Shown here: positions 1 to 48,520 of the stretch, in pieces
Position numbering within the stretch: position 1 is the stretch's first letter
Layout: each line of letters opens with the position of its first letter
Assembly (NCBI RefSeq): GCF_000455285.1
Contig: NZ_HG005291.1
Span: forward strand, 76,488-125,007
Direction of reading: 5' to 3'
Length of the DNA stretch: 48,520 nucleotides
Source: Candidatus Stoquefichus massiliensis AP9
Lineage (GTDB): Bacteria; Bacillota_I; Bacilli_A; Erysipelotrichales; Coprobacillaceae
Notes under the pieces: model-generated
Database searches by the model: none
The model's input: only the letters and a program-made list of their open reading frames with translations
What the model was told of the DNA's origin: nothing
Translations under genes and position numbers: made by a program

Positions 1-410
1 GATCCATTGAGATTGATGCTTTTGCGACCGCTGATGGTGACTACTTTAATGTCGATGTTCAAAGAGAAAATATGGGAGCACATCCAAAACGAGCAAGATA
101 TCATGAAAGCTTAATCAATGCTCACATCAGTTTTCCAAAGGAAAAGTGGAATCAGATTCCGCGTGTATATGTTATCTTCATTGCTGAACATGATGTGTTA
201 GGCTACGGACTACCAATTTATCATATTAGCAGAAGGATTAACGAAAACAATGAGAAATTCAATGATGAGTCAGTCATCATCTATGTCAATGGTGCCATTT
301 GGGATGATACACCACCGGGCAGACTTATGCATGACTTTCAATGTCAGAATGCTGATGACATGTACTATGAAGTATTAAGAGAGAAAGTAAAGTATTACAA
401 AGAAGGATGA
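1..410 (+). pseudogene. PD-(D/E)XK nuclease family transposase (Rpn-like), 3' part, interrupted by a stop
   Basis: The reading frame is open from the left edge, so the 5' part lies outside the window. The visible protein begins with a stretch containing DGDYFNVDVQ and then GAHPKRARYH. This is the usual core of Rpn-type PD-(D/E)XK nucleases, with an Asp followed by the Val-x-Gln strand. These proteins are linked to recombination and scattered as mobile-like copies in Firmicutes. The frame stops at TGA 408-410, but the same frame carries on to 602 with the family's typical C-terminal tail (MCKIMEQIKNQG). I read this as one gene broken by a nonsense mutation. A sequencing error at 408-410 is the alternative. 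TGA is an ordinary stop in this genome, since several neighbours end in it. Confidence 0.75.
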
Positions 411-602
411 GGAAAAGTTCAAATGTGTAAAATCATGGAGCAAATTAAGAATCAGGGTATTGAAATAGGTGAAACAAGAACAACAGTTCATAATATTAAG
501 CAAATCATGTTAAAAATGAATTATACACTTGAGGAAGCTATGGACTTATTAAATATTCCAGAAGCCAAACAGCAACTTTACAAAGAAAAAATTTATTCAT
601 AG
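411..602 (+). pseudogene. C-terminal remnant of the Rpn-like transposase
   Basis: This is the continuation of the upstream frame after the TGA at 408-410, with no shift of frame. From ATG 423 it encodes about 59 residues beginning MCKIMEQIKNQGIEIGE and ending at TAG 600-602. In intact family members this segment directly follows the EKVKYYKE stretch found just before the TGA. No convincing ribosome site precedes ATG 423, so independent translation is doubtful. Confidence 0.65.
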
Positions 603-633
603 TTATACTGACAATTAGAATGAGATTTATAAT

Positions 634-690
634 AAAAGGAAGAGTCAATTTCACCACCAAAATGAACAAGACTTTTCCTTTTACTTTTTT
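634..690 (+). terminator. Rho-independent terminator
   Basis: The inverted repeat AAAAGGAAGAGTC (634-646) pairs with GACTTTTCCTTTT (670-682) with one G-T pair, and a T-rich tail follows at 684-690. It closes the transposase remnant and faces the convergent small membrane gene. Confidence 0.6.
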
Positions 691-698
691 AATAATTA

Positions 699-962
699 TT
701 AAAATTTATATTTATCTAATATAGCAGTGCTAATGATTAACAAAGCACTGCCTAAAATAATCACAAATCTAAAGGCATAATTTATATTTAACCATGTAAG
801 AAACTCCTGATCATTGATAACGCAAACAATACACAACAATATAATTATGAAACTCCAGATAGTTCTATTAAATATTTTTAAGTGCTTCTTCTTTACTATT
901 TGATATATATTCATCATTGAACACATATAAATCATAAAAATTAAAATAAAGACAATTAACAT
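699..962 (-). CDS. Small hydrophobic membrane protein, unknown function
   Basis: The product is 87 residues with about three hydrophobic segments: residues 1-17, about 35-50 and about 63-81. A basic loop (KKKHLK) lies after the first. It starts two bases after the stop of the AraC-type gene upstream. Its ribosome site (AAAGGA) lies in the last codons of that gene, so the two are almost certainly co-transcribed. I recognise no family. No function is proposed beyond membrane location. Confidence 0.55.
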   Translation of the reverse strand: MLIVFILIFMIYMCSMMNIYQIVKKKHLKIFNRTIWSFIIILLCIVCVINDQEFLTWLNINYAFRFVIILGSALLIISTAILDKYKF

Positions 963-964
963 AT

Positions 965-1939
965 TTAATCATTCCTTTCATAATGTAATCTATATTCTTG
1001 AGGAGTCATATGAAAATACTTTTTAAAAATACGGTAAAAATAAGATATATTTTCATAACCAACTTCCTGAATAATCTCAGATAAAGGCAATCTTGTTGTC
1101 ACTAAAAGTTCTGTAGCAGTTTTTAGTTTCTTTTCTTGCATAAGTTGAGTAAATGTTTTTCCAGTTTGTTTCTTAATAATCTTACATATTTTATAATCTG
1201 GTTGATGAATATTTTTTGATAAATCTATTAATGTGCCATCATGATAATGTATAGCAATGTATTTTAATATTGTACTGCTCAACACTTTTTCATAAGTATT
1301 ACCCGTATAACTCTCTATATGTTCTGGATGATTCATTAACTCTGTTAATAAAAGACCAACTAACAGTTTTAATTCAATATGATTGTAAAGCTGTGGTTCA
1401 TAAATATTAATAATGATAGATTCAATATAAGAAGTTACTTTTTGATTTTCTTGTACTTTAAACACCAGAAATTCACCATCATTATCATATGAATATAAAG
1501 TATCAAAAATAAATTTTGAAAGAACATTCTCATCTTCTATCATAGTTGATAAAAATCGCAGAAATTCTGGTCTTATAATAAAATTAAAGATAATATCATT
1601 TTCATGACAATAATCAATAGAGTGTTCAATATTCTGATTTAACAAAAGAAGTTGACCTGTTTCAATTGTGATATCTTGACTATTGATATGATGTGTCATT
1701 GTTCCACTATAGACATACATTAATTCAACATAGTTATGACGATGTGAGGGATACTGAGTGAATCTTGCATGTTTTCTTACAGAGAACATTTGATTATCAT
1801 TTAAAAGATGATGATAGTCTATAATATTGGAATTTTCATTATAAAAGATACTTTTATCTATTGTTTGTATCCCATTCAATGAGTTGATTTCTTCTTCAGT
1901 AAAACAAACAAGCTGTTCTAATATGTATGTAGGTATCAC
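965..1939 (-). CDS. AraC family transcriptional regulator with cupin sensor
   Basis: This is a DNA-binding regulator of the AraC/XylS family. The N-terminal half has a cupin-like sugar-sensing fold, with the His-rich segment PSHRHNYVELMYVYSG and the following beta strands. The last 100 residues hold the two helix-turn-helix motifs, ending in the family signature YENISYFYRIFKKYF...TPQEYR. A longer frame opens with ATG at 1987. I prefer the GTG at 1937-1939 because it has a near-perfect AGGAGGGG site seven bases upstream, giving 324 residues. It lies downstream of the PTS and GH78 genes on the same strand. A paralogous AraC gene diverges on the other side of them, so both probably control this sugar locus. 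The ligand is unknown. Confidence 0.85.
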   Translation of the reverse strand: MIPTYILEQLVCFTEEEINSLNGIQTIDKSIFYNENSNIIDYHHLLNDNQMFSVRKHARFTQYPSHRHNYVELMYVYSGTMTHHINSQDITIETGQLLLLNQNIEHSIDYCHENDIIFNFIIRPEFLRFLSTMIEDENVLSKFIFDTLYSYDNDGEFLVFKVQENQKVTSYIESIIINIYEPQLYNHIELKLLVGLLLTELMNHPEHIESYTGNTYEKVLSSTILKYIAIHYHDGTLIDLSKNIHQPDYKICKIIKKQTGKTFTQLMQEKKLKTATELLVTTRLPLSEIIQEVGYENISYFYRIFKKYFHMTPQEYRLHYERND

Positions 1940-2002
1940 GATGTTTCCCCTCCTACTAACTCTCTTTTCATTATAAGTCATATTCATTTCATTTTCAAAT
2001 GA

Positions 2003-2029
2003 CTAAAAAGGATAGTGTATTCTATCCTT
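2003..2029 (-). terminator. Hairpin at the end of the GH78 gene
   Basis: The hairpin pairs AAGGATAG (2008-2015) with CTATCCTT (2022-2029). Read on the minus strand it overlaps the stop codon of the glycosidase gene and is followed by a short T run. It may terminate only part of the transcripts, leaving the AraC gene downstream partly linked to the operon. Confidence 0.45.
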
Positions 2030-4268
2030 GCGTATATATGATCATTTCATCATCAGAGATTTCCTTTTGATAATCTTGATTGAGATCAATCTCATAATGA
2101 ATACTTTCTGGAATGCTAAGCTTCCAAATTATACGATAACCCTCTCTTTGCCATAACGAACGAATTGTTCCTTGTTTTGTCTCAATTGAACATTCAACAT
2201 GATTCACTATTTTAGAAAAATAAGGTGAGAGTTTAACTTTATTAAATCCAACAGCATCTTCACAAATTTGTATACCAGCTAATGCCTGATAATACCATTG
2301 TTGATAACTTGCAAACATTGCATGATTTAATGAAAGTTGTTCACCAACAAATAATTCTGCTAAAGCTTTATTACCACCTTTTAACATAGCACGATAACCA
2401 ATATCACTCTCTTGTAGTAACCATTTCTCAATGACATCATTATAACCGTAGCGATTTAAAACTTCATATGTGAGAACCATTCCATAAATACCAGAATTGA
2501 AAATTCCTTGATCAGCTTCTATTTTTTGAACAAATTTTTGACATAGTAATTCTGATGAAGTCAATTGTAAAGCGATCGCAAAGGCAAAGCTTGTTTGAGT
2601 TCCTTCACCAAAAGTTCCATCATCATTTTGGAATTTATGAATTATCATTAATTTTAATTCATCATATCGTTTCTGATAGAGTGATATATCTTGATTGATA
2701 ATTTGTCCAATGAGAATATTGTATTTTAAAAATAGTAAAACTGTACAATACCCTAAAAACAACTTATCTGGTGTTGGTTTTCTGAATTGACCTGCGATTA
2801 ACAAACTTCCATGATCACCCAAACAACAATGAACTAACTTTTCTAAATCATAATCTAACAAATATTTTATCTGTTTTAAAAGATATGGATATTCTTCCTC
2901 TAATAGACTCTTATCTCCATAATACTGATAATGTTTATAAGTTAAATATGGGTAAACAAGTTGCCATAATAATGGTCCTTCACCTTGTCCTGTTCCATTG
3001 GATTGAATACCAACATATGGAGCAGTTTCTGGAATTCCACCATTTTCAGTCTGTTCATAACGAAAATCTCTGATTATTTTTTTATAGAACTCTTCTAAAT
3101 CAAACAGATAGAGATTTGAAATTGCTAAAGCAACCATATCACCACCATATCCTAATCTTTCACGTGCACAATCTTCAAATGTACCATGAACATTATTTAA
3201 TTTTGTACGCATTGCTGCATCATATAGTTGAGTAAGAATCGCATTATCAGTTCTGACTGTTCCTATTTGTTTTAAATCAGTATGAACATAAGTTGCTGAT
3301 AAACTCTTTATATCTTCTTGGTGTAGACCTTGAATCAATACATATCGAAATGAGTGATAAGTAAAAGTATTTGTATAATCATTATATCCATTACATGCAA
3401 TCAATTCATCTTTTTGAATGCCCATAGTTGGTGCACCTAAACCGCCATTCACAGTAAAATCTTGAATCTGTTCTCCAACACTTCCTGCTAAACATGTATG
3501 ATAATCCATGACTCCATCTTTAAAGTTTTCACTATATTGAAGAATAATATGCTGATAATCTTGAGCCTGAAATTCAATATTTATAAAACCTGAAATCATC
3601 TCTCCAAAATCAACAACAAGTCCATCATTTGTTTTGATATACTTTTTGGGAAGAACTGTATCTTTTCTTCTAATAGGAGGAATTTTATTCAATTGCATAT
3701 GTCTTTTCACTTGATCAGTGCATACTGATTGAAAAGATGATTCATAGTCATGTAAATCAACTCTTTCGCCTAAATAAAGATTATCGAATAAGAATTGACC
3801 TTCTTTCATCAGCCATGATTCATCACTTGATAAAATGACATTTTCATCTTGAATCAAATCACAAATAACTCTTGGTTCTCCAATCTCTTTTAAACGTTCT
3901 CTTAAATTATATTTTCCAAATAAGCGTAAAGGAGAAGGATTATACATCCCATTTCCCAATTCTATTTGAATTTCATTTTGACCAATCTGTAAAAATGATG
4001 TTACATCATAAATATCATAATACACACATTTTTGAAATTGCGTCCATACAAGATTTAACTCATCTTGTGTTATTCTTTTTCCATTAATAGAAATAACTGA
4101 ATATCCCAATGTCGCAATATATAAATATGACGCTTTTATACTTTTCATATAAAATTGTTTAAAAACAATTGTATTTCTATGATCTTGATAATATAAAGAA
4201 TCATCTTGACCATAATCCCTATCATAACCCTTTATCCAGCATCCCTTAAATTGATAATCATCTGTCAT
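2022..4268 (-). CDS. GH78-like alpha-L-rhamnosidase family protein
   Basis: This is a predicted cytoplasmic glycosidase that would release terminal rhamnose or a related sugar from a glycoside. There is no signal peptide. N-terminal beta-sandwich regions (about residues 10-290) precede an (alpha/alpha)6 barrel. The barrel contains EDCARERLGYGGD (minus-strand codons near 3135-3176), which matches the catalytic loop D-C-P-x-x-E-R-L-G-W-x-G-D of GH78. The D-to-E spacing is one residue shorter than in that consensus. The frame opens at 4304, but the ATG at 4268 (MTDDYQF) fits best, because the upstream ATGs have no ribosome site. That gives 748 residues. It lies 42 bases after the PTS IIC gene, so an imported glycoside is the likely substrate. 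Family membership is well supported; the exact substrate is not. Confidence 0.8.
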   Translation of the reverse strand: MTDDYQFKGCWIKGYDRDYGQDDSLYYQDHRNTIVFKQFYMKSIKASYLYIATLGYSVISINGKRITQDELNLVWTQFQKCVYYDIYDVTSFLQIGQNEIQIELGNGMYNPSPLRLFGKYNLRERLKEIGEPRVICDLIQDENVILSSDESWLMKEGQFLFDNLYLGERVDLHDYESSFQSVCTDQVKRHMQLNKIPPIRRKDTVLPKKYIKTNDGLVVDFGEMISGFINIEFQAQDYQHIILQYSENFKDGVMDYHTCLAGSVGEQIQDFTVNGGLGAPTMGIQKDELIACNGYNDYTNTFTYHSFRYVLIQGLHQEDIKSLSATYVHTDLKQIGTVRTDNAILTQLYDAAMRTKLNNVHGTFEDCARERLGYGGDMVALAISNLYLFDLEEFYKKIIRDFRYEQTENGGIPETAPYVGIQSNGTGQGEGPLLWQLVYPYLTYKHYQYYGDKSLLEEEYPYLLKQIKYLLDYDLEKLVHCCLGDHGSLLIAGQFRKPTPDKLFLGYCTVLLFLKYNILIGQIINQDISLYQKRYDELKLMIIHKFQNDDGTFGEGTQTSFAFAIALQLTSSELLCQKFVQKIEADQGIFNSGIYGMVLTYEVLNRYGYNDVIEKWLLQESDIGYRAMLKGGNKALAELFVGEQLSLNHAMFASYQQWYYQALAGIQICEDAVGFNKVKLSPYFSKIVNHVECSIETKQGTIRSLWQREGYRIIWKLSIPESIHYEIDLNQDYQKEISDDEMIIYTQG

Positions 4269-4310
4269 AAATTTCATCTCTTTCATAAAAGAAATACATA
4301 TCAAAGAAGT

Positions 4311-5654
4311 TTATTCAACTTCTTTGACTGTTTCTCCCTCTTGATTTTGTAATTCTAATTCTGCTTCTTCTTTCAATATCTGATTATCAGCAACTTTAAC
4401 AAATGGCAACCAAATCAATACAACTGCAACTAAACAAACAATCTGTAAAATAGAACCAGCAATACTTCCCGTTGTAAGATATCCACTGATAATAAGAGGT
4501 GTTGTCCAGGGAACTTGTGCTAACCCTGTACAAACAGGAACCAATTTTAAAGCAAAAGCCATATAAGAAATCACAATAGATGCAACATTACTTAAAATAA
4601 ATGGAATGAAGTAAACAACATTCATCATTAATGGAATACCAAACAATGTTGGTTCTCCAACATTGAAGATGTATGGTACACCAGCAATTTTCTTCATTTC
4701 TTTATAACGTTTACTTTTTGCGATTAAGATAATTGCAAGAATTGATCCAACGATTCCAATTCCAGCAAAACTATCCCAGAAACTTTGACAGATAATATTT
4801 GCAGGAACGCCTCCTGCCATAGAAACAGTTTTATTAGCATCCTGTAACACTTGGAAGATAGGTGTCATGACACCATTGACAATAGAATCACCATGAATAC
4901 CAAAGAACCATAATAATTGTGAGAACATCTTTACAACAATAACACCTGGTAAAGACCCTCCTACCGCTTGAAGTGGCATACCTAAGACAGTATTGAAAAT
5001 AGCTAAAGCACTACCACCACTAAAAGCATCAATAACTAATCTAATAATCCAGAAAATTGTAATCACGACAAATGAAGGAATAATAGATTCAAACGGTGCA
5101 GATACTGCTGGTGGTACAGCCGCAGGCATTTTAATTTTAAAACCTTTTTTATCAATAAACTGATAAACTTTGGCAGTCATAATAGAAATCAAGATTGATA
5201 AGAAAATTGTTTGTGCACCTAAAAAAGTTACATCAATAAATTTTATATTTGTATTGGCATCAATAGTCTGAGTTCCAAATGGAACCAATAAAACAAAAGA
5301 TACAACAGCTGTTAATGTCACTTGCATACCATTGATTTTCAACTTATCAGCTAAAGATCTAGAAATTGCAAGCAATACTAATAAACCACCTATACCTAAA
5401 CTGGCATCATTAACCAAAGCAAGTTTTCCTTGCCACACAGCAGTTTTTAAACCAGTGATATTGGTAATAAAATCAGTAAATGCTGGGACTGGGAAGAACG
5501 CAATAATCAAGAAGATAGATGCAATAAATGCAAAAGGCATATATGCAAGCATGCCATCTTTAATCGCATTAATATAAATATTTCCACTTAATTTGATAGA
5601 TACTTTTCCAAGAACATTTGAAAGAGTATCAAAAAACGAATTTTTACTTTCCAT
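4311..5654 (-). CDS. PTS sugar transporter subunit IIC, lactose/cellobiose family
   Basis: This is a membrane permease of the phosphotransferase system, 447 residues with about ten hydrophobic segments. The conserved loop motif NVGEPTLFGIPLMMN matches the substrate-binding GEP signature of CelB/LacE-type IIC proteins. A good ribosome site (AAAGGGG) precedes ATG 5654. No IIA or IIB gene is nearby, so it must borrow them from elsewhere in the genome. It is the first gene of the operon with the GH78 gene. A promoter with TTGTAG and TATAAT spaced by 17 bases lies at 5728-5756, divergent from the second AraC gene. The sugar is probably a plant or host glycoside, by inference from the neighbour. 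Confidence 0.88.
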   Translation of the reverse strand: MESKNSFFDTLSNVLGKVSIKLSGNIYINAIKDGMLAYMPFAFIASIFLIIAFFPVPAFTDFITNITGLKTAVWQGKLALVNDASLGIGGLLVLLAISRSLADKLKINGMQVTLTAVVSFVLLVPFGTQTIDANTNIKFIDVTFLGAQTIFLSILISIMTAKVYQFIDKKGFKIKMPAAVPPAVSAPFESIIPSFVVITIFWIIRLVIDAFSGGSALAIFNTVLGMPLQAVGGSLPGVIVVKMFSQLLWFFGIHGDSIVNGVMTPIFQVLQDANKTVSMAGGVPANIICQSFWDSFAGIGIVGSILAIILIAKSKRYKEMKKIAGVPYIFNVGEPTLFGIPLMMNVVYFIPFILSNVASIVISYMAFALKLVPVCTGLAQVPWTTPLIISGYLTTGSIAGSILQIVCLVAVVLIWLPFVKVADNQILKEEAELELQNQEGETVKEVE

Positions 5655-5727
5655 AAAAGTATTTCCCCTTTCGATTGACTTTTATATCATGTTGTAATTG
5701 AATAGGCCATATCGTTATTACACATAC

Positions 5728-5756
5728 ATTATAAAATGTTCTTCATATCTCTACAA
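5728..5756 (-). promoter_or_regulatory. Promoter of the PTS-GH78 operon
   Basis: On the minus strand, TTGTAG (5751-5756) and TATAAT (5728-5733) are separated by 17 bases. The site lies in the 170-base divergent region between the PTS gene and the AraC gene, where an AraC-type activator would be expected to act. No clear repeated operator was found by eye. Confidence 0.5.
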
Positions 5757-5825
5757 TGTCAGAATACGATTTTATGACTATCAAAATTCGACTCAATAAG
5801 GTACAATAGATAAAAGGAAGTGAAA

Positions 5826-6812
5826 ATGATGAACTACCAAGAATTAGAAGAAAGACTTTGTTCTCCAATGGCTTATAGCTATACTTCAGACGAAGAACTC
5901 CTTAGCCACTTTAAAGAAAAATTTACAATCGTTTCCTATCACAAGGATATTATGTTTATTTTCCATCATGAACGTGAATTTCAAAATCGCAATCATATTA
6001 TCAATCTCCATCAAAGAGCGAGTGGTCGTGTTCCTATGCATATCTTTCACTATATTGTTATGACATATGTTTATTCTGGAACATTTGAAATTACAGTTGA
6101 AAATGAAACAGTCACATTGAACGCTGGTGACATTATTGTTTTTGATAAACATGTTCCTCATAGCGTTGCTAAAACGAGTGAAAATGATTTAGGTGTGAAT
6201 ATTATTCTTCATGAAAATTATTTTTCAAAACGTTTTATCAATAAATTACCTAATGATCAGTTAATGTCACAATTTATGATAGAACTTATGAATCATCAGC
6301 ATACACACAATCATTATCTACTATTTTATACACATCAGGATCACCTGATTCATAACTGTATTCAAAATATTTTATGTGAATATTTCGATTCACAACTTTC
6401 TTCAGATGATATTATCGATAACTATATTATGATTCTTATCACTCATCTTGCAAGAAAAGGCCAATATAATACAAATTTATCTGTTAATACTTTTAAAAAC
6501 CAAGAACTATTGAATAAGATTATTGAATATATCCAACATCATTATCAAGAAGGAAATTTAAATAAAATGTGTCGACATTTTGGTTATGATCCTTCTTATA
6601 CAAGTAAACTTATTAAGAAATTTGCTGGTAAAACATTTAAAGAAATCGTTAATGAAGAGCGAATGAAAAATGCTATGATTCTCTTACAAAACAAGGAACT
6701 TCCTATATATGAAATTGCACAAGAAATTGGCATACAAAATCTCACATCCTTTTATAAACGTTTTCAAGAATATACAGGAGAAACACCTCAAAATTATCGA
6801 AACCAATTATAA
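5826..6812 (+). CDS. AraC family transcriptional regulator, second copy
   Basis: This is a paralogue of the AraC-type regulator at 965-1939, about 328 residues long. The N-terminal cupin contains HIFHYIVMTYVYSGTFEI and a run of short beta strands. The C-terminal pair of helix-turn-helix motifs ends with IQNLTSFYKRFQEYTGETPQNYR-like residues. A GTG at 5820 is in frame but overlaps the AAGGAAG ribosome site. ATG 5826 or 5829 is therefore the true start, and I chose 5826. It diverges from the PTS-GH78 operon and probably regulates it. The inducing sugar cannot be read from sequence. Confidence 0.87.
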   Translation: MMNYQELEERLCSPMAYSYTSDEELLSHFKEKFTIVSYHKDIMFIFHHEREFQNRNHIINLHQRASGRVPMHIFHYIVMTYVYSGTFEITVENETVTLNAGDIIVFDKHVPHSVAKTSENDLGVNIILHENYFSKRFINKLPNDQLMSQFMIELMNHQHTHNHYLLFYTHQDHLIHNCIQNILCEYFDSQLSSDDIIDNYIMILITHLARKGQYNTNLSVNTFKNQELLNKIIEYIQHHYQEGNLNKMCRHFGYDPSYTSKLIKKFAGKTFKEIVNEERMKNAMILLQNKELPIYEIAQEIGIQNLTSFYKRFQEYTGETPQNYRNQL

Positions 6813-6867
6813 ATTCATCAAAACAGTTCAATTTTATCATCTGCATTTTCAAAACTTGCATTTTTTC

Positions 6868-6896
6868 TTCACAATAAGTTCAAGACTTGTTATAAT
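6868..6896 (+). promoter_or_regulatory. Promoter of the TPR gene
   Basis: TTCACA (6868-6873) and a perfect TATAAT (6891-6896) are separated by 17 bases. The start codon follows 20 bases after the -10 box. Confidence 0.6.
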
Positions 6897-6916
6897 AATA
6901 CACGAGGTGATGAATC

Positions 6917-8164
6917 GTGGAAAAACGTGAACCAAAAGATTTAACAAATTATGAACGACGTTTTGAAGAAGATCCTAGCTCGTTTAATGATTTTCAAGCT
7001 ATGGACTATGTAAGAGAATTAAAAAATCAAGGACGTACTGACGAGGCAATTGAAGTCGGAAAAACATTCTTGCAAGTTGGTGAAGGATTAACTGGGTATA
7101 TTAATCAGTATTGTTATGCTCTTTATAATAAATTCATTAATATTGATGAAAGCCAAATAGCAGAAAAAGAAGATTTGTTTTTTGGTATTGTTGATGAAAT
7201 TGCGTCTTTATGTAAACAGGAGAAGTATTCTCCTTTAGAAGCAGCAATCAATAAAGCAACAAAATATGTCATGAGTAAAACTCCAGTCAATTATAAAAAA
7301 TTATCAGAATTGCTTGATCAACTAGATGTACAAACATTAAGTGTTGAGCCTTTTGTTAATAATGCTGGAAAAGAATATGAATCAAAAAAAGAAAAATGGT
7401 ATCGTTTAAAAGTAAGATGCTCTTTCGAACTTGGAGATTATAAACAATGTGTTGAATATGCCAATATGGCTTTCGCACAACCAATCAAATGGCATTACAA
7501 CAATTCAAATTGGGTAAAATATTATCGTGCTTCTTCTTTAGTAAAATTGGAAAGATATGAAGAAGCAGAAAATGAATTCTTATCTTTAGGTAATAGAATT
7601 CCTAATGTTGATTCATTTGATGTTTTATATGATTTGTATATGAATACTGGTAAAGAAAAAGATGCTTATACAAATTTAATTTATAAGTTCTTTACATCTG
7701 GTTATGATCCAAAACAATTATCATTATATGAAAAAGTATTAGAGATGGTCAAAAAAGGAAAAAATCCTGAAGTTATTGCTATTGCAAATGCATTTGTTTA
7801 TAAGTTAAATGAAGAATTGCAACAAAATACTTCTGATTATGAAATTACTGATGAGTATAAAGATTTAGATAGTAGTACATTATATGATCGTTTATATAAT
7901 CAATTAATGGAACATCTAGATTCTTATATTGAACGTTATGAAGGAAAAGTTGTTTATTATAATAATGATAAACAATTTGGAAGTATTTATCAGGAAGATG
8001 ATGATAATTTATTCTTTAGACAATCTGATTATATCTATGATGAGATTGTTGAGAAAAGAGATGTTGTGGAATATAGTGTTATGAAAACATTTGATGTTAA
8101 AAAACAACGTCCAACTACAAAGGCTATTTTGTTAAAGACCCTTTATGAGGATATTAGTTACTAA
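6917..8164 (+). CDS. TPR-repeat protein with C-terminal cold-shock-like domain
   Basis: The product is a soluble protein of 415 residues. Residues about 1-340 are helical with TPR-like repeats, for example WYRLKVRCSFELGDYKQCVEYANMAF and VKYYRASSLVKLERYEEAENEF (each split over two helices). The last 70 residues resemble a cold-shock or S1-like OB fold: GKVVYYNNDKQFGSI, DDDNLFFRQSDY and KRDVVEYSVMKTF follow the GKVxWFNxxKGFGFI, DVFVHxS and GxxVxFxV pattern. This suggests a nucleic-acid- or ribosome-associated adaptor, which is inference. The start is GTG 6917, with AGGTG seven bases upstream; the ATG at 6910 is out of frame and soon stops. It has its own promoter and terminator, so it is monocistronic. 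Confidence 0.7.
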   Translation: MEKREPKDLTNYERRFEEDPSSFNDFQAMDYVRELKNQGRTDEAIEVGKTFLQVGEGLTGYINQYCYALYNKFINIDESQIAEKEDLFFGIVDEIASLCKQEKYSPLEAAINKATKYVMSKTPVNYKKLSELLDQLDVQTLSVEPFVNNAGKEYESKKEKWYRLKVRCSFELGDYKQCVEYANMAFAQPIKWHYNNSNWVKYYRASSLVKLERYEEAENEFLSLGNRIPNVDSFDVLYDLYMNTGKEKDAYTNLIYKFFTSGYDPKQLSLYEKVLEMVKKGKNPEVIAIANAFVYKLNEELQQNTSDYEITDEYKDLDSSTLYDRLYNQLMEHLDSYIERYEGKVVYYNNDKQFGSIYQEDDDNLFFRQSDYIYDEIVEKRDVVEYSVMKTFDVKKQRPTTKAILLKTLYEDISY

Positions 8165-8189
8165 GCTATGAAATTTTCATAGCTTTTTT
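8163..8189 (+). terminator. Rho-independent terminator
   Basis: AAGCTATGAA (8163-8172) pairs perfectly with TTCATAGCTT (8176-8185), followed by a T run to 8189. It overlaps the stop codon region of the TPR gene. Confidence 0.85.
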
Positions 8190-8239
8190 CTTTTGTCACT
8201 TATTATACATTAATGCATAATTTATAAAGAGGTGAAATT

Positions 8240-9028
8240 ATGTTATCAATACTTCAAGAGATGCCTATTTTGATTTTCATTGGAGCAATTATCTTTAATT
8301 GGCTTTCTACTTTTTTAGGGGCTTCTCTTGTCTATTTTACAAAAAAAGAAAATCAACATTTAATTTCTATTGCTTTGGGAAGTAGTGCTGGTATTATGAT
8401 TGCAGCATCTTTTTTCTCATTAATTCTACCAGCCATGGATTTATTAGAGGGCTTAAGTAAATGGTATCTACTGATTATTCCTTTTGGGTTCTTCTGTGGT
8501 GTTCTCTTTTTAACATTATGCGACCATTTCCTGCCACATGAACATATGGTATCTGGAGAGATTGAGGGAATTGATTCAAAGCTTTCACAAAATCAATTAC
8601 TTATGTTAGCAATGACTTTGCATAACATTCCTGAAGGTTTAGCTGTTGGTGTAGCCTTTGCCTGTGCACATCAGGATATTATCCCTGCATTAATTTTATC
8701 TATTGGTATTGGCATTCAAAACTTTCCAGAAGGAACCGCTATTTCATTACCGATGCATCAATATGGAAAAAGTAAGTTTGTTGCTATGATGTATGGACAG
8801 TTCTCTGGTATTGTTGAAATACCAGCAGCTATTATTGGCTATATCTTTGCCACAGCAATCAATAATGTTCTTCCCTTTGCATTAAGTTTTGCAGCTGGTG
8901 CAATGTTATTTGTCTGTGTTGAAGATATGATTCCAGAAGCATCATGTAAAAATCAGATAGATATTGGAGCTATCTCCTGTATGATAGGCTTCTTGATTAT
9001 GATGGTTTTAGATATTATGTTATCTTAG
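8240..9028 (+). CDS. ZIP family divalent metal transporter
   Basis: This is a membrane transporter of 262 residues with about eight hydrophobic segments that would import zinc or another divalent metal. Two diagnostic helices are present: HNIPEGLAVGVAFA (about residues 131-144) and QNFPEGTAISLP (about 158-169). Their His, Asn, Pro and Glu residues form the intramembrane metal site of the ZIP family (ZupT/GufA branch). An AGAGGTG ribosome site precedes the ATG. The gene stands between two terminators, so it is probably transcribed alone. The metal preference cannot be read from sequence. Confidence 0.9.
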   Translation: MLSILQEMPILIFIGAIIFNWLSTFLGASLVYFTKKENQHLISIALGSSAGIMIAASFFSLILPAMDLLEGLSKWYLLIIPFGFFCGVLFLTLCDHFLPHEHMVSGEIEGIDSKLSQNQLLMLAMTLHNIPEGLAVGVAFACAHQDIIPALILSIGIGIQNFPEGTAISLPMHQYGKSKFVAMMYGQFSGIVEIPAAIIGYIFATAINNVLPFALSFAAGAMLFVCVEDMIPEASCKNQIDIGAISCMIGFLIMMVLDIMLS

Positions 9029-9054
9029 GAATAGTTATTCTATTCCTCTTTTAT
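9027..9054 (+). terminator. Terminator after the ZIP gene
   Basis: AGGAATAG (9027-9034) pairs with CTATTCCT (9040-9047), followed by a short T-rich stretch. Confidence 0.65.
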
Positions 9055-9123
9055 GATATTTATAAATATTATACTTAAATTTCTATTTTTCACTTTTCTT
9101 TATGTAAAATTAAAATGTTTGTA

Positions 9124-9152
9124 TTGACAAACAAATTCCATTCCTTTAAGAT
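9124..9152 (+). promoter_or_regulatory. Promoter of the T-box transporter operon
   Basis: A consensus TTGACA (9124-9129) and TAAGAT (9147-9152) are separated by exactly 17 bases. Transcription would begin near 9159, ahead of the T-box leader. Confidence 0.7.
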
Positions 9153-9158
9153 AAGAGA

Positions 9159-9416
9159 TATACATTTATAAAAACAAAAACATTGATGTGACAAAGTAAA
9201 AATTCCTGAGACATAAGAGATATGATGGTTGGTGCAAATCATACGTTAAGGAGTTTTGAATTCACCACGGAGTTGTTATTCTGATAAGGAATAACCGGAG
9301 TCATAACGTTATTTATGAAAAGTTTTCAACTTACGAAGGTTATACTTGTGAAAGTATAACAAACTGAGGTGGTACCGCGATCACTCGCCCTCTATGAGCG
9401 AGTGTTTTTTGTTTTT
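9159..9416 (+). ncRNA. T-box leader, specifier TTC (Phe), upstream of ABC transporter
   Basis: This is a tRNA-sensing attenuator. Visible parts: AGTA of the specifier loop (9195-9198); stem AATTCCT/AGGAGTT (9201-9207 with 9249-9255); the AGAGA element (9216-9220); the apical hairpin TATGAT/ATCATA enclosing GGTTGGTG; GAA followed by TTC ACC (specifier at 9261-9263); the T-box bulge TGGTACC (9370-9376); and a terminator CACTCGC/GCGAGTG (9382-9388 with 9398-9404) with a T run. The codon after GAA and before ACC is TTC, phenylalanine. The bulge base after TGG is T, which pairs with an A73 tRNA such as tRNA-Phe and argues against tRNA-Trp, which has G73. The leader should allow read-through into the transporter genes when the cognate tRNA is uncharged. 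Confidence 0.9.
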
Positions 9417-9437
9417 ATAGGAATGGGGAGGAAAAAT

Positions 9438-10421
9438 ATGAAAAAATTAGCTGTATGTATGTTAGCATTAGGATTAATGCTTACTGGTTGTGGTTCAAAC
9501 AATTCAGAACCTAGTGAAACTAAAGATTTATCAAAAGTGAAGATCGGTGCTATTCAATTAGCACAACATCCTGCATTAGATAAAGCATATGAAGGATTTC
9601 AAAAAACATTAGCAGAAGCTGGGATTAGTAAAGATCAAATTGATTATCAGAATGCAAGCGGTGATGCTTCTAACTGTCAAACAATTGCAGAGAAGTTTAC
9701 AAATGATGGTGTTGATTTAATCTATGCGATTGCAACTGATGCCCTTCAAGCTGCTGCTAACAAAACAACAACAATTCCTGTTATTGGTGCTGCTGTAACA
9801 AACTTTGAAGAAGCTGGTGTTGTGAAATCAAATGAGAAACCAGAAACAAATGTGACTGGAGCAAGTGATATGAATCCAGTGAAGGAACAAATGGATTTAT
9901 TAAAGAAATTAGTACCAAGTGCTAAAAAAATCGCCATTTTCTATTGTAGCGATGAAGCAAATTCAGTCTACCAAGGAAATATTGCCAAAGAAGCTGCTAC
10001 AAAAATTGGTTTAGAACCTACAATTGTGACTGTCCCAAATGATTCAAGTGCAATCTCTCAAGTTACTGAATCTTTGATTGGTAAGTATGATGCAGTTTAT
10101 ATTCCTACAGATAACTTATTAGCTTCAAATATGGCTACAGTTGCTCAAATTACAAATGCTAATAAAATACCTTGTATAGTTGGTGAAGAAAGTATGTGTA
10201 AAAACGGTGGTATTGCAACATTAAGTTTAGATTATTATACTGTTGGTGCTAATGCAGCCAAATCAGCATTAGCAATCTTAAAAGGTGAAGCAAAACCAGA
10301 AGAAACTCCTGTGACTTTTATTGATGCAAAGGATTGTAAATATTTTGTCAATAAAAAAGTTGCTGATCAATTAGGAATAACTATTCCAACTGATTTGAAT
10401 GCAACACTCATTGAAGAATAG
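9438..10421 (+). CDS. ABC transporter substrate-binding lipoprotein (TrpX-type)
   Basis: This is the extracytoplasmic binding protein of an amino-acid-type ABC importer, 327 residues, of the TrpX/YckE-like family. The N-terminus is a lipoprotein signal with the lipobox LMLTGCG. The mature part has the two-lobed periplasmic-binding pattern seen in the family: KIGAIQLAQHPALDKAYEGF, VTGASDMNPVKEQ and IPCIVGEESMCKNGGIATL. The frame opens further upstream at 9369, but that lies inside the T-box. ATG 9438 with GGGGAGGAA in front is the real start. It is first in an operon with the permease and ATPase. The T-box specifier suggests phenylalanine or a related aromatic compound as substrate, whereas the family is usually annotated for tryptophan. 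Confidence 0.9.
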   Translation: MKKLAVCMLALGLMLTGCGSNNSEPSETKDLSKVKIGAIQLAQHPALDKAYEGFQKTLAEAGISKDQIDYQNASGDASNCQTIAEKFTNDGVDLIYAIATDALQAAANKTTTIPVIGAAVTNFEEAGVVKSNEKPETNVTGASDMNPVKEQMDLLKKLVPSAKKIAIFYCSDEANSVYQGNIAKEAATKIGLEPTIVTVPNDSSAISQVTESLIGKYDAVYIPTDNLLASNMATVAQITNANKIPCIVGEESMCKNGGIATLSLDYYTVGANAAKSALAILKGEAKPEETPVTFIDAKDCKYFVNKKVADQLGITIPTDLNATLIEE

Positions 10422-10431
10422 GTGTATATAA

Positions 10432-11358
10432 ATGGGATTATTATTATCATTACAAGGTGCTGTGGGCCAAGGGATTCTTTGGGGAATCATGGCCCTTGGT
10501 ATATATTTAACATTTCGTGTTTTAGATATTGCTGATTTATCTGTTGATGGAAGTTTTGCAACCGGTGGTGCTGTTTGTGCTGTTTCCATTATTAATGGGA
10601 TTCATCCAGTTATTGCTGTTATATTGGCAACTTTATCAGGTTTTGCTGCTGGATTTATCACTGGTTTCTTGCATACAAAATGTAGAATGCCAGCCATCTT
10701 AGCAGGAATTTTAACACAATTAGCTTTATATTCAATCAATTTAAGAATTATGGGAAAGAGTAATATTCCTCTTCTTCAATCTTCTACATTATTTAAAGAT
10801 TTTGCAAATTTTGTAAATATGACACCAAATTGGATTACCATTATTATTGGACTCATTTGCAGTCTTCTTGTGATTATTGGTATCTATTGGTTCTTAGGAA
10901 CAGAATTTGGATCATGTTTACGAGCAACAGGTAACAATGAAAATATGGTTCGTGCAAATGGAGTCAATACTGATACAACAAAATTATTTGGCTTAATGTT
11001 AAGTAATGGATTGGTTGCTATGAGTGGTGCTCTTGTTACACAACAACAAAGTGTTGCTGATGTTAAAATGGGTGTTGGAGCAATTGTTATTGGACTTGCT
11101 TCAATAGTCATTGGAGAAGTTGTTTTTGGTAAAAAAGCAGGATTTAAATTAAGATTGGTTTCTATTATTATTGGTTCTATTATTTATCGTATTATTGTTG
11201 CTCTTGTTTTACAGATGGGATTAAATACAGATGATTTAAAGTTATTAACAGCATTAATTGTTGCGATTGCTTTAACTGTTCCTGTGCTTCTTGAAAAGAA
11301 AAAACGTGTTGCTATGTACAAGAAACTTACTGGAAAGGAGTTCCAAGATAATGCTTAA
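10432..11358 (+). CDS. ABC transporter permease (TrpY-type)
   Basis: This is an inner-membrane permease of 308 residues with about eight to nine hydrophobic segments, of the branched-chain-like permease superfamily used by TrpXYZ systems. Typical segments are LRVLDIADLSVDG-like (here FRVLDIADLSVDGSFATGG, residues 25-43) and FGSCLRATGNNENMVRANG in the cytoplasmic coupling region. It starts ten bases after the binding-protein gene and overlaps the ATPase gene by eight bases, which indicates translational coupling. It should form the channel of the T-box-controlled importer. Confidence 0.9.
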   Translation: MGLLLSLQGAVGQGILWGIMALGIYLTFRVLDIADLSVDGSFATGGAVCAVSIINGIHPVIAVILATLSGFAAGFITGFLHTKCRMPAILAGILTQLALYSINLRIMGKSNIPLLQSSTLFKDFANFVNMTPNWITIIIGLICSLLVIIGIYWFLGTEFGSCLRATGNNENMVRANGVNTDTTKLFGLMLSNGLVAMSGALVTQQQSVADVKMGVGAIVIGLASIVIGEVVFGKKAGFKLRLVSIIIGSIIYRIIVALVLQMGLNTDDLKLLTALIVAIALTVPVLLEKKKRVAMYKKLTGKEFQDNA

Positions 11359-12145
11359 ATTAGAAAAAGTATCAAAATCTTTTAATGTTGGAACACCTAA
11401 CGAAAAGCAAGTTCTAAAAAAATTGAATTTAGAACTTAATGAAGGTGATTTTGTCACTGTTATTGGTGGTAATGGTGCTGGTAAAAGTACTATGCTCAAT
11501 ATGATTGCTGGAGTTTATCCAATTGATTGTGGAATTATTACACTTGATGGAAAAAACATTTCTCTTGCTGCTGAATATGAACGTGCAAAGATGATTGGTC
11601 GCGTTTTTCAAGATCCAATGATGGGTACTGCTGGTGATATGCAAATTATTGAAAATTTAGCAATGGCAGCTCGCCGTGGTAAAAATAGGACACTTCGCTG
11701 GGGTGTTACAAAAGAAGAAAAGAAAGAATATTATGAAGTTGTTAAGACATTAGGCTTAGGTCTAGAAGAAAGATTAACAAGTAAAGTTGGTTTACTTTCT
11801 GGTGGGCAGCGCCAAGCTTTAACACTTTTAATGGCAACTTTGCATAAACCAAAACTTCTTTTGTTAGATGAACATACTGCTGCTCTTGATCCTGCAACAA
11901 GTGCAAAAGTTTTAAATTTAACAAATAAAATAGTGACCGAGCAGAATTTAACAGCTTTAATGGTCACTCACAATATGAAAGATGCTATTGATATTGGCAA
12001 TCGTCTCATCATGATGTATGAAGGTCATATTATCTATGATGTCAGAGGAGAAGAAAAGAAAAAATTAACAGTTAATGACTTACTCAAGAAATTTGAAGAA
12101 GCTATTGGTGAAGAATTTGTTAACGATAGAATGTTATTAGGCTAG
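11351..12145 (+). CDS. ABC transporter ATP-binding protein (TrpZ-type)
   Basis: This is the energy-coupling ATPase of the importer, 264 residues. The Walker A motif is GGNGAGKST, the signature motif LSGGQRQ, and the Walker B LLLLDEHTAALDP. The His after Asp-Glu is the usual form in this subfamily. A longer frame opens at 11291, but ATG 11351 (MLKLEKVSKSF) follows AAAGGAG ten bases upstream and begins at the usual family start. It overlaps the permease stop by eight bases. A strong terminator follows at once, so the operon has three genes. Confidence 0.93.
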   Translation: MLKLEKVSKSFNVGTPNEKQVLKKLNLELNEGDFVTVIGGNGAGKSTMLNMIAGVYPIDCGIITLDGKNISLAAEYERAKMIGRVFQDPMMGTAGDMQIIENLAMAARRGKNRTLRWGVTKEEKKEYYEVVKTLGLGLEERLTSKVGLLSGGQRQALTLLMATLHKPKLLLLDEHTAALDPATSAKVLNLTNKIVTEQNLTALMVTHNMKDAIDIGNRLIMMYEGHIIYDVRGEEKKKLTVNDLLKKFEEAIGEEFVNDRMLLG

Positions 12146-12168
12146 AACTTCTAGCCTTTTATTTTTTT
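12140..12168 (+). terminator. Terminator of the ABC operon
   Basis: GGCTAG (12140-12145) pairs with CTAGCC (12151-12156), followed by TTTTATTTTTTT. Confidence 0.85.
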
Positions 12169-12791
12169 ATAAAAAAGAGTCTTTCTTTTTCTAATACACA
12201 ATAAAAAATATCTCTATAATCACTTACCCCATGCTGATGAAGTTGTTTTTTTAGCCATGCTTCATCTCTATTCATTGTTTTTAAGATTTCATAATTAATT
12301 TCACCATCATTAATTAATGATTCCGGCATATCTACCTGACTCTTTTGAGATTCAATTACTGATAATTGTCCATCTGTTTCTAATACAGCAAATTCGACTT
12401 CTGATAATGAACCAATACCTTGTTCTCTTAAATGATGGCACAAATCATCAACCGAATAATTTAAAGCCCTCATTTTCTCCTGATTTAATTTACCTTTATA
12501 AACAATAAAAGTGGGATGTCCCTCTAATACTTTTTTTACAGGTTTATACTTCATAGATACAAAAGAACATAATTTATCTAACACAATAATAACAAGTGCT
12601 GCTAATGCACCATGCATAAAATTAACATTATCATCACCAATAGAAATTGTCATTAATTCACTGATCAATAAAAAAACAATGAGATCTGAAACACTTAATT
12701 TACCCATTTCCTTTTTGCCAAGATATCTTAATAAAAAGACAAGATAAAAATATGTGGCAATACATTCAATAAATATTTCTACATATTTCAT
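12159..12791 (-). CDS. DUF421 (YetF/YrbG-like) membrane protein
   Basis: The product is 210 residues. Three N-terminal hydrophobic segments include the family signature LRYLGKKEMGKLSVSDLIVF. A soluble domain follows (about residues 85-210) with HPTFIVYKGKLN and GIGSLSEVEFAVLETDGQLSV, which is typical of YetF/YkjA proteins. These are widespread in spore-forming Firmicutes and their relatives, and their role is poorly defined. AAGGAG lies eight bases before the ATG. It is divergent from the next small membrane gene, with only 40 bases between the start codons. Confidence 0.85.
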   Translation of the reverse strand: MKYVEIFIECIATYFYLVFLLRYLGKKEMGKLSVSDLIVFLLISELMTISIGDDNVNFMHGALAALVIIVLDKLCSFVSMKYKPVKKVLEGHPTFIVYKGKLNQEKMRALNYSVDDLCHHLREQGIGSLSEVEFAVLETDGQLSVIESQKSQVDMPESLINDGEINYEILKTMNRDEAWLKKQLHQHGVSDYRDIFYCVLEKERLFFIKK

Positions 12792-12831
12792 AAACCAAAC
12801 TCCTTTTCATATACTATACAAGGAGGAAATT

Positions 12832-13185
12832 ATGAAAAAAACAATACGTACTTATATCAATACTCTATTATTATTTCTCATTCCCTTTGTAGTGATTTCA
12901 TTTATTCTTGCCATTTTATCTTATTTCATGCAAACAAACTCTTTTATTATGAATATTATGATTCAGGTGATTTCATATTTATTATTAATTGTTGCAGCAC
13001 TATATTTTACTTCACAAATCACGAAAAAAAGAATATCTCATTGCTTATGTTTTACATTAATTTACTTTTTATTAAGTTTATTGATTCATTTAGGAAATAT
13101 TCATTATATTCATTTATTTGTCAAATCACTATTGTTTATTGTTATTGGTTTCTTTAAAGAAATAAGAAGTCAAAAAACGGCATAA
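12832..13185 (+). CDS. Small integral membrane protein, possibly YrzE/TIGR04086-like
   Basis: The product is 117 residues with four hydrophobic segments: about 11-36, 44-62, 71-89 and 91-108. It ends in a short basic tail. The start is ATG 12832 with AGGAGG seven bases upstream; a longer frame from 12754 has no ribosome site. The size and four-helix layout recall the TIGR04086/YrzE family, but sequence similarity by eye is not decisive. It is divergent from the DUF421 gene and convergent with the DUF1275 gene. Confidence 0.6.
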   Translation: MKKTIRTYINTLLLFLIPFVVISFILAILSYFMQTNSFIMNIMIQVISYLLLIVAALYFTSQITKKRISHCLCFTLIYFLLSLLIHLGNIHYIHLFVKSLLFIVIGFFKEIRSQKTA

Positions 13186-13210
13186 AAAAACAAGTTTTAA
13201 CCAACTTGTT
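13183..13210 (-). terminator. Terminator of the DUF1275 gene
   Basis: AACAAGTT (13189-13196) pairs with AACTTGTT (13203-13210). Read leftward it is followed by a run of seven Ts. It also lies just past the convergent small membrane gene. Confidence 0.75.
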
Positions 13211-13859
13211 CAATAAACATAAAAACAGTAACAACAATTAATAAAAGGACGGGAATAAAGAGCGCTTTTATTACAAATTGATTTGTAAAAAAGACCCCTA
13301 AGCATGCACCAAGTATAAAAAATAGAATAATCATGTAGTACTCAAGACTCCTAATCAGAGTCTTTTTATCTTTTGTATGAAAATAGAGATAAAGATTTTC
13401 TGTCGCACTTCTTAAATTACCTGTACACATTGTTGAAGCATAAGGAACACCATGAAACTTTCTAAAACTCTCTACTTGTAACGAACAAACAAAAGAAATC
13501 ATAATATTACATATCATATTATAATTTTGTGGTATAAAGATAATTATACATAAAACAAGCAATTCAATACATAAGATAATTTGACGCCAATGGATTTTAG
13601 GATGATTTCTAAAATGATGTTTAATCATTTCAGAAATCAATATCCCTACTAAAAAAGCAATAATTGGTAACAGATAGTATAATGCCTGTAAAAAATTCTG
13701 GTTCATTAACTGTATACCAAAGAGTACTATATTTCCTGTTTGTGCATTAGCAAAAACATGTCCTCGGCATAAATAAGTATAAGCATCTAAAAATCCTCCT
13801 ACTATTGCTAAAACAATACCAATTTGAATAGTATCTGACATCTGTCTTTTCTCATTCAT
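13197..13859 (-). CDS. YoaK family (DUF1275) membrane protein
   Basis: The product is 220 residues with about six hydrophobic segments. The N-terminal signature GGFLDAYTYLCRGHVFANAQTG (residues about 21-42, given here only as GGFLDAYTY and FANAQTGN) is diagnostic of the DUF1275/YoaK family. A second conserved stretch, STMCTGNLRSATE, follows in the middle. The function of the family is not established; it is usually annotated as a membrane protein of unknown transport role. A GGGGGT ribosome site precedes the ATG. It is downstream of greA on the same strand but separated from it by a terminator. Confidence 0.85.
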   Translation of the reverse strand: MNEKRQMSDTIQIGIVLAIVGGFLDAYTYLCRGHVFANAQTGNIVLFGIQLMNQNFLQALYYLLPIIAFLVGILISEMIKHHFRNHPKIHWRQIILCIELLVLCIIIFIPQNYNMICNIMISFVCSLQVESFRKFHGVPYASTMCTGNLRSATENLYLYFHTKDKKTLIRSLEYYMIILFFILGACLGVFFTNQFVIKALFIPVLLLIVVTVFMFIEQVG

Positions 13860-13870
13860 TTTTTACCCCC

Positions 13871-13902
13871 AAAAAAGAAAAAGATGATGTTGCCATCATC
13901 TT
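13871..13902 (-). terminator. Terminator of the greA end of the cluster
   Basis: AAGATGAT (13881-13888) pairs with ATCATCTT (13895-13902). Read leftward it is followed by TTTTTCTTTTTT. Confidence 0.8.
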
Positions 13903-14386
13903 AAGAAATATATTCTATCTTTAAAATCTTAACCTCATAAGGTTCAGCAACCCCAACAGATACTATTTCATTGACACCATGATCCAAAATTGCTTTTGCT
14001 AATGGTGATTCATTTGATATTTTTCCATTTAAAGGATCAGTTTCAAATGTTCCGACAATAGTATAAGATTCTGGTTCAGGATTTTCTTCAGATAAATCTA
14101 AGATAGTTACTGTTGCTCCTGGTTTAGCAACATTAATATCTAATTGTGATTCATCAATGATTTGCACATGCAATAACATTTGATCAATTTCTTTAATTCT
14201 TGATTCAATATGTGCTTGTTTATCTCTAGCAGAATCATAGTCAGCATTTTCAGACAAGTCACCTTGTGAACGTGCTAATTGTAATTCTTCAATAACCTTA
14301 GGTCTTTCAACATTAATTAAATGTTCTCTTTCCTGTTTTAATGTTTCTACCCCACTTTGGGTTAATAATACTGCATCATGATCCAT
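13901..14386 (-). CDS. greA: Transcription elongation factor GreA
   Basis: This factor rescues backtracked RNA polymerase by stimulating transcript cleavage. It is 161 residues, the normal length. The N-terminal coiled-coil hairpin carries the acidic tip and the signature LSENADYDSARDKQ. The C-terminal FKBP-like domain contains TVTILDLSEENPE and ESPLAKAILDHGVNE. A GAGGTGA ribosome site precedes the ATG. It is the last gene of the yrrM-yrrN-yrrO-udk-greA order, the same as in B. subtilis. Confidence 0.97.
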   Translation of the reverse strand: MDHDAVLLTQSGVETLKQEREHLINVERPKVIEELQLARSQGDLSENADYDSARDKQAHIESRIKEIDQMLLHVQIIDESQLDINVAKPGATVTILDLSEENPEPESYTIVGTFETDPLNGKISNESPLAKAILDHGVNEIVSVGVAEPYEVKILKIEYIS

Positions 14387-14457
14387 AAATATTCACCTCG
14401 CGAACTATACTATATCATAAAAATAATAAAATTGCTAGCACTAATCTATTTTTATAA

Positions 14458-15081
14458 CTAATCAACAATACTTTTTATTTTTGTAATTAATAAATCAACC
14501 GCCACACGATTGCTACCACCCTCGGGAATAATAATATGAGCATATTTTTTAGAAGGCTCAATAAACTGCTCATGCATAGGTCTTACAGTATTAAGATACT
14601 GATTACAAACCGAATCAACACTTCTTCCACGTTCCTGTGTATCACGTTTTAAACGTCTAATAAAACGAATATCACTATCTGTGTCAACATAAACCAATAT
14701 ATCACATAACTCTCGAATACGTTCTTCTGCTAAAACAAATATACCTTCTAAAATAATAACATCTCTTCCTTCTATTGTCTCCGTTACTGGACTACGATTA
14801 TGTTGTGTATAATCATATGTAGGTTTTTCTATTGTTTGTTTGTTCTTTAACTGTTTTAAATGTTTTACTAGTAAATTAGTATCAAAAGCAAAAGGATGAT
14901 CGTAATTTGTCTTTGTTCTCTCTTCATATGTTAAATGACTTTGATCTTTATAATAATCATCCTGTTTCAAAATTTTAACTTTATGATTTCCTTGAAAAGC
15001 CTCATATAATTGCTCAGCAATTGATGTTTTACCAGAAGCACTTCCTCCAGCAATACCTATTATAATAGCATAATCCATCAT
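14458..15081 (-). CDS. udk: Uridine kinase
   Basis: This enzyme phosphorylates uridine and cytidine in pyrimidine salvage. It is 207 residues long, as usual. The P-loop is GGSASGKTS at residues 11-19. Other family blocks are [27 protein letters not shown] (residues about 41-67), DVIILEGIF and [13 protein letters not shown]. The start codon overlaps the stop of the U32 gene upstream by four bases (ATGA), so translation is coupled. The link to the tRNA-modification genes is conserved in Firmicutes. Confidence 0.96.
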
Positions 15082-16325
15082 CTGATAACCTTCCTTCCCA
15101 TATCATTTGGTAATACTTCTTCATCAATTTGAACATATAAAACTTCCATTGGATGATTAGCAACCTCAATGATTTCTCTATCTTCATTATAGAGTTTTTT
15201 TACTGTAAAGAAAAGGTTTGGATGATGTGGTGAGAAAATTTCTATTTTATCACCTACTTTAAAATAATTGCGCTGTTCTATTTTTGCTAAATGATTTTGT
15301 GTATCATAATCTAAAATACGCATAACAAATTCTTGAGTTGGATGTTCATCTCTTAAAAAGAATAATTGCTCATCCTTGGTTGGATGATCATAGAAAAAAC
15401 CATGACATAAAGCACGATTAGCTGCCTTCAATAACTCATCTCGATAACTCTCATCCGGTTGAAAATAATCAGGATCATCGCAGTAAGCATCAATTAATTT
15501 TCGATAAGTTGATACAACAGTAGCAATATAATGCAATGACTTCATTCTTCCTTCAATCTTAAAAGAATCAACACCTAATTCTATTAACTCACCAATGTGA
15601 TCAATCAAAGACATATCTTTACTAGACATACTAAAAGGCATATCATCTTCTCTATTCACAAGCATATCATTCTCATATAAGTCATAATACCAGCGACATG
15701 ACTGTGAACAGCCACCACGATTTGCATCTCTACGACTCAAGTAGTTAGATAACATACACCTTCCAGAATAATGAATACACATAGCACCATGAATAAAGTA
15801 TTCTACATCAACAGGTGCATAATGCATAATTGTTTTCAAATCTTCATATGTCACTTCACGTCCCAAAACAACACGATCCATTCCCATCTCTTTATAAAAC
15901 TCAATGGCTTTTAAATTAAGGGTTGATAATTGTGTCGAAACATGAACTTCTAAATGAAGATTCATTTCTTTTGCAATCTTCATAATATACGGATCAGCAA
16001 CAATAATTGCAGTTACACCAATATCATCTAAACACTGTAAATACTCCTTAATCCCCTCTAAATTATCCTGATGTAATATAATATTACATGTCACATGAAT
16101 ATGTGCATGGTATTGTTTAGCAAATATAACTGCTTCTTTAATATCATCAAGTGTAAAATTTGATGCTTGTGAACGTAAAGAAAACTCTTTTCCACCAACA
16201 AATACAGCATCAGCACCATACATAATTGCAACCTTTAACTTTTCTAAATTCCCTGCTGGTGCTAATAACTCTGGTTTTTTTATAATCTTTCTTTTTCCAT
16301 TAATGATTTGACTCACGTTTCTCAT
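15078..16325 (-). CDS. trhP2: U32 family tRNA hydroxylation protein P2 (YrrO/TrhP2-like)
   Basis: The product is 415 residues of the U32 'peptidase' family. In B. subtilis and E. coli these proteins act in prephenate-dependent hydroxylation of uridine 34 in tRNA. The N-terminal block [25 protein letters not shown] (residues about 18-42) and the [17 protein letters not shown] block are diagnostic. Four cysteines, two in that block and two in [11 protein letters not shown], are positioned for the iron-sulphur cluster of TrhP. The start at 16325 overlaps the preceding gene by 26 bases and has GAGGA upstream. Position next to yrrN and yrrM homologues supports the tRNA role. The symbol follows the B. 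subtilis order. Confidence 0.88.
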
Positions 16326-17232
16326 TATCCATTTTCCTCATATCTTCTAATTTATAAACAGTCTGATCAAATAAAAATCCTCTATCCAACGGTGTCTTTA
16401 AACGATACAATAAATTCATATATTCTTTAACATCCTTATTATATGTACCATTTTTAAAACTTTTTAATGCATCACTATATAAAGAAGCAACCTCTATCGC
16501 CTCTCCTTCACTCATCATCAATGTTTCAATATACAAATAATCAAATTCTTGTATTTGGTTAAATAAATCCAAAGTATATAATCTTGTATCAGAGAAAATA
16601 TGTGTTCCTTTTTCATCCTCAAAAATTCTCAATAAATAATCAGAATTTTTTGCTTTTAATTTTAAATGAGTTTGACCATAAAGATCAAATTCCAATAAAG
16701 ATGCTTCTTTATAATTAGATAGTAAAGTTCTTTTACTAGCCGCTATATATTCAACGCCATGACCATGCAACATTAAAGGCATATGAACTTCCTTTAAAAT
16801 CATTAATTGTTCTTCTAAAGGAATAACCTTTGATAAAAAAGCACTTGTGACACCTTCCTCTTTTAATACATTTAATGTGTTTGCATTTGTATTTAAAGTT
16901 TCTGGATCATACATCATATCAAAATGATAATGTTTTTCTTTAACAATCTGTAAAACACCAAAATCCTGAAAAAGAATCCCTTTAATATTCAATTTTGACA
17001 ACTGATCAATATACTTTTCTAAATCAGCAATCACATACTGATCATATAATGCATTCACAGCGACATAAAAATAACAATCTGCATATTGATTAGTAAGTAA
17101 TTCTATTTCCGCATATGAAAAACAATAAGGTGCATGAAATGAATACTGACCCCCTAACACAAATGTATCAATTCCCATATCTATATAATCATACATTCTT
17201 TCTTTTTGATTAAGTGATAAAACTATTTTCAT
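16300..17232 (-). CDS. trhP1: U32 family protein P1 (YrrN/TrhP1-like)
   Basis: The product is 310 residues, a shorter U32 paralogue that occupies the yrrN position. It shares the TIM-barrel-like pattern (IVLSLNQKERMYDYIDMGIDTFVLGG, split here as residues 3-12 and 13-28). The only cysteines are isolated, near residues 37 and 53, and no four-Cys cluster is present. It is therefore probably a partner subunit for the YrrO-like protein rather than the iron-sulphur component. Its start overlaps the stop of the methyltransferase gene by four bases. The assignment rests on family plus synteny. Confidence 0.8.
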   Translation of the reverse strand: MKIVLSLNQKERMYDYIDMGIDTFVLGGQYSFHAPYCFSYAEIELLTNQYADCYFYVAVNALYDQYVIADLEKYIDQLSKLNIKGILFQDFGVLQIVKEKHYHFDMMYDPETLNTNANTLNVLKEEGVTSAFLSKVIPLEEQLMILKEVHMPLMLHGHGVEYIAASKRTLLSNYKEASLLEFDLYGQTHLKLKAKNSDYLLRIFEDEKGTHIFSDTRLYTLDLFNQIQEFDYLYIETLMMSEGEAIEVASLYSDALKSFKNGTYNKDVKEYMNLLYRLKTPLDRGFLFDQTVYKLEDMRKMDNEKRESNH

Positions 17233-17837
17233 TCTTTTTCCTTTCTTTTAATCACACATATCCCATCTCCAATAGGATAATAATTGACATCATAGTCTTC
17301 ATGATTAAAAATCCAATCTTTAAATCTCTTGATTTTCTTGACCAATTGTTTCGTATTTCTATTTTTAATATGATCAATATCAAAAATCATACCATGAAAA
17401 TCTAAATTATCAACAATGATGATTCCTTTTTCTTTAACATAAGGAACATACTTCTCAAAAAATTTCTGATATTGAGCCTTTGCTGCATCAATAAACAAGC
17501 AATCATATGGAGTATTATGAAGGAAATGTTCATCAAAAGATAAAGCATCATTATGATGAATTGTAATTTGCTGTGTTAAACCAAAATCATCAATATGTTT
17601 CACAGCTTCTTGATAACGTTCATTATCAAGTTCAATTGTTTCAACTTTTAAACGATCGACATGTGTAGCCATCATTATTGCAGAATATCCAATAGCTGAG
17701 CCAATTTCTAAACATGATGTAGCTTGAATTTCTTGAAGTTGAGAAATCAAAAAGAGGATCCCCTCTTTTTGCATAACTGGTATATTTCTCTTTAATGCAT
17801 CTTGTTCTAAATCTTCTAATTCTATTACTCTAACCAT
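17229..17837 (-). CDS. trmR: SAM-dependent O-methyltransferase, tRNA 5-hydroxyuridine methylase (YrrM/TrmR-like)
   Basis: The product is 202 residues with a Rossmann methyltransferase fold: CLEIGSAIGYSAIMMA (residues about 39-54, SAM loop), VETIELDNERYQEA and YDCLFIDAAKAQYQKFFE. In B. subtilis the homologue TrmR methylates 5-hydroxyuridine 34 to 5-methoxyuridine, the step after the TrhP proteins encoded next door. It overlaps mltG by 13 bases and the U32 gene by four, so the three-step tRNA path is translated as a block. It resembles the caffeoyl-CoA O-methyltransferase family, a common generic annotation. Confidence 0.88.
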   Translation of the reverse strand: MVRVIELEDLEQDALKRNIPVMQKEGILFLISQLQEIQATSCLEIGSAIGYSAIMMATHVDRLKVETIELDNERYQEAVKHIDDFGLTQQITIHHNDALSFDEHFLHNTPYDCLFIDAAKAQYQKFFEKYVPYVKEKGIIIVDNLDFHGMIFDIDHIKNRNTKQLVKKIKRFKDWIFNHEDYDVNYYPIGDGICVIKRKEKE

Positions 17838-18904
17838 AATTTTGCATCCTTTGCCTTTTGGACTTCTTTTGTATGTTCTTCATATGATTTAGTATAAACC
17901 ACTTTACTCTTATTGGTATCCTCTGGATCTTTCATGGCAAAAAAGTATAGATAGTCATGATGTTTATAGTCAATACATGCCTTCATTGTGGTATCTGGAA
18001 CAGTACTAATAGGTCCAATAGGTAACCCTGTATATTTGTATGTATTATACTGAGAATCAATCTGTAAATGTGCTGTTGAAACATTCACACCAGTTCTCTG
18101 CCAAGCATAATTCACTGTAATATCACTTTGTAGCAACATCCCTTTATCTAAACGATTTTTAAAGACACCAGCTATCATTGGACGATCTGTTTCATCGCTT
18201 CCTGATTCTCTTTCAACAACAGAAGCAAAAGTAAGAAATTGATGTGGTGTCCATCCTAATTTTTGAATATCATCTTTATAGGCAGATAATTTTTTATCCA
18301 TCATATTTAAAGCCAATTGTGTTACTGATTCAAGTGTTGGCTTTTCTTCAGTAATAAAGTATGTTTCTGGATAAAGATATCCTTCAAGTGGATACATAAT
18401 ATTTTTATTTAAGATACTCTCATCAATAAACCAATATTCCTTTATTAAAGATTTTAAATAATCTTGTTTTTCCCATTGTTTGATAACTTCATCTTTAGAT
18501 ATATCTAAAACTTTTGCGACAGAACTAGCAACCTCAGGAATTGTATTTCCTTCTTTAATTGTTAACTTTGACTTCAAAATATATTCAAAGTCAGGGTCTT
18601 CAATAATTGAAAAGATTTGGGATAATGACATATTCTTATTAAAAAGATATGTATTGGCTTGTAGATTATCAAAATGATTCAGCTTTAAAAATATTTTTCC
18701 ACATAACTTATTCTGAACAAGTCCTGCTTCATCTAATACATCTAACATTTGTGTTGCAGATGTACCAGATTCAATTTTAACAACAACTTCTTCATTCTTT
18801 GATGATACTGCTGAAATACCATTATTATAAAATAAAAGACTTCCTAAAATTGCAACAGCAATAATAGCTCCAATACCTATTAAAATGAACTTTTTATTTT
18901 TCAT
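17825..18904 (-). CDS. mltG: Endolytic murein transglycosylase MltG
   Basis: This is a membrane-anchored lytic transglycosylase that cuts nascent peptidoglycan and limits glycan strand length. It is 359 residues. One N-terminal membrane helix (about residues 5-26) is followed by a LysM-like part. The YceG catalytic region then contains PLEGYLYPETYFI, LTFASVVERESG (catalytic Glu) and LQSDITVNYAW. The end segment, NTYKYTGLPIGPIS, is also typical. GGAGG precedes the ATG, and a promoter lies at 18926-18954. It is the head of the mltG-yrrM-yrrN-yrrO-udk transcript. Confidence 0.96.
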   Translation of the reverse strand: MKNKKFILIGIGAIIAVAILGSLLFYNNGISAVSSKNEEVVVKIESGTSATQMLDVLDEAGLVQNKLCGKIFLKLNHFDNLQANTYLFNKNMSLSQIFSIIEDPDFEYILKSKLTIKEGNTIPEVASSVAKVLDISKDEVIKQWEKQDYLKSLIKEYWFIDESILNKNIMYPLEGYLYPETYFITEEKPTLESVTQLALNMMDKKLSAYKDDIQKLGWTPHQFLTFASVVERESGSDETDRPMIAGVFKNRLDKGMLLQSDITVNYAWQRTGVNVSTAHLQIDSQYNTYKYTGLPIGPISTVPDTTMKACIDYKHHDYLYFFAMKDPEDTNKSKVVYTKSYEEHTKEVQKAKDAKLWLE

Positions 18905-18925
18905 AAAACATCCTCCATCTTTATT

Positions 18926-18954
18926 ATTATAAGTGATTTTACAACAATTATCAA
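18926..18954 (-). promoter_or_regulatory. Promoter of the mltG operon
   Basis: On the minus strand, TTGATA (18949-18954) and TATAAT (18926-18931) are separated by 17 bases. It lies back to back with the GH3 promoter. Confidence 0.65.
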
Positions 18955-18968
18955 TAAAACATCTTTTT

Positions 18969-18997
18969 TTGCATTGTTTTACAAAATAAACTATAAT
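18969..18997 (+). promoter_or_regulatory. Promoter of the GH3 gene
   Basis: TTGCAT (18969-18974) and TATAAT (18992-18997) are separated by 17 bases, about 20 bases before the start codon. Confidence 0.65.
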
Positions 18998-19016
18998 AAA
19001 TCTAAGGAGTGATTTA

Positions 19017-20198
19017 ATGAATTTAAAAAAATTAACTATTTTATCATTGATTATTACATTAATGAGTAGTTGTCAGCCAAATAAGGAAAATACTGTTACA
19101 ACATCAAAACCGCAAAATGAATTAAGTTTTTCTGCTCAGGATACATTAGATTCTATGTCATTAAAAGAAAAGATTGGTCAATTATTTATAGTTAGACCAG
19201 AATCTTTAGATTTTTCATTGAACTCAAAACAAGTTCATGATCCTCATCAATACGGGCTAACAAACTGTAATGAAAACATGTTATCTGCACTTAAAGATTA
19301 TCCTGTTGGTGGTATTGTGATGTTTTCAAAAAATATAACATCACCTTCTCAAATTCAGTCATTTATTCATAATTTTCAAAAAAATAGTGATATTCCTTTA
19401 TTTATGGGAGTAGATGAAGAAGGTGGTCAAGTATCTAGAATTGCAAGTACAAATGGATTTCAAGTTAAAAAATATAAAAGCATGACAGAAATAGGAGATA
19501 CAAATAATCCTGATAATGCAAAAAATGCAGGTATAGAGATAGGAAAATATCTTCACGAATATGGGTTTAATCTTGATTTTGCTCCAGATGCTGATATCAA
19601 TACAAATCCACACAATCCAATTATTGGCACACGTTCTTTTGGTAGTGATCCTCAATTGGTTGGAAAAATGGTAAGTGCTACGATTGAAGGTTTCCATAGT
19701 TCAGATATTATGACATGTATTAAACATTTTCCGGGTCATGGCGATACTCAGACTGATACACATTTAGGATATGCTTCAACAAACAAAAACTGGCAGGAAA
19801 TGTTAAAATGTGAAATGATTCCATTTCAAATGGGAATAGAAGCCAAAACTGATATGGTTATGGTTTCACATATCACAGCAGTCAATGTATCTTCAGATCA
19901 ATTACCTGCCTCTCTTTCTTATGAAATGATTACTGAAAAGTTGCGTCATGAGTTAAATTATGATGGAATTGTTATTACTGATTCTTTAGCTATGCAAGCT
20001 ATTACAAAACAATATAATTCAAAAGAAACTGCTATTAAGACTATTCAAGCTGGCTCTGATATTCTTTTAATGCCTGACAATTATAAGGAAGCTTTTGATG
20101 GTCTCATGAATGCTGTAAAGAATGGAATTATTGATGAACAACAAATCGATCAAAGTGTTTTAAAAATACTACAATTAAAGGAAAAATATCTATTTTAA
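19017..20198 (+). CDS. nagZ: Beta-N-acetylhexosaminidase, GH3 family lipoprotein (NagZ-like)
   Basis: This is a surface lipoprotein of 393 residues that probably removes N-acetylglucosamine from peptidoglycan fragments. The signal ends in the lipobox LMSSC. GH3 blocks are present: MGVDEEGGQVSRI, FAPDADINTNPHNPIIGTRSF (residues about 183-203), and KHFPGHGDTQTDTH with the His-Asp-type acid/base loop of the NagZ group. GIVITDSLAMQAI carries the nucleophile Asp. The C-terminal GH3 domain is absent, as in NagZ. It is transcribed against the flanking housekeeping genes, so it looks like an insertion into the mltG to DUF1292 interval. Confidence 0.92.
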   Translation: MNLKKLTILSLIITLMSSCQPNKENTVTTSKPQNELSFSAQDTLDSMSLKEKIGQLFIVRPESLDFSLNSKQVHDPHQYGLTNCNENMLSALKDYPVGGIVMFSKNITSPSQIQSFIHNFQKNSDIPLFMGVDEEGGQVSRIASTNGFQVKKYKSMTEIGDTNNPDNAKNAGIEIGKYLHEYGFNLDFAPDADINTNPHNPIIGTRSFGSDPQLVGKMVSATIEGFHSSDIMTCIKHFPGHGDTQTDTHLGYASTNKNWQEMLKCEMIPFQMGIEAKTDMVMVSHITAVNVSSDQLPASLSYEMITEKLRHELNYDGIVITDSLAMQAITKQYNSKETAIKTIQAGSDILLMPDNYKEAFDGLMNAVKNGIIDEQQIDQSVLKILQLKEKYLF

Positions 20199-20229
20199 AA
20201 GGATGAACTCGTCATCCTTATTTTTTTTC
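20199..20229. terminator. Bidirectional terminator
   Basis: AAGGATGA (20199-20206) pairs with TCATCCTT (20212-20219), with a T run at 20221-20229 on the plus strand. It separates the convergent GH3 and lactonase genes. Confidence 0.8.
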
Positions 20230-21303
20230 ATATACTCTTCCCTCAACCATACAAACAGGTTCACCAACTGGATAATTGAAATGTGTTTCAAATAAAACAC
20301 CTTTAGATTCTTCACGTTTTAACTCATATGATTCCAAAGTTCCACCTTTTTGTGATGCAACAACTAACCATCGATCATTAACCATAATCATTGATCTTGG
20401 ATTTTCATCAGTATCAACGTATTCAATATATTCCAATTGACCATTTTCCTGATTAACGCCAAAGACGCTCACAGAGTCATGACCACGATTAGAAGCAAAC
20501 AAATAATCACCAGATTGAGATAAAACAAGATCTCCTGCTAAACTTTCTTTAGCAAACTCATCTTTTGGATATGTATCAATTTCCTGAACAAAAGTAAACT
20601 GACAATCATTGTATTGATATACAGCCACTGTATTTGAAAGTTCATTAAGAATATAAGCAAACTTTCCATCATTTGAGAAAACAATTTTCTTAGGTCCTGA
20701 ACCAGGTTTAACTTTAAAAGTATTCTCTTCATCTCTTTCAAGTTTTCCTTTTTCCCCAACACAATATAAAACAATCTCATCAGTTCCCAAATCACACACA
20801 ACAATTCTTTGATGATCTGGTGTTTCATAAACAAAATGAGGATGTGGTTCACCCTGACGTTTTGGATCCACACTATGTCCAACATGTTTAATACATTGCG
20901 TTACTTTTACAATCTTCTGTTTTAATATTGGAATTGTCACGACTTCTCCATTATAATAATCAGCAGCATAAACAAAACTTCTATCTTCTGTGACATAAGA
21001 ATTCATATATGTCTTTCCCTTATAATAAACTTTACCTGCTAATCCAAATTGGAGATCCATGCTTGCATATTGCCATATTCCTCCATCGGTATTTGTGCCA
21101 CTATTATTTTTATAACATACATAAATAAAACGTTCACGTCTAAATATTGCTGTTGGATTTGTGAGTGACTTATAAAATTTCTTTTTAATTAATTCACCAT
21201 TATCAACATCTAAATGAAAAACATACATTCCTCTTGTTAAATGATTTCCATAACTTCCTACAAATATTGGTTTCACATGTCTTGTTGGAAAAAATAATCC
21301 CAT
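20218..21303 (-). CDS. Lactonase family protein (6-phosphogluconolactonase-like beta-propeller)
   Basis: The product is a cytoplasmic seven-bladed beta-propeller of 361 residues, of the YkgB/Pgl-type lactonase family. Typical blocks are GEPHPHFVYETPDHQRIVVCDLGTDEI (residues about 155-181), GSGPKKIVFSNDGKFAYILNEL and YLFASNRGHDSVSVF. The HPHF and NRGHDS motifs mark the active face. It may hydrolyse 6-phosphogluconolactone in the pentose phosphate path, but family members have mixed substrates. A GGAGG site precedes ATG 21303. It sits between mltG and yrzB homologues, where B. subtilis has no such gene. Confidence 0.85.
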   Translation of the reverse strand: MGLFFPTRHVKPIFVGSYGNHLTRGMYVFHLDVDNGELIKKKFYKSLTNPTAIFRRERFIYVCYKNNSGTNTDGGIWQYASMDLQFGLAGKVYYKGKTYMNSYVTEDRSFVYAADYYNGEVVTIPILKQKIVKVTQCIKHVGHSVDPKRQGEPHPHFVYETPDHQRIVVCDLGTDEIVLYCVGEKGKLERDEENTFKVKPGSGPKKIVFSNDGKFAYILNELSNTVAVYQYNDCQFTFVQEIDTYPKDEFAKESLAGDLVLSQSGDYLFASNRGHDSVSVFGVNQENGQLEYIEYVDTDENPRSMIMVNDRWLVVASQKGGTLESYELKREESKGVLFETHFNYPVGEPVCMVEGRVYEKK

Positions 21304-21364
21304 CTTTAAAATCCTCCTTAATACTTTTTATATTATTTCATATTTATATGAATTCTTTATAAAC

Positions 21365-21387
21365 AAAGAAAGGTAACTTTCGTTACC
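21365..21387 (-). terminator. Terminator after the DUF1292 gene
   Basis: GGTAAC (21372-21377) pairs with GTTACC (21382-21387). Read leftward it is followed by TTTCTTTGTTT. It overlaps the stop codon. Confidence 0.65.
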
Positions 21388-21766
21388 CTTTATTATGACA
21401 ACAGCATTCATGATCATCATCATGATCTTCACCATGACAACAAACATGTTCTTCATCATTATCATGACAACAAACATGATCTTCATCACCTTCATGGCAA
21501 CATACATGTTCTTCTTCGTCTTCAGCATCTTCAGCCAGGAAACTATTAAAGACTTCTTCAATCATTTCCCATTCTTCTGGTGTCTCTACTGGATATAAAT
21601 GTCCTTCATCATCATAAATTGATGAATAAACTTGTGGTGCTTCAACACTTGCATCATAATATAAAACATATTTCTTTTGAGTTTCATCACTTTCAAAAGT
21701 AAATAAAACATCAAATTCTAATTCATCACCATTATCATCAATAACTTGTATTTTATTTGCGTCCAT
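21383..21766 (-). CDS. DUF1292 (YrzB-like) protein with Cys/His-rich repeat tail
   Basis: The product is 127 residues. Residues about 5-78 are the DUF1292 domain (IQVIDDNGDELEFDVLFTFE, PETPEEWE-like end), found next to ruvX and ireB in many Firmicutes. Its role is unknown. The last 44 residues are unusual: three HVCCH units about ten residues apart, separated by acidic spacers, followed by HECCCH. Together they hold nine Cys and nine His. This looks like a metal-binding tail for zinc, copper or similar, encoded by a short tandem repeat in the DNA at 21390-21520. GGAGA precedes the ATG. It directly follows ruvX. Confidence 0.88.
   Translation of the reverse strand: MDANKIQVIDDNGDELEFDVLFTFESDETQKKYVLYYDASVEAPQVYSSIYDDEGHLYPVETPEEWEMIEEVFNSFLAEDAEDEEEHVCCHEGDEDHVCCHDNDEEHVCCHGEDHDDDHECCCHNKG
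21390..21520 (-). repeat. In-frame tandem repeat of about 30 bp encoding HVCCH units
   Basis: Three and a half copies of a unit encoding HVCCH plus about five acidic residues form the end of the DUF1292 gene. On the plus strand the recurring core is ATGACAACAAACATG or close variants. Confidence 0.75.
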
Positions 21767-21767
21767 A

Positions 21768-22190
21768 CTATCTCCTTTGACTATCTAAATAACCTTGTAA
21801 AATCTGTATAGCAGCCATCTTATCAATGACTTGCTTTCTTTTCTTTCTTGATACATCAGCAAAAATTAATTGATTCTCAGCAATAACAGTTGTGAGTCTT
21901 TCATCAACTAAAATGACTTCAACATCCATCATTTTTTCAAGTCTTTCTTTAAAATCAATAGAGATTTGTGCTCTTTCGCCCAAATCTCCATTCATATGCT
22001 TAGGTAATCCAAGAACAATAGTATGAATGTTATTTTGTTGAACAATTTCTTTAATATGATAAGCAGCACTCTTATAATGATTATCTTTAAAGTGATATGT
22101 CTCGACCCCATGAGCAATCATACCTAAAGCATCACTCATTGCTATTCCACATGTTCTTGATCCTAAATCTAAACCTAATATTTTCTCCAC
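21768..22190 (-). CDS. ruvX: Holliday junction resolvase-like protein RuvX (YqgF)
   Basis: The product is 140 residues, an RNase H-fold nuclease family protein linked to pre-16S rRNA 5' end maturation in other bacteria. The motifs are ILGLDLGSRTCGIAMSD (first Asp), IVLGLPKHMNG and VEVILVDERLTTVIAE. The start is GTG 22190, which shares one base with the TAG stop of ireB (TAGTG), so translation is coupled. The order ireB-ruvX-yrzB is conserved. Confidence 0.95.
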   Translation of the reverse strand: MEKILGLDLGSRTCGIAMSDALGMIAHGVETYHFKDNHYKSAAYHIKEIVQQNNIHTIVLGLPKHMNGDLGERAQISIDFKERLEKMMDVEVILVDERLTTVIAENQLIFADVSRKKRKQVIDKMAAIQILQGYLDSQRR

Positions 22191-22447
22191 TATTTAGACT
22201 CCAAATAAAATTTAACGAGTTCCTCAATAATTTCATCACGATCAATCTGCTGAATAATAGAACGTGCACCTTTATGACTTGAAATATAAGCAGGATCATT
22301 AGAAATCAAATATCCAGCGATTTGATGCACTGCATTATATCCTCTCTCGTCTAAGGCTTGTGAAACTGTCATTAAATTTGCATGAATAACTTCTCTTTTA
22401 ATCTCTTCTGAATTAAATAGACGTGTTTGAGTAAAATCCTTTGCCAT
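22190..22447 (-). CDS. ireB: IreB family regulatory phosphoprotein (UPF0297)
   Basis: The product is a small cytoplasmic protein of 85 residues. In Enterococcus IreB is phosphorylated by the PASTA kinase IreK and restrains cephalosporin resistance. The family signature near the N-terminus (FTQTRLFNSEEIKREV) and the middle (ALDERGYNAVHQIAGYLISNDPAYISSH, residues about 31-58) are clear. N-terminal threonines at residues 6 and 8 are candidate phosphorylation sites. GGAGGT precedes the ATG. It follows alaS as in other Firmicutes. Confidence 0.95.
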   Translation of the reverse strand: MAKDFTQTRLFNSEEIKREVIHANLMTVSQALDERGYNAVHQIAGYLISNDPAYISSHKGARSIIQQIDRDEIIEELVKFYLESK

Positions 22448-22513
22448 AGCACATACCTCCTGTCTATATAATCAATATTACACCATATTGCTAAAAATTG
22501 CTAGTAAAAGTGC

Positions 22514-25123
22514 TTAGAAACATTGTTTTATTTGCTCAATTGCCTCACTTATATGGCTATTATCAGCACAACCACCTTGTGCGAAGTCTGGCTTTCCGCC
22601 ACCTCTTCCACCTGTTACTTCATTAATCATTTTAACAATATTTCCTGCTTTATGTCCACTTTGAACCATAGAAGCTGTCAATCCAACAAAATAAGACACT
22701 TTTCCTTCACATTCACTGACTAATACAACACATCCATTTTGTAATTGATCACGTAATTCAAATGTCATTTGTTTTGCTGTTGCAGCATCTTTATTTTCAC
22801 TGACATATAAGAATTGTACACCATGAATGTCTTCAATATTCTTCGTTTTTTCTTTTGCTTCAATACTATTTAATTTATCTAAATATTGATCACGCTCTTT
22901 TTTAACAGTAGCAGCTTCATCAATAAAATGAGAAAGTTTATCAACAATTTCATTTTTATTCTTTATCTTTAATAATTCACTCATCATATGAATTGTTTCT
23001 TCATTTTTCTTTAAAGCAAGATAAGCATTTTGCGCAGTAACTGCTTCAATACGTCTTACTCCTGAACCAATACTTTCTTCGCTTTCAATCTTGAACAAAC
23101 CAATTTGGGCACTATTAGAAACATGGCATCCACCACATAATTCCTTTGAGTAATCCCCAACACTAACAACTCTTACTTCATCCCCATATTTTTCATCAAA
23201 AAGTGCCATTGCTCCTGAATTTAAAGCTTCATCCTTACTCATTAACTGAATTGTAACATTTAATCCATTAAAGATTTGTTCATTCACTTGATCTTCAACT
23301 TGGCGAATTTCTTCATCTGTCATCTTTTGTGGATGAGTAAAGTCAAAACGTAACCTTTCGTTATCTACATAAGATCCTGCTTGAGATACATGCTCACCTA
23401 ATATATTCTTTAATGCTTTTTGTAACAAATGTGTTGCAGTATGATTATTTTGAATTAACGCACGTTTGTGTGTATCAACAGTTAATGTCAATTCATCACC
23501 GACTTTAACACAACCCTGGTTGACTTCAATAACATGTAAATGCTGCTGATGAGGTGCTTTATTAACATGTGTTACACATATATCTGTCGTATTGTTAGAC
23601 ATTGTTCCTGTATCAGCACATTGTCCACCCATTTCAGCATAGAAAGTTGTTTGATTTAAAATGATTTCACCTTTCGTTGTGATTTCACCGCATTTGACTC
23701 CGTTTTCAAAAGTTGCAATTACTTTTGCAGTGATTGGTGTTGGATCATAAATAAATGAACTTGGTTCTTCAAAAGCCATTAAATCAGGTTTTTGTGATGA
23801 CATTGATTCAACATCACCACGTGCATTTCTTGCACGTTCCTGTTGTGCTTTCATTTCTTCCTTAAATCCATCTTCATCAACACTAAATCCAGATTCTTCA
23901 GCAATCTCAACAGTTAACTCTAATGGGAAACCATATGTATCATATAATTTAAAAGCATCTTTACCATTTAATTGATGATCTTTTGTTTTTTGTAACATTT
24001 GATTTAATAATTTTTCACCATTAGACAGAGTTTTATGGAATGCTTCCTCTTCTTTTTTGACTAATCCACTTACATATTCAGCTTTTGCAGGTAAATAATC
24101 ATAGAAATCTTTCATGATATCAGTAACCACATAAACCAATTCATACATAAATGAATGATCAATACCAATTTTCTTACCAAAACGTACAGCACGTCTTAAA
24201 ATACGTCTCAATACGTATCCACGACCTGCATTATCAAACAGTGCCCCATCACTTAATGCAAAAGTCACAGTACGAATATGATCAGCTATGACACGATAAG
24301 CCATTTTATTATCCTCATATTTGACATTTGCCATTTTTTCTGTTGTATGAATAATAGGTAAAAAGAAATCTGTATCAAAATTTGTTTCTCCACCTTGAAT
24401 AATGCTCACAAGTCGTTCAAGTCCCATACCTGTATCAATATTCTTCTGTGGTAATTCTTTATAATCTTTTCTATCAATTGCAGGATTACAATCATATTGT
24501 GAAAATACAACATTCCATACTTCAATATAACGATCATTTTCCAACTCTTCAAAGAATAATTTTTCCCCTAAACCATCTGGATCATATGTTTCACCACGAT
24601 CATAGAAAATTTCTGAATCAGGTCCACCAGGTCCTTCTCCTATTTCCCAGAAATTTCCATCTGTTTTTAAAATATGACTAGGATCAACATGACACACTTC
24701 TGTCCAAATACGATAAGCTTCATCATCATCTGTATAAACAGTGATATATAATTTTTCCTTATCAAAACCAATCCATTCTTCACTTGTTAAAAACTCCCAT
24801 GCAAAAGGAATTGCATCTTCTTTAAAATAATCTCCAATAGAGAAATTACCAAGCATTTCAAAGAATGTATGGTGTCTTGCAGTTTTGCCAACATTTTCAA
24901 TATCATTTGTACGAATAGATTTTTGAGCATTAGCAATTCTGTTACAAGCAGGTGTCTCACTTCCATCAAAATATTTCTTTAAAGCAGCCACACCTGCGTT
25001 AATCCATAAAAGTGTTGGATCATTATGGGGAATCAAAGATGCCCCTGGTTCAATCATATGTCCTTTAGACTTAAAATAATCTAAAAACATTTGTCTGACT
25101 TGATTTCCTGTTAATTGTTTCAT
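22514..25123 (-). CDS. alaS: Alanine--tRNA ligase
   Basis: This enzyme charges tRNA-Ala. It is 869 residues, the normal length. The class II catalytic part includes the DPTLLWINAGVAALK and GPGGPDSEIFYDRG blocks. The editing domain has HTATHLLQKAL and the zinc motif LCGGCHVSN. The C-terminal DHHA1-like domain ends with GGRGGGKPDFAQGG. GGAGGA precedes the ATG. A T-box leader with an alanine GCT specifier lies immediately upstream, so expression should rise when tRNA-Ala is uncharged. Confidence 0.98.
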   Translation of the reverse strand: MKQLTGNQVRQMFLDYFKSKGHMIEPGASLIPHNDPTLLWINAGVAALKKYFDGSETPACNRIANAQKSIRTNDIENVGKTARHHTFFEMLGNFSIGDYFKEDAIPFAWEFLTSEEWIGFDKEKLYITVYTDDDEAYRIWTEVCHVDPSHILKTDGNFWEIGEGPGGPDSEIFYDRGETYDPDGLGEKLFFEELENDRYIEVWNVVFSQYDCNPAIDRKDYKELPQKNIDTGMGLERLVSIIQGGETNFDTDFFLPIIHTTEKMANVKYEDNKMAYRVIADHIRTVTFALSDGALFDNAGRGYVLRRILRRAVRFGKKIGIDHSFMYELVYVVTDIMKDFYDYLPAKAEYVSGLVKKEEEAFHKTLSNGEKLLNQMLQKTKDHQLNGKDAFKLYDTYGFPLELTVEIAEESGFSVDEDGFKEEMKAQQERARNARGDVESMSSQKPDLMAFEEPSSFIYDPTPITAKVIATFENGVKCGEITTKGEIILNQTTFYAEMGGQCADTGTMSNNTTDICVTHVNKAPHQQHLHVIEVNQGCVKVGDELTLTVDTHKRALIQNNHTATHLLQKALKNILGEHVSQAGSYVDNERLRFDFTHPQKMTDEEIRQVEDQVNEQIFNGLNVTIQLMSKDEALNSGAMALFDEKYGDEVRVVSVGDYSKELCGGCHVSNSAQIGLFKIESEESIGSGVRRIEAVTAQNAYLALKKNEETIHMMSELLKIKNKNEIVDKLSHFIDEAATVKKERDQYLDKLNSIEAKEKTKNIEDIHGVQFLYVSENKDAATAKQMTFELRDQLQNGCVVLVSECEGKVSYFVGLTASMVQSGHKAGNIVKMINEVTGGRGGGKPDFAQGGCADNSHISEAIEQIKQCF

Positions 25124-25139
25124 AAATATCCTCCTTTAC

Positions 25140-25362
25140 AAAATAAAAAAGTCATTCCTTACAAGGAACGACTTATATCGCGGTACCATCCTTATTCATA
25201 ATCTAAAGATTATGCTCTCTAAGTCGATAACGCTGACTATGCGTTGATGTTTACATCACTCTTCAAAGTAGCTTTCTTTATATATTCATAGAAATTTTCA
25301 CCAACCATTTCCTCTCTATCATGAATCATATAAATACTTCTCTTTTTCAACGATTTGACTCA
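25140..25362 (-). ncRNA. T-box leader of alaS, specifier GCT (Ala)
   Basis: On the minus strand: AGTA of the specifier loop (25335-25338), a TTTATAT/ATATAAA stem, GGTTGGTG in the upper stem, and GAAA followed by GCT AC (specifier complementary to 25270-25272). The T-box GGATGGTACCGCG sits at 25179-25191. A terminator pairs 25150-25158 with 25165-25173, followed by a T run. The specifier matches alaS, and the bulge TGGT fits tRNA-Ala with A73. The promoter is at 25366-25394. Confidence 0.93.
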
Positions 25363-25365
25363 TGT

Positions 25366-25394
25366 ATTATAACCAATTTATCTGAAAAAATCAA
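25366..25394 (-). promoter_or_regulatory. Promoter of the alaS T-box transcript
   Basis: On the minus strand, TTGATT (25389-25394) and TATAAT (25366-25371) are separated by 17 bases, just ahead of the T-box leader. Confidence 0.75.
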
Positions 25395-25613
25395 TATAAA
25401 AGATAAATTGAAATAATTCTCATGTTCTTATATTAAGTTAAATTTATTATATAATTTAATATGCCTATAGTTGATAGATAGTTTATACATCAAATGTTTA
25501 TCTTAAATAGTTAGTGCATATATAATTTTCTAAAAGAAACAAGAATAAAAACATCATATATTACTATTTAACCCAGATAAAACATACACTTACAAAATGT
25601 ATATTTTTAAATT

Positions 25614-25637
25614 GCATTGATTAAATCAATGCTTTTT
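25614..25637 (+). terminator. Terminator-like hairpin with no known upstream gene
   Basis: GCATTGA (25614-25620) pairs with TCAATGC (25626-25632), followed by TTTTT. On the plus strand it has the form of an intrinsic terminator, yet the sequence before it back to the alaS promoter has no gene. It could end a short RNA. Confidence 0.4.
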
Positions 25638-25762
25638 CAATTTTTTACCAACAAAAAATAAGAAACAATAAAAATTTATAGAAACATGAAATTATATTGA
25701 TATAATCATGCTTTTTATTGCTTATTATCATTTATTTGTTGGGAAATATATAACCAATTATA

Positions 25763-25800
25763 TTATCTTTACATGAGTATGTAAAGATAAACAGATTTTT
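25763..25800 (+). terminator. Perfect 12-bp inverted repeat followed by T run
   Basis: TTATCTTTACAT (25763-25774) pairs perfectly with ATGTAAAGATAA (25779-25790) around a GAGT loop. A run of five Ts lies shortly after it on the plus strand. On the minus strand it lies just past the Na/Pi gene but without a T run, so its direction is unclear. Confidence 0.45.
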
Positions 25801-25806
25801 CTATAG

Positions 25807-26763
25807 TTATTTTATAGTTTCTTGTGATTGAAGAGGCAATAGGAAATAAATAAATTGAACAACATAATGATCAATGATCATAAAAACAAATACAGATACA
25901 GTATTAAAAAGTGTATGCATATTAGCAATTTGTCGCATTGGCTCGTTTGGTGACCATTCTGCAACAATTGATATGATTGGTGTGAATTGGCAAACAACAA
26001 TAAATAATCCTGCTCCTATGAGATTGAAAAAAAGATGAAACAGAGCAAGTCTTTTAGAATTACGACAACCCGATGATGAAGCTATGAAAGCAGTCATGCA
26101 TGTTCCTATATCAAATCCAAGTAAAAAGTATACTGCCTGTGGAAACGCAACAAGTCCTTGCATAGCAAGTTTTTGTAATATACCAATAGAAGCAGATGAA
26201 CTTTGAATAATACCTGTAAACATAGCGCCTATGGCAAGAGCTAATAATGGATGAGAGACAGAAGACATAAAATTTAAAAATAGATTTGATGACTGAAGTG
26301 GTAGCATTGATTGAGACATAATATCTAAACCCATAAACAATATGCCTATTCCAGCTATGATTTCACCAAAGGTATTTAATTTATGATGTGAAAAAAATAC
26401 AATTAATACGACACCAATGATTGCTAGTAAGGGAGCAAATACGCCTATATCAAAAGCAATCATCTGTCCTGTTATTGTCGTTCCAATATTTGCCCCCATC
26501 ACAACCCAAACAGTTCTTGTTAAGTTCATTAACCCAGCATTAACAAATCCAATTAGCATAACAGTCATGGCAGAAGAACTTTGCATAATACATGTTAATA
26601 ATATTCCAACAATAATAGCTTTGATTTTACGATTTGTCAAACGCTCTAAAATGAACTCTAAATTTTTACCAGCAACATCTTCTAATCCTCCTGACATCAT
26701 ATTCATCCCATAAAGAAATAAAGCCAATCCACCTAATAGACCTAAAATATCTTGTGCTTTCAT
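25807..26763 (-). CDS. Na/Pi cotransporter family protein, short form without PhoU domain
   Basis: This is a membrane protein of 318 residues with about eight hydrophobic segments and the internal repeat of the NptA/SLC34-like family. The paired QSSSA motifs are diagnostic: MQSSSAMTVMLIGFVNAG (residues about 60-77) and IQSSSASIGILQKLA. Many bacterial relatives carry a C-terminal PhoU-like domain; this one ends right after the membrane part. It probably exchanges sodium with phosphate or another anion. GAGGTGA precedes the ATG. It stands alone between two intergenic regions. Confidence 0.88.
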   Translation of the reverse strand: MKAQDILGLLGGLALFLYGMNMMSGGLEDVAGKNLEFILERLTNRKIKAIIVGILLTCIMQSSSAMTVMLIGFVNAGLMNLTRTVWVVMGANIGTTITGQMIAFDIGVFAPLLAIIGVVLIVFFSHHKLNTFGEIIAGIGILFMGLDIMSQSMLPLQSSNLFLNFMSSVSHPLLALAIGAMFTGIIQSSSASIGILQKLAMQGLVAFPQAVYFLLGFDIGTCMTAFIASSSGCRNSKRLALFHLFFNLIGAGLFIVVCQFTPIISIVAEWSPNEPMRQIANMHTLFNTVSVFVFMIIDHYVVQFIYFLLPLQSQETIK

Positions 26764-26821
26764 ATGTCACCTCTTTTTATCATTATAATAATAACCCATA
26801 CAATAAATGGTTATCTAAAAT

Positions 26822-26847
26822 AAAAAAACAGGATTTCTATCCTGTTT
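26822..26847 (-). terminator. Terminator of the AI-2E-type gene
   Basis: AAACAGGAT (26826-26834) pairs perfectly with ATCCTGTTT (26839-26847) around TTCT. Read leftward it is followed by a T run. Confidence 0.85.
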
Positions 26848-26859
26848 GCTTGTCTAACT

Positions 26860-27891
26860 TTATTCTTTATACACGATTTGTTTCATTTTTGAAAATATAT
26901 TAAGATTATTTAGCAGTTCTAATAAAAGAACACTATATGATAAAAGAAGTGGAGATAAAATCATCCCAACAATACCAAAAAGATCACCAAAAAACGTTAA
27001 AGCAATGAATAATGATATTGGATGTAATTTTATACATTTAGAAAACAGATAAGGCTGTAAATAAGATGATTCTATATATTGCAAAACAACAACAGCAATA
27101 AAAGCAGCATACCCTAATTGTGGATTTATAAAATATTCATAAATAACAACAGGGATTCCTCCTATATAAGGTCCTATATAAGGAATAAGGTTTGTAATTG
27201 AAAGAAACAGAGCAATCCATACAGCAATCTTTTCATCAATGAAAAAGAAAGGAATCAAACACATGATAAAAAAGAAACCGAAATCCAATATCATTGATTT
27301 TAAAAACTGATAAGTCATAATCTTTAATCTTTTTAATGTTTGCATACATGGTCCTTGTTTTGTAAAAGGTAGATATATGATACCTTTTTCTATAAGATGA
27401 AGATTATCATAAGATAAATAAAATGATATTCCCATTGCTAATAAGATATTTGTTACCCAATATAATAAAGATTGAGTCCATCCATTTAAAATTTCAACAA
27501 GATAATCTATCACTTGATATTGTTCTAAAAATTGAATAATTGTTGAAAATATGGGATTCAATTTCATACTGCCATTACAAAATTGATTATAGAAACGTAA
27601 ACATTGATTCAAAATATAAGGAGCTATAAAATAACAGCCAATAATAAAGAAAAGAGACAATGAAAGATAAATATGTATGACAACTATTTTACGACTTAAT
27701 CTATCACTACTAAAATAATTAATCATTGGGTCTAATAAAAAATGAAAAAATAATGCTATAACAAGAGGAAAAAATAAATTAAAAATATAACTCAAAATAT
27801 TAGCTATTTGAAACAAAGTAAAAACATAATACAAAAGAATAGCAGATATACTAAAGATTATTAGATTTTTAGCAAGTACAACTTTATTCAT
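26860..27891 (-). CDS. AI-2E family transporter (YtvI/PerM-like permease)
   Basis: This is a membrane protein of 343 residues with about eight hydrophobic segments. The C-terminal signature IPYIGPYIGGIPVVIYE, together with FGDLFGIVGMILSPLL, marks the AI-2E/UPF0118 permease family. Some members export signals or sodium; the substrate here is unknown. A longer frame opens at 28014, but ATG 27891 (MNKVVLAKN) has GGGAGG seven bases upstream. The longer version would run through the small upstream gene. It is preceded by a partial terminator and a 45-residue gene on the same strand. Confidence 0.85.
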   Translation of the reverse strand: MNKVVLAKNLIIFSISAILLYYVFTLFQIANILSYIFNLFFPLVIALFFHFLLDPMINYFSSDRLSRKIVVIHIYLSLSLFFIIGCYFIAPYILNQCLRFYNQFCNGSMKLNPIFSTIIQFLEQYQVIDYLVEILNGWTQSLLYWVTNILLAMGISFYLSYDNLHLIEKGIIYLPFTKQGPCMQTLKRLKIMTYQFLKSMILDFGFFFIMCLIPFFFIDEKIAVWIALFLSITNLIPYIGPYIGGIPVVIYEYFINPQLGYAAFIAVVVLQYIESSYLQPYLFSKCIKLHPISLFIALTFFGDLFGIVGMILSPLLLSYSVLLLELLNNLNIFSKMKQIVYKE

Positions 27892-27904
27892 ATGACAGCC
27901 TCCC

Positions 27905-27933
27905 ATATAAGAAAAGGACTGAATCAGTCCTTT
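27905..27933 (-). terminator. Terminator or attenuator hairpin between the small gene and the AI-2E gene
   Basis: AAAGGACT pairs with AGTCCTTT (27913-27933). Read leftward it is followed by a T-rich tract. It lies only 14 bases before the next start codon, so it probably reduces rather than blocks read-through. Confidence 0.55.
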
Positions 27934-27940
27934 GTACTTC

Positions 27941-28078
27941 TTAAAGTTGTTCTTTAATAGCCTTTTTTGCTTTATGAACTGTATGTTCAATATCGTCAGC
28001 ACAAGGCATATCACTCATCATAATCATTGCTGCGGCAACAATTCCTGCTGAGAAAAAAGCAACTGCTAATTTAGACAT
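27941..28078 (-). CDS. Small protein, 45 residues, N-terminal membrane segment
   Basis: The sequence starts MSKLAVAFFSAGIVAAAM and ends with a basic helix HKAKKAIKEQL. A strong GAAGGAG site lies nine bases before ATG 28078, and a hairpin follows the stop. The first about 21 residues are hydrophobic and the C-terminal half is charged, so it is probably a single-pass or peripheral membrane peptide. I recognise no family, though the layout recalls YtxH-like small proteins. Ribosome site, hairpin and spacing support it as a real gene. Confidence 0.6.
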   Translation of the reverse strand: MSKLAVAFFSAGIVAAAMIMMSDMPCADDIEHTVHKAKKAIKEQL

Positions 28079-28117
28079 AGTGTCTCACTCCTTCAAAAGT
28101 ACATTCTTAGTATGTCC

Positions 28118-30313
28118 TTAATCCATGAAATCATACGGAGAAATTGTTTCCCTATGATTCATTTTTTGAGCAAGTGTTGTTCGTCTTTTTTCATCATGAT
28201 TGTTAGCAATGCCATATTGGAAAAAATGATGATCTCCCAAAATAAACAATGATTGTTTAGCACGTGTTAACCCAGTATAGATTAAATTCTTTTTTAACAT
28301 AATATAGTAATCTTTTAAAATTGGCATAATGACAATCTTAAACTCATTCCCTTGTGATTTATGAATACTCATACAGTAAGCATGAGTAATTGTATAAAAG
28401 TCATTAGCAGTATACTCAACATAAGTTCCATCAAAATCCACAATAAGTGTATCTGCCATATACTCAAAATTATCTTTATAACAAATTTCAACGAGAATCC
28501 CAATATCACCATTAAAAACATTATCTTCAATTCTATTTTTTAATTGTAGTATTTTATCACCTTCTCGATATATACGTTTTCCTACTCTTAATTCATTTTT
28601 CATACCATCATAAGGATTTAACAAATCCTGTAAGCAATCATTTAATGCATCAATTCCTGCTACTCCATTATACATAGGAGCAAGGACCTGAATATCATTT
28701 GCATCATAACCATCATCGATAGCTTTTGAAACTAAAATCTTAACATAATTCACAACATCATAAGAAGCACATGTTTGAAAATGGATATCATTATATTGAA
28801 AAAAGAGGTTTTCATCATATTGATCATTACGAATGCTATGAGCCAATTGAATAATTCCACTTTCTTGAGATTGACGATAAATACGATCTAGTCGAACAGT
28901 TGGTATCATATGACATTCTAGTAAGTCTTTTAAAACATGACCTGGTGCAACTGATGGTAATTGCTGATCATCTCCTATTAGTAATATCTTTGTTACTTTT
29001 CGAGAAGCTGATAAAAGATTTGAAAACAATAATGAGTCAACCATTGAAAATTCATCAATAACCAATAAATCAACATCTAATGGATTTTGCGCATTGACTG
29101 CAAATGTATTCGTATGTAAATCCCATTTTAAAAGGCGATGAATTGTACATGCTTCTAATCCTGTCACTTCACTTAAACGTTTTGATGCTCTGCCTGTTGG
29201 TGCAACTAATGCTATTTTTTGATCTGGATTTAACTGTGCATACAATTTCATAATTGCTTCTACAATAGTTGTTTTTCCTGTTCCAGGTCCTCCAGTCAAT
29301 ATCATAGCTGATTGTTGTAAAAATAAATAAATAGCTTCTTTTTGTAAATCATCATAAGTAATTGATAATTTTTTTTCTAATTCTGATAAAGACTGATTTA
29401 TTTCTTCTTCATCATATTCATTTAGTGGTGTATTCAGCCATTTTTGAAAAGTTTCTGAAATAATTATTTCACTTTCATATAAATCGTATGGATAATATTT
29501 ATCAACATCTTGTATGATTTTCTTTTCCTCTAAAAGTTCATCTAAATACTGATCAAACTGTTCACATGATATTCCAGGAATCAAACGATGAAAACGTCTA
29601 TAAATGACATCATATTCATGATATGTACTTCCGTCTTGAAAACAGGCTTCTTTTAAAGCATAGTGAATGGCTGCTTTGATGCGATGATCATCTAATGGAT
29701 CAATTCCTATTTTGATTGCTAAATCATCAGCTGTCTTGAATCCTATACCATCAATATCATCTATTAATTGATAAGGATTATTTTGCAGGATATCCAAAGT
29801 ATGTTCTTGATAGACTGCTTGAATTAATGCAAGATTCTTAGTACTAATCCCATGTCCCATAAAGAATGAGAGAACTTCCTGATCAAAATCCTGTGAAGAA
29901 AGAACTTCTGCTATTGTTTCTCGCTTCTTTTCATTCATTCCCCTTACGCGATCTAAAACATGTTTATTTTCCTTAATCATATTTAAGGCATCTTTTCCTA
30001 AAGTTTCAACAATAGCTGATGCCTGTTTTTCCCCAATACCTTTAAATAAAGGACTAGACAAATAACGAATAACTTCACTTTCATCATCTGCTAAGATAAT
30101 TTCATAAGATTGAATTTGAAACTGTTTTCCATATTTTGGATGAATAATATAATCTCCCTGAAAATGATATTTATCTTGAGGATTGACATAACTCATATAA
30201 CCTGTTGCTAGAATAGGCTTATCTTCCTGTTCACTATCTATCACACATACAATAAATTTCGTTTCTTCACTATAAAAACGAACTTGTTTAATAATCCCTG
30301 TATATTCTAACAT
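28118..30313 (-). CDS. recD2: ATP-dependent RecD2-type DNA helicase
   Basis: This is a 5' to 3' helicase of superfamily 1B, 731 residues, involved in DNA repair and replication-fork maintenance in Firmicutes that lack RecD with RecBC. An N-terminal OB-like domain and helix-hairpin-helix segments (GIGEKQASAIVETLG, DGIGFKTADDLAIKIG) precede the motor. The motor has Walker A GGPGTGKTT, Walker B DLLVIDEFSMVD and the C-terminal IHKSQGNEF and YTGLTRAK motifs. The start shares one base with the mnmA stop (TAATG). Its ribosome site, AAAGGAG, is unusually far, about 14 bases before the ATG, so coupling to mnmA may matter. Confidence 0.95.
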   Translation of the reverse strand: MLEYTGIIKQVRFYSEETKFIVCVIDSEQEDKPILATGYMSYVNPQDKYHFQGDYIIHPKYGKQFQIQSYEIILADDESEVIRYLSSPLFKGIGEKQASAIVETLGKDALNMIKENKHVLDRVRGMNEKKRETIAEVLSSQDFDQEVLSFFMGHGISTKNLALIQAVYQEHTLDILQNNPYQLIDDIDGIGFKTADDLAIKIGIDPLDDHRIKAAIHYALKEACFQDGSTYHEYDVIYRRFHRLIPGISCEQFDQYLDELLEEKKIIQDVDKYYPYDLYESEIIISETFQKWLNTPLNEYDEEEINQSLSELEKKLSITYDDLQKEAIYLFLQQSAMILTGGPGTGKTTIVEAIMKLYAQLNPDQKIALVAPTGRASKRLSEVTGLEACTIHRLLKWDLHTNTFAVNAQNPLDVDLLVIDEFSMVDSLLFSNLLSASRKVTKILLIGDDQQLPSVAPGHVLKDLLECHMIPTVRLDRIYRQSQESGIIQLAHSIRNDQYDENLFFQYNDIHFQTCASYDVVNYVKILVSKAIDDGYDANDIQVLAPMYNGVAGIDALNDCLQDLLNPYDGMKNELRVGKRIYREGDKILQLKNRIEDNVFNGDIGILVEICYKDNFEYMADTLIVDFDGTYVEYTANDFYTITHAYCMSIHKSQGNEFKIVIMPILKDYYIMLKKNLIYTGLTRAKQSLFILGDHHFFQYGIANNHDEKRRTTLAQKMNHRETISPYDFMD

Positions 30314-31446
30314 TATAAATATGCAATCTCCTTTTCATCCTTATAAACCTTTTCAATTGTACCACCGCCTAAACAAATGTCTCCATCATAGAAAACAGCC
30401 GCTTGTCCAGGTGTTACTGCTTTAATTTGATTAATAAATTGAACATAAATCGTTGTTTCATCAACAAAATGAATAGATACATCATTATCTTTTTGACGAT
30501 ATCTAAATTTAGCAGTACATTTTATTTCACCTTCTGGTTTTATACTTGGAATCCAATTGACATCAGTAATCAATGCCCCTTCGCTCATCAACCACTTGTT
30601 TTGATCTCCTTGACAAACATACAGAATATTCTCTTCGTACTCTTTGCCAACAACAAACCAAGCATCTCCAGGTCCCCCAATATTGAGTCCTTTTCTTTGT
30701 CCAATCGTATAATACATAATTCCTTGATGTTCACCTACCACATGATTCGTTTCAATATCAACCATTTTTCCAGATTTCGCAGGAATATAATTTTTTAAAA
30801 ATTCTCTAAAATCTCTTTCTCCTATAAAACATATTCCAGTACTATCTTTTTTGTGAGCAACTGGTAAATTTAAATCTTCAGCAATTTTTCTTACCTCTGG
30901 TTTTGTCAGTTCTCCAACCGGAAATAATGATGCCTGTAATTGTGATTGATTTAATTGACATAAAAAATATGTCTGATCTTTATTATTGTCAACACCTCTT
31001 AACATCACTGAATCACCTTGATTATGATGTTCTACACGTGCATAATGTCCTGTAGCTATATAATCAGCATCAATAGATTTCGCATAATCCAAAAATGCTT
31101 TAAATTTAATATGCTTATTACATAAAATATCAGGATTTGGAGTCCGTCCTTTAGCATATTCTTCTAAAAAGTATGTAAAAACATGATCCCAGTATTCTTT
31201 AATAAAATCAACACGTCGAAGTTCAATACCTAAATGCTCAGCAACTTTCTTTGCATCATTATAATCTTCTTCCTGAGGGCAGATGTCATTATCATTTGTA
31301 GGATTTCCTAAAATATCATTATTGAGTGTTGAATCCCAATTACGCATAAATACACCAATGACTTCATATCCCTGTTCTTTTAATAAATATGCTGCAACCG
31401 CACTATCAACACCACCACTCAAACCTAATACAACTCTTTCTTTCAT
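30313..31446 (-). CDS. mnmA: tRNA 2-thiouridylase MnmA
   Basis: This enzyme adds sulphur to uridine 34 of tRNA-Lys, -Glu and -Gln. It is 377 residues. The PP-loop is GLSGGVDSAVAAYLL (residues about 8-22). The catalytic cysteine is in GRTPNPDILCNKHIKF and the second in DSTGICFIGERDF. The C-terminal beta domain ends with TPGQAAVFYDGDICLGGG. GGAGGG precedes the ATG. It is coupled to recD2. It complements the U34 hydroxylation genes found earlier in the window. Confidence 0.97.
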   Translation of the reverse strand: MKERVVLGLSGGVDSAVAAYLLKEQGYEVIGVFMRNWDSTLNNDILGNPTNDNDICPQEEDYNDAKKVAEHLGIELRRVDFIKEYWDHVFTYFLEEYAKGRTPNPDILCNKHIKFKAFLDYAKSIDADYIATGHYARVEHHNQGDSVMLRGVDNNKDQTYFLCQLNQSQLQASLFPVGELTKPEVRKIAEDLNLPVAHKKDSTGICFIGERDFREFLKNYIPAKSGKMVDIETNHVVGEHQGIMYYTIGQRKGLNIGGPGDAWFVVGKEYEENILYVCQGDQNKWLMSEGALITDVNWIPSIKPEGEIKCTAKFRYRQKDNDVSIHFVDETTIYVQFINQIKAVTPGQAAVFYDGDICLGGGTIEKVYKDEKEIAYL

Positions 31447-31511
31447 AAATACCCTCCTTTATTCGCCTCTCTATTTTAACACTTTATATCAAATTTATAA
31501 AGCATAGAATA

Positions 31512-31540
31512 ACAAAAAGAACTGTTCAAAAGAACAGTTC
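31512..31540 (-). terminator. Terminator of the ROK kinase gene
   Basis: GAACTGTTC (31519-31527) pairs with GAACAGTTC (31532-31540). Read leftward it is followed by TTTTTG. Confidence 0.85.
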
Positions 31541-31547
31541 ACTTTCA

Positions 31548-32468
31548 TTATTTTAATCTAGACATTGGTAGCATTGCTGCTCCGATTGCTCCACAATCTT
31601 CTATTTCTGTCTCTAACAAAGGAATATATCCTCTCATACCCACATGAATCTTAGCATTGAATTGTTCAACCAATTTATCATAGAAGTAACGTTTAGATTT
31701 CATAACGCCTCCACCTACAACAAAACAATGTGGGTCTACTGTATGAGCAATATTCGCAAACATTGTTGCTAATTCACTTACACATTCATCAACGATTCCT
31801 TGTGCTTTTATATCACCTTCATCAGCTAATCTAAAGACATCTCCCGCATGAGCAACTTTATCTTCACCTAAGATTTCTTTTCCTTTACGTGTAATAGCCG
31901 TTCCACTTGCTTCACCTTCAACAGCCCCTGGATTCAAATTTCCAAATTTATAACCATTGTTCTTGACAATAATATTTCCAATTTCACCAGCATGACCTCT
32001 TCCACCAGAAACAAGCTGACCATTGACAATAAATGCTCCACCAATTCCTGTAGAAATTGTCACATAATAACAAGTCGGTTTTCCTTTACCTGCTCCTAAT
32101 AATGCTTCAGCAAGTCCTGCAACATTGGCATCATTATCAATGAAAACTGGTAAATTAAAACGACTAGATAACTTCTCACAAATAGGATAATTTTCAAAAC
32201 CTGGTAAATTTGTTGCCATAATCATAACGCCATGTTCTGTATCTACTGGTCCTGGCACACCAATTCCAATTCCCTCTACATTTTCTAATCCATTACAAAC
32301 TGAGCAATCTAGACTTTCAATTTGTCGTATAATCTTTGAACATACAAAATCAGGGCCATTGTCTCTCTCTGTTGCATCTTTGACTTCACTATATGATTTT
32401 CCAGTTTCATCAACCAATAGAGTACGTACATTTGTCCCACCTAAATCAATTCCAATATAGTATTTCAT
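31548..32468 (-). CDS. ROK family sugar kinase (glucokinase-like)
   Basis: This is a cytoplasmic kinase that probably phosphorylates glucose or a related hexose. The N-terminal phosphate loop is GIDLGGTNVRTLLVD. The sugar-binding blocks FIDNDANVAGLAEALLG and VSTGIGGAFIVNG-like (here ISTGIGGAF) are present. The usual zinc motif C-x-C-G-x-x-G-C-x-E after GHAGEIG is missing and reads YKFGNLNPGAVEGE, so the structural zinc site is lost. The start is ATG 32468 (MKYYIGID), with AAGGAG seven bases upstream; the frame opens at 32486. It sits after the rluA gene but has its own terminator. Confidence 0.88.
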   Translation of the reverse strand: MKYYIGIDLGGTNVRTLLVDETGKSYSEVKDATERDNGPDFVCSKIIRQIESLDCSVCNGLENVEGIGIGVPGPVDTEHGVMIMATNLPGFENYPICEKLSSRFNLPVFIDNDANVAGLAEALLGAGKGKPTCYYVTISTGIGGAFIVNGQLVSGGRGHAGEIGNIIVKNNGYKFGNLNPGAVEGEASGTAITRKGKEILGEDKVAHAGDVFRLADEGDIKAQGIVDECVSELATMFANIAHTVDPHCFVVGGGVMKSKRYFYDKLVEQFNAKIHVGMRGYIPLLETEIEDCGAIGAAMLPMSRLK

Positions 32469-32534
32469 CTCTGTTCTCCTTCCCATTATTTATATACATT
32501 ATACAATAAATATGAATATTTTCATAGGTCATTT

Positions 32535-33503
32535 TTAATCAAAGATTTCATTTTTTATTTTTAATAAATTTTCTGGTAATGGACACGTCACAACATAATC
32601 TTGTAAATATTTCAAACAACCTATAGGTTTTACAAATTGAATTTGATAGGCATGTAAGAATTGATGATTTAAGTGATATGTCTTTTTTATGATTTTATTC
32701 AATTCAAAATCACCATATTTACTATCACCAATAATAGGATGTCCTACACTTGCTAAGTGAATACGAATTTGGTGAGTCCGTCCAGTCACCAATTTTACCT
32801 TTAATAATGAATAGTGATTTTGCATTTTTATATTTTCTACTATTGTATGCATCATTAAAGCACCTGGTGTACTCTGTGAAACAACTTTTGACAAAGAGCG
32901 ATCACTTTCCTTTTTCATATATCCAATTAAATCTTGAGAAGGCATGTTTCCTTTACAGATTGTTAAATATGTCTTATCAATACAATGACGTTTTTTCATC
33001 ATTTCATTTAAATCCTGCAAAGCTCTCATCGTTTTACCAAAAATAACAATCCCACTTGTATTACGATCAAGACGATGAACTGGACCAGGAGTAAAACCTA
33101 ATGATTCATGAGGATCATATTCATCATTTTGAACAAGATATGTCAAAACCTGATGAGATAAAGTATTGATATCTTCATTAATATCTTCATGAACAAGTAA
33201 TCCTGCTGGTTTCCCTACTATTAATATATTTTCATCTTCATATAATACTGAAAATTCAATCTTTAAATCATAAATTGTCTCTGGTTTCGTATATTCTTTA
33301 AATTTATCATCATATAAAAACAATTCTACAATATCACCAGGCTGCAAAATATAATTTTCTTTAATTCTTACACCATTCACCTTAACATCTTTTTTTCTTA
33401 ACATTTTATAAATGAGTTGTGCTGGTGCCTGACATAATAATTTCTTTAAATATTTATCAATTCTTTGATTAGCATGATTTTCATCTATTTCTATTTTTTT
33501 CAT
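32535..33503 (-). CDS. RluA family 23S/tRNA pseudouridine synthase
   Basis: This enzyme converts uridine to pseudouridine in RNA. It is 322 residues. An N-terminal S4 RNA-binding domain (MLRKKDVKVNGVRIKEN, LQPGDIVELF) precedes the catalytic domain. That domain has HRLDRNTSGIVIFGKT, with the catalytic Asp, and the end block KLVTGRTHQIRIHLA. The S4 fusion fits the RluC/RluD branch, but the target site cannot be fixed. The frame opens at 33536; ATG 33503 has GGTGAT in front and is the better start. Confidence 0.92.
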   Translation of the reverse strand: MKKIEIDENHANQRIDKYLKKLLCQAPAQLIYKMLRKKDVKVNGVRIKENYILQPGDIVELFLYDDKFKEYTKPETIYDLKIEFSVLYEDENILIVGKPAGLLVHEDINEDINTLSHQVLTYLVQNDEYDPHESLGFTPGPVHRLDRNTSGIVIFGKTMRALQDLNEMMKKRHCIDKTYLTICKGNMPSQDLIGYMKKESDRSLSKVVSQSTPGALMMHTIVENIKMQNHYSLLKVKLVTGRTHQIRIHLASVGHPIIGDSKYGDFELNKIIKKTYHLNHQFLHAYQIQFVKPIGCLKYLQDYVVTCPLPENLLKIKNEIFD

Positions 33504-33566
33504 TTTATCACCAGTCTCATTATACAGAAATTTCACATAAAAATATACAAAAATTCTTTGAAAGCC

Positions 33567-33594
33567 TTTACAACTTATAAATATTTGGTATAAT
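33567..33594 (+). promoter_or_regulatory. Promoter of the candidate small RNA
   Basis: TTTACA (33567-33572) and TATAAT (33589-33594) are separated by 16 bases, with TTGG just before the -10 box. It points away from the RluA gene toward the short RNA described next. Confidence 0.65.
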
Positions 33595-33599
33595 AATGT

Positions 33600-33707
33600 T
33601 GTTAAGTGATGTTCACTTAATCATACCCCCCTATTATCACCCTAACGTGTAAATAATAGAGAGAATAAGAAAGTATGCTCCCCCGCGTACTTTCTTTTCT
33701 TTTTTTA
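33600..33707 (+). ncRNA. Candidate small RNA with C-rich loops and UCCCCC terminator loop
   Basis: The sequence has a good promoter at one end and a strong terminator at the other, with no open frame between. Hairpin 1 pairs TTAAGTGA with TCACTTAA (33602-33609, 33613-33620). An unpaired CCCCCC run follows (33626-33631). Hairpin 2 pairs CTATTAT with ATAATAG (33631-33637, 33653-33659) around a loop containing CACCC. The terminator hairpin pairs 33667-33678 with 33685-33696, has the loop TCCCCC, and ends in a T run. C-rich loops that match Shine-Dalgarno sequences are known in Gram-positive regulatory RNAs such as RsaE. A riboswitch leader for the Nudix gene is the alternative, but the T run ends before that gene's own TATAAT at 33711. 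Confidence 0.6.
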
Positions 33708-33737
33708 TGGTATAATAAGGTACAAGGAGTGATGAAA

Positions 33738-34265
33738 ATGGAAAAAGAAGTAAATAGAACAGTTATTTTTGATGGAAAAATAATGCAAGTTACTAAAGAA
33801 GAAGTTGAACTTATAGATGGACAACATGCCTTTAGGGAAGTTGTATATCATCATGGAGGTGTTTGCATTTTAGCAATCAAAGATCATCAGATCTTATTAG
33901 TCAAACAATTTAGATACCCTAATCGTATCAACACGTTAGAAATTCCAGCAGGTAAATTAGAAAAAGATGAAGATACTAAGGAATGTGCATTTCGTGAATT
34001 AGAGGAAGAAACAAATAATCGTGCTCAAGATATGAAATTCATCATGAAAGTCTTACCATCTCCTGGTTATACAAGTGAATGGTTATACCTATATGAAGCT
34101 ATTGACTTTGAAGAAGTTGATGATTCTTTAGATTGTGATGCTGACGAGTTTATTGATGTTATTCAATTAGATATTAATGATGCTTATCAAAAAGTGTTAA
34201 ATGGTGAAATTGTAGATGCAAAAACTGTCATTGCCATTTTATATGCATACTCAAAAGGTCTATAA
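33738..34265 (+). CDS. nudF: ADP-ribose pyrophosphatase-type Nudix hydrolase
   Basis: The product is 175 residues, a cytoplasmic hydrolase that likely cleaves ADP-ribose to AMP and ribose 5-phosphate. The Nudix box starts at AGKLEKDEDTKECAFRELEE, with the metal ligands in REL-E-EE. The preceding block VCILAIKDHQILLVKQFRYP and the end block SPGYTSEWLYLYEA fit the YqkG/NudF group. The start is ATG 33738, because the other in-frame ATG at 33732 is only two bases from AAGGAG. A TATAAT at 33711-33716 and a terminator that overlaps the stop make it monocistronic. Confidence 0.93.
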   Translation: MEKEVNRTVIFDGKIMQVTKEEVELIDGQHAFREVVYHHGGVCILAIKDHQILLVKQFRYPNRINTLEIPAGKLEKDEDTKECAFRELEEETNNRAQDMKFIMKVLPSPGYTSEWLYLYEAIDFEEVDDSLDCDADEFIDVIQLDINDAYQKVLNGEIVDAKTVIAILYAYSKGL

Positions 34266-34282
34266 TTACCTATAGACCTTTT
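34253..34282 (+). terminator. Terminator of the Nudix gene
   Basis: AAAAGGTCTATA (34253-34264) pairs perfectly with TATAGACCTTTT (34271-34282). The stop codon lies inside the stem. Confidence 0.85.
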
Positions 34283-34316
34283 CAAAACAAAAAAAGTTAT
34301 CTGTTTAGATAACTTT
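34283..34316 (-). terminator. Terminator of the tRNA-Asp/tRNA-Ser unit
   Basis: AAAGTTATC (34293-34301) pairs with GATAACTTT (34308-34316). Read leftward it is followed by a T-rich run. It follows the 3' end of tRNA-Asp. Confidence 0.75.
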
Positions 34317-34327
34317 ACTTGATATAT

Positions 34328-34404
34328 TGGCGGTCTGGACGGGACTCGAACCCGCGACCTCCGCCGTGACAGGGCGGCATTCTAACCAACTGAACTACCA
34401 GACC
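34328..34404 (-). tRNA. tRNA-Asp (GTC)
   Basis: On the minus strand the acceptor stem GGTCTGG/CCAGACC, a GTTCGAG T-loop and an encoded CCA end are visible. The anticodon arm CCGCCCT-GTC-ACGGCGG gives anticodon GTC. Confidence 0.97.
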
Positions 34405-34433
34405 AATATATAAAACTGCCAAGGGCAATACTA

Positions 34434-34524
34434 TGGCGGAGACAGAGGGATTTGAACCCTCGCGCCAGTTTCCCGACCTACACCCTTAGCAGGGGCGCCT
34501 CTTCAGCCTCTTGAGTATGTCTCC
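34434..34524 (-). tRNA. tRNA-Ser (GCT)
   Basis: On the minus strand there is a GGAGACA acceptor stem, a long variable arm typical of serine tRNA, a T-loop GGTTCAAATCC and an encoded CCA end. The anticodon arm contains CCCTGCTAAGGG, anticodon GCT. It is 29 bases upstream of tRNA-Asp and transcribed with it. Confidence 0.96.
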
Positions 34525-34579
34525 ATCAGTTGCCTAAATATAATAGCATATCTTTTTTTGGATTTCAACACTTTTATTA

Positions 34580-34617
34580 AAAAAATATCTAAACCCTAAG
34601 TTTTGTGCTTAGGGTTT
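34580..34617 (-). terminator. Terminator of the GH4 gene
   Basis: AAACCCTAAG (34591-34600) pairs with CTTAGGGTTT (34608-34617). Read leftward it is followed by a run of seven Ts. Confidence 0.85.
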
Positions 34618-34623
34618 CGTTCT

Positions 34624-35949
34624 TTATTTATTAAATTGTGGTAGATATTCTTTATGTGCTTCCAATAATTCATCAAAAACTTCATTATTATCAGTATCAC
34701 TTGGACATAATGGATTAAAGTTCATTGCTGTAATTGCCAAATCACGATTTCCGGTAATTGCTGCTTCTACAACCATACGTTCAAATGATTTCATCATTTG
34801 AATATATCCATTAATTTGAATACGACAATCTCCTGTTGCTAAGGGAATAGGACCATCACTTGTAATACGACAAGCCACTTCAACAGCGCTATCCAATGGT
34901 AAATTAGAAATCGCACCATTATTTCTTACATCAACGTATTGGATATCTCCTTTATTTGTATAAATAGATTCAATTAAATTACATGCTGCATCAGAATATT
35001 TGGCTCCACCACGTTGTTCTAATTGTTTTGGTTTGATTTCTAGATCTTCATCTGCATAAAGTTCAAATAATTCTTTTTCTACTTTGCTAACAACTTCTCC
35101 ACGTACACGTCCTTCAGCAAATTCTTCTAATTCATCTTTTAATTGTTCTTTTGTAAAGAAATAGTAATTATGATATGGACATGGAATTGCATGTAATCCC
35201 CTTATAAAAGCAGGAGAATATGGTAATGAAACAAAGTTCTTCATGGCAATTGTATCTTCAGCAGAAATATTTGCATATTTTTCTACTACTTCATCCATAA
35301 CAGATTTTCCATCTAAAAAGACATCAGTAGCAAAAATAAAGTGATTAACTCCTTGTAGTTCTAATGTGATACGACTCTCATCTACACCTAAAATTTTAGC
35401 AATTCCTGCAACCATATTGACTGGAACATTACACAATCCAATAACTTTCTTAAAACTCGTATGTCTTACGACTGCTTCTGTAACAATTCCAGCTGGATTG
35501 GTAAAATTGATTAACCATGCTTTTGGGCATAATTCTTCCATATCTTTAACAATGTCTAAAATAACAGGAATAGTACGAAATGCTTTAAACATACCACCTG
35601 CTCCATTTGTTTCTTGACCAATCATTCCATGACTAAGTGGTATTCTTTCATCAGCGACACGTGCAGGTAAACGCCCAATTCTCATTTGTGTTGTAACAAA
35701 GTCAGCATCTTTTAATGCTATTCTACGATCATAACTTAAAATAACTTTCATTGGTAATCCGGCTTTTTTAACCATTCTCTTTGCTAAAGCACCAACTGTT
35801 TCAAGTTTTTCTCTACCTTCTTCAATGTCTACAAGCCATAATTCTTTAACTGGTAATTGATTATATCTCTTGATAAATCCCTCTACAAGTTCTGGAGTAT
35901 AACTGCTACCTCCACCAATTGTTACAATTTTAACTGCTTTCTTTTCCAT
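34624..35949 (-). CDS. 6-phospho-beta-glucosidase, GH4 family
   Basis: This is a cytoplasmic NAD- and metal-dependent glycosidase, 441 residues, that splits phosphorylated disaccharides imported by the PTS. The nucleotide-binding loop is VTIGGGSSYTPELVEG. Diagnostic blocks are NFTNPAGIVTEAV, GLCNVPVNMV (metal-ligand Cys) and GVNHFIFATD (His). The frame opens at GTG 35958, but that overlaps the AGAGGTGG ribosome site; ATG 35949 is the start. It diverges from a MocR-like regulator across a perfect palindrome, which suggests control by that protein. No PTS gene is adjacent. Confidence 0.92.
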   Translation of the reverse strand: MEKKAVKIVTIGGGSSYTPELVEGFIKRYNQLPVKELWLVDIEEGREKLETVGALAKRMVKKAGLPMKVILSYDRRIALKDADFVTTQMRIGRLPARVADERIPLSHGMIGQETNGAGGMFKAFRTIPVILDIVKDMEELCPKAWLINFTNPAGIVTEAVVRHTSFKKVIGLCNVPVNMVAGIAKILGVDESRITLELQGVNHFIFATDVFLDGKSVMDEVVEKYANISAEDTIAMKNFVSLPYSPAFIRGLHAIPCPYHNYYFFTKEQLKDELEEFAEGRVRGEVVSKVEKELFELYADEDLEIKPKQLEQRGGAKYSDAACNLIESIYTNKGDIQYVDVRNNGAISNLPLDSAVEVACRITSDGPIPLATGDCRIQINGYIQMMKSFERMVVEAAITGNRDLAITAMNFNPLCPSDTDNNEVFDELLEAHKEYLPQFNK

Positions 35950-35983
35950 ATAAGCCACCTCTTTCTTTTATATTGACAAGATT

Positions 35984-36011
35984 ATTATAAAATATTCTTA
36001 TCTAAAATCAA
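35984..36011 (-). promoter_or_regulatory. Promoter of the GH4 gene
   Basis: On the minus strand, TTGATT (36006-36011) and TATAAT (35984-35989) are separated by 16 bases. The 30-bp palindrome begins eight bases upstream of the -35 box. Confidence 0.65.
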
Positions 36012-36019
36012 CTTCATTA

Positions 36020-36049
36020 AATAGCAATTGTACCGGTACAATTGCTATT
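36020..36049. promoter_or_regulatory. Perfect 30-bp palindrome, probable operator of the MocR-like regulator
   Basis: The half AATAGCAATTGTACC is followed directly by its exact reverse complement. It lies between the GH4 gene and the regulator gene. Its right half covers TACAAT (36037-36042), the probable -35 box of the regulator promoter (TATAAT at 36060-36065, 17 bases apart). The central GTAC steps resemble GntR-family operators. Confidence 0.7.
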
Positions 36050-36088
36050 GCAATTATGCTATAATAAATAAGTTAGGAGATTTTATAA

Positions 36089-37450
36089 ATGAAAAAATAT
36101 CAAAAAATAGCTCAACAAATTGAGAATATGATTTTAGAACATCACTATAAACAGGGAGAAAGACTCCCTTCTATTCAGTTTTTAGCAAAACAATATCATT
36201 GTAGTAAATCAACAATTATTAAATGTTATGAAACATTACTTGATAAGCATCTTATTTATGTTAAGCCCCAAAGTGGTTATTATGTTGCTGATGGACTATT
36301 AAAAATGTCAGCTACTCATAATCGTTTTGCATTAAATACTGGAAATCCTATTGTTTCTGCTACTTCACTTATTGATGCAAAACATTGTTTGTCGATTGCC
36401 ATTGAACAGTATTCTGAATCATCTTTAAACATCTCATTACAAGGTGTTTTATCATTACGTGAAATTCTACCATCTTTTTTATCACACATAGGTATATATG
36501 CAAAACAAGATTCTATTTATTTAATTCAGGGTGTTACACAAATGCTATCATTTTTATCTTCATTAGAGTTTCAAAATCATAAACAATATATACTCATAGA
36601 AGAACCAACATATAGCTATTACGTTCAATTTTTACAATCCATGCACTTTCCTGTACTGACAATCCAAAGGAATGAAAACGGGATTGATTTAAAAGAACTA
36701 CAAAGATTATTTAATGAATACGATATTAAATTTTTCTATACTATTCCTAGAAACCATAATCCTTTAGGAACGACTTTAAACACATATACTCGTCAGAGGA
36801 TTGCTGAACTTGCATTAAAATATGATATTTATATTATTGAAGATGATTATTTTGGTCATTGTTCACATTCACCTCGTTATATGCCTATATTTTATTATAT
36901 GGAAGGTCGAAATTGTATTTACTTAACAAGTTTTAGTAAAACAATTCCCTATATACGTATTGGAATATGTGTCATTCATCCCAATTTTAAAGATACTTTT
37001 GAAAAACTCATACATCAATCTTATTATTATTCTTATCAGTTACCATCACTTATCTCTCAAGCAACATTGGAATCATATCTTCGCAGTTCACTTTATCAAA
37101 AACAAGTTCAAGTTTTACAAGAGCAATTAAACACAGATTATCAAATCATCACACAAATAACAAAAGATTGGAATTCTCTTATAGCCAAACCTATTTATGG
37201 ACAATCGGGATATTATATCAGTGTAAAAATCCATAAATCTATTCAACTTGATATTTTACAGACAAATCTCCTTGCCCATCATATGAAAATTGCTAGAAAT
37301 GAAAGATGTTTCTATCATCCACAGCATTTCAATCATACAATTCGTTTAAGTCTTGCTAGAATTCAATCTGATGACTTAAGTATTGCACTTAATCTCTTCT
37401 ATCAAACAATTCTAGATTATATAGATCAAAACAAGATTCATATTATATAA
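36089..37450 (+). CDS. MocR-like regulator: GntR helix-turn-helix fused to aminotransferase-like domain
   Basis: The product is 453 residues. Residues about 1-70 are a GntR winged helix: GERLPSIQFLAKQYHCSKST and ETLLDKHLIYVKPQSGYYV. The rest is an aspartate aminotransferase-fold domain with IPRNHNPLG, IIEDDYFGHC and the PLP lysine in TSFSKTIPYIRIG. MocR-type proteins bind PLP with an effector and control nearby genes. The nearest target is the divergent GH4 gene. The 30-bp palindrome across its own -35 box suggests autoregulation. GGAGA precedes the ATG. The effector is unknown. Confidence 0.88.
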   Translation: MKKYQKIAQQIENMILEHHYKQGERLPSIQFLAKQYHCSKSTIIKCYETLLDKHLIYVKPQSGYYVADGLLKMSATHNRFALNTGNPIVSATSLIDAKHCLSIAIEQYSESSLNISLQGVLSLREILPSFLSHIGIYAKQDSIYLIQGVTQMLSFLSSLEFQNHKQYILIEEPTYSYYVQFLQSMHFPVLTIQRNENGIDLKELQRLFNEYDIKFFYTIPRNHNPLGTTLNTYTRQRIAELALKYDIYIIEDDYFGHCSHSPRYMPIFYYMEGRNCIYLTSFSKTIPYIRIGICVIHPNFKDTFEKLIHQSYYYSYQLPSLISQATLESYLRSSLYQKQVQVLQEQLNTDYQIITQITKDWNSLIAKPIYGQSGYYISVKIHKSIQLDILQTNLLAHHMKIARNERCFYHPQHFNHTIRLSLARIQSDDLSIALNLFYQTILDYIDQNKIHII

Positions 37451-37485
37451 AAAACTGTAAACCCTCACGTATAAGGATTTACAGT
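37447..37485. terminator. Terminator between the MocR gene and tRNA-Lys
   Basis: ACTGTAAA (37454-37461) pairs with TTTACAGT (37478-37485). On the minus strand a T run follows, so it ends the tRNA-Lys transcript. It may also serve the convergent regulator gene. Confidence 0.7.
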
Positions 37486-37495
37486 AAATTGTTTA

Positions 37496-37571
37496 TGGTC
37501 TCCCCTCACGGGCTCGAACCGTGGACCCTCTGATTAAGAGTCAGATGCTCTACCAACTGAGCTAAGGAGAG
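37496..37571 (-). tRNA. tRNA-Lys (CTT)
   Basis: The minus-strand acceptor stem CTCTCCT/AGGGGAG is closed with one G-T pair, with discriminator A and encoded CCA. The D arm has AGCTCAGTTGGTAGAGC. The anticodon loop CTCTTAA between TCTGA and TCAGA gives anticodon CTT, lysine. Confidence 0.96.
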
Positions 37572-37677
37572 ATTGTCAACGAATATATAATACACTAAAG
37601 CTTATCAAAAATCAAGATATTTTAAATGGAATATTATAAGAAAATTTGCTATAATAGGAAAGACAGGTGGTGGGAGC

Positions 37678-39249
37678 ATGTACAAACAATCTATTAATCA
37701 TACAAAAGTTGTTATTATTCCATTAGATGGTACAATTTTTGATTTAAATAGATATAGATATAATTATTATCATCATATGTGTGAAAAACACAAGAAACCA
37801 ATATCAATTCATACGTTTTATCTTCAGTTATCCAATATGTATGATATGTATAAAGAACTTCCATTAAGCCTAAAATTAGATGTAGGTCCATTAAATTCAC
37901 GCATTGAAAGAGAAATGCTTCAATATTTAACTTATAAAGGAATAGAACCTAAAGAAGGATTTTTGGAATTACTTGAATATTTACATCAAAAAAATATTCA
38001 AGTTGCTGTTATGTCTACACATCGTACAAAAGATGCTGTTCAATATTTAAAAATGGCTAATCTTTATCATAAAGTTCATTTTATTATAGGTAGTGATACT
38101 TCTAGTATGCCACTTCCTTCAACACAAATGTTAGAAACAATTATGCAACACTTTCATGTACAGAATTATGAAACGCTTGTTATTTCTTCATTTATGGCAC
38201 TAAACAAAGCAGCTAATCAATTAAAATTAAATGTCATATATTGTGAAGATTTAATTCAAGCAGGTAGCCCTGAAAAAGAATCTTCTTATAAAACTGTTCA
38301 TAATCTATATGAAGTTTTAAATACTCTATTATTTGATCGTTATGAAGAAATAGAAATGTATTCTCCTATACTTGGCATGAAAAAAGGCATGAGTAAAGAT
38401 GAATTAAATCATGTAAAACAAAAACTAGAAAATACATATCAGGATGATGAACAGATTATGAGTTTAATTGATAAGACATATGCTTATCATTTATCTCAAT
38501 TACAGGAACAAACGATTAAAGATGGTAGTATTTTAATTAAAAAAACAAATTCTCAGAAAAGGTTTCATTTTGATGATGAATCTTCTGACTCTCAAGCATT
38601 TCAAGACACAACTGAACCTGCTAAGGAAATTATTGAAGAGGAAAAAGAGATTATACATGAGGAAGAAAAAATTTCTGAATCACTTCATATAAATCCATTA
38701 GACAAACATGAAGAGGAAGAATTAACAACATTATTACAACAAATTAATCGAAAAAAAGAAAATGATATTCCTATAAAAAAAGTAACAGATTTTAATGAAA
38801 TTAAGGATATTGTAGAAAGTGCTCAAGAAGAGTTAAATGATGATGATATTGAAGATGATTCAGATTCATCTTTCATATTAAATTTCTGTTTTAATTTCAT
38901 TTATACTCTTGCTATTTCTTTTCTAGTATTATTTTTAGGTTTAATTATTTATATTGCATTTATTCATCAATTTGAAAATAATCAAGGACCATTTTTGATT
39001 TTAAATACTTGTTTTGAGTATTATTATTCTTTTATTGAAATGATTTATCGTTTCATCTTTGATGGTTTACATTCATTTTTATCTTTTATCCCATCATATG
39101 AAGTATATATCCATCAAAACAATCTATTTTCTAATGATGGTATTGTCTTATTTAATCTTTTTCTATTTCAAAGTGTAATAATTGGAATATTTAAAATAAT
39201 AATGTATTATGTAAAGAGAGGTTATGCTGATGAGAACATTGATAAATAA
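37678..39249 (+). CDS. HAD-like membrane protein with eroded active site
   Basis: The product is 523 residues. Residues about 8-205 have the fold of a HAD phosphatase of the PpaX/Gph type. However, motif I reads IPLDGTIFD, with Pro in place of the nucleophile Asp. The motif IV region reads VISSFMALNKAA instead of VGDSxxDIxAA, so catalysis is unlikely. A long charged, acidic linker follows (about 250-395). Two membrane segments lie at about 398-424 and 490-512. The start is ATG 37678 after AGGTGG. It overlaps the PAP2 gene by 20 bases, so they form an operon. The role is unknown: perhaps a binding scaffold rather than an enzyme. Confidence 0.72.
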   Translation: MYKQSINHTKVVIIPLDGTIFDLNRYRYNYYHHMCEKHKKPISIHTFYLQLSNMYDMYKELPLSLKLDVGPLNSRIEREMLQYLTYKGIEPKEGFLELLEYLHQKNIQVAVMSTHRTKDAVQYLKMANLYHKVHFIIGSDTSSMPLPSTQMLETIMQHFHVQNYETLVISSFMALNKAANQLKLNVIYCEDLIQAGSPEKESSYKTVHNLYEVLNTLLFDRYEEIEMYSPILGMKKGMSKDELNHVKQKLENTYQDDEQIMSLIDKTYAYHLSQLQEQTIKDGSILIKKTNSQKRFHFDDESSDSQAFQDTTEPAKEIIEEEKEIIHEEEKISESLHINPLDKHEEEELTTLLQQINRKKENDIPIKKVTDFNEIKDIVESAQEELNDDDIEDDSDSSFILNFCFNFIYTLAISFLVLFLGLIIYIAFIHQFENNQGPFLILNTCFEYYYSFIEMIYRFIFDGLHSFLSFIPSYEVYIHQNNLFSNDGIVLFNLFLFQSVIIGIFKIIMYYVKRGYADENIDK

Positions 39250-39751
39250 AATCAAAACTATTGATGTTCGTTTTGCTTTTTATATGACACAATTTTATGA
39301 TTATCATGTGCTTAATGAAATAATGAAATTCATTAGTTCATGTGGTGACTTTGGCATGAGCTGGTTAATTATTATCTTAATAAGCAATATGATAGACAGT
39401 ACACGCGCTATGTCTATTCACATGCTTATTGCTTTAATTGCTGCAACCATTATAGGACAAGTAACAATCAAATCTATTGTCAAAAGAAAACGTCCTTGTC
39501 ATACTTATCAAGATGTAGATATCCTCATACCTATTCCAAGCGATCTTTCTTTTCCTTCTGGTCATACATCATCTTCTTTTGCTTGTAGTACTGTTATGTT
39601 ATTTTTTAATCCATGGTTAGGAATTATTGGATATATATATGCTTTTTTAACAGCTATTTCTAGATTATATTTATTTGTCCATTATCTCAGTGATGTTCTT
39701 TTTGGAATATTTTTAGGAATAATTATTGGAATTGTTGTTTGTCTATTTTAA
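39230..39751 (+). CDS. PAP2 family membrane phosphatase
   Basis: This is a lipid phosphatase of 173 residues with about five hydrophobic segments that probably removes phosphate from undecaprenyl pyrophosphate or phosphatidic acid. All three motifs are intact: KSIVKRKRP (motif 1), PSGHTSS (motif 2) and SRLYLFVHYLSD (motif 3 with catalytic His). ATG 39224 is in frame, but ATG 39230 sits eight bases from AGAGAGG and is preferred. It overlaps the HAD-like gene, which supports a shared membrane role. A terminator follows. Confidence 0.9.
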   Translation: MRTLINKIKTIDVRFAFYMTQFYDYHVLNEIMKFISSCGDFGMSWLIIILISNMIDSTRAMSIHMLIALIAATIIGQVTIKSIVKRKRPCHTYQDVDILIPIPSDLSFPSGHTSSSFACSTVMLFFNPWLGIIGYIYAFLTAISRLYLFVHYLSDVLFGIFLGIIIGIVVCLF

Positions 39752-39774
39752 AAGGTCCCCAAAAAGGACCTTTT
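39750..39774. terminator. Bidirectional terminator between PAP2 and CPBP genes
   Basis: AAAAGGTCC (39750-39758) pairs with GGACCTTTT (39766-39774). It overlaps the ends of both convergent genes. Confidence 0.7.
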
Positions 39775-40498
39775 AAAATAGAATCATAATCATTGATATA
39801 AGATTATTTGTTGCATGTGTTAATATTGGTACATAAATATTATTCTTTTTCTCAAAGAGATAACTTAATACAAATCCCATAAAGAAATAAGAAAATATTT
39901 GAACCCATTCAAACAAATTACCAGATAAAACTGATATCATAATATGAACAAAACCAAAAATAAAAGCTGACAAGAAATGAGCAAATATTGGATTCAATTC
40001 ATATGCCCAACTAAAAACAATACCCCTAAAAATCATTTCTTCTAGAATTGGAGCAAAAATTACTGTCGTTACAAACATCATAATAGGATGTGCAATTGTT
40101 AAAGTTTGTATCATAGTTTGATTCTCACTTGAAGCACTGCCACCTAAAGCAAGTGTAATCAATCCTCCTATGATACCAACAATATAAATCAAACATGTTC
40201 CAACAAACAAGCCATATAATAAATGATCTTTAACATTCTTTCTAAAATCTTTCCACTGTTGAATCATTGTATCCTTTAATATATATCCAACAAGAATAGC
40301 ACTACACAAATCAACACCGAAATTCAAATACGTATTCATAGAATTATAATCGATATTCCATGAAAAAGTAACAATAAAAAATTTTAATATTGCACTTCCT
40401 ATTAGAGAAGCACAAAACATATAAAGGGGCAAAATAATCAATACAAACATCCATTTTGTCTGAGTTGAAATTCTCCTTGTAAAGTTCTTATTAAACAT
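39773..40498 (-). CDS. CPBP family intramembrane glutamic endopeptidase
   Basis: This is a membrane protein of 241 residues with about eight hydrophobic segments, of the Abi/CAAX-processing family. The catalytic pair is in ILEEMIFRGIVFSW. The later motifs FAHFLSAFIFGFVHI and LTHATNNLISM supply the conserved His residues. These proteases have varied roles, including bacteriocin self-immunity. The frame opens at 40513, but ATG 40498 with GGAG nine bases upstream is favoured. It overlaps the DUF975 gene by eight bases, so the two are co-expressed. Confidence 0.87.
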   Translation of the reverse strand: MFNKNFTRRISTQTKWMFVLIILPLYMFCASLIGSAILKFFIVTFSWNIDYNSMNTYLNFGVDLCSAILVGYILKDTMIQQWKDFRKNVKDHLLYGLFVGTCLIYIVGIIGGLITLALGGSASSENQTMIQTLTIAHPIMMFVTTVIFAPILEEMIFRGIVFSWAYELNPIFAHFLSAFIFGFVHIMISVLSGNLFEWVQIFSYFFMGFVLSYLFEKKNNIYVPILTHATNNLISMIMILF

Positions 40499-41372
40499 GT
40501 GTATTTTCTCCATAAGTTTGATTTATCTTTTCATATCGATGATAAGCCAATTCTTCAAAGAATACTGCCTGTGATAAGTAAAGCTGAGGTAAGTATGTGT
40601 AAATACCTATAAATCCGCCTGCTATTGCTGCAATTAATGATCCAATAATTGGAATAAAAGATAATAATTCTGTAAGTAATGACTGAATAACAACAACCAT
40701 AATTATCCAACCAATAAATGATAGTTGTAATTTGATAAAATCCCAAATATGATTTTTCATTAACTGAAACGATTCTTTAATAGCAACTGTTGTTGTCATT
40801 TTATATTGTTCTAATAAATATGGGACAGCAAATAAAAATGCTGAGACAACAATAGCTGCAACTATTAATAAAATAAAGATAATTAAAAATGAAAAAATAA
40901 TATATGGAGCATTTGATAAAATGTATGCTAAAAGATCATATCCAGTAAGCCCTCCAACAGCCACACTAGAAATCATTCTTCCAATATTCGTTAAAGCTGA
41001 ACCAAAAACAATTGTGAAAATCATTGTAAAAATAAACACTAATGCAATCATGATTGCCCATATTGTAATAGATATCAGTAAATATGTAGGAAATAGTTCT
41101 GAAAATCTTCTAAATCCAACAAAAGAATCATCATCATTTAATGACTGTGCATTATTTCTAACCATTTTTAAAGAACTCACTATATATCCATGCTGAAATG
41201 TTAAAAAAAGAATTGTTACTGCTAATGAAATAAAACGTACAAATGTACCACTACCATTAAATAATGATGGAATTAATCCAACTAACATAAGAATTGTTAA
41301 ATTCCTTATATATTGAGGTTTATTTGTCATTAAAACCTCACTTGCCCTATTTTTTATACTTGAAATATTCAT
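40491..41372 (-). CDS. DUF975 family membrane protein
   Basis: The product is 293 residues with six or so hydrophobic segments. The layout and blocks match the DUF975 family: GFRRFSELFPTYLLISI, an extended central TM region, and the late QYKMTTTVAIKESFQLMKNHIWDF. Family members are poorly characterised membrane proteins of Firmicutes, also seen next to CPBP genes. GGAG precedes the ATG. It is upstream of and overlaps the CPBP gene. Confidence 0.85.
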   Translation of the reverse strand: MNISSIKNRASEVLMTNKPQYIRNLTILMLVGLIPSLFNGSGTFVRFISLAVTILFLTFQHGYIVSSLKMVRNNAQSLNDDDSFVGFRRFSELFPTYLLISITIWAIMIALVFIFTMIFTIVFGSALTNIGRMISSVAVGGLTGYDLLAYILSNAPYIIFSFLIIFILLIVAAIVVSAFLFAVPYLLEQYKMTTTVAIKESFQLMKNHIWDFIKLQLSFIGWIIMVVVIQSLLTELLSFIPIIGSLIAAIAGGFIGIYTYLPQLYLSQAVFFEELAYHRYEKINQTYGENTHV

Positions 41373-41410
41373 TATATCACTCCTTAATACTTTTTATTAT
41401 AGCATATCTC

Positions 41411-41743
41411 TTACCTGATGTCTAAACTTGTTTTAATCGCTTGATCAACCTTCTCCATAATACAATATGATAGACTTCCTAGCCTTTCATCAATTCTTTT
41501 TTTATCAATTGTTCTAATTTGTTCTAATAATATAACTGACTTTTTTTCTAAAAAATCCGGTTCAATAATCACATGTGTTGGTAAATCATTCTTTGTCATA
41601 CGTGATGAGATAGGTGCTACTATCACTGTTGTTGAATATTTATTTCCCTTATTGTTTTGCAATATCAATACAGGTCTATATCCTCCTTGCTCGCTCCCTA
41701 CAACAGGAGATAGGTCTGCATAATATATTTCTCCCCTATTCAT
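41411..41743 (-). CDS. mazF: MazF/PemK family endoribonuclease toxin
   Basis: This is an mRNA-cleaving toxin of 110 residues. The N-terminal [19 protein letters not shown] and the RPVLILQN block are typical. Further family blocks are TVIVAPISS and [15 protein letters not shown]. The frame opens at 41881, but ATG 41743 with GGAGG seven bases upstream is clear. No MazE-like antitoxin gene is present on either side, which is unusual for a functional toxin pair. The antitoxin may be elsewhere or the gene may be solitary. Confidence 0.9.
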
Positions 41744-41799
41744 AGTTTTCCTCCTATACTTTTTAATAAAGCATATGCAAAAAAACGATAAATATGATA

Positions 41800-41825
41800 A
41801 ATAGTCAGTCTTTTGACTGACTATT
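41800..41825 (-). terminator. Hairpin after the glycerophosphotransferase gene
   Basis: AATAGTCAGTC (41800-41810) pairs perfectly with GACTGACTATT (41815-41825). On the minus strand it follows the stop, with a looser T-rich tail. Confidence 0.65.
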
Positions 41826-41864
41826 CTTGAATAGTTTTCTTTTTTTCTTATATATAAAATGTAC

Positions 41865-42971
41865 CTAATTACCTTTATCATTTACAATCTCTTTCATAAA
41901 TTCTACAACTCTTTCTGTACTCTTTCCATCCTGTTGATTAAAGAATATATTTTTTAACTCATGCATATGATGATTATTATCATATGCATTACTTAAGATA
42001 TGATTAAGCAACTCATCTTCATTTTGACATATTGGACACTTTAAATCGTTAAGATCTACAAACACGCCTAAAGTGCGACTGTACTCAGCCAAATCAGGTA
42101 CAAAGAAAAGTAAATTCTTTTCTAATATCATATAATCAAATACAATTGATGAATAATCAGAAATCAAGTAATCACTTATACTAAACAAAGCATGAGTATC
42201 TTCATGGTTCATATTGAATACACGCTCATGTTCAGCAAGTTGATAATTACCCATTAAAGGGTGAAATTTATATAATAATACATAATTTTCAGGTAATCTC
42301 TTCATAATCTTCAATACATCAAATGGAATAGCAGAAAAACCTTTATAAATATTTCCTCTAAATGTTGGAGCATATAATATAATTTGTTTATCTTTTAAAA
42401 TCGGATACTTGTGGTATAACTCATTTTTTCTGTCCTCAAGCCAATCATTAGCAAATAACTCATCAGTTCTTGGTAATCCTATTGGAAGAACATGTGCTGC
42501 AGGAATACTAAAGGCTTGACTATAGGCATTTTGCCAAAAAGATGAAGTTGCAAGCGCATAATCATAATTGGCAATTGGATACTCTCTTTTAATAACATTA
42601 CCAAATTTTTTAATGGCTCCACAAGCATGCCATACTTGTATGACAGTCACTCCTTTTCTTTTAAAATGAGAAACCACATAATTATTATCATGTAGTAAAA
42701 CAATCTTAGAAGTATTAATGAAATAAAGTTGCTTCATACAATTGATGAAATACAAAAATTGTCCCCACAAATCTTTATGATATTTAATTAAACATAAATG
42801 AATATCAAATTCATTTGAATTCAACTGATCATAAATCAATTTTAAATCTGATGTTAAGTGATCTGACTCTAGAGAAACAAATGTGACTTTATTTGATTTG
42901 ATTGGAAATAATGAAACAATAAACGATTCAATTGTTAATATAAAATTTAATATAATCTTTTGAACTCCCAT
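41865..42971 (-). CDS. CDP-glycerol glycerophosphotransferase family protein (TagB/TagF-like)
   Basis: The product is 368 residues, a teichoic-acid-type polymerase or primase domain that adds polyol-phosphate units. The N-terminal part has a hydrophobic stretch. The catalytic part has [12 protein letters not shown] (first His), [31 protein letters not shown] (second His) and [14 protein letters not shown]. The frame opens at 43031, but ATG 42971 with AAGGAG six bases upstream is the start. It is the last of three such genes in a polymer locus running leftward. The exact polyol cannot be read from sequence. Confidence 0.88.
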
Positions 42972-43084
42972 AATCTTCTCCTTGACAACTGTTATTATTC
43001 TAACACTTTTTTTGATTAAATAAAACACCAAATATTTTATATTTATATAGTATATTTTTGTAAATTTATTATAGTAATACTGTA

Positions 43085-43113
43085 ATAAAAAGAGTTTCCT
43101 TATATAAGGAAAC
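43085..43113 (-). terminator. Terminator of the acyltransferase gene
   Basis: A perfect 20-base palindrome at 43094-43113 (half GTTTCCTTAT) is followed, on the minus strand, by a TTTTTATTA tail. Confidence 0.75.
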
Positions 43114-43138
43114 CATAGAAAATAAATTTTAGTAATTA

Positions 43139-44164
43139 TTACAAAATCCTATTTTTAAGATAAGAAGTAAATATTTGTAGATAGTTTGCAAATAAGACCG
43201 TAAAGATAAAGGAAAGTAAAAGAAATACATATGGATATGAACTAAGTCCTAAATAATTGAAAAAAATCATTGGAATTCTTTGAATAATATAAATCCAAAA
43301 TAAATGTTTTCCAAACCATGATAATACTTGACTTGAAAAATTAAATTTTAATGTTATGGATACAATAAGTAATGAAAATAATATAGCAGTTATATTATAA
43401 ACAAATATATTGATACCTCTATTGGAATAAAAAGATAAATACAGAATCAAAATTAAACATGTTATTATATAATAATTTATATTGTTCTTTTTTAGGATTA
43501 TATCTATATTTTCCTTGAAATATGAATACCACATACCAACTATATAGCATAGATATGTATTACTAAATCTTGTTGGTTGAATTTCTGATAGTATTAAAAC
43601 ATAAATGATTGATCCTATACTAATCATACATAAAGATTTAAAATTATTATGATGCATTAATCGAAAAACGAAATATGTCATTATATAAAGAGTAAATATT
43701 GCAAACATATACCAATTACTATTTCCTACACTTCTCCAACCAGTCAATGATAATATCACATCATAAATTGAATAACGAACGCCTATACATACTGATAAAA
43801 GCCAAAATAACATTATTGCAAATGAAAAATCAAGAAATGTTTTTACAATTCGATGAGTAGGAAAAGAATTTATATATTGATATGGTTTTCTTTTAATCGA
43901 TTCAAAAACTCCGTAACCCGAATAAAACAAAAATAATGCAACCATAAGCTGTCCAAAATAATCTAAAATCAAAAGAACATTATTATCAATTTTATTAGTG
44001 AAATCAGCATACCCTCTGATATGACTCATAAAAACAAAGAGAATAAAAACCCCTTTAATAACTGAAGTATTTTCTTTTGATAGATATTGTTCATTTATCC
44101 CCTTCCAAGAAATATTCATTGAATTTAATAAACATACACATATTAGAATAAAAATAATAATCAT
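43139..44164 (-). CDS. Membrane acyltransferase family protein (OafA-like)
   Basis: This is an integral membrane protein of 341 residues with about ten hydrophobic segments. The N-terminal part FVFMSHIRGYADFTNK and the later GWRSVGNSNWYMFAIFTLY fit acyltransferase family 3. These proteins add acetyl or other acyl groups to surface sugars. AGGAG precedes the ATG. It lies between glycerophosphotransferase genes, so it probably decorates the same polymer. The assignment is by layout and weak motifs. Confidence 0.75.
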   Translation of the reverse strand: MIIIFILICVCLLNSMNISWKGINEQYLSKENTSVIKGVFILFVFMSHIRGYADFTNKIDNNVLLILDYFGQLMVALFLFYSGYGVFESIKRKPYQYINSFPTHRIVKTFLDFSFAIMLFWLLSVCIGVRYSIYDVILSLTGWRSVGNSNWYMFAIFTLYIMTYFVFRLMHHNNFKSLCMISIGSIIYVLILSEIQPTRFSNTYLCYIVGMWYSYFKENIDIILKKNNINYYIITCLILILYLSFYSNRGINIFVYNITAILFSLLIVSITLKFNFSSQVLSWFGKHLFWIYIIQRIPMIFFNYLGLSSYPYVFLLLSFIFTVLFANYLQIFTSYLKNRIL

Positions 44165-44274
44165 AATTTTCTCCTTCTACATTAAATCATATTAATTCAT
44201 TTTATTCTGTTCACTACTTATATTAATTCTAACACTTTTAACTTTAATTGAGAAGAACTTCCATAACATAAGAT

Positions 44275-44305
44275 ATATTATAAAAGCATAGGAAAATACC
44301 CATGC
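44275..44305 (-). terminator. Terminator before the acyltransferase gene
   Basis: GCATAGG (44286-44292) pairs with CCCATGC (44299-44305) with one G-T pair. Read leftward it is followed by TTTTATAAT. It separates the two transcripts. Confidence 0.65.
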
Positions 44306-44307
44306 TT

Positions 44308-45510
44308 CTAACTCATAACATCTTTAAAAACTATATCTATTACTTTCTGAGCACAATTACCAGTTTGTTCAGAATTAAATCGATCATTAAATACATTTAA
44401 ATAAGAATAATCATATACATTAGTTCTGACATCTTCTAGCATTTCTTTTTCATCTTCATATATTTTTCCTGGTAACTCCTTATAGATATCTAAATAGAAT
44501 CCCCTTAATTCACCTTTATATTCATCAATATCATACATATAGAAATAAATTGGTCTATTTAATACAGCATAATCAAAAAATACACTAGAGTAATCTGTAA
44601 TGAGAATATCACTCAGTACGTATAATTCATTAATTTCTGCATCAGCAGGAATGGAATAAAGAAAACCATCTAATGAATGATCATTTTCATATTTATTAAT
44701 AATTAAATAATGAGGTTTAAACACAATAATATATTCTTCGCCTAGAATATCTTTCCATTTTTTAAAATCAGCCTTTAGATCAAAAGTATATCCTGCAGCC
44801 ACATAAGAATTATCTCTCCAAGTAGGCGCATATAAAACAACCTTTTTATCTAATGGTAAATGAAATTTTTTCTTTAGTTCTATAACATCTTCAGCAGTCG
44901 CATTTGTTATAAAATCATTTCTTGGATATCCTGTCTCAATAAGTCTTTCTCTATTAATTTGAAACGATGTTTGAAAAACTTCAGTACAAAATTTATTTGG
45001 TGAAATCATATAATTATAACGTGCAACATCTATATCATATGATTCACACATTTTATCAAATGATACACCTGATCTATAAAATGTTGCATCTTCTGGTGCA
45101 ATGATGTCATGGGCTAAACGTTTTAATGGTGTTCCATGCCAGGTCTGTAAATAAACTTGTTGTGTTTTTTTACAAATATATGTAGGCATTTTACAATTAA
45201 TAATCCAATACTTTGCTTTTGACATATAGTAAAAGTATGGAAAACTAAAATATTCTTTCACTTCTGCTCCAGGTATGACTATATTCTTTTTCTTATAATT
45301 TTTAATAAACCAGATAAAACGATAATCACTAAATCTTGGATCTTTTTTCATTTGTTCATAGATGGCTCTTGGATTATCAGAGTATCCTCTTCCGTGGAAA
45401 GAAATAAAAATAACTAACTTTTCATCTATCGGAATAAATCTATATGCTAGACGATAAGAAATTCTAATTATCTTAGCTACTATCTTCTTCATTAATCTTA
45501 AAATAATCAT
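44308..45510 (-). CDS. CDP-glycerol glycerophosphotransferase family protein
   Basis: The product is 400 residues of the TagF-like family. Key blocks are LQTWHGTPLKRLAHDI with the first His, ETGYPRNDF, VVLYAPTWRDN, IIVFKPHYL with the second His, and LITDYSSVFFDYAVL. The frame opens at GTG 45519 inside the GAGGTG ribosome site, so ATG 45510 six bases later is the start. It lies 20 bases after the large tandem-domain gene and probably shares its transcript. It would transfer glycerol- or ribitol-phosphate to a growing surface polymer. Confidence 0.9.
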   Translation of the reverse strand: MIILRLMKKIVAKIIRISYRLAYRFIPIDEKLVIFISFHGRGYSDNPRAIYEQMKKDPRFSDYRFIWFIKNYKKKNIVIPGAEVKEYFSFPYFYYMSKAKYWIINCKMPTYICKKTQQVYLQTWHGTPLKRLAHDIIAPEDATFYRSGVSFDKMCESYDIDVARYNYMISPNKFCTEVFQTSFQINRERLIETGYPRNDFITNATAEDVIELKKKFHLPLDKKVVLYAPTWRDNSYVAAGYTFDLKADFKKWKDILGEEYIIVFKPHYLIINKYENDHSLDGFLYSIPADAEINELYVLSDILITDYSSVFFDYAVLNRPIYFYMYDIDEYKGELRGFYLDIYKELPGKIYEDEKEMLEDVRTNVYDYSYLNVFNDRFNSEQTGNCAQKVIDIVFKDVMS

Positions 45511-45530
45511 CTTGTTCACCTCAAATGTTA

Positions 45531-48520
45531 TTAATCTTCCATCATATACAAGCGTATAATCTTGCCTGCATACTGTTTCTTACCAGTAATAACTAAAGAA
45601 ATACTATTTTTTACTGGACCATCTAGAATTTCTACTGTAAATTGTTTATCTCTTTTCAAATACTTGCCTTTTTTCGGATTAAATACAGCTAAATTTTCAA
45701 GATTCAATTGATTATTCTCAAAATGTATTCCTATAGTATCAAATGAAGAAATACTCTCACATATTTTAAAACGTCTTATTTTAATTCCAAAATAGTGTCT
45801 ACGCCCAACAAATATAACTAAAGCTAACTTTGTTTTCCGTTTATTATTTATATAGAATATTTTATAATCTCTACCTTTAACAAGAATTTTATTTCCATCG
45901 AATAATTCAACTTTTGTTTGAGTTCGTTTATATCCAGTATAAACTTTTTTTGTAACTTTCTTTGCCTTGCATTTTGCAATGTTTCTTAAACTGTTTTTAC
46001 CATAATATCCATGTTTTAATAAATATTCATAACAACGTTCTGTATTATTACCATCATGATATGTTACAATTTTTCTATACTTTTCTATTTGTTCATCTGT
46101 TTGTGCATGATAATAATTTTTTTTAATAAGTGCTGGCAAATCATCAAAACTTTTACTTACATCAGCAAAGACATTTGAATCATTAAGCATTAATTTATAA
46201 TTCATTGCGTTTAAACACATCTCTTTATCTTCCCAACAAAAAATAACATTACAGCCACGATAAAAAGCATCATAACTAATAGAAGAATAATCAGTTATTA
46301 ATAATTTTGTATCTCTTAATAACTCGTCATAAATATATTCGTTTGGTATATATTTACGTAAATCTGTAGCATGAAGTTGTTGTTTTAACAAAGGGTGTCC
46401 AACAACAACAATTTTATCTTTTAATTCATCTGGAACAGCATCTATAATATTTTTTGTAAATTTGTAATAGCTTGAATCTGTTGGTGTTAACCGAATAACG
46501 TTATACTCAAAATCACGGCTTGTTGGCATAATTAGAATTTTATCAGCATTTGGATTTTGATAACTTTTATCAAATTTTGGTAATCCACTTATAATCAAAT
46601 CATCCTGATCAAATTGACCATATTCAATAAAGTGATCTGCTTCAGTTTGTGAAGATACAACAACCTTTGAATAATTTGTGAACCCTTGTCCTTTTATAAA
46701 ATCGCTTCTATTCTCAAGACAATACATATACATAACACCATGTTGCAAGAAAATATAATCATATGCTCCTTTAGTTATTCTCATAGTCACATTAGGATCA
46801 CTTATATTTAATTCAATAATATGATTCATACTTTCTGTTGCTATAAATCCTTTGGCACAGAAAAAATAAAAATAATGTTTAAATGAATATTTAGGAATAA
46901 TATATTTCTTATATTTATCAGGTATGTTTTGATAATGTAAACTTGATTGATCGATGACAAAATAAGTATTTCTTTCACCTCTATCAACAATTTTTTCAAA
47001 TAACACACTAGCACTTTCCTCATATTTACTAGCAAATTTTTCAAAACATAGAACACTCTTTCTTGCTTTGCTAAAAATTAGAAAACGAGATAATAAATAT
47101 GCTTTTCTTAATTTCTTTTGTTCTTCAGGATAATCAGTTTTATTAATATCTCTAATACATAAATAAGCATTATTCCCAATTGTTTCTCTAATAAAAATAG
47201 ATGTTTTTATATCTTCTAAGATTTTAACTTTAGAATAATGCAATTTTCTATTTTTTTTACTAGCCCATGTATCAGCATGTGCTAAATATTGACATTTAAG
47301 ATTATTATAGTAACCATAGCCTTTCTCATCTAGCCACCTTATCATAATAGGTGTACTTTTTTTACATAATAGGATTTCTTTATATGGAATTTCAACAGTA
47401 AATTCACAAAAATCATATCCTTTTCTAAAATAATGTTCAGAAAATTGAATGGTAGTGAAAAAATTGCCAGCACCAATTTCAAAATGAAAATGACTCAATT
47501 TAAATTTACTCTGATCAATCTTAAAACATGCCTTAATAACAAATCCATTTTCTTTCATATAAATATGATGAATATAACTAATAATATCAATCACACCATT
47601 ATAAATTTTCTGTTTATCCTGAATAGTCTCAATCATCTTTATATTGTCATTCTGATATAAATAAACATTATTTTGATCTTCAATTACGCTATAATTATCA
47701 TCTTTTGATCCTGAGCCATCTATTTCCAGTATTCTTTCAAAAACACGTTGGCTATTACATTTATCATGATATTTAAAAAATTCTCTAGCTCTTGTTTGGT
47801 AAGGTTCGACATTATGACAATCATCAAGAATATATTGAATAATTGCTTCAACAGTTTCATCCAAATCATAACATACAGGTCCAAATCCATCTTTTTCATA
47901 TACAAAATATCCTTCATTGCCTGTATGGTTATCACTAAATGTATCTGCATCATATTGTGTATAAATAACTGGTGTATCAAGATATGCCCCTTCAAACTGA
48001 GCACTTGAATAATCTGTCAACAATAACGAACATTCTCCAATAAGCTGATTCGTATCAGCAGGTTCTTTTCCAACTCTTATCACATCATTCTCAACAAAAT
48101 CATGGCATTGTTTCATAAAAGATGGATGGAGATAAAAATCTCCAGAATAACCATTTTCACGCATGACTTTAAGTAATCTCTCATCATTAATAAGCGTATT
48201 ATAGAATTTATAATAATCATTTGACTTAAAATCATCAACATAACTACGATCACTTGTCCCAGGGATAAGATCTCCTGCTAGATGTTTTCTCCATGTTGGC
48301 AAAAAAAGAATCTTTTTTTGCTTGTGAGCATCTAATGCATCATGTCGTGGCAATCCTGTTAGAGATACTTCAGAATCACTATATCCATATCCATTATCCT
48401 CATTCAATACAGACTGATACTCTCTAATGCTACATGTAGCAAAAAGTTTAGCATTTAATACATATTTATTCGTCCAAGTAGATTCATTTCTTGTCATTAT
48501 TCCATGAATTAACCAAATAT
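45531..48520 (-). CDS. Tandem CDP-glycerol glycerophosphotransferase with C-terminal beta modules, 5' end cut off
   Basis: The frame is open beyond the right edge. An ATG at 48497 lies inside the active-site block WLIHGIMTRNEST, so the real start is outside the window. Two catalytic domains are present. The first has IHGIMT, LTGLPRHDAL, ILFLPTWRKHL and LLTDYSSAQFEGAYL. The second (from about residue 600 of the visible part) has FLQHGVMYMY, ISGLPKFDKS, ILIMPTSRDF, VVGHPLLK and LITDYSSISYDAF. A beta-rich linker lies between them. The last about 120 residues hold two beta modules with the pattern L-x-x-G-x-D-Y-x-I, Y-I-N-N and G-x-x-x-Y-x-G, which are usually found in surface proteins. It probably makes or extends a teichoic-acid-like polymer. 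Confidence 0.85.
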   Translation of the reverse strand, partial: IWLIHGIMTRNESTWTNKYVLNAKLFATCSIREYQSVLNEDNGYGYSDSEVSLTGLPRHDALDAHKQKKILFLPTWRKHLAGDLIPGTSDRSYVDDFKSNDYYKFYNTLINDERLLKVMRENGYSGDFYLHPSFMKQCHDFVENDVIRVGKEPADTNQLIGECSLLLTDYSSAQFEGAYLDTPVIYTQYDADTFSDNHTGNEGYFVYEKDGFGPVCYDLDETVEAIIQYILDDCHNVEPYQTRAREFFKYHDKCNSQRVFERILEIDGSGSKDDNYSVIEDQNNVYLYQNDNIKMIETIQDKQKIYNGVIDIISYIHHIYMKENGFVIKACFKIDQSKFKLSHFHFEIGAGNFFTTIQFSEHYFRKGYDFCEFTVEIPYKEILLCKKSTPIMIRWLDEKGYGYYNNLKCQYLAHADTWASKKNRKLHYSKVKILEDIKTSIFIRETIGNNAYLCIRDINKTDYPEEQKKLRKAYLLSRFLIFSKARKSVLCFEKFASKYEESASVLFEKIVDRGERNTYFVIDQSSLHYQNIPDKYKKYIIPKYSFKHYFYFFCAKGFIATESMNHIIELNISDPNVTMRITKGAYDYIFLQHGVMYMYCLENRSDFIKGQGFTNYSKVVVSSQTEADHFIEYGQFDQDDLIISGLPKFDKSYQNPNADKILIMPTSRDFEYNVIRLTPTDSSYYKFTKNIIDAVPDELKDKIVVVGHPLLKQQLHATDLRKYIPNEYIYDELLRDTKLLITDYSSISYDAFYRGCNVIFCWEDKEMCLNAMNYKLMLNDSNVFADVSKSFDDLPALIKKNYYHAQTDEQIEKYRKIVTYHDGNNTERCYEYLLKHGYYGKNSLRNIAKCKAKKVTKKVYTGYKRTQTKVELFDGNKILVKGRDYKIFYINNKRKTKLALVIFVGRRHYFGIKIRRFKICESISSFDTIGIHFENNQLNLENLAVFNPKKGKYLKRDKQFTVEILDGPVKNSISLVITGKKQYAGKIIRLYMMED

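Follow-up and report, generated by a model that had tools for sequence, protein, structure and literature searches.

Our comparative analyses show that the window, a stretch of 48,520 nucleotides from Candidatus Stoquefichus massiliensis AP9, contains a small RNA (sRNA) gene with conserved C-rich loops, and both the gene and the loops are well supported. Its product is probably a stand-alone, trans-acting sRNA of about 105 nt whose C runs serve as seeds on G-rich Shine-Dalgarno sites, with ilvC as the best predicted target; what it targets and how it acts are inferred. Since the Rfam 15 covariance models gave no match at the gathering score, with only unrelated sub-threshold matches at E values up to 10, and since a literature search retrieved no description of small RNAs in Erysipelotrichia gut commensals such as Thomasclavelia and Faecalibacillus, we consider that it is a new RNA family of known functional kind, outside all Rfam families. 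If the proposed function holds, the RNA would represent a conserved riboregulator, with a testable amino-acid target, of bacteria seemingly devoid of Hfq.

Table 1. Features of the sRNA locus, in window coordinates.
Feature	Positions	Strand	Remarks
RluD-type pseudouridine synthase gene, divergent, locus marker	32535..33503	-	Pfam PF00849, PF01479
Conserved box TGAAAGCCTTTACA, consensus TGWAANCCTTTACA	33559..33572	+	Overlaps the -35; kept in nearly all homologues
Promoter TTTACA-16-TGGTATAAT, extended -10 TGG, TATAAT	33567..33594	+	Kept in homologues
sRNA gene, about 103-106 nt	33601..33706	+	5' start and 3' end predicted
Hairpin 1, 9 pairs	33601..33621	+	5 of 9 pairs changed on both sides
Seed region CAUACCCCCCUAUUAUCAC: C run, then 5' arm of hairpin 2	33622..33640	+	Almost invariant
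Hairpin 2, CCUAAC/CCUUAC loop	33631..33659	+	Pairs mainly invariant, hence weak covariation
Intrinsic terminator hairpin, 12 pairs	33667..33696	+	10 of 12 pairs changed on both sides
Terminator T tract	33697..33706	+	Read from sequence
Separate extended -10 TGGTATAAT of the Nudix gene	33708..33716	+	Read from sequence
Nudix hydrolase gene, neighbour outside the RNA	33738..34265	+	Pfam PF00293

The sRNA gene occurs as a single copy in this genome. Its promoter matches the consensus at 11 of 12 positions and ranks first among the 23 promoter-like sites found in 4 kb; we infer a 5' start 7 bases past the -10. The RNA is predicted to fold into three hairpins (-32.6 kcal/mol versus -9.7 for shuffled sequences, z = -9.4, none of 200 shuffles being as good), and the most stable part of this fold is the terminator (stem 33667-33678/33685-33696). 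A scan of 408 kb, made up of the window and 360 kb of contig C4, yielded 112 terminator-like hairpins, and that of the sRNA is the only one with at least CCC in its loop. The proposal of an earlier note, made from the letters of this DNA, that a candidate regulatory RNA lies here between a good promoter and a strong terminator is thus upheld by the best promoter in 4 kb, a 12-pair stem and the z-score of the fold. The three C-rich parts described in that note were also recovered: CCCCCC (33626-33631), directly 5' of hairpin 2 and unpaired in the predicted fold except for its last C, which pairs within hairpin 2; CACCCUAAC, included in hairpin 2, whose loop is CCUAAC; and the UCCCCC loop of the terminator (33679-33684). 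An independent promoter together with an intrinsic terminator, and conserved C-rich motifs at unpaired positions, are among the features by which C-rich trans-acting sRNAs of Firmicutes are recognized, and this RNA has both.

The promoter with its box TGWAANCCTTTACA, the core ACCCCCUAUUAUCACCC and the C run of the terminator loop are conserved among homologues. An unpaired CCCCCUA is kept 5' of hairpin 2, and the terminator loop reads UCCCCC, ACCCCC or GCCCCC. When 34 distinct sequences are aligned by fitting to the model, 93.8% of the cells pair, 17 pairs are changed on both sides (versus 5.0 in shuffles, 0 of 500 reaching this value) and the covariation score is 0.204 (versus 0.109, again 0 of 500), figures that are flattered because the alignment was fitted to the structure; a plain MAFFT alignment yields 11 pairs changed on both sides. 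The signal is destroyed when the partners are slid, and most of it comes from the terminator, with 10 of its 12 pairs. Conserved C loops accompanied by compensating stem changes, which the earlier note had named as the supporting evidence to look for, were therefore both found, in the form of the 17 double-sided pairs and the retained C-rich loop. Some copies go further: the terminator arms of L030, L032 and L033 are wholly different while the loop is still C-rich, and L022 has rebuilt its hairpin 2 around another stem. Hairpins 1 and 2 differ in sequence in the most divergent copies; CCCYCUA and the C-rich terminator loop are kept and are predicted to be mostly unpaired. The evolutionary signature is clear, C-rich loops persisting and stems being replaced, as expected if function resides in the C runs and not in the stems.

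BLASTN found the element in most genomes of the same family. Homologues occur in 37 of 43 Coprobacillaceae genomes (34 detected by BLASTN and the covariance model, three divergent copies by synteny), upstream of and divergent to the same pseudouridine synthase gene, which adjoins every copy whose flank was read. The covariance search in related genomes suggested in the earlier note, run over 315 genomes of the order, returned 31 matches with E < 1e-12, all of them within Coprobacillaceae (43 genomes), and zero matches at this threshold in the about 270 other genomes of the order. Weak model matches in G018, G020 and G026 were added by reading the gap beside the pseudouridine synthase gene, which also revealed copies too divergent for the covariance model in G008, G016 and G024. 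No copy is present in G005, G010 and G015. The copy of G004 (L116) is broken, with promoter, hairpin 1 and C run remaining and hairpin 3 and the terminator gone, and represents a recent loss; in G029 the sequence diverges past the promoter, with a contig end nearby, and in G061 the pseudouridine synthase neighbour was not found. When the core CCCCTATTATYAYYCTWAYGT was searched for as an exact match in 84,980 species genomes, 27 stretches were obtained, the named hosts including Thomasclavelia (a member of Coprobacillaceae), Longibaculum, Massilimicrobiota, Faecalibacillus, Stoquefichus and Beduini; the matches outside the family (L054 and L063), without promoter and fold, were dismissed as chance. 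Model matches on the opposite strand (L012, L013, L015, L026, L027 and L064) overlap true copies and are explained by the near-palindromic nature of the stems. An IMG/VR match (L065), which carries a glucokinase-type ROK gene, the pseudouridine synthase, the RNA and the Nudix gene, was rejected as a phage RNA, being apparently host flank within a viral record. G028 has, in addition to its intact copy, a decayed one about 1.4 kb away (L020:1554-1651(+)) in which the C runs are lost.

As seeds, the C runs would act in trans on several mRNAs by pairing with their G-rich Shine-Dalgarno sequences; the main effect would be to block ribosome binding, and Hfq would not be involved. The G-rich sites that the earlier note had listed for genes of the window do exist (starts 1939 (-), 5654 (-), 9438 (+) and 13859 (-)), and our results do not contradict these genes as candidate targets; genome comparison nevertheless favours ilvC and, with less confidence, leuC. 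The ribosome site of ilvC has GGGGG in 23 of the 24 Coprobacillaceae genomes carrying the RNA, usually as AAUAGGGGGU, which can pair with CCCCCUAUU of the sRNA; in relatives from the order that are without the RNA the site is AGGAGG or similar, GGGGG being found in 0 of 8, a contrast that involves only eight genomes and is confounded with descent. For leuC the count is 18 of 24. The control gene pncB has GGGGG in this genome but keeps it in only 7 of 23, which indicates that such sites drift when not selected; its GGGGG is confined to near relatives, and we rejected it as a family-wide target. With ilvC as the best predicted target and leuC the second, the RNA probably adjusts the synthesis of branched-chain amino acids, along with other metabolic genes. 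A more ambitious proposal, which we put forward tentatively and with some doubt, is that it might be a family-wide, Hfq-independent controller of this pathway in Coprobacillaceae and that the GGGGG of ilvC and leuC arose and were maintained as its docking sites.

It is quite conceivable that the main targets of the sRNA are other than ilvC and leuC, the GGGGG of ilvC being kept on other grounds, for instance because of coupling within its operon or the strength of translation there. The motif is retained in three of the four family genomes without an intact RNA (G015, G010 and G004), and AGGGGG start sites are not lost together with the RNA, since they are equally common in genomes without it. 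Nevertheless, GGGGG is suboptimal for the ribosome, with a G-U pair in the middle, and is absent from ilvC in all eight order relatives. G010, where the syntenic sRNA gene is absent, encodes elsewhere a C-rich hairpin RNA with the loop CUCCCCCG (L103:1832-1922(-)); our guess is that a second C-rich RNA of this kind could maintain the ilvC motif there.

Within this genome, AGGGGG start sites number 86 versus 30 for the reversed pattern. Across two or three genera, such sites are shared at ilvC, leuC, pncB, ntpI, glgD and amt, among other genes; ilvC and pncB were confirmed by Pfam, and the other names were assigned by eye. Ranking targets by pairing energy in a single genome does not discriminate, ilvC being 10th of 365, and was abandoned. 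Read by eye, the AGGGGG list of this genome seems to hold many amino-acid and nitrogen genes (ilvC, leuC, hisC, argJ, hom, BCAT, an O-acetylhomoserine sulfhydrylase type gene, amt and glgD). The window also has two T-box leaders, at 25161-25359(-) and at 9174-9395(+), the latter directly preceding an ABC-binding-type lipoprotein gene with a GGGGAGG site (start 9438).

By analogy, the RNA most likely acts like LhrC, RoxS/RsaE and FsrA, through trans pairing with G-rich ribosome sites. LhrC of Listeria monocytogenes, whose three UCCC sites have been shown to bind mRNA, is similar in length (about 110 nt) and in the placement of its C-rich sites in a loop, a stretch between hairpins and the terminator loop, and pairs with a G-rich site 5' of the start codon (PMC4132741), as is predicted here. 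By contrast, LhrC is multicopy, targets an adhesin gene and is under the control of LisRK, whereas our RNA is single-copy and has no Rfam match. RoxS/RsaE of Bacillus and Staphylococcus is likewise about 100 nt long with several single-stranded C-rich regions, which bind Shine-Dalgarno sequences of central metabolism genes (PMC8216469, PMC8334554, PMC10433868); it differs from the present RNA, unmatched in Rfam even at E 10, in locus and in the conserved promoter box. C-rich single-stranded regions are shared with FsrA, which targets metabolic mRNAs, and with CsfG, both of Bacillus subtilis (PMC8216469), again in contrast to the lack of an Rfam match here. In RsaD of Staphylococcus aureus, a C-rich region binds the ribosome site of alsSD, an mRNA of the acetolactate pathway (PMC8334554), and the C-rich region of our RNA is predicted to bind a ribosome site in the same way; unlike our RNA, which is without Rfam match, RsaD is a staphylococcal RNA of 176 nt. 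Hfq-dependent sRNAs belong to hosts that encode Hfq, and Hfq (PF17209) was absent in seven Coprobacillaceae genomes in a search whose control was positive in 5 of 14 known genomes.

An improbable alternative is that of a sponge, the C runs capturing a G-rich small RNA, or a protein, instead of mRNAs, given that the conserved G-rich ribosome site of ilvC offers a ready mRNA partner. Other C-rich RNAs were also noticed. A second, distinct hairpin RNA is conserved in genomes of genus g17 (Massilimicrobiota), its C-rich loops being ACCCCUCUCCCUA and, in the terminator, UUUCCCC (L104:1978-2064(-), L105:1391-1476(+) and L106:1632-1717(+)). Further candidates, at L102:1940-2044(-), L103:1832-1922(-) and L107:1671-1793(-), have either UUCCC(UUCCC) in a linker or CCCC in the terminator loop.

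The earlier note had itself raised the alternative of a riboswitch continuing into the Nudix gene, that is, a leader RNA with ligand-sensing hairpins and a terminator that serves as an attenuator. The Nudix gene does come next in most genomes, and a terminator ahead of a gene is the usual layout of attenuators, but we regard this reading as very unlikely. Every member of a riboswitch or attenuator class would sit in the 5' leader of the gene that it regulates, whereas here the terminator precedes an extended -10 of the Nudix gene's own, immediately 3' of it and conserved as a similar TGNTATAAT in many homologues; G016 and G024 have the sRNA copy without a Nudix gene beside it, and in the genus of L016-L020 a different sequence intervenes between the two. 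Moreover, no antiterminator was seen, the terminator being the most stable element, and hairpins 1 and 2 are freely replaced while the C runs persist, so that what is conserved is the C runs rather than a ligand-type fold. The earlier note needs one amendment, in that an in-frame ATG at 33675 lengthens the Nudix ORF back into the terminator; we rejected this coding extension because the frame is not maintained in homologues. It is hardly credible that the element is a plain transcription terminator conserved by chance, with an RNA devoid of function, since, common as strong terminators are in this DNA, no convergent transcription runs into this one, promoter and seed are conserved upstream of it, and its loop sequence persists while the stem changes.

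For the stand-alone sRNA, the timing of synthesis would probably be set by a regulator bound at the -35 box. In several genera this box is a near-palindrome, TGTAA-N4-TTACA, making it a candidate operator, presumably for a repressor whose site overlaps the promoter. It has a cre-like outline, but with a central CC where cre has CG, and a relaxed pattern fits only three loci in the genome. Because TGAAAGCCTTTACA itself has a single exact occurrence there, membership of a cre regulon and control by CcpA are not supported. The box TGAAAGCCTTTACA followed by TATAAT is also present in a genome of the sister family (G047, L035 about 1501-1546(-)), where it stands before another transcript.
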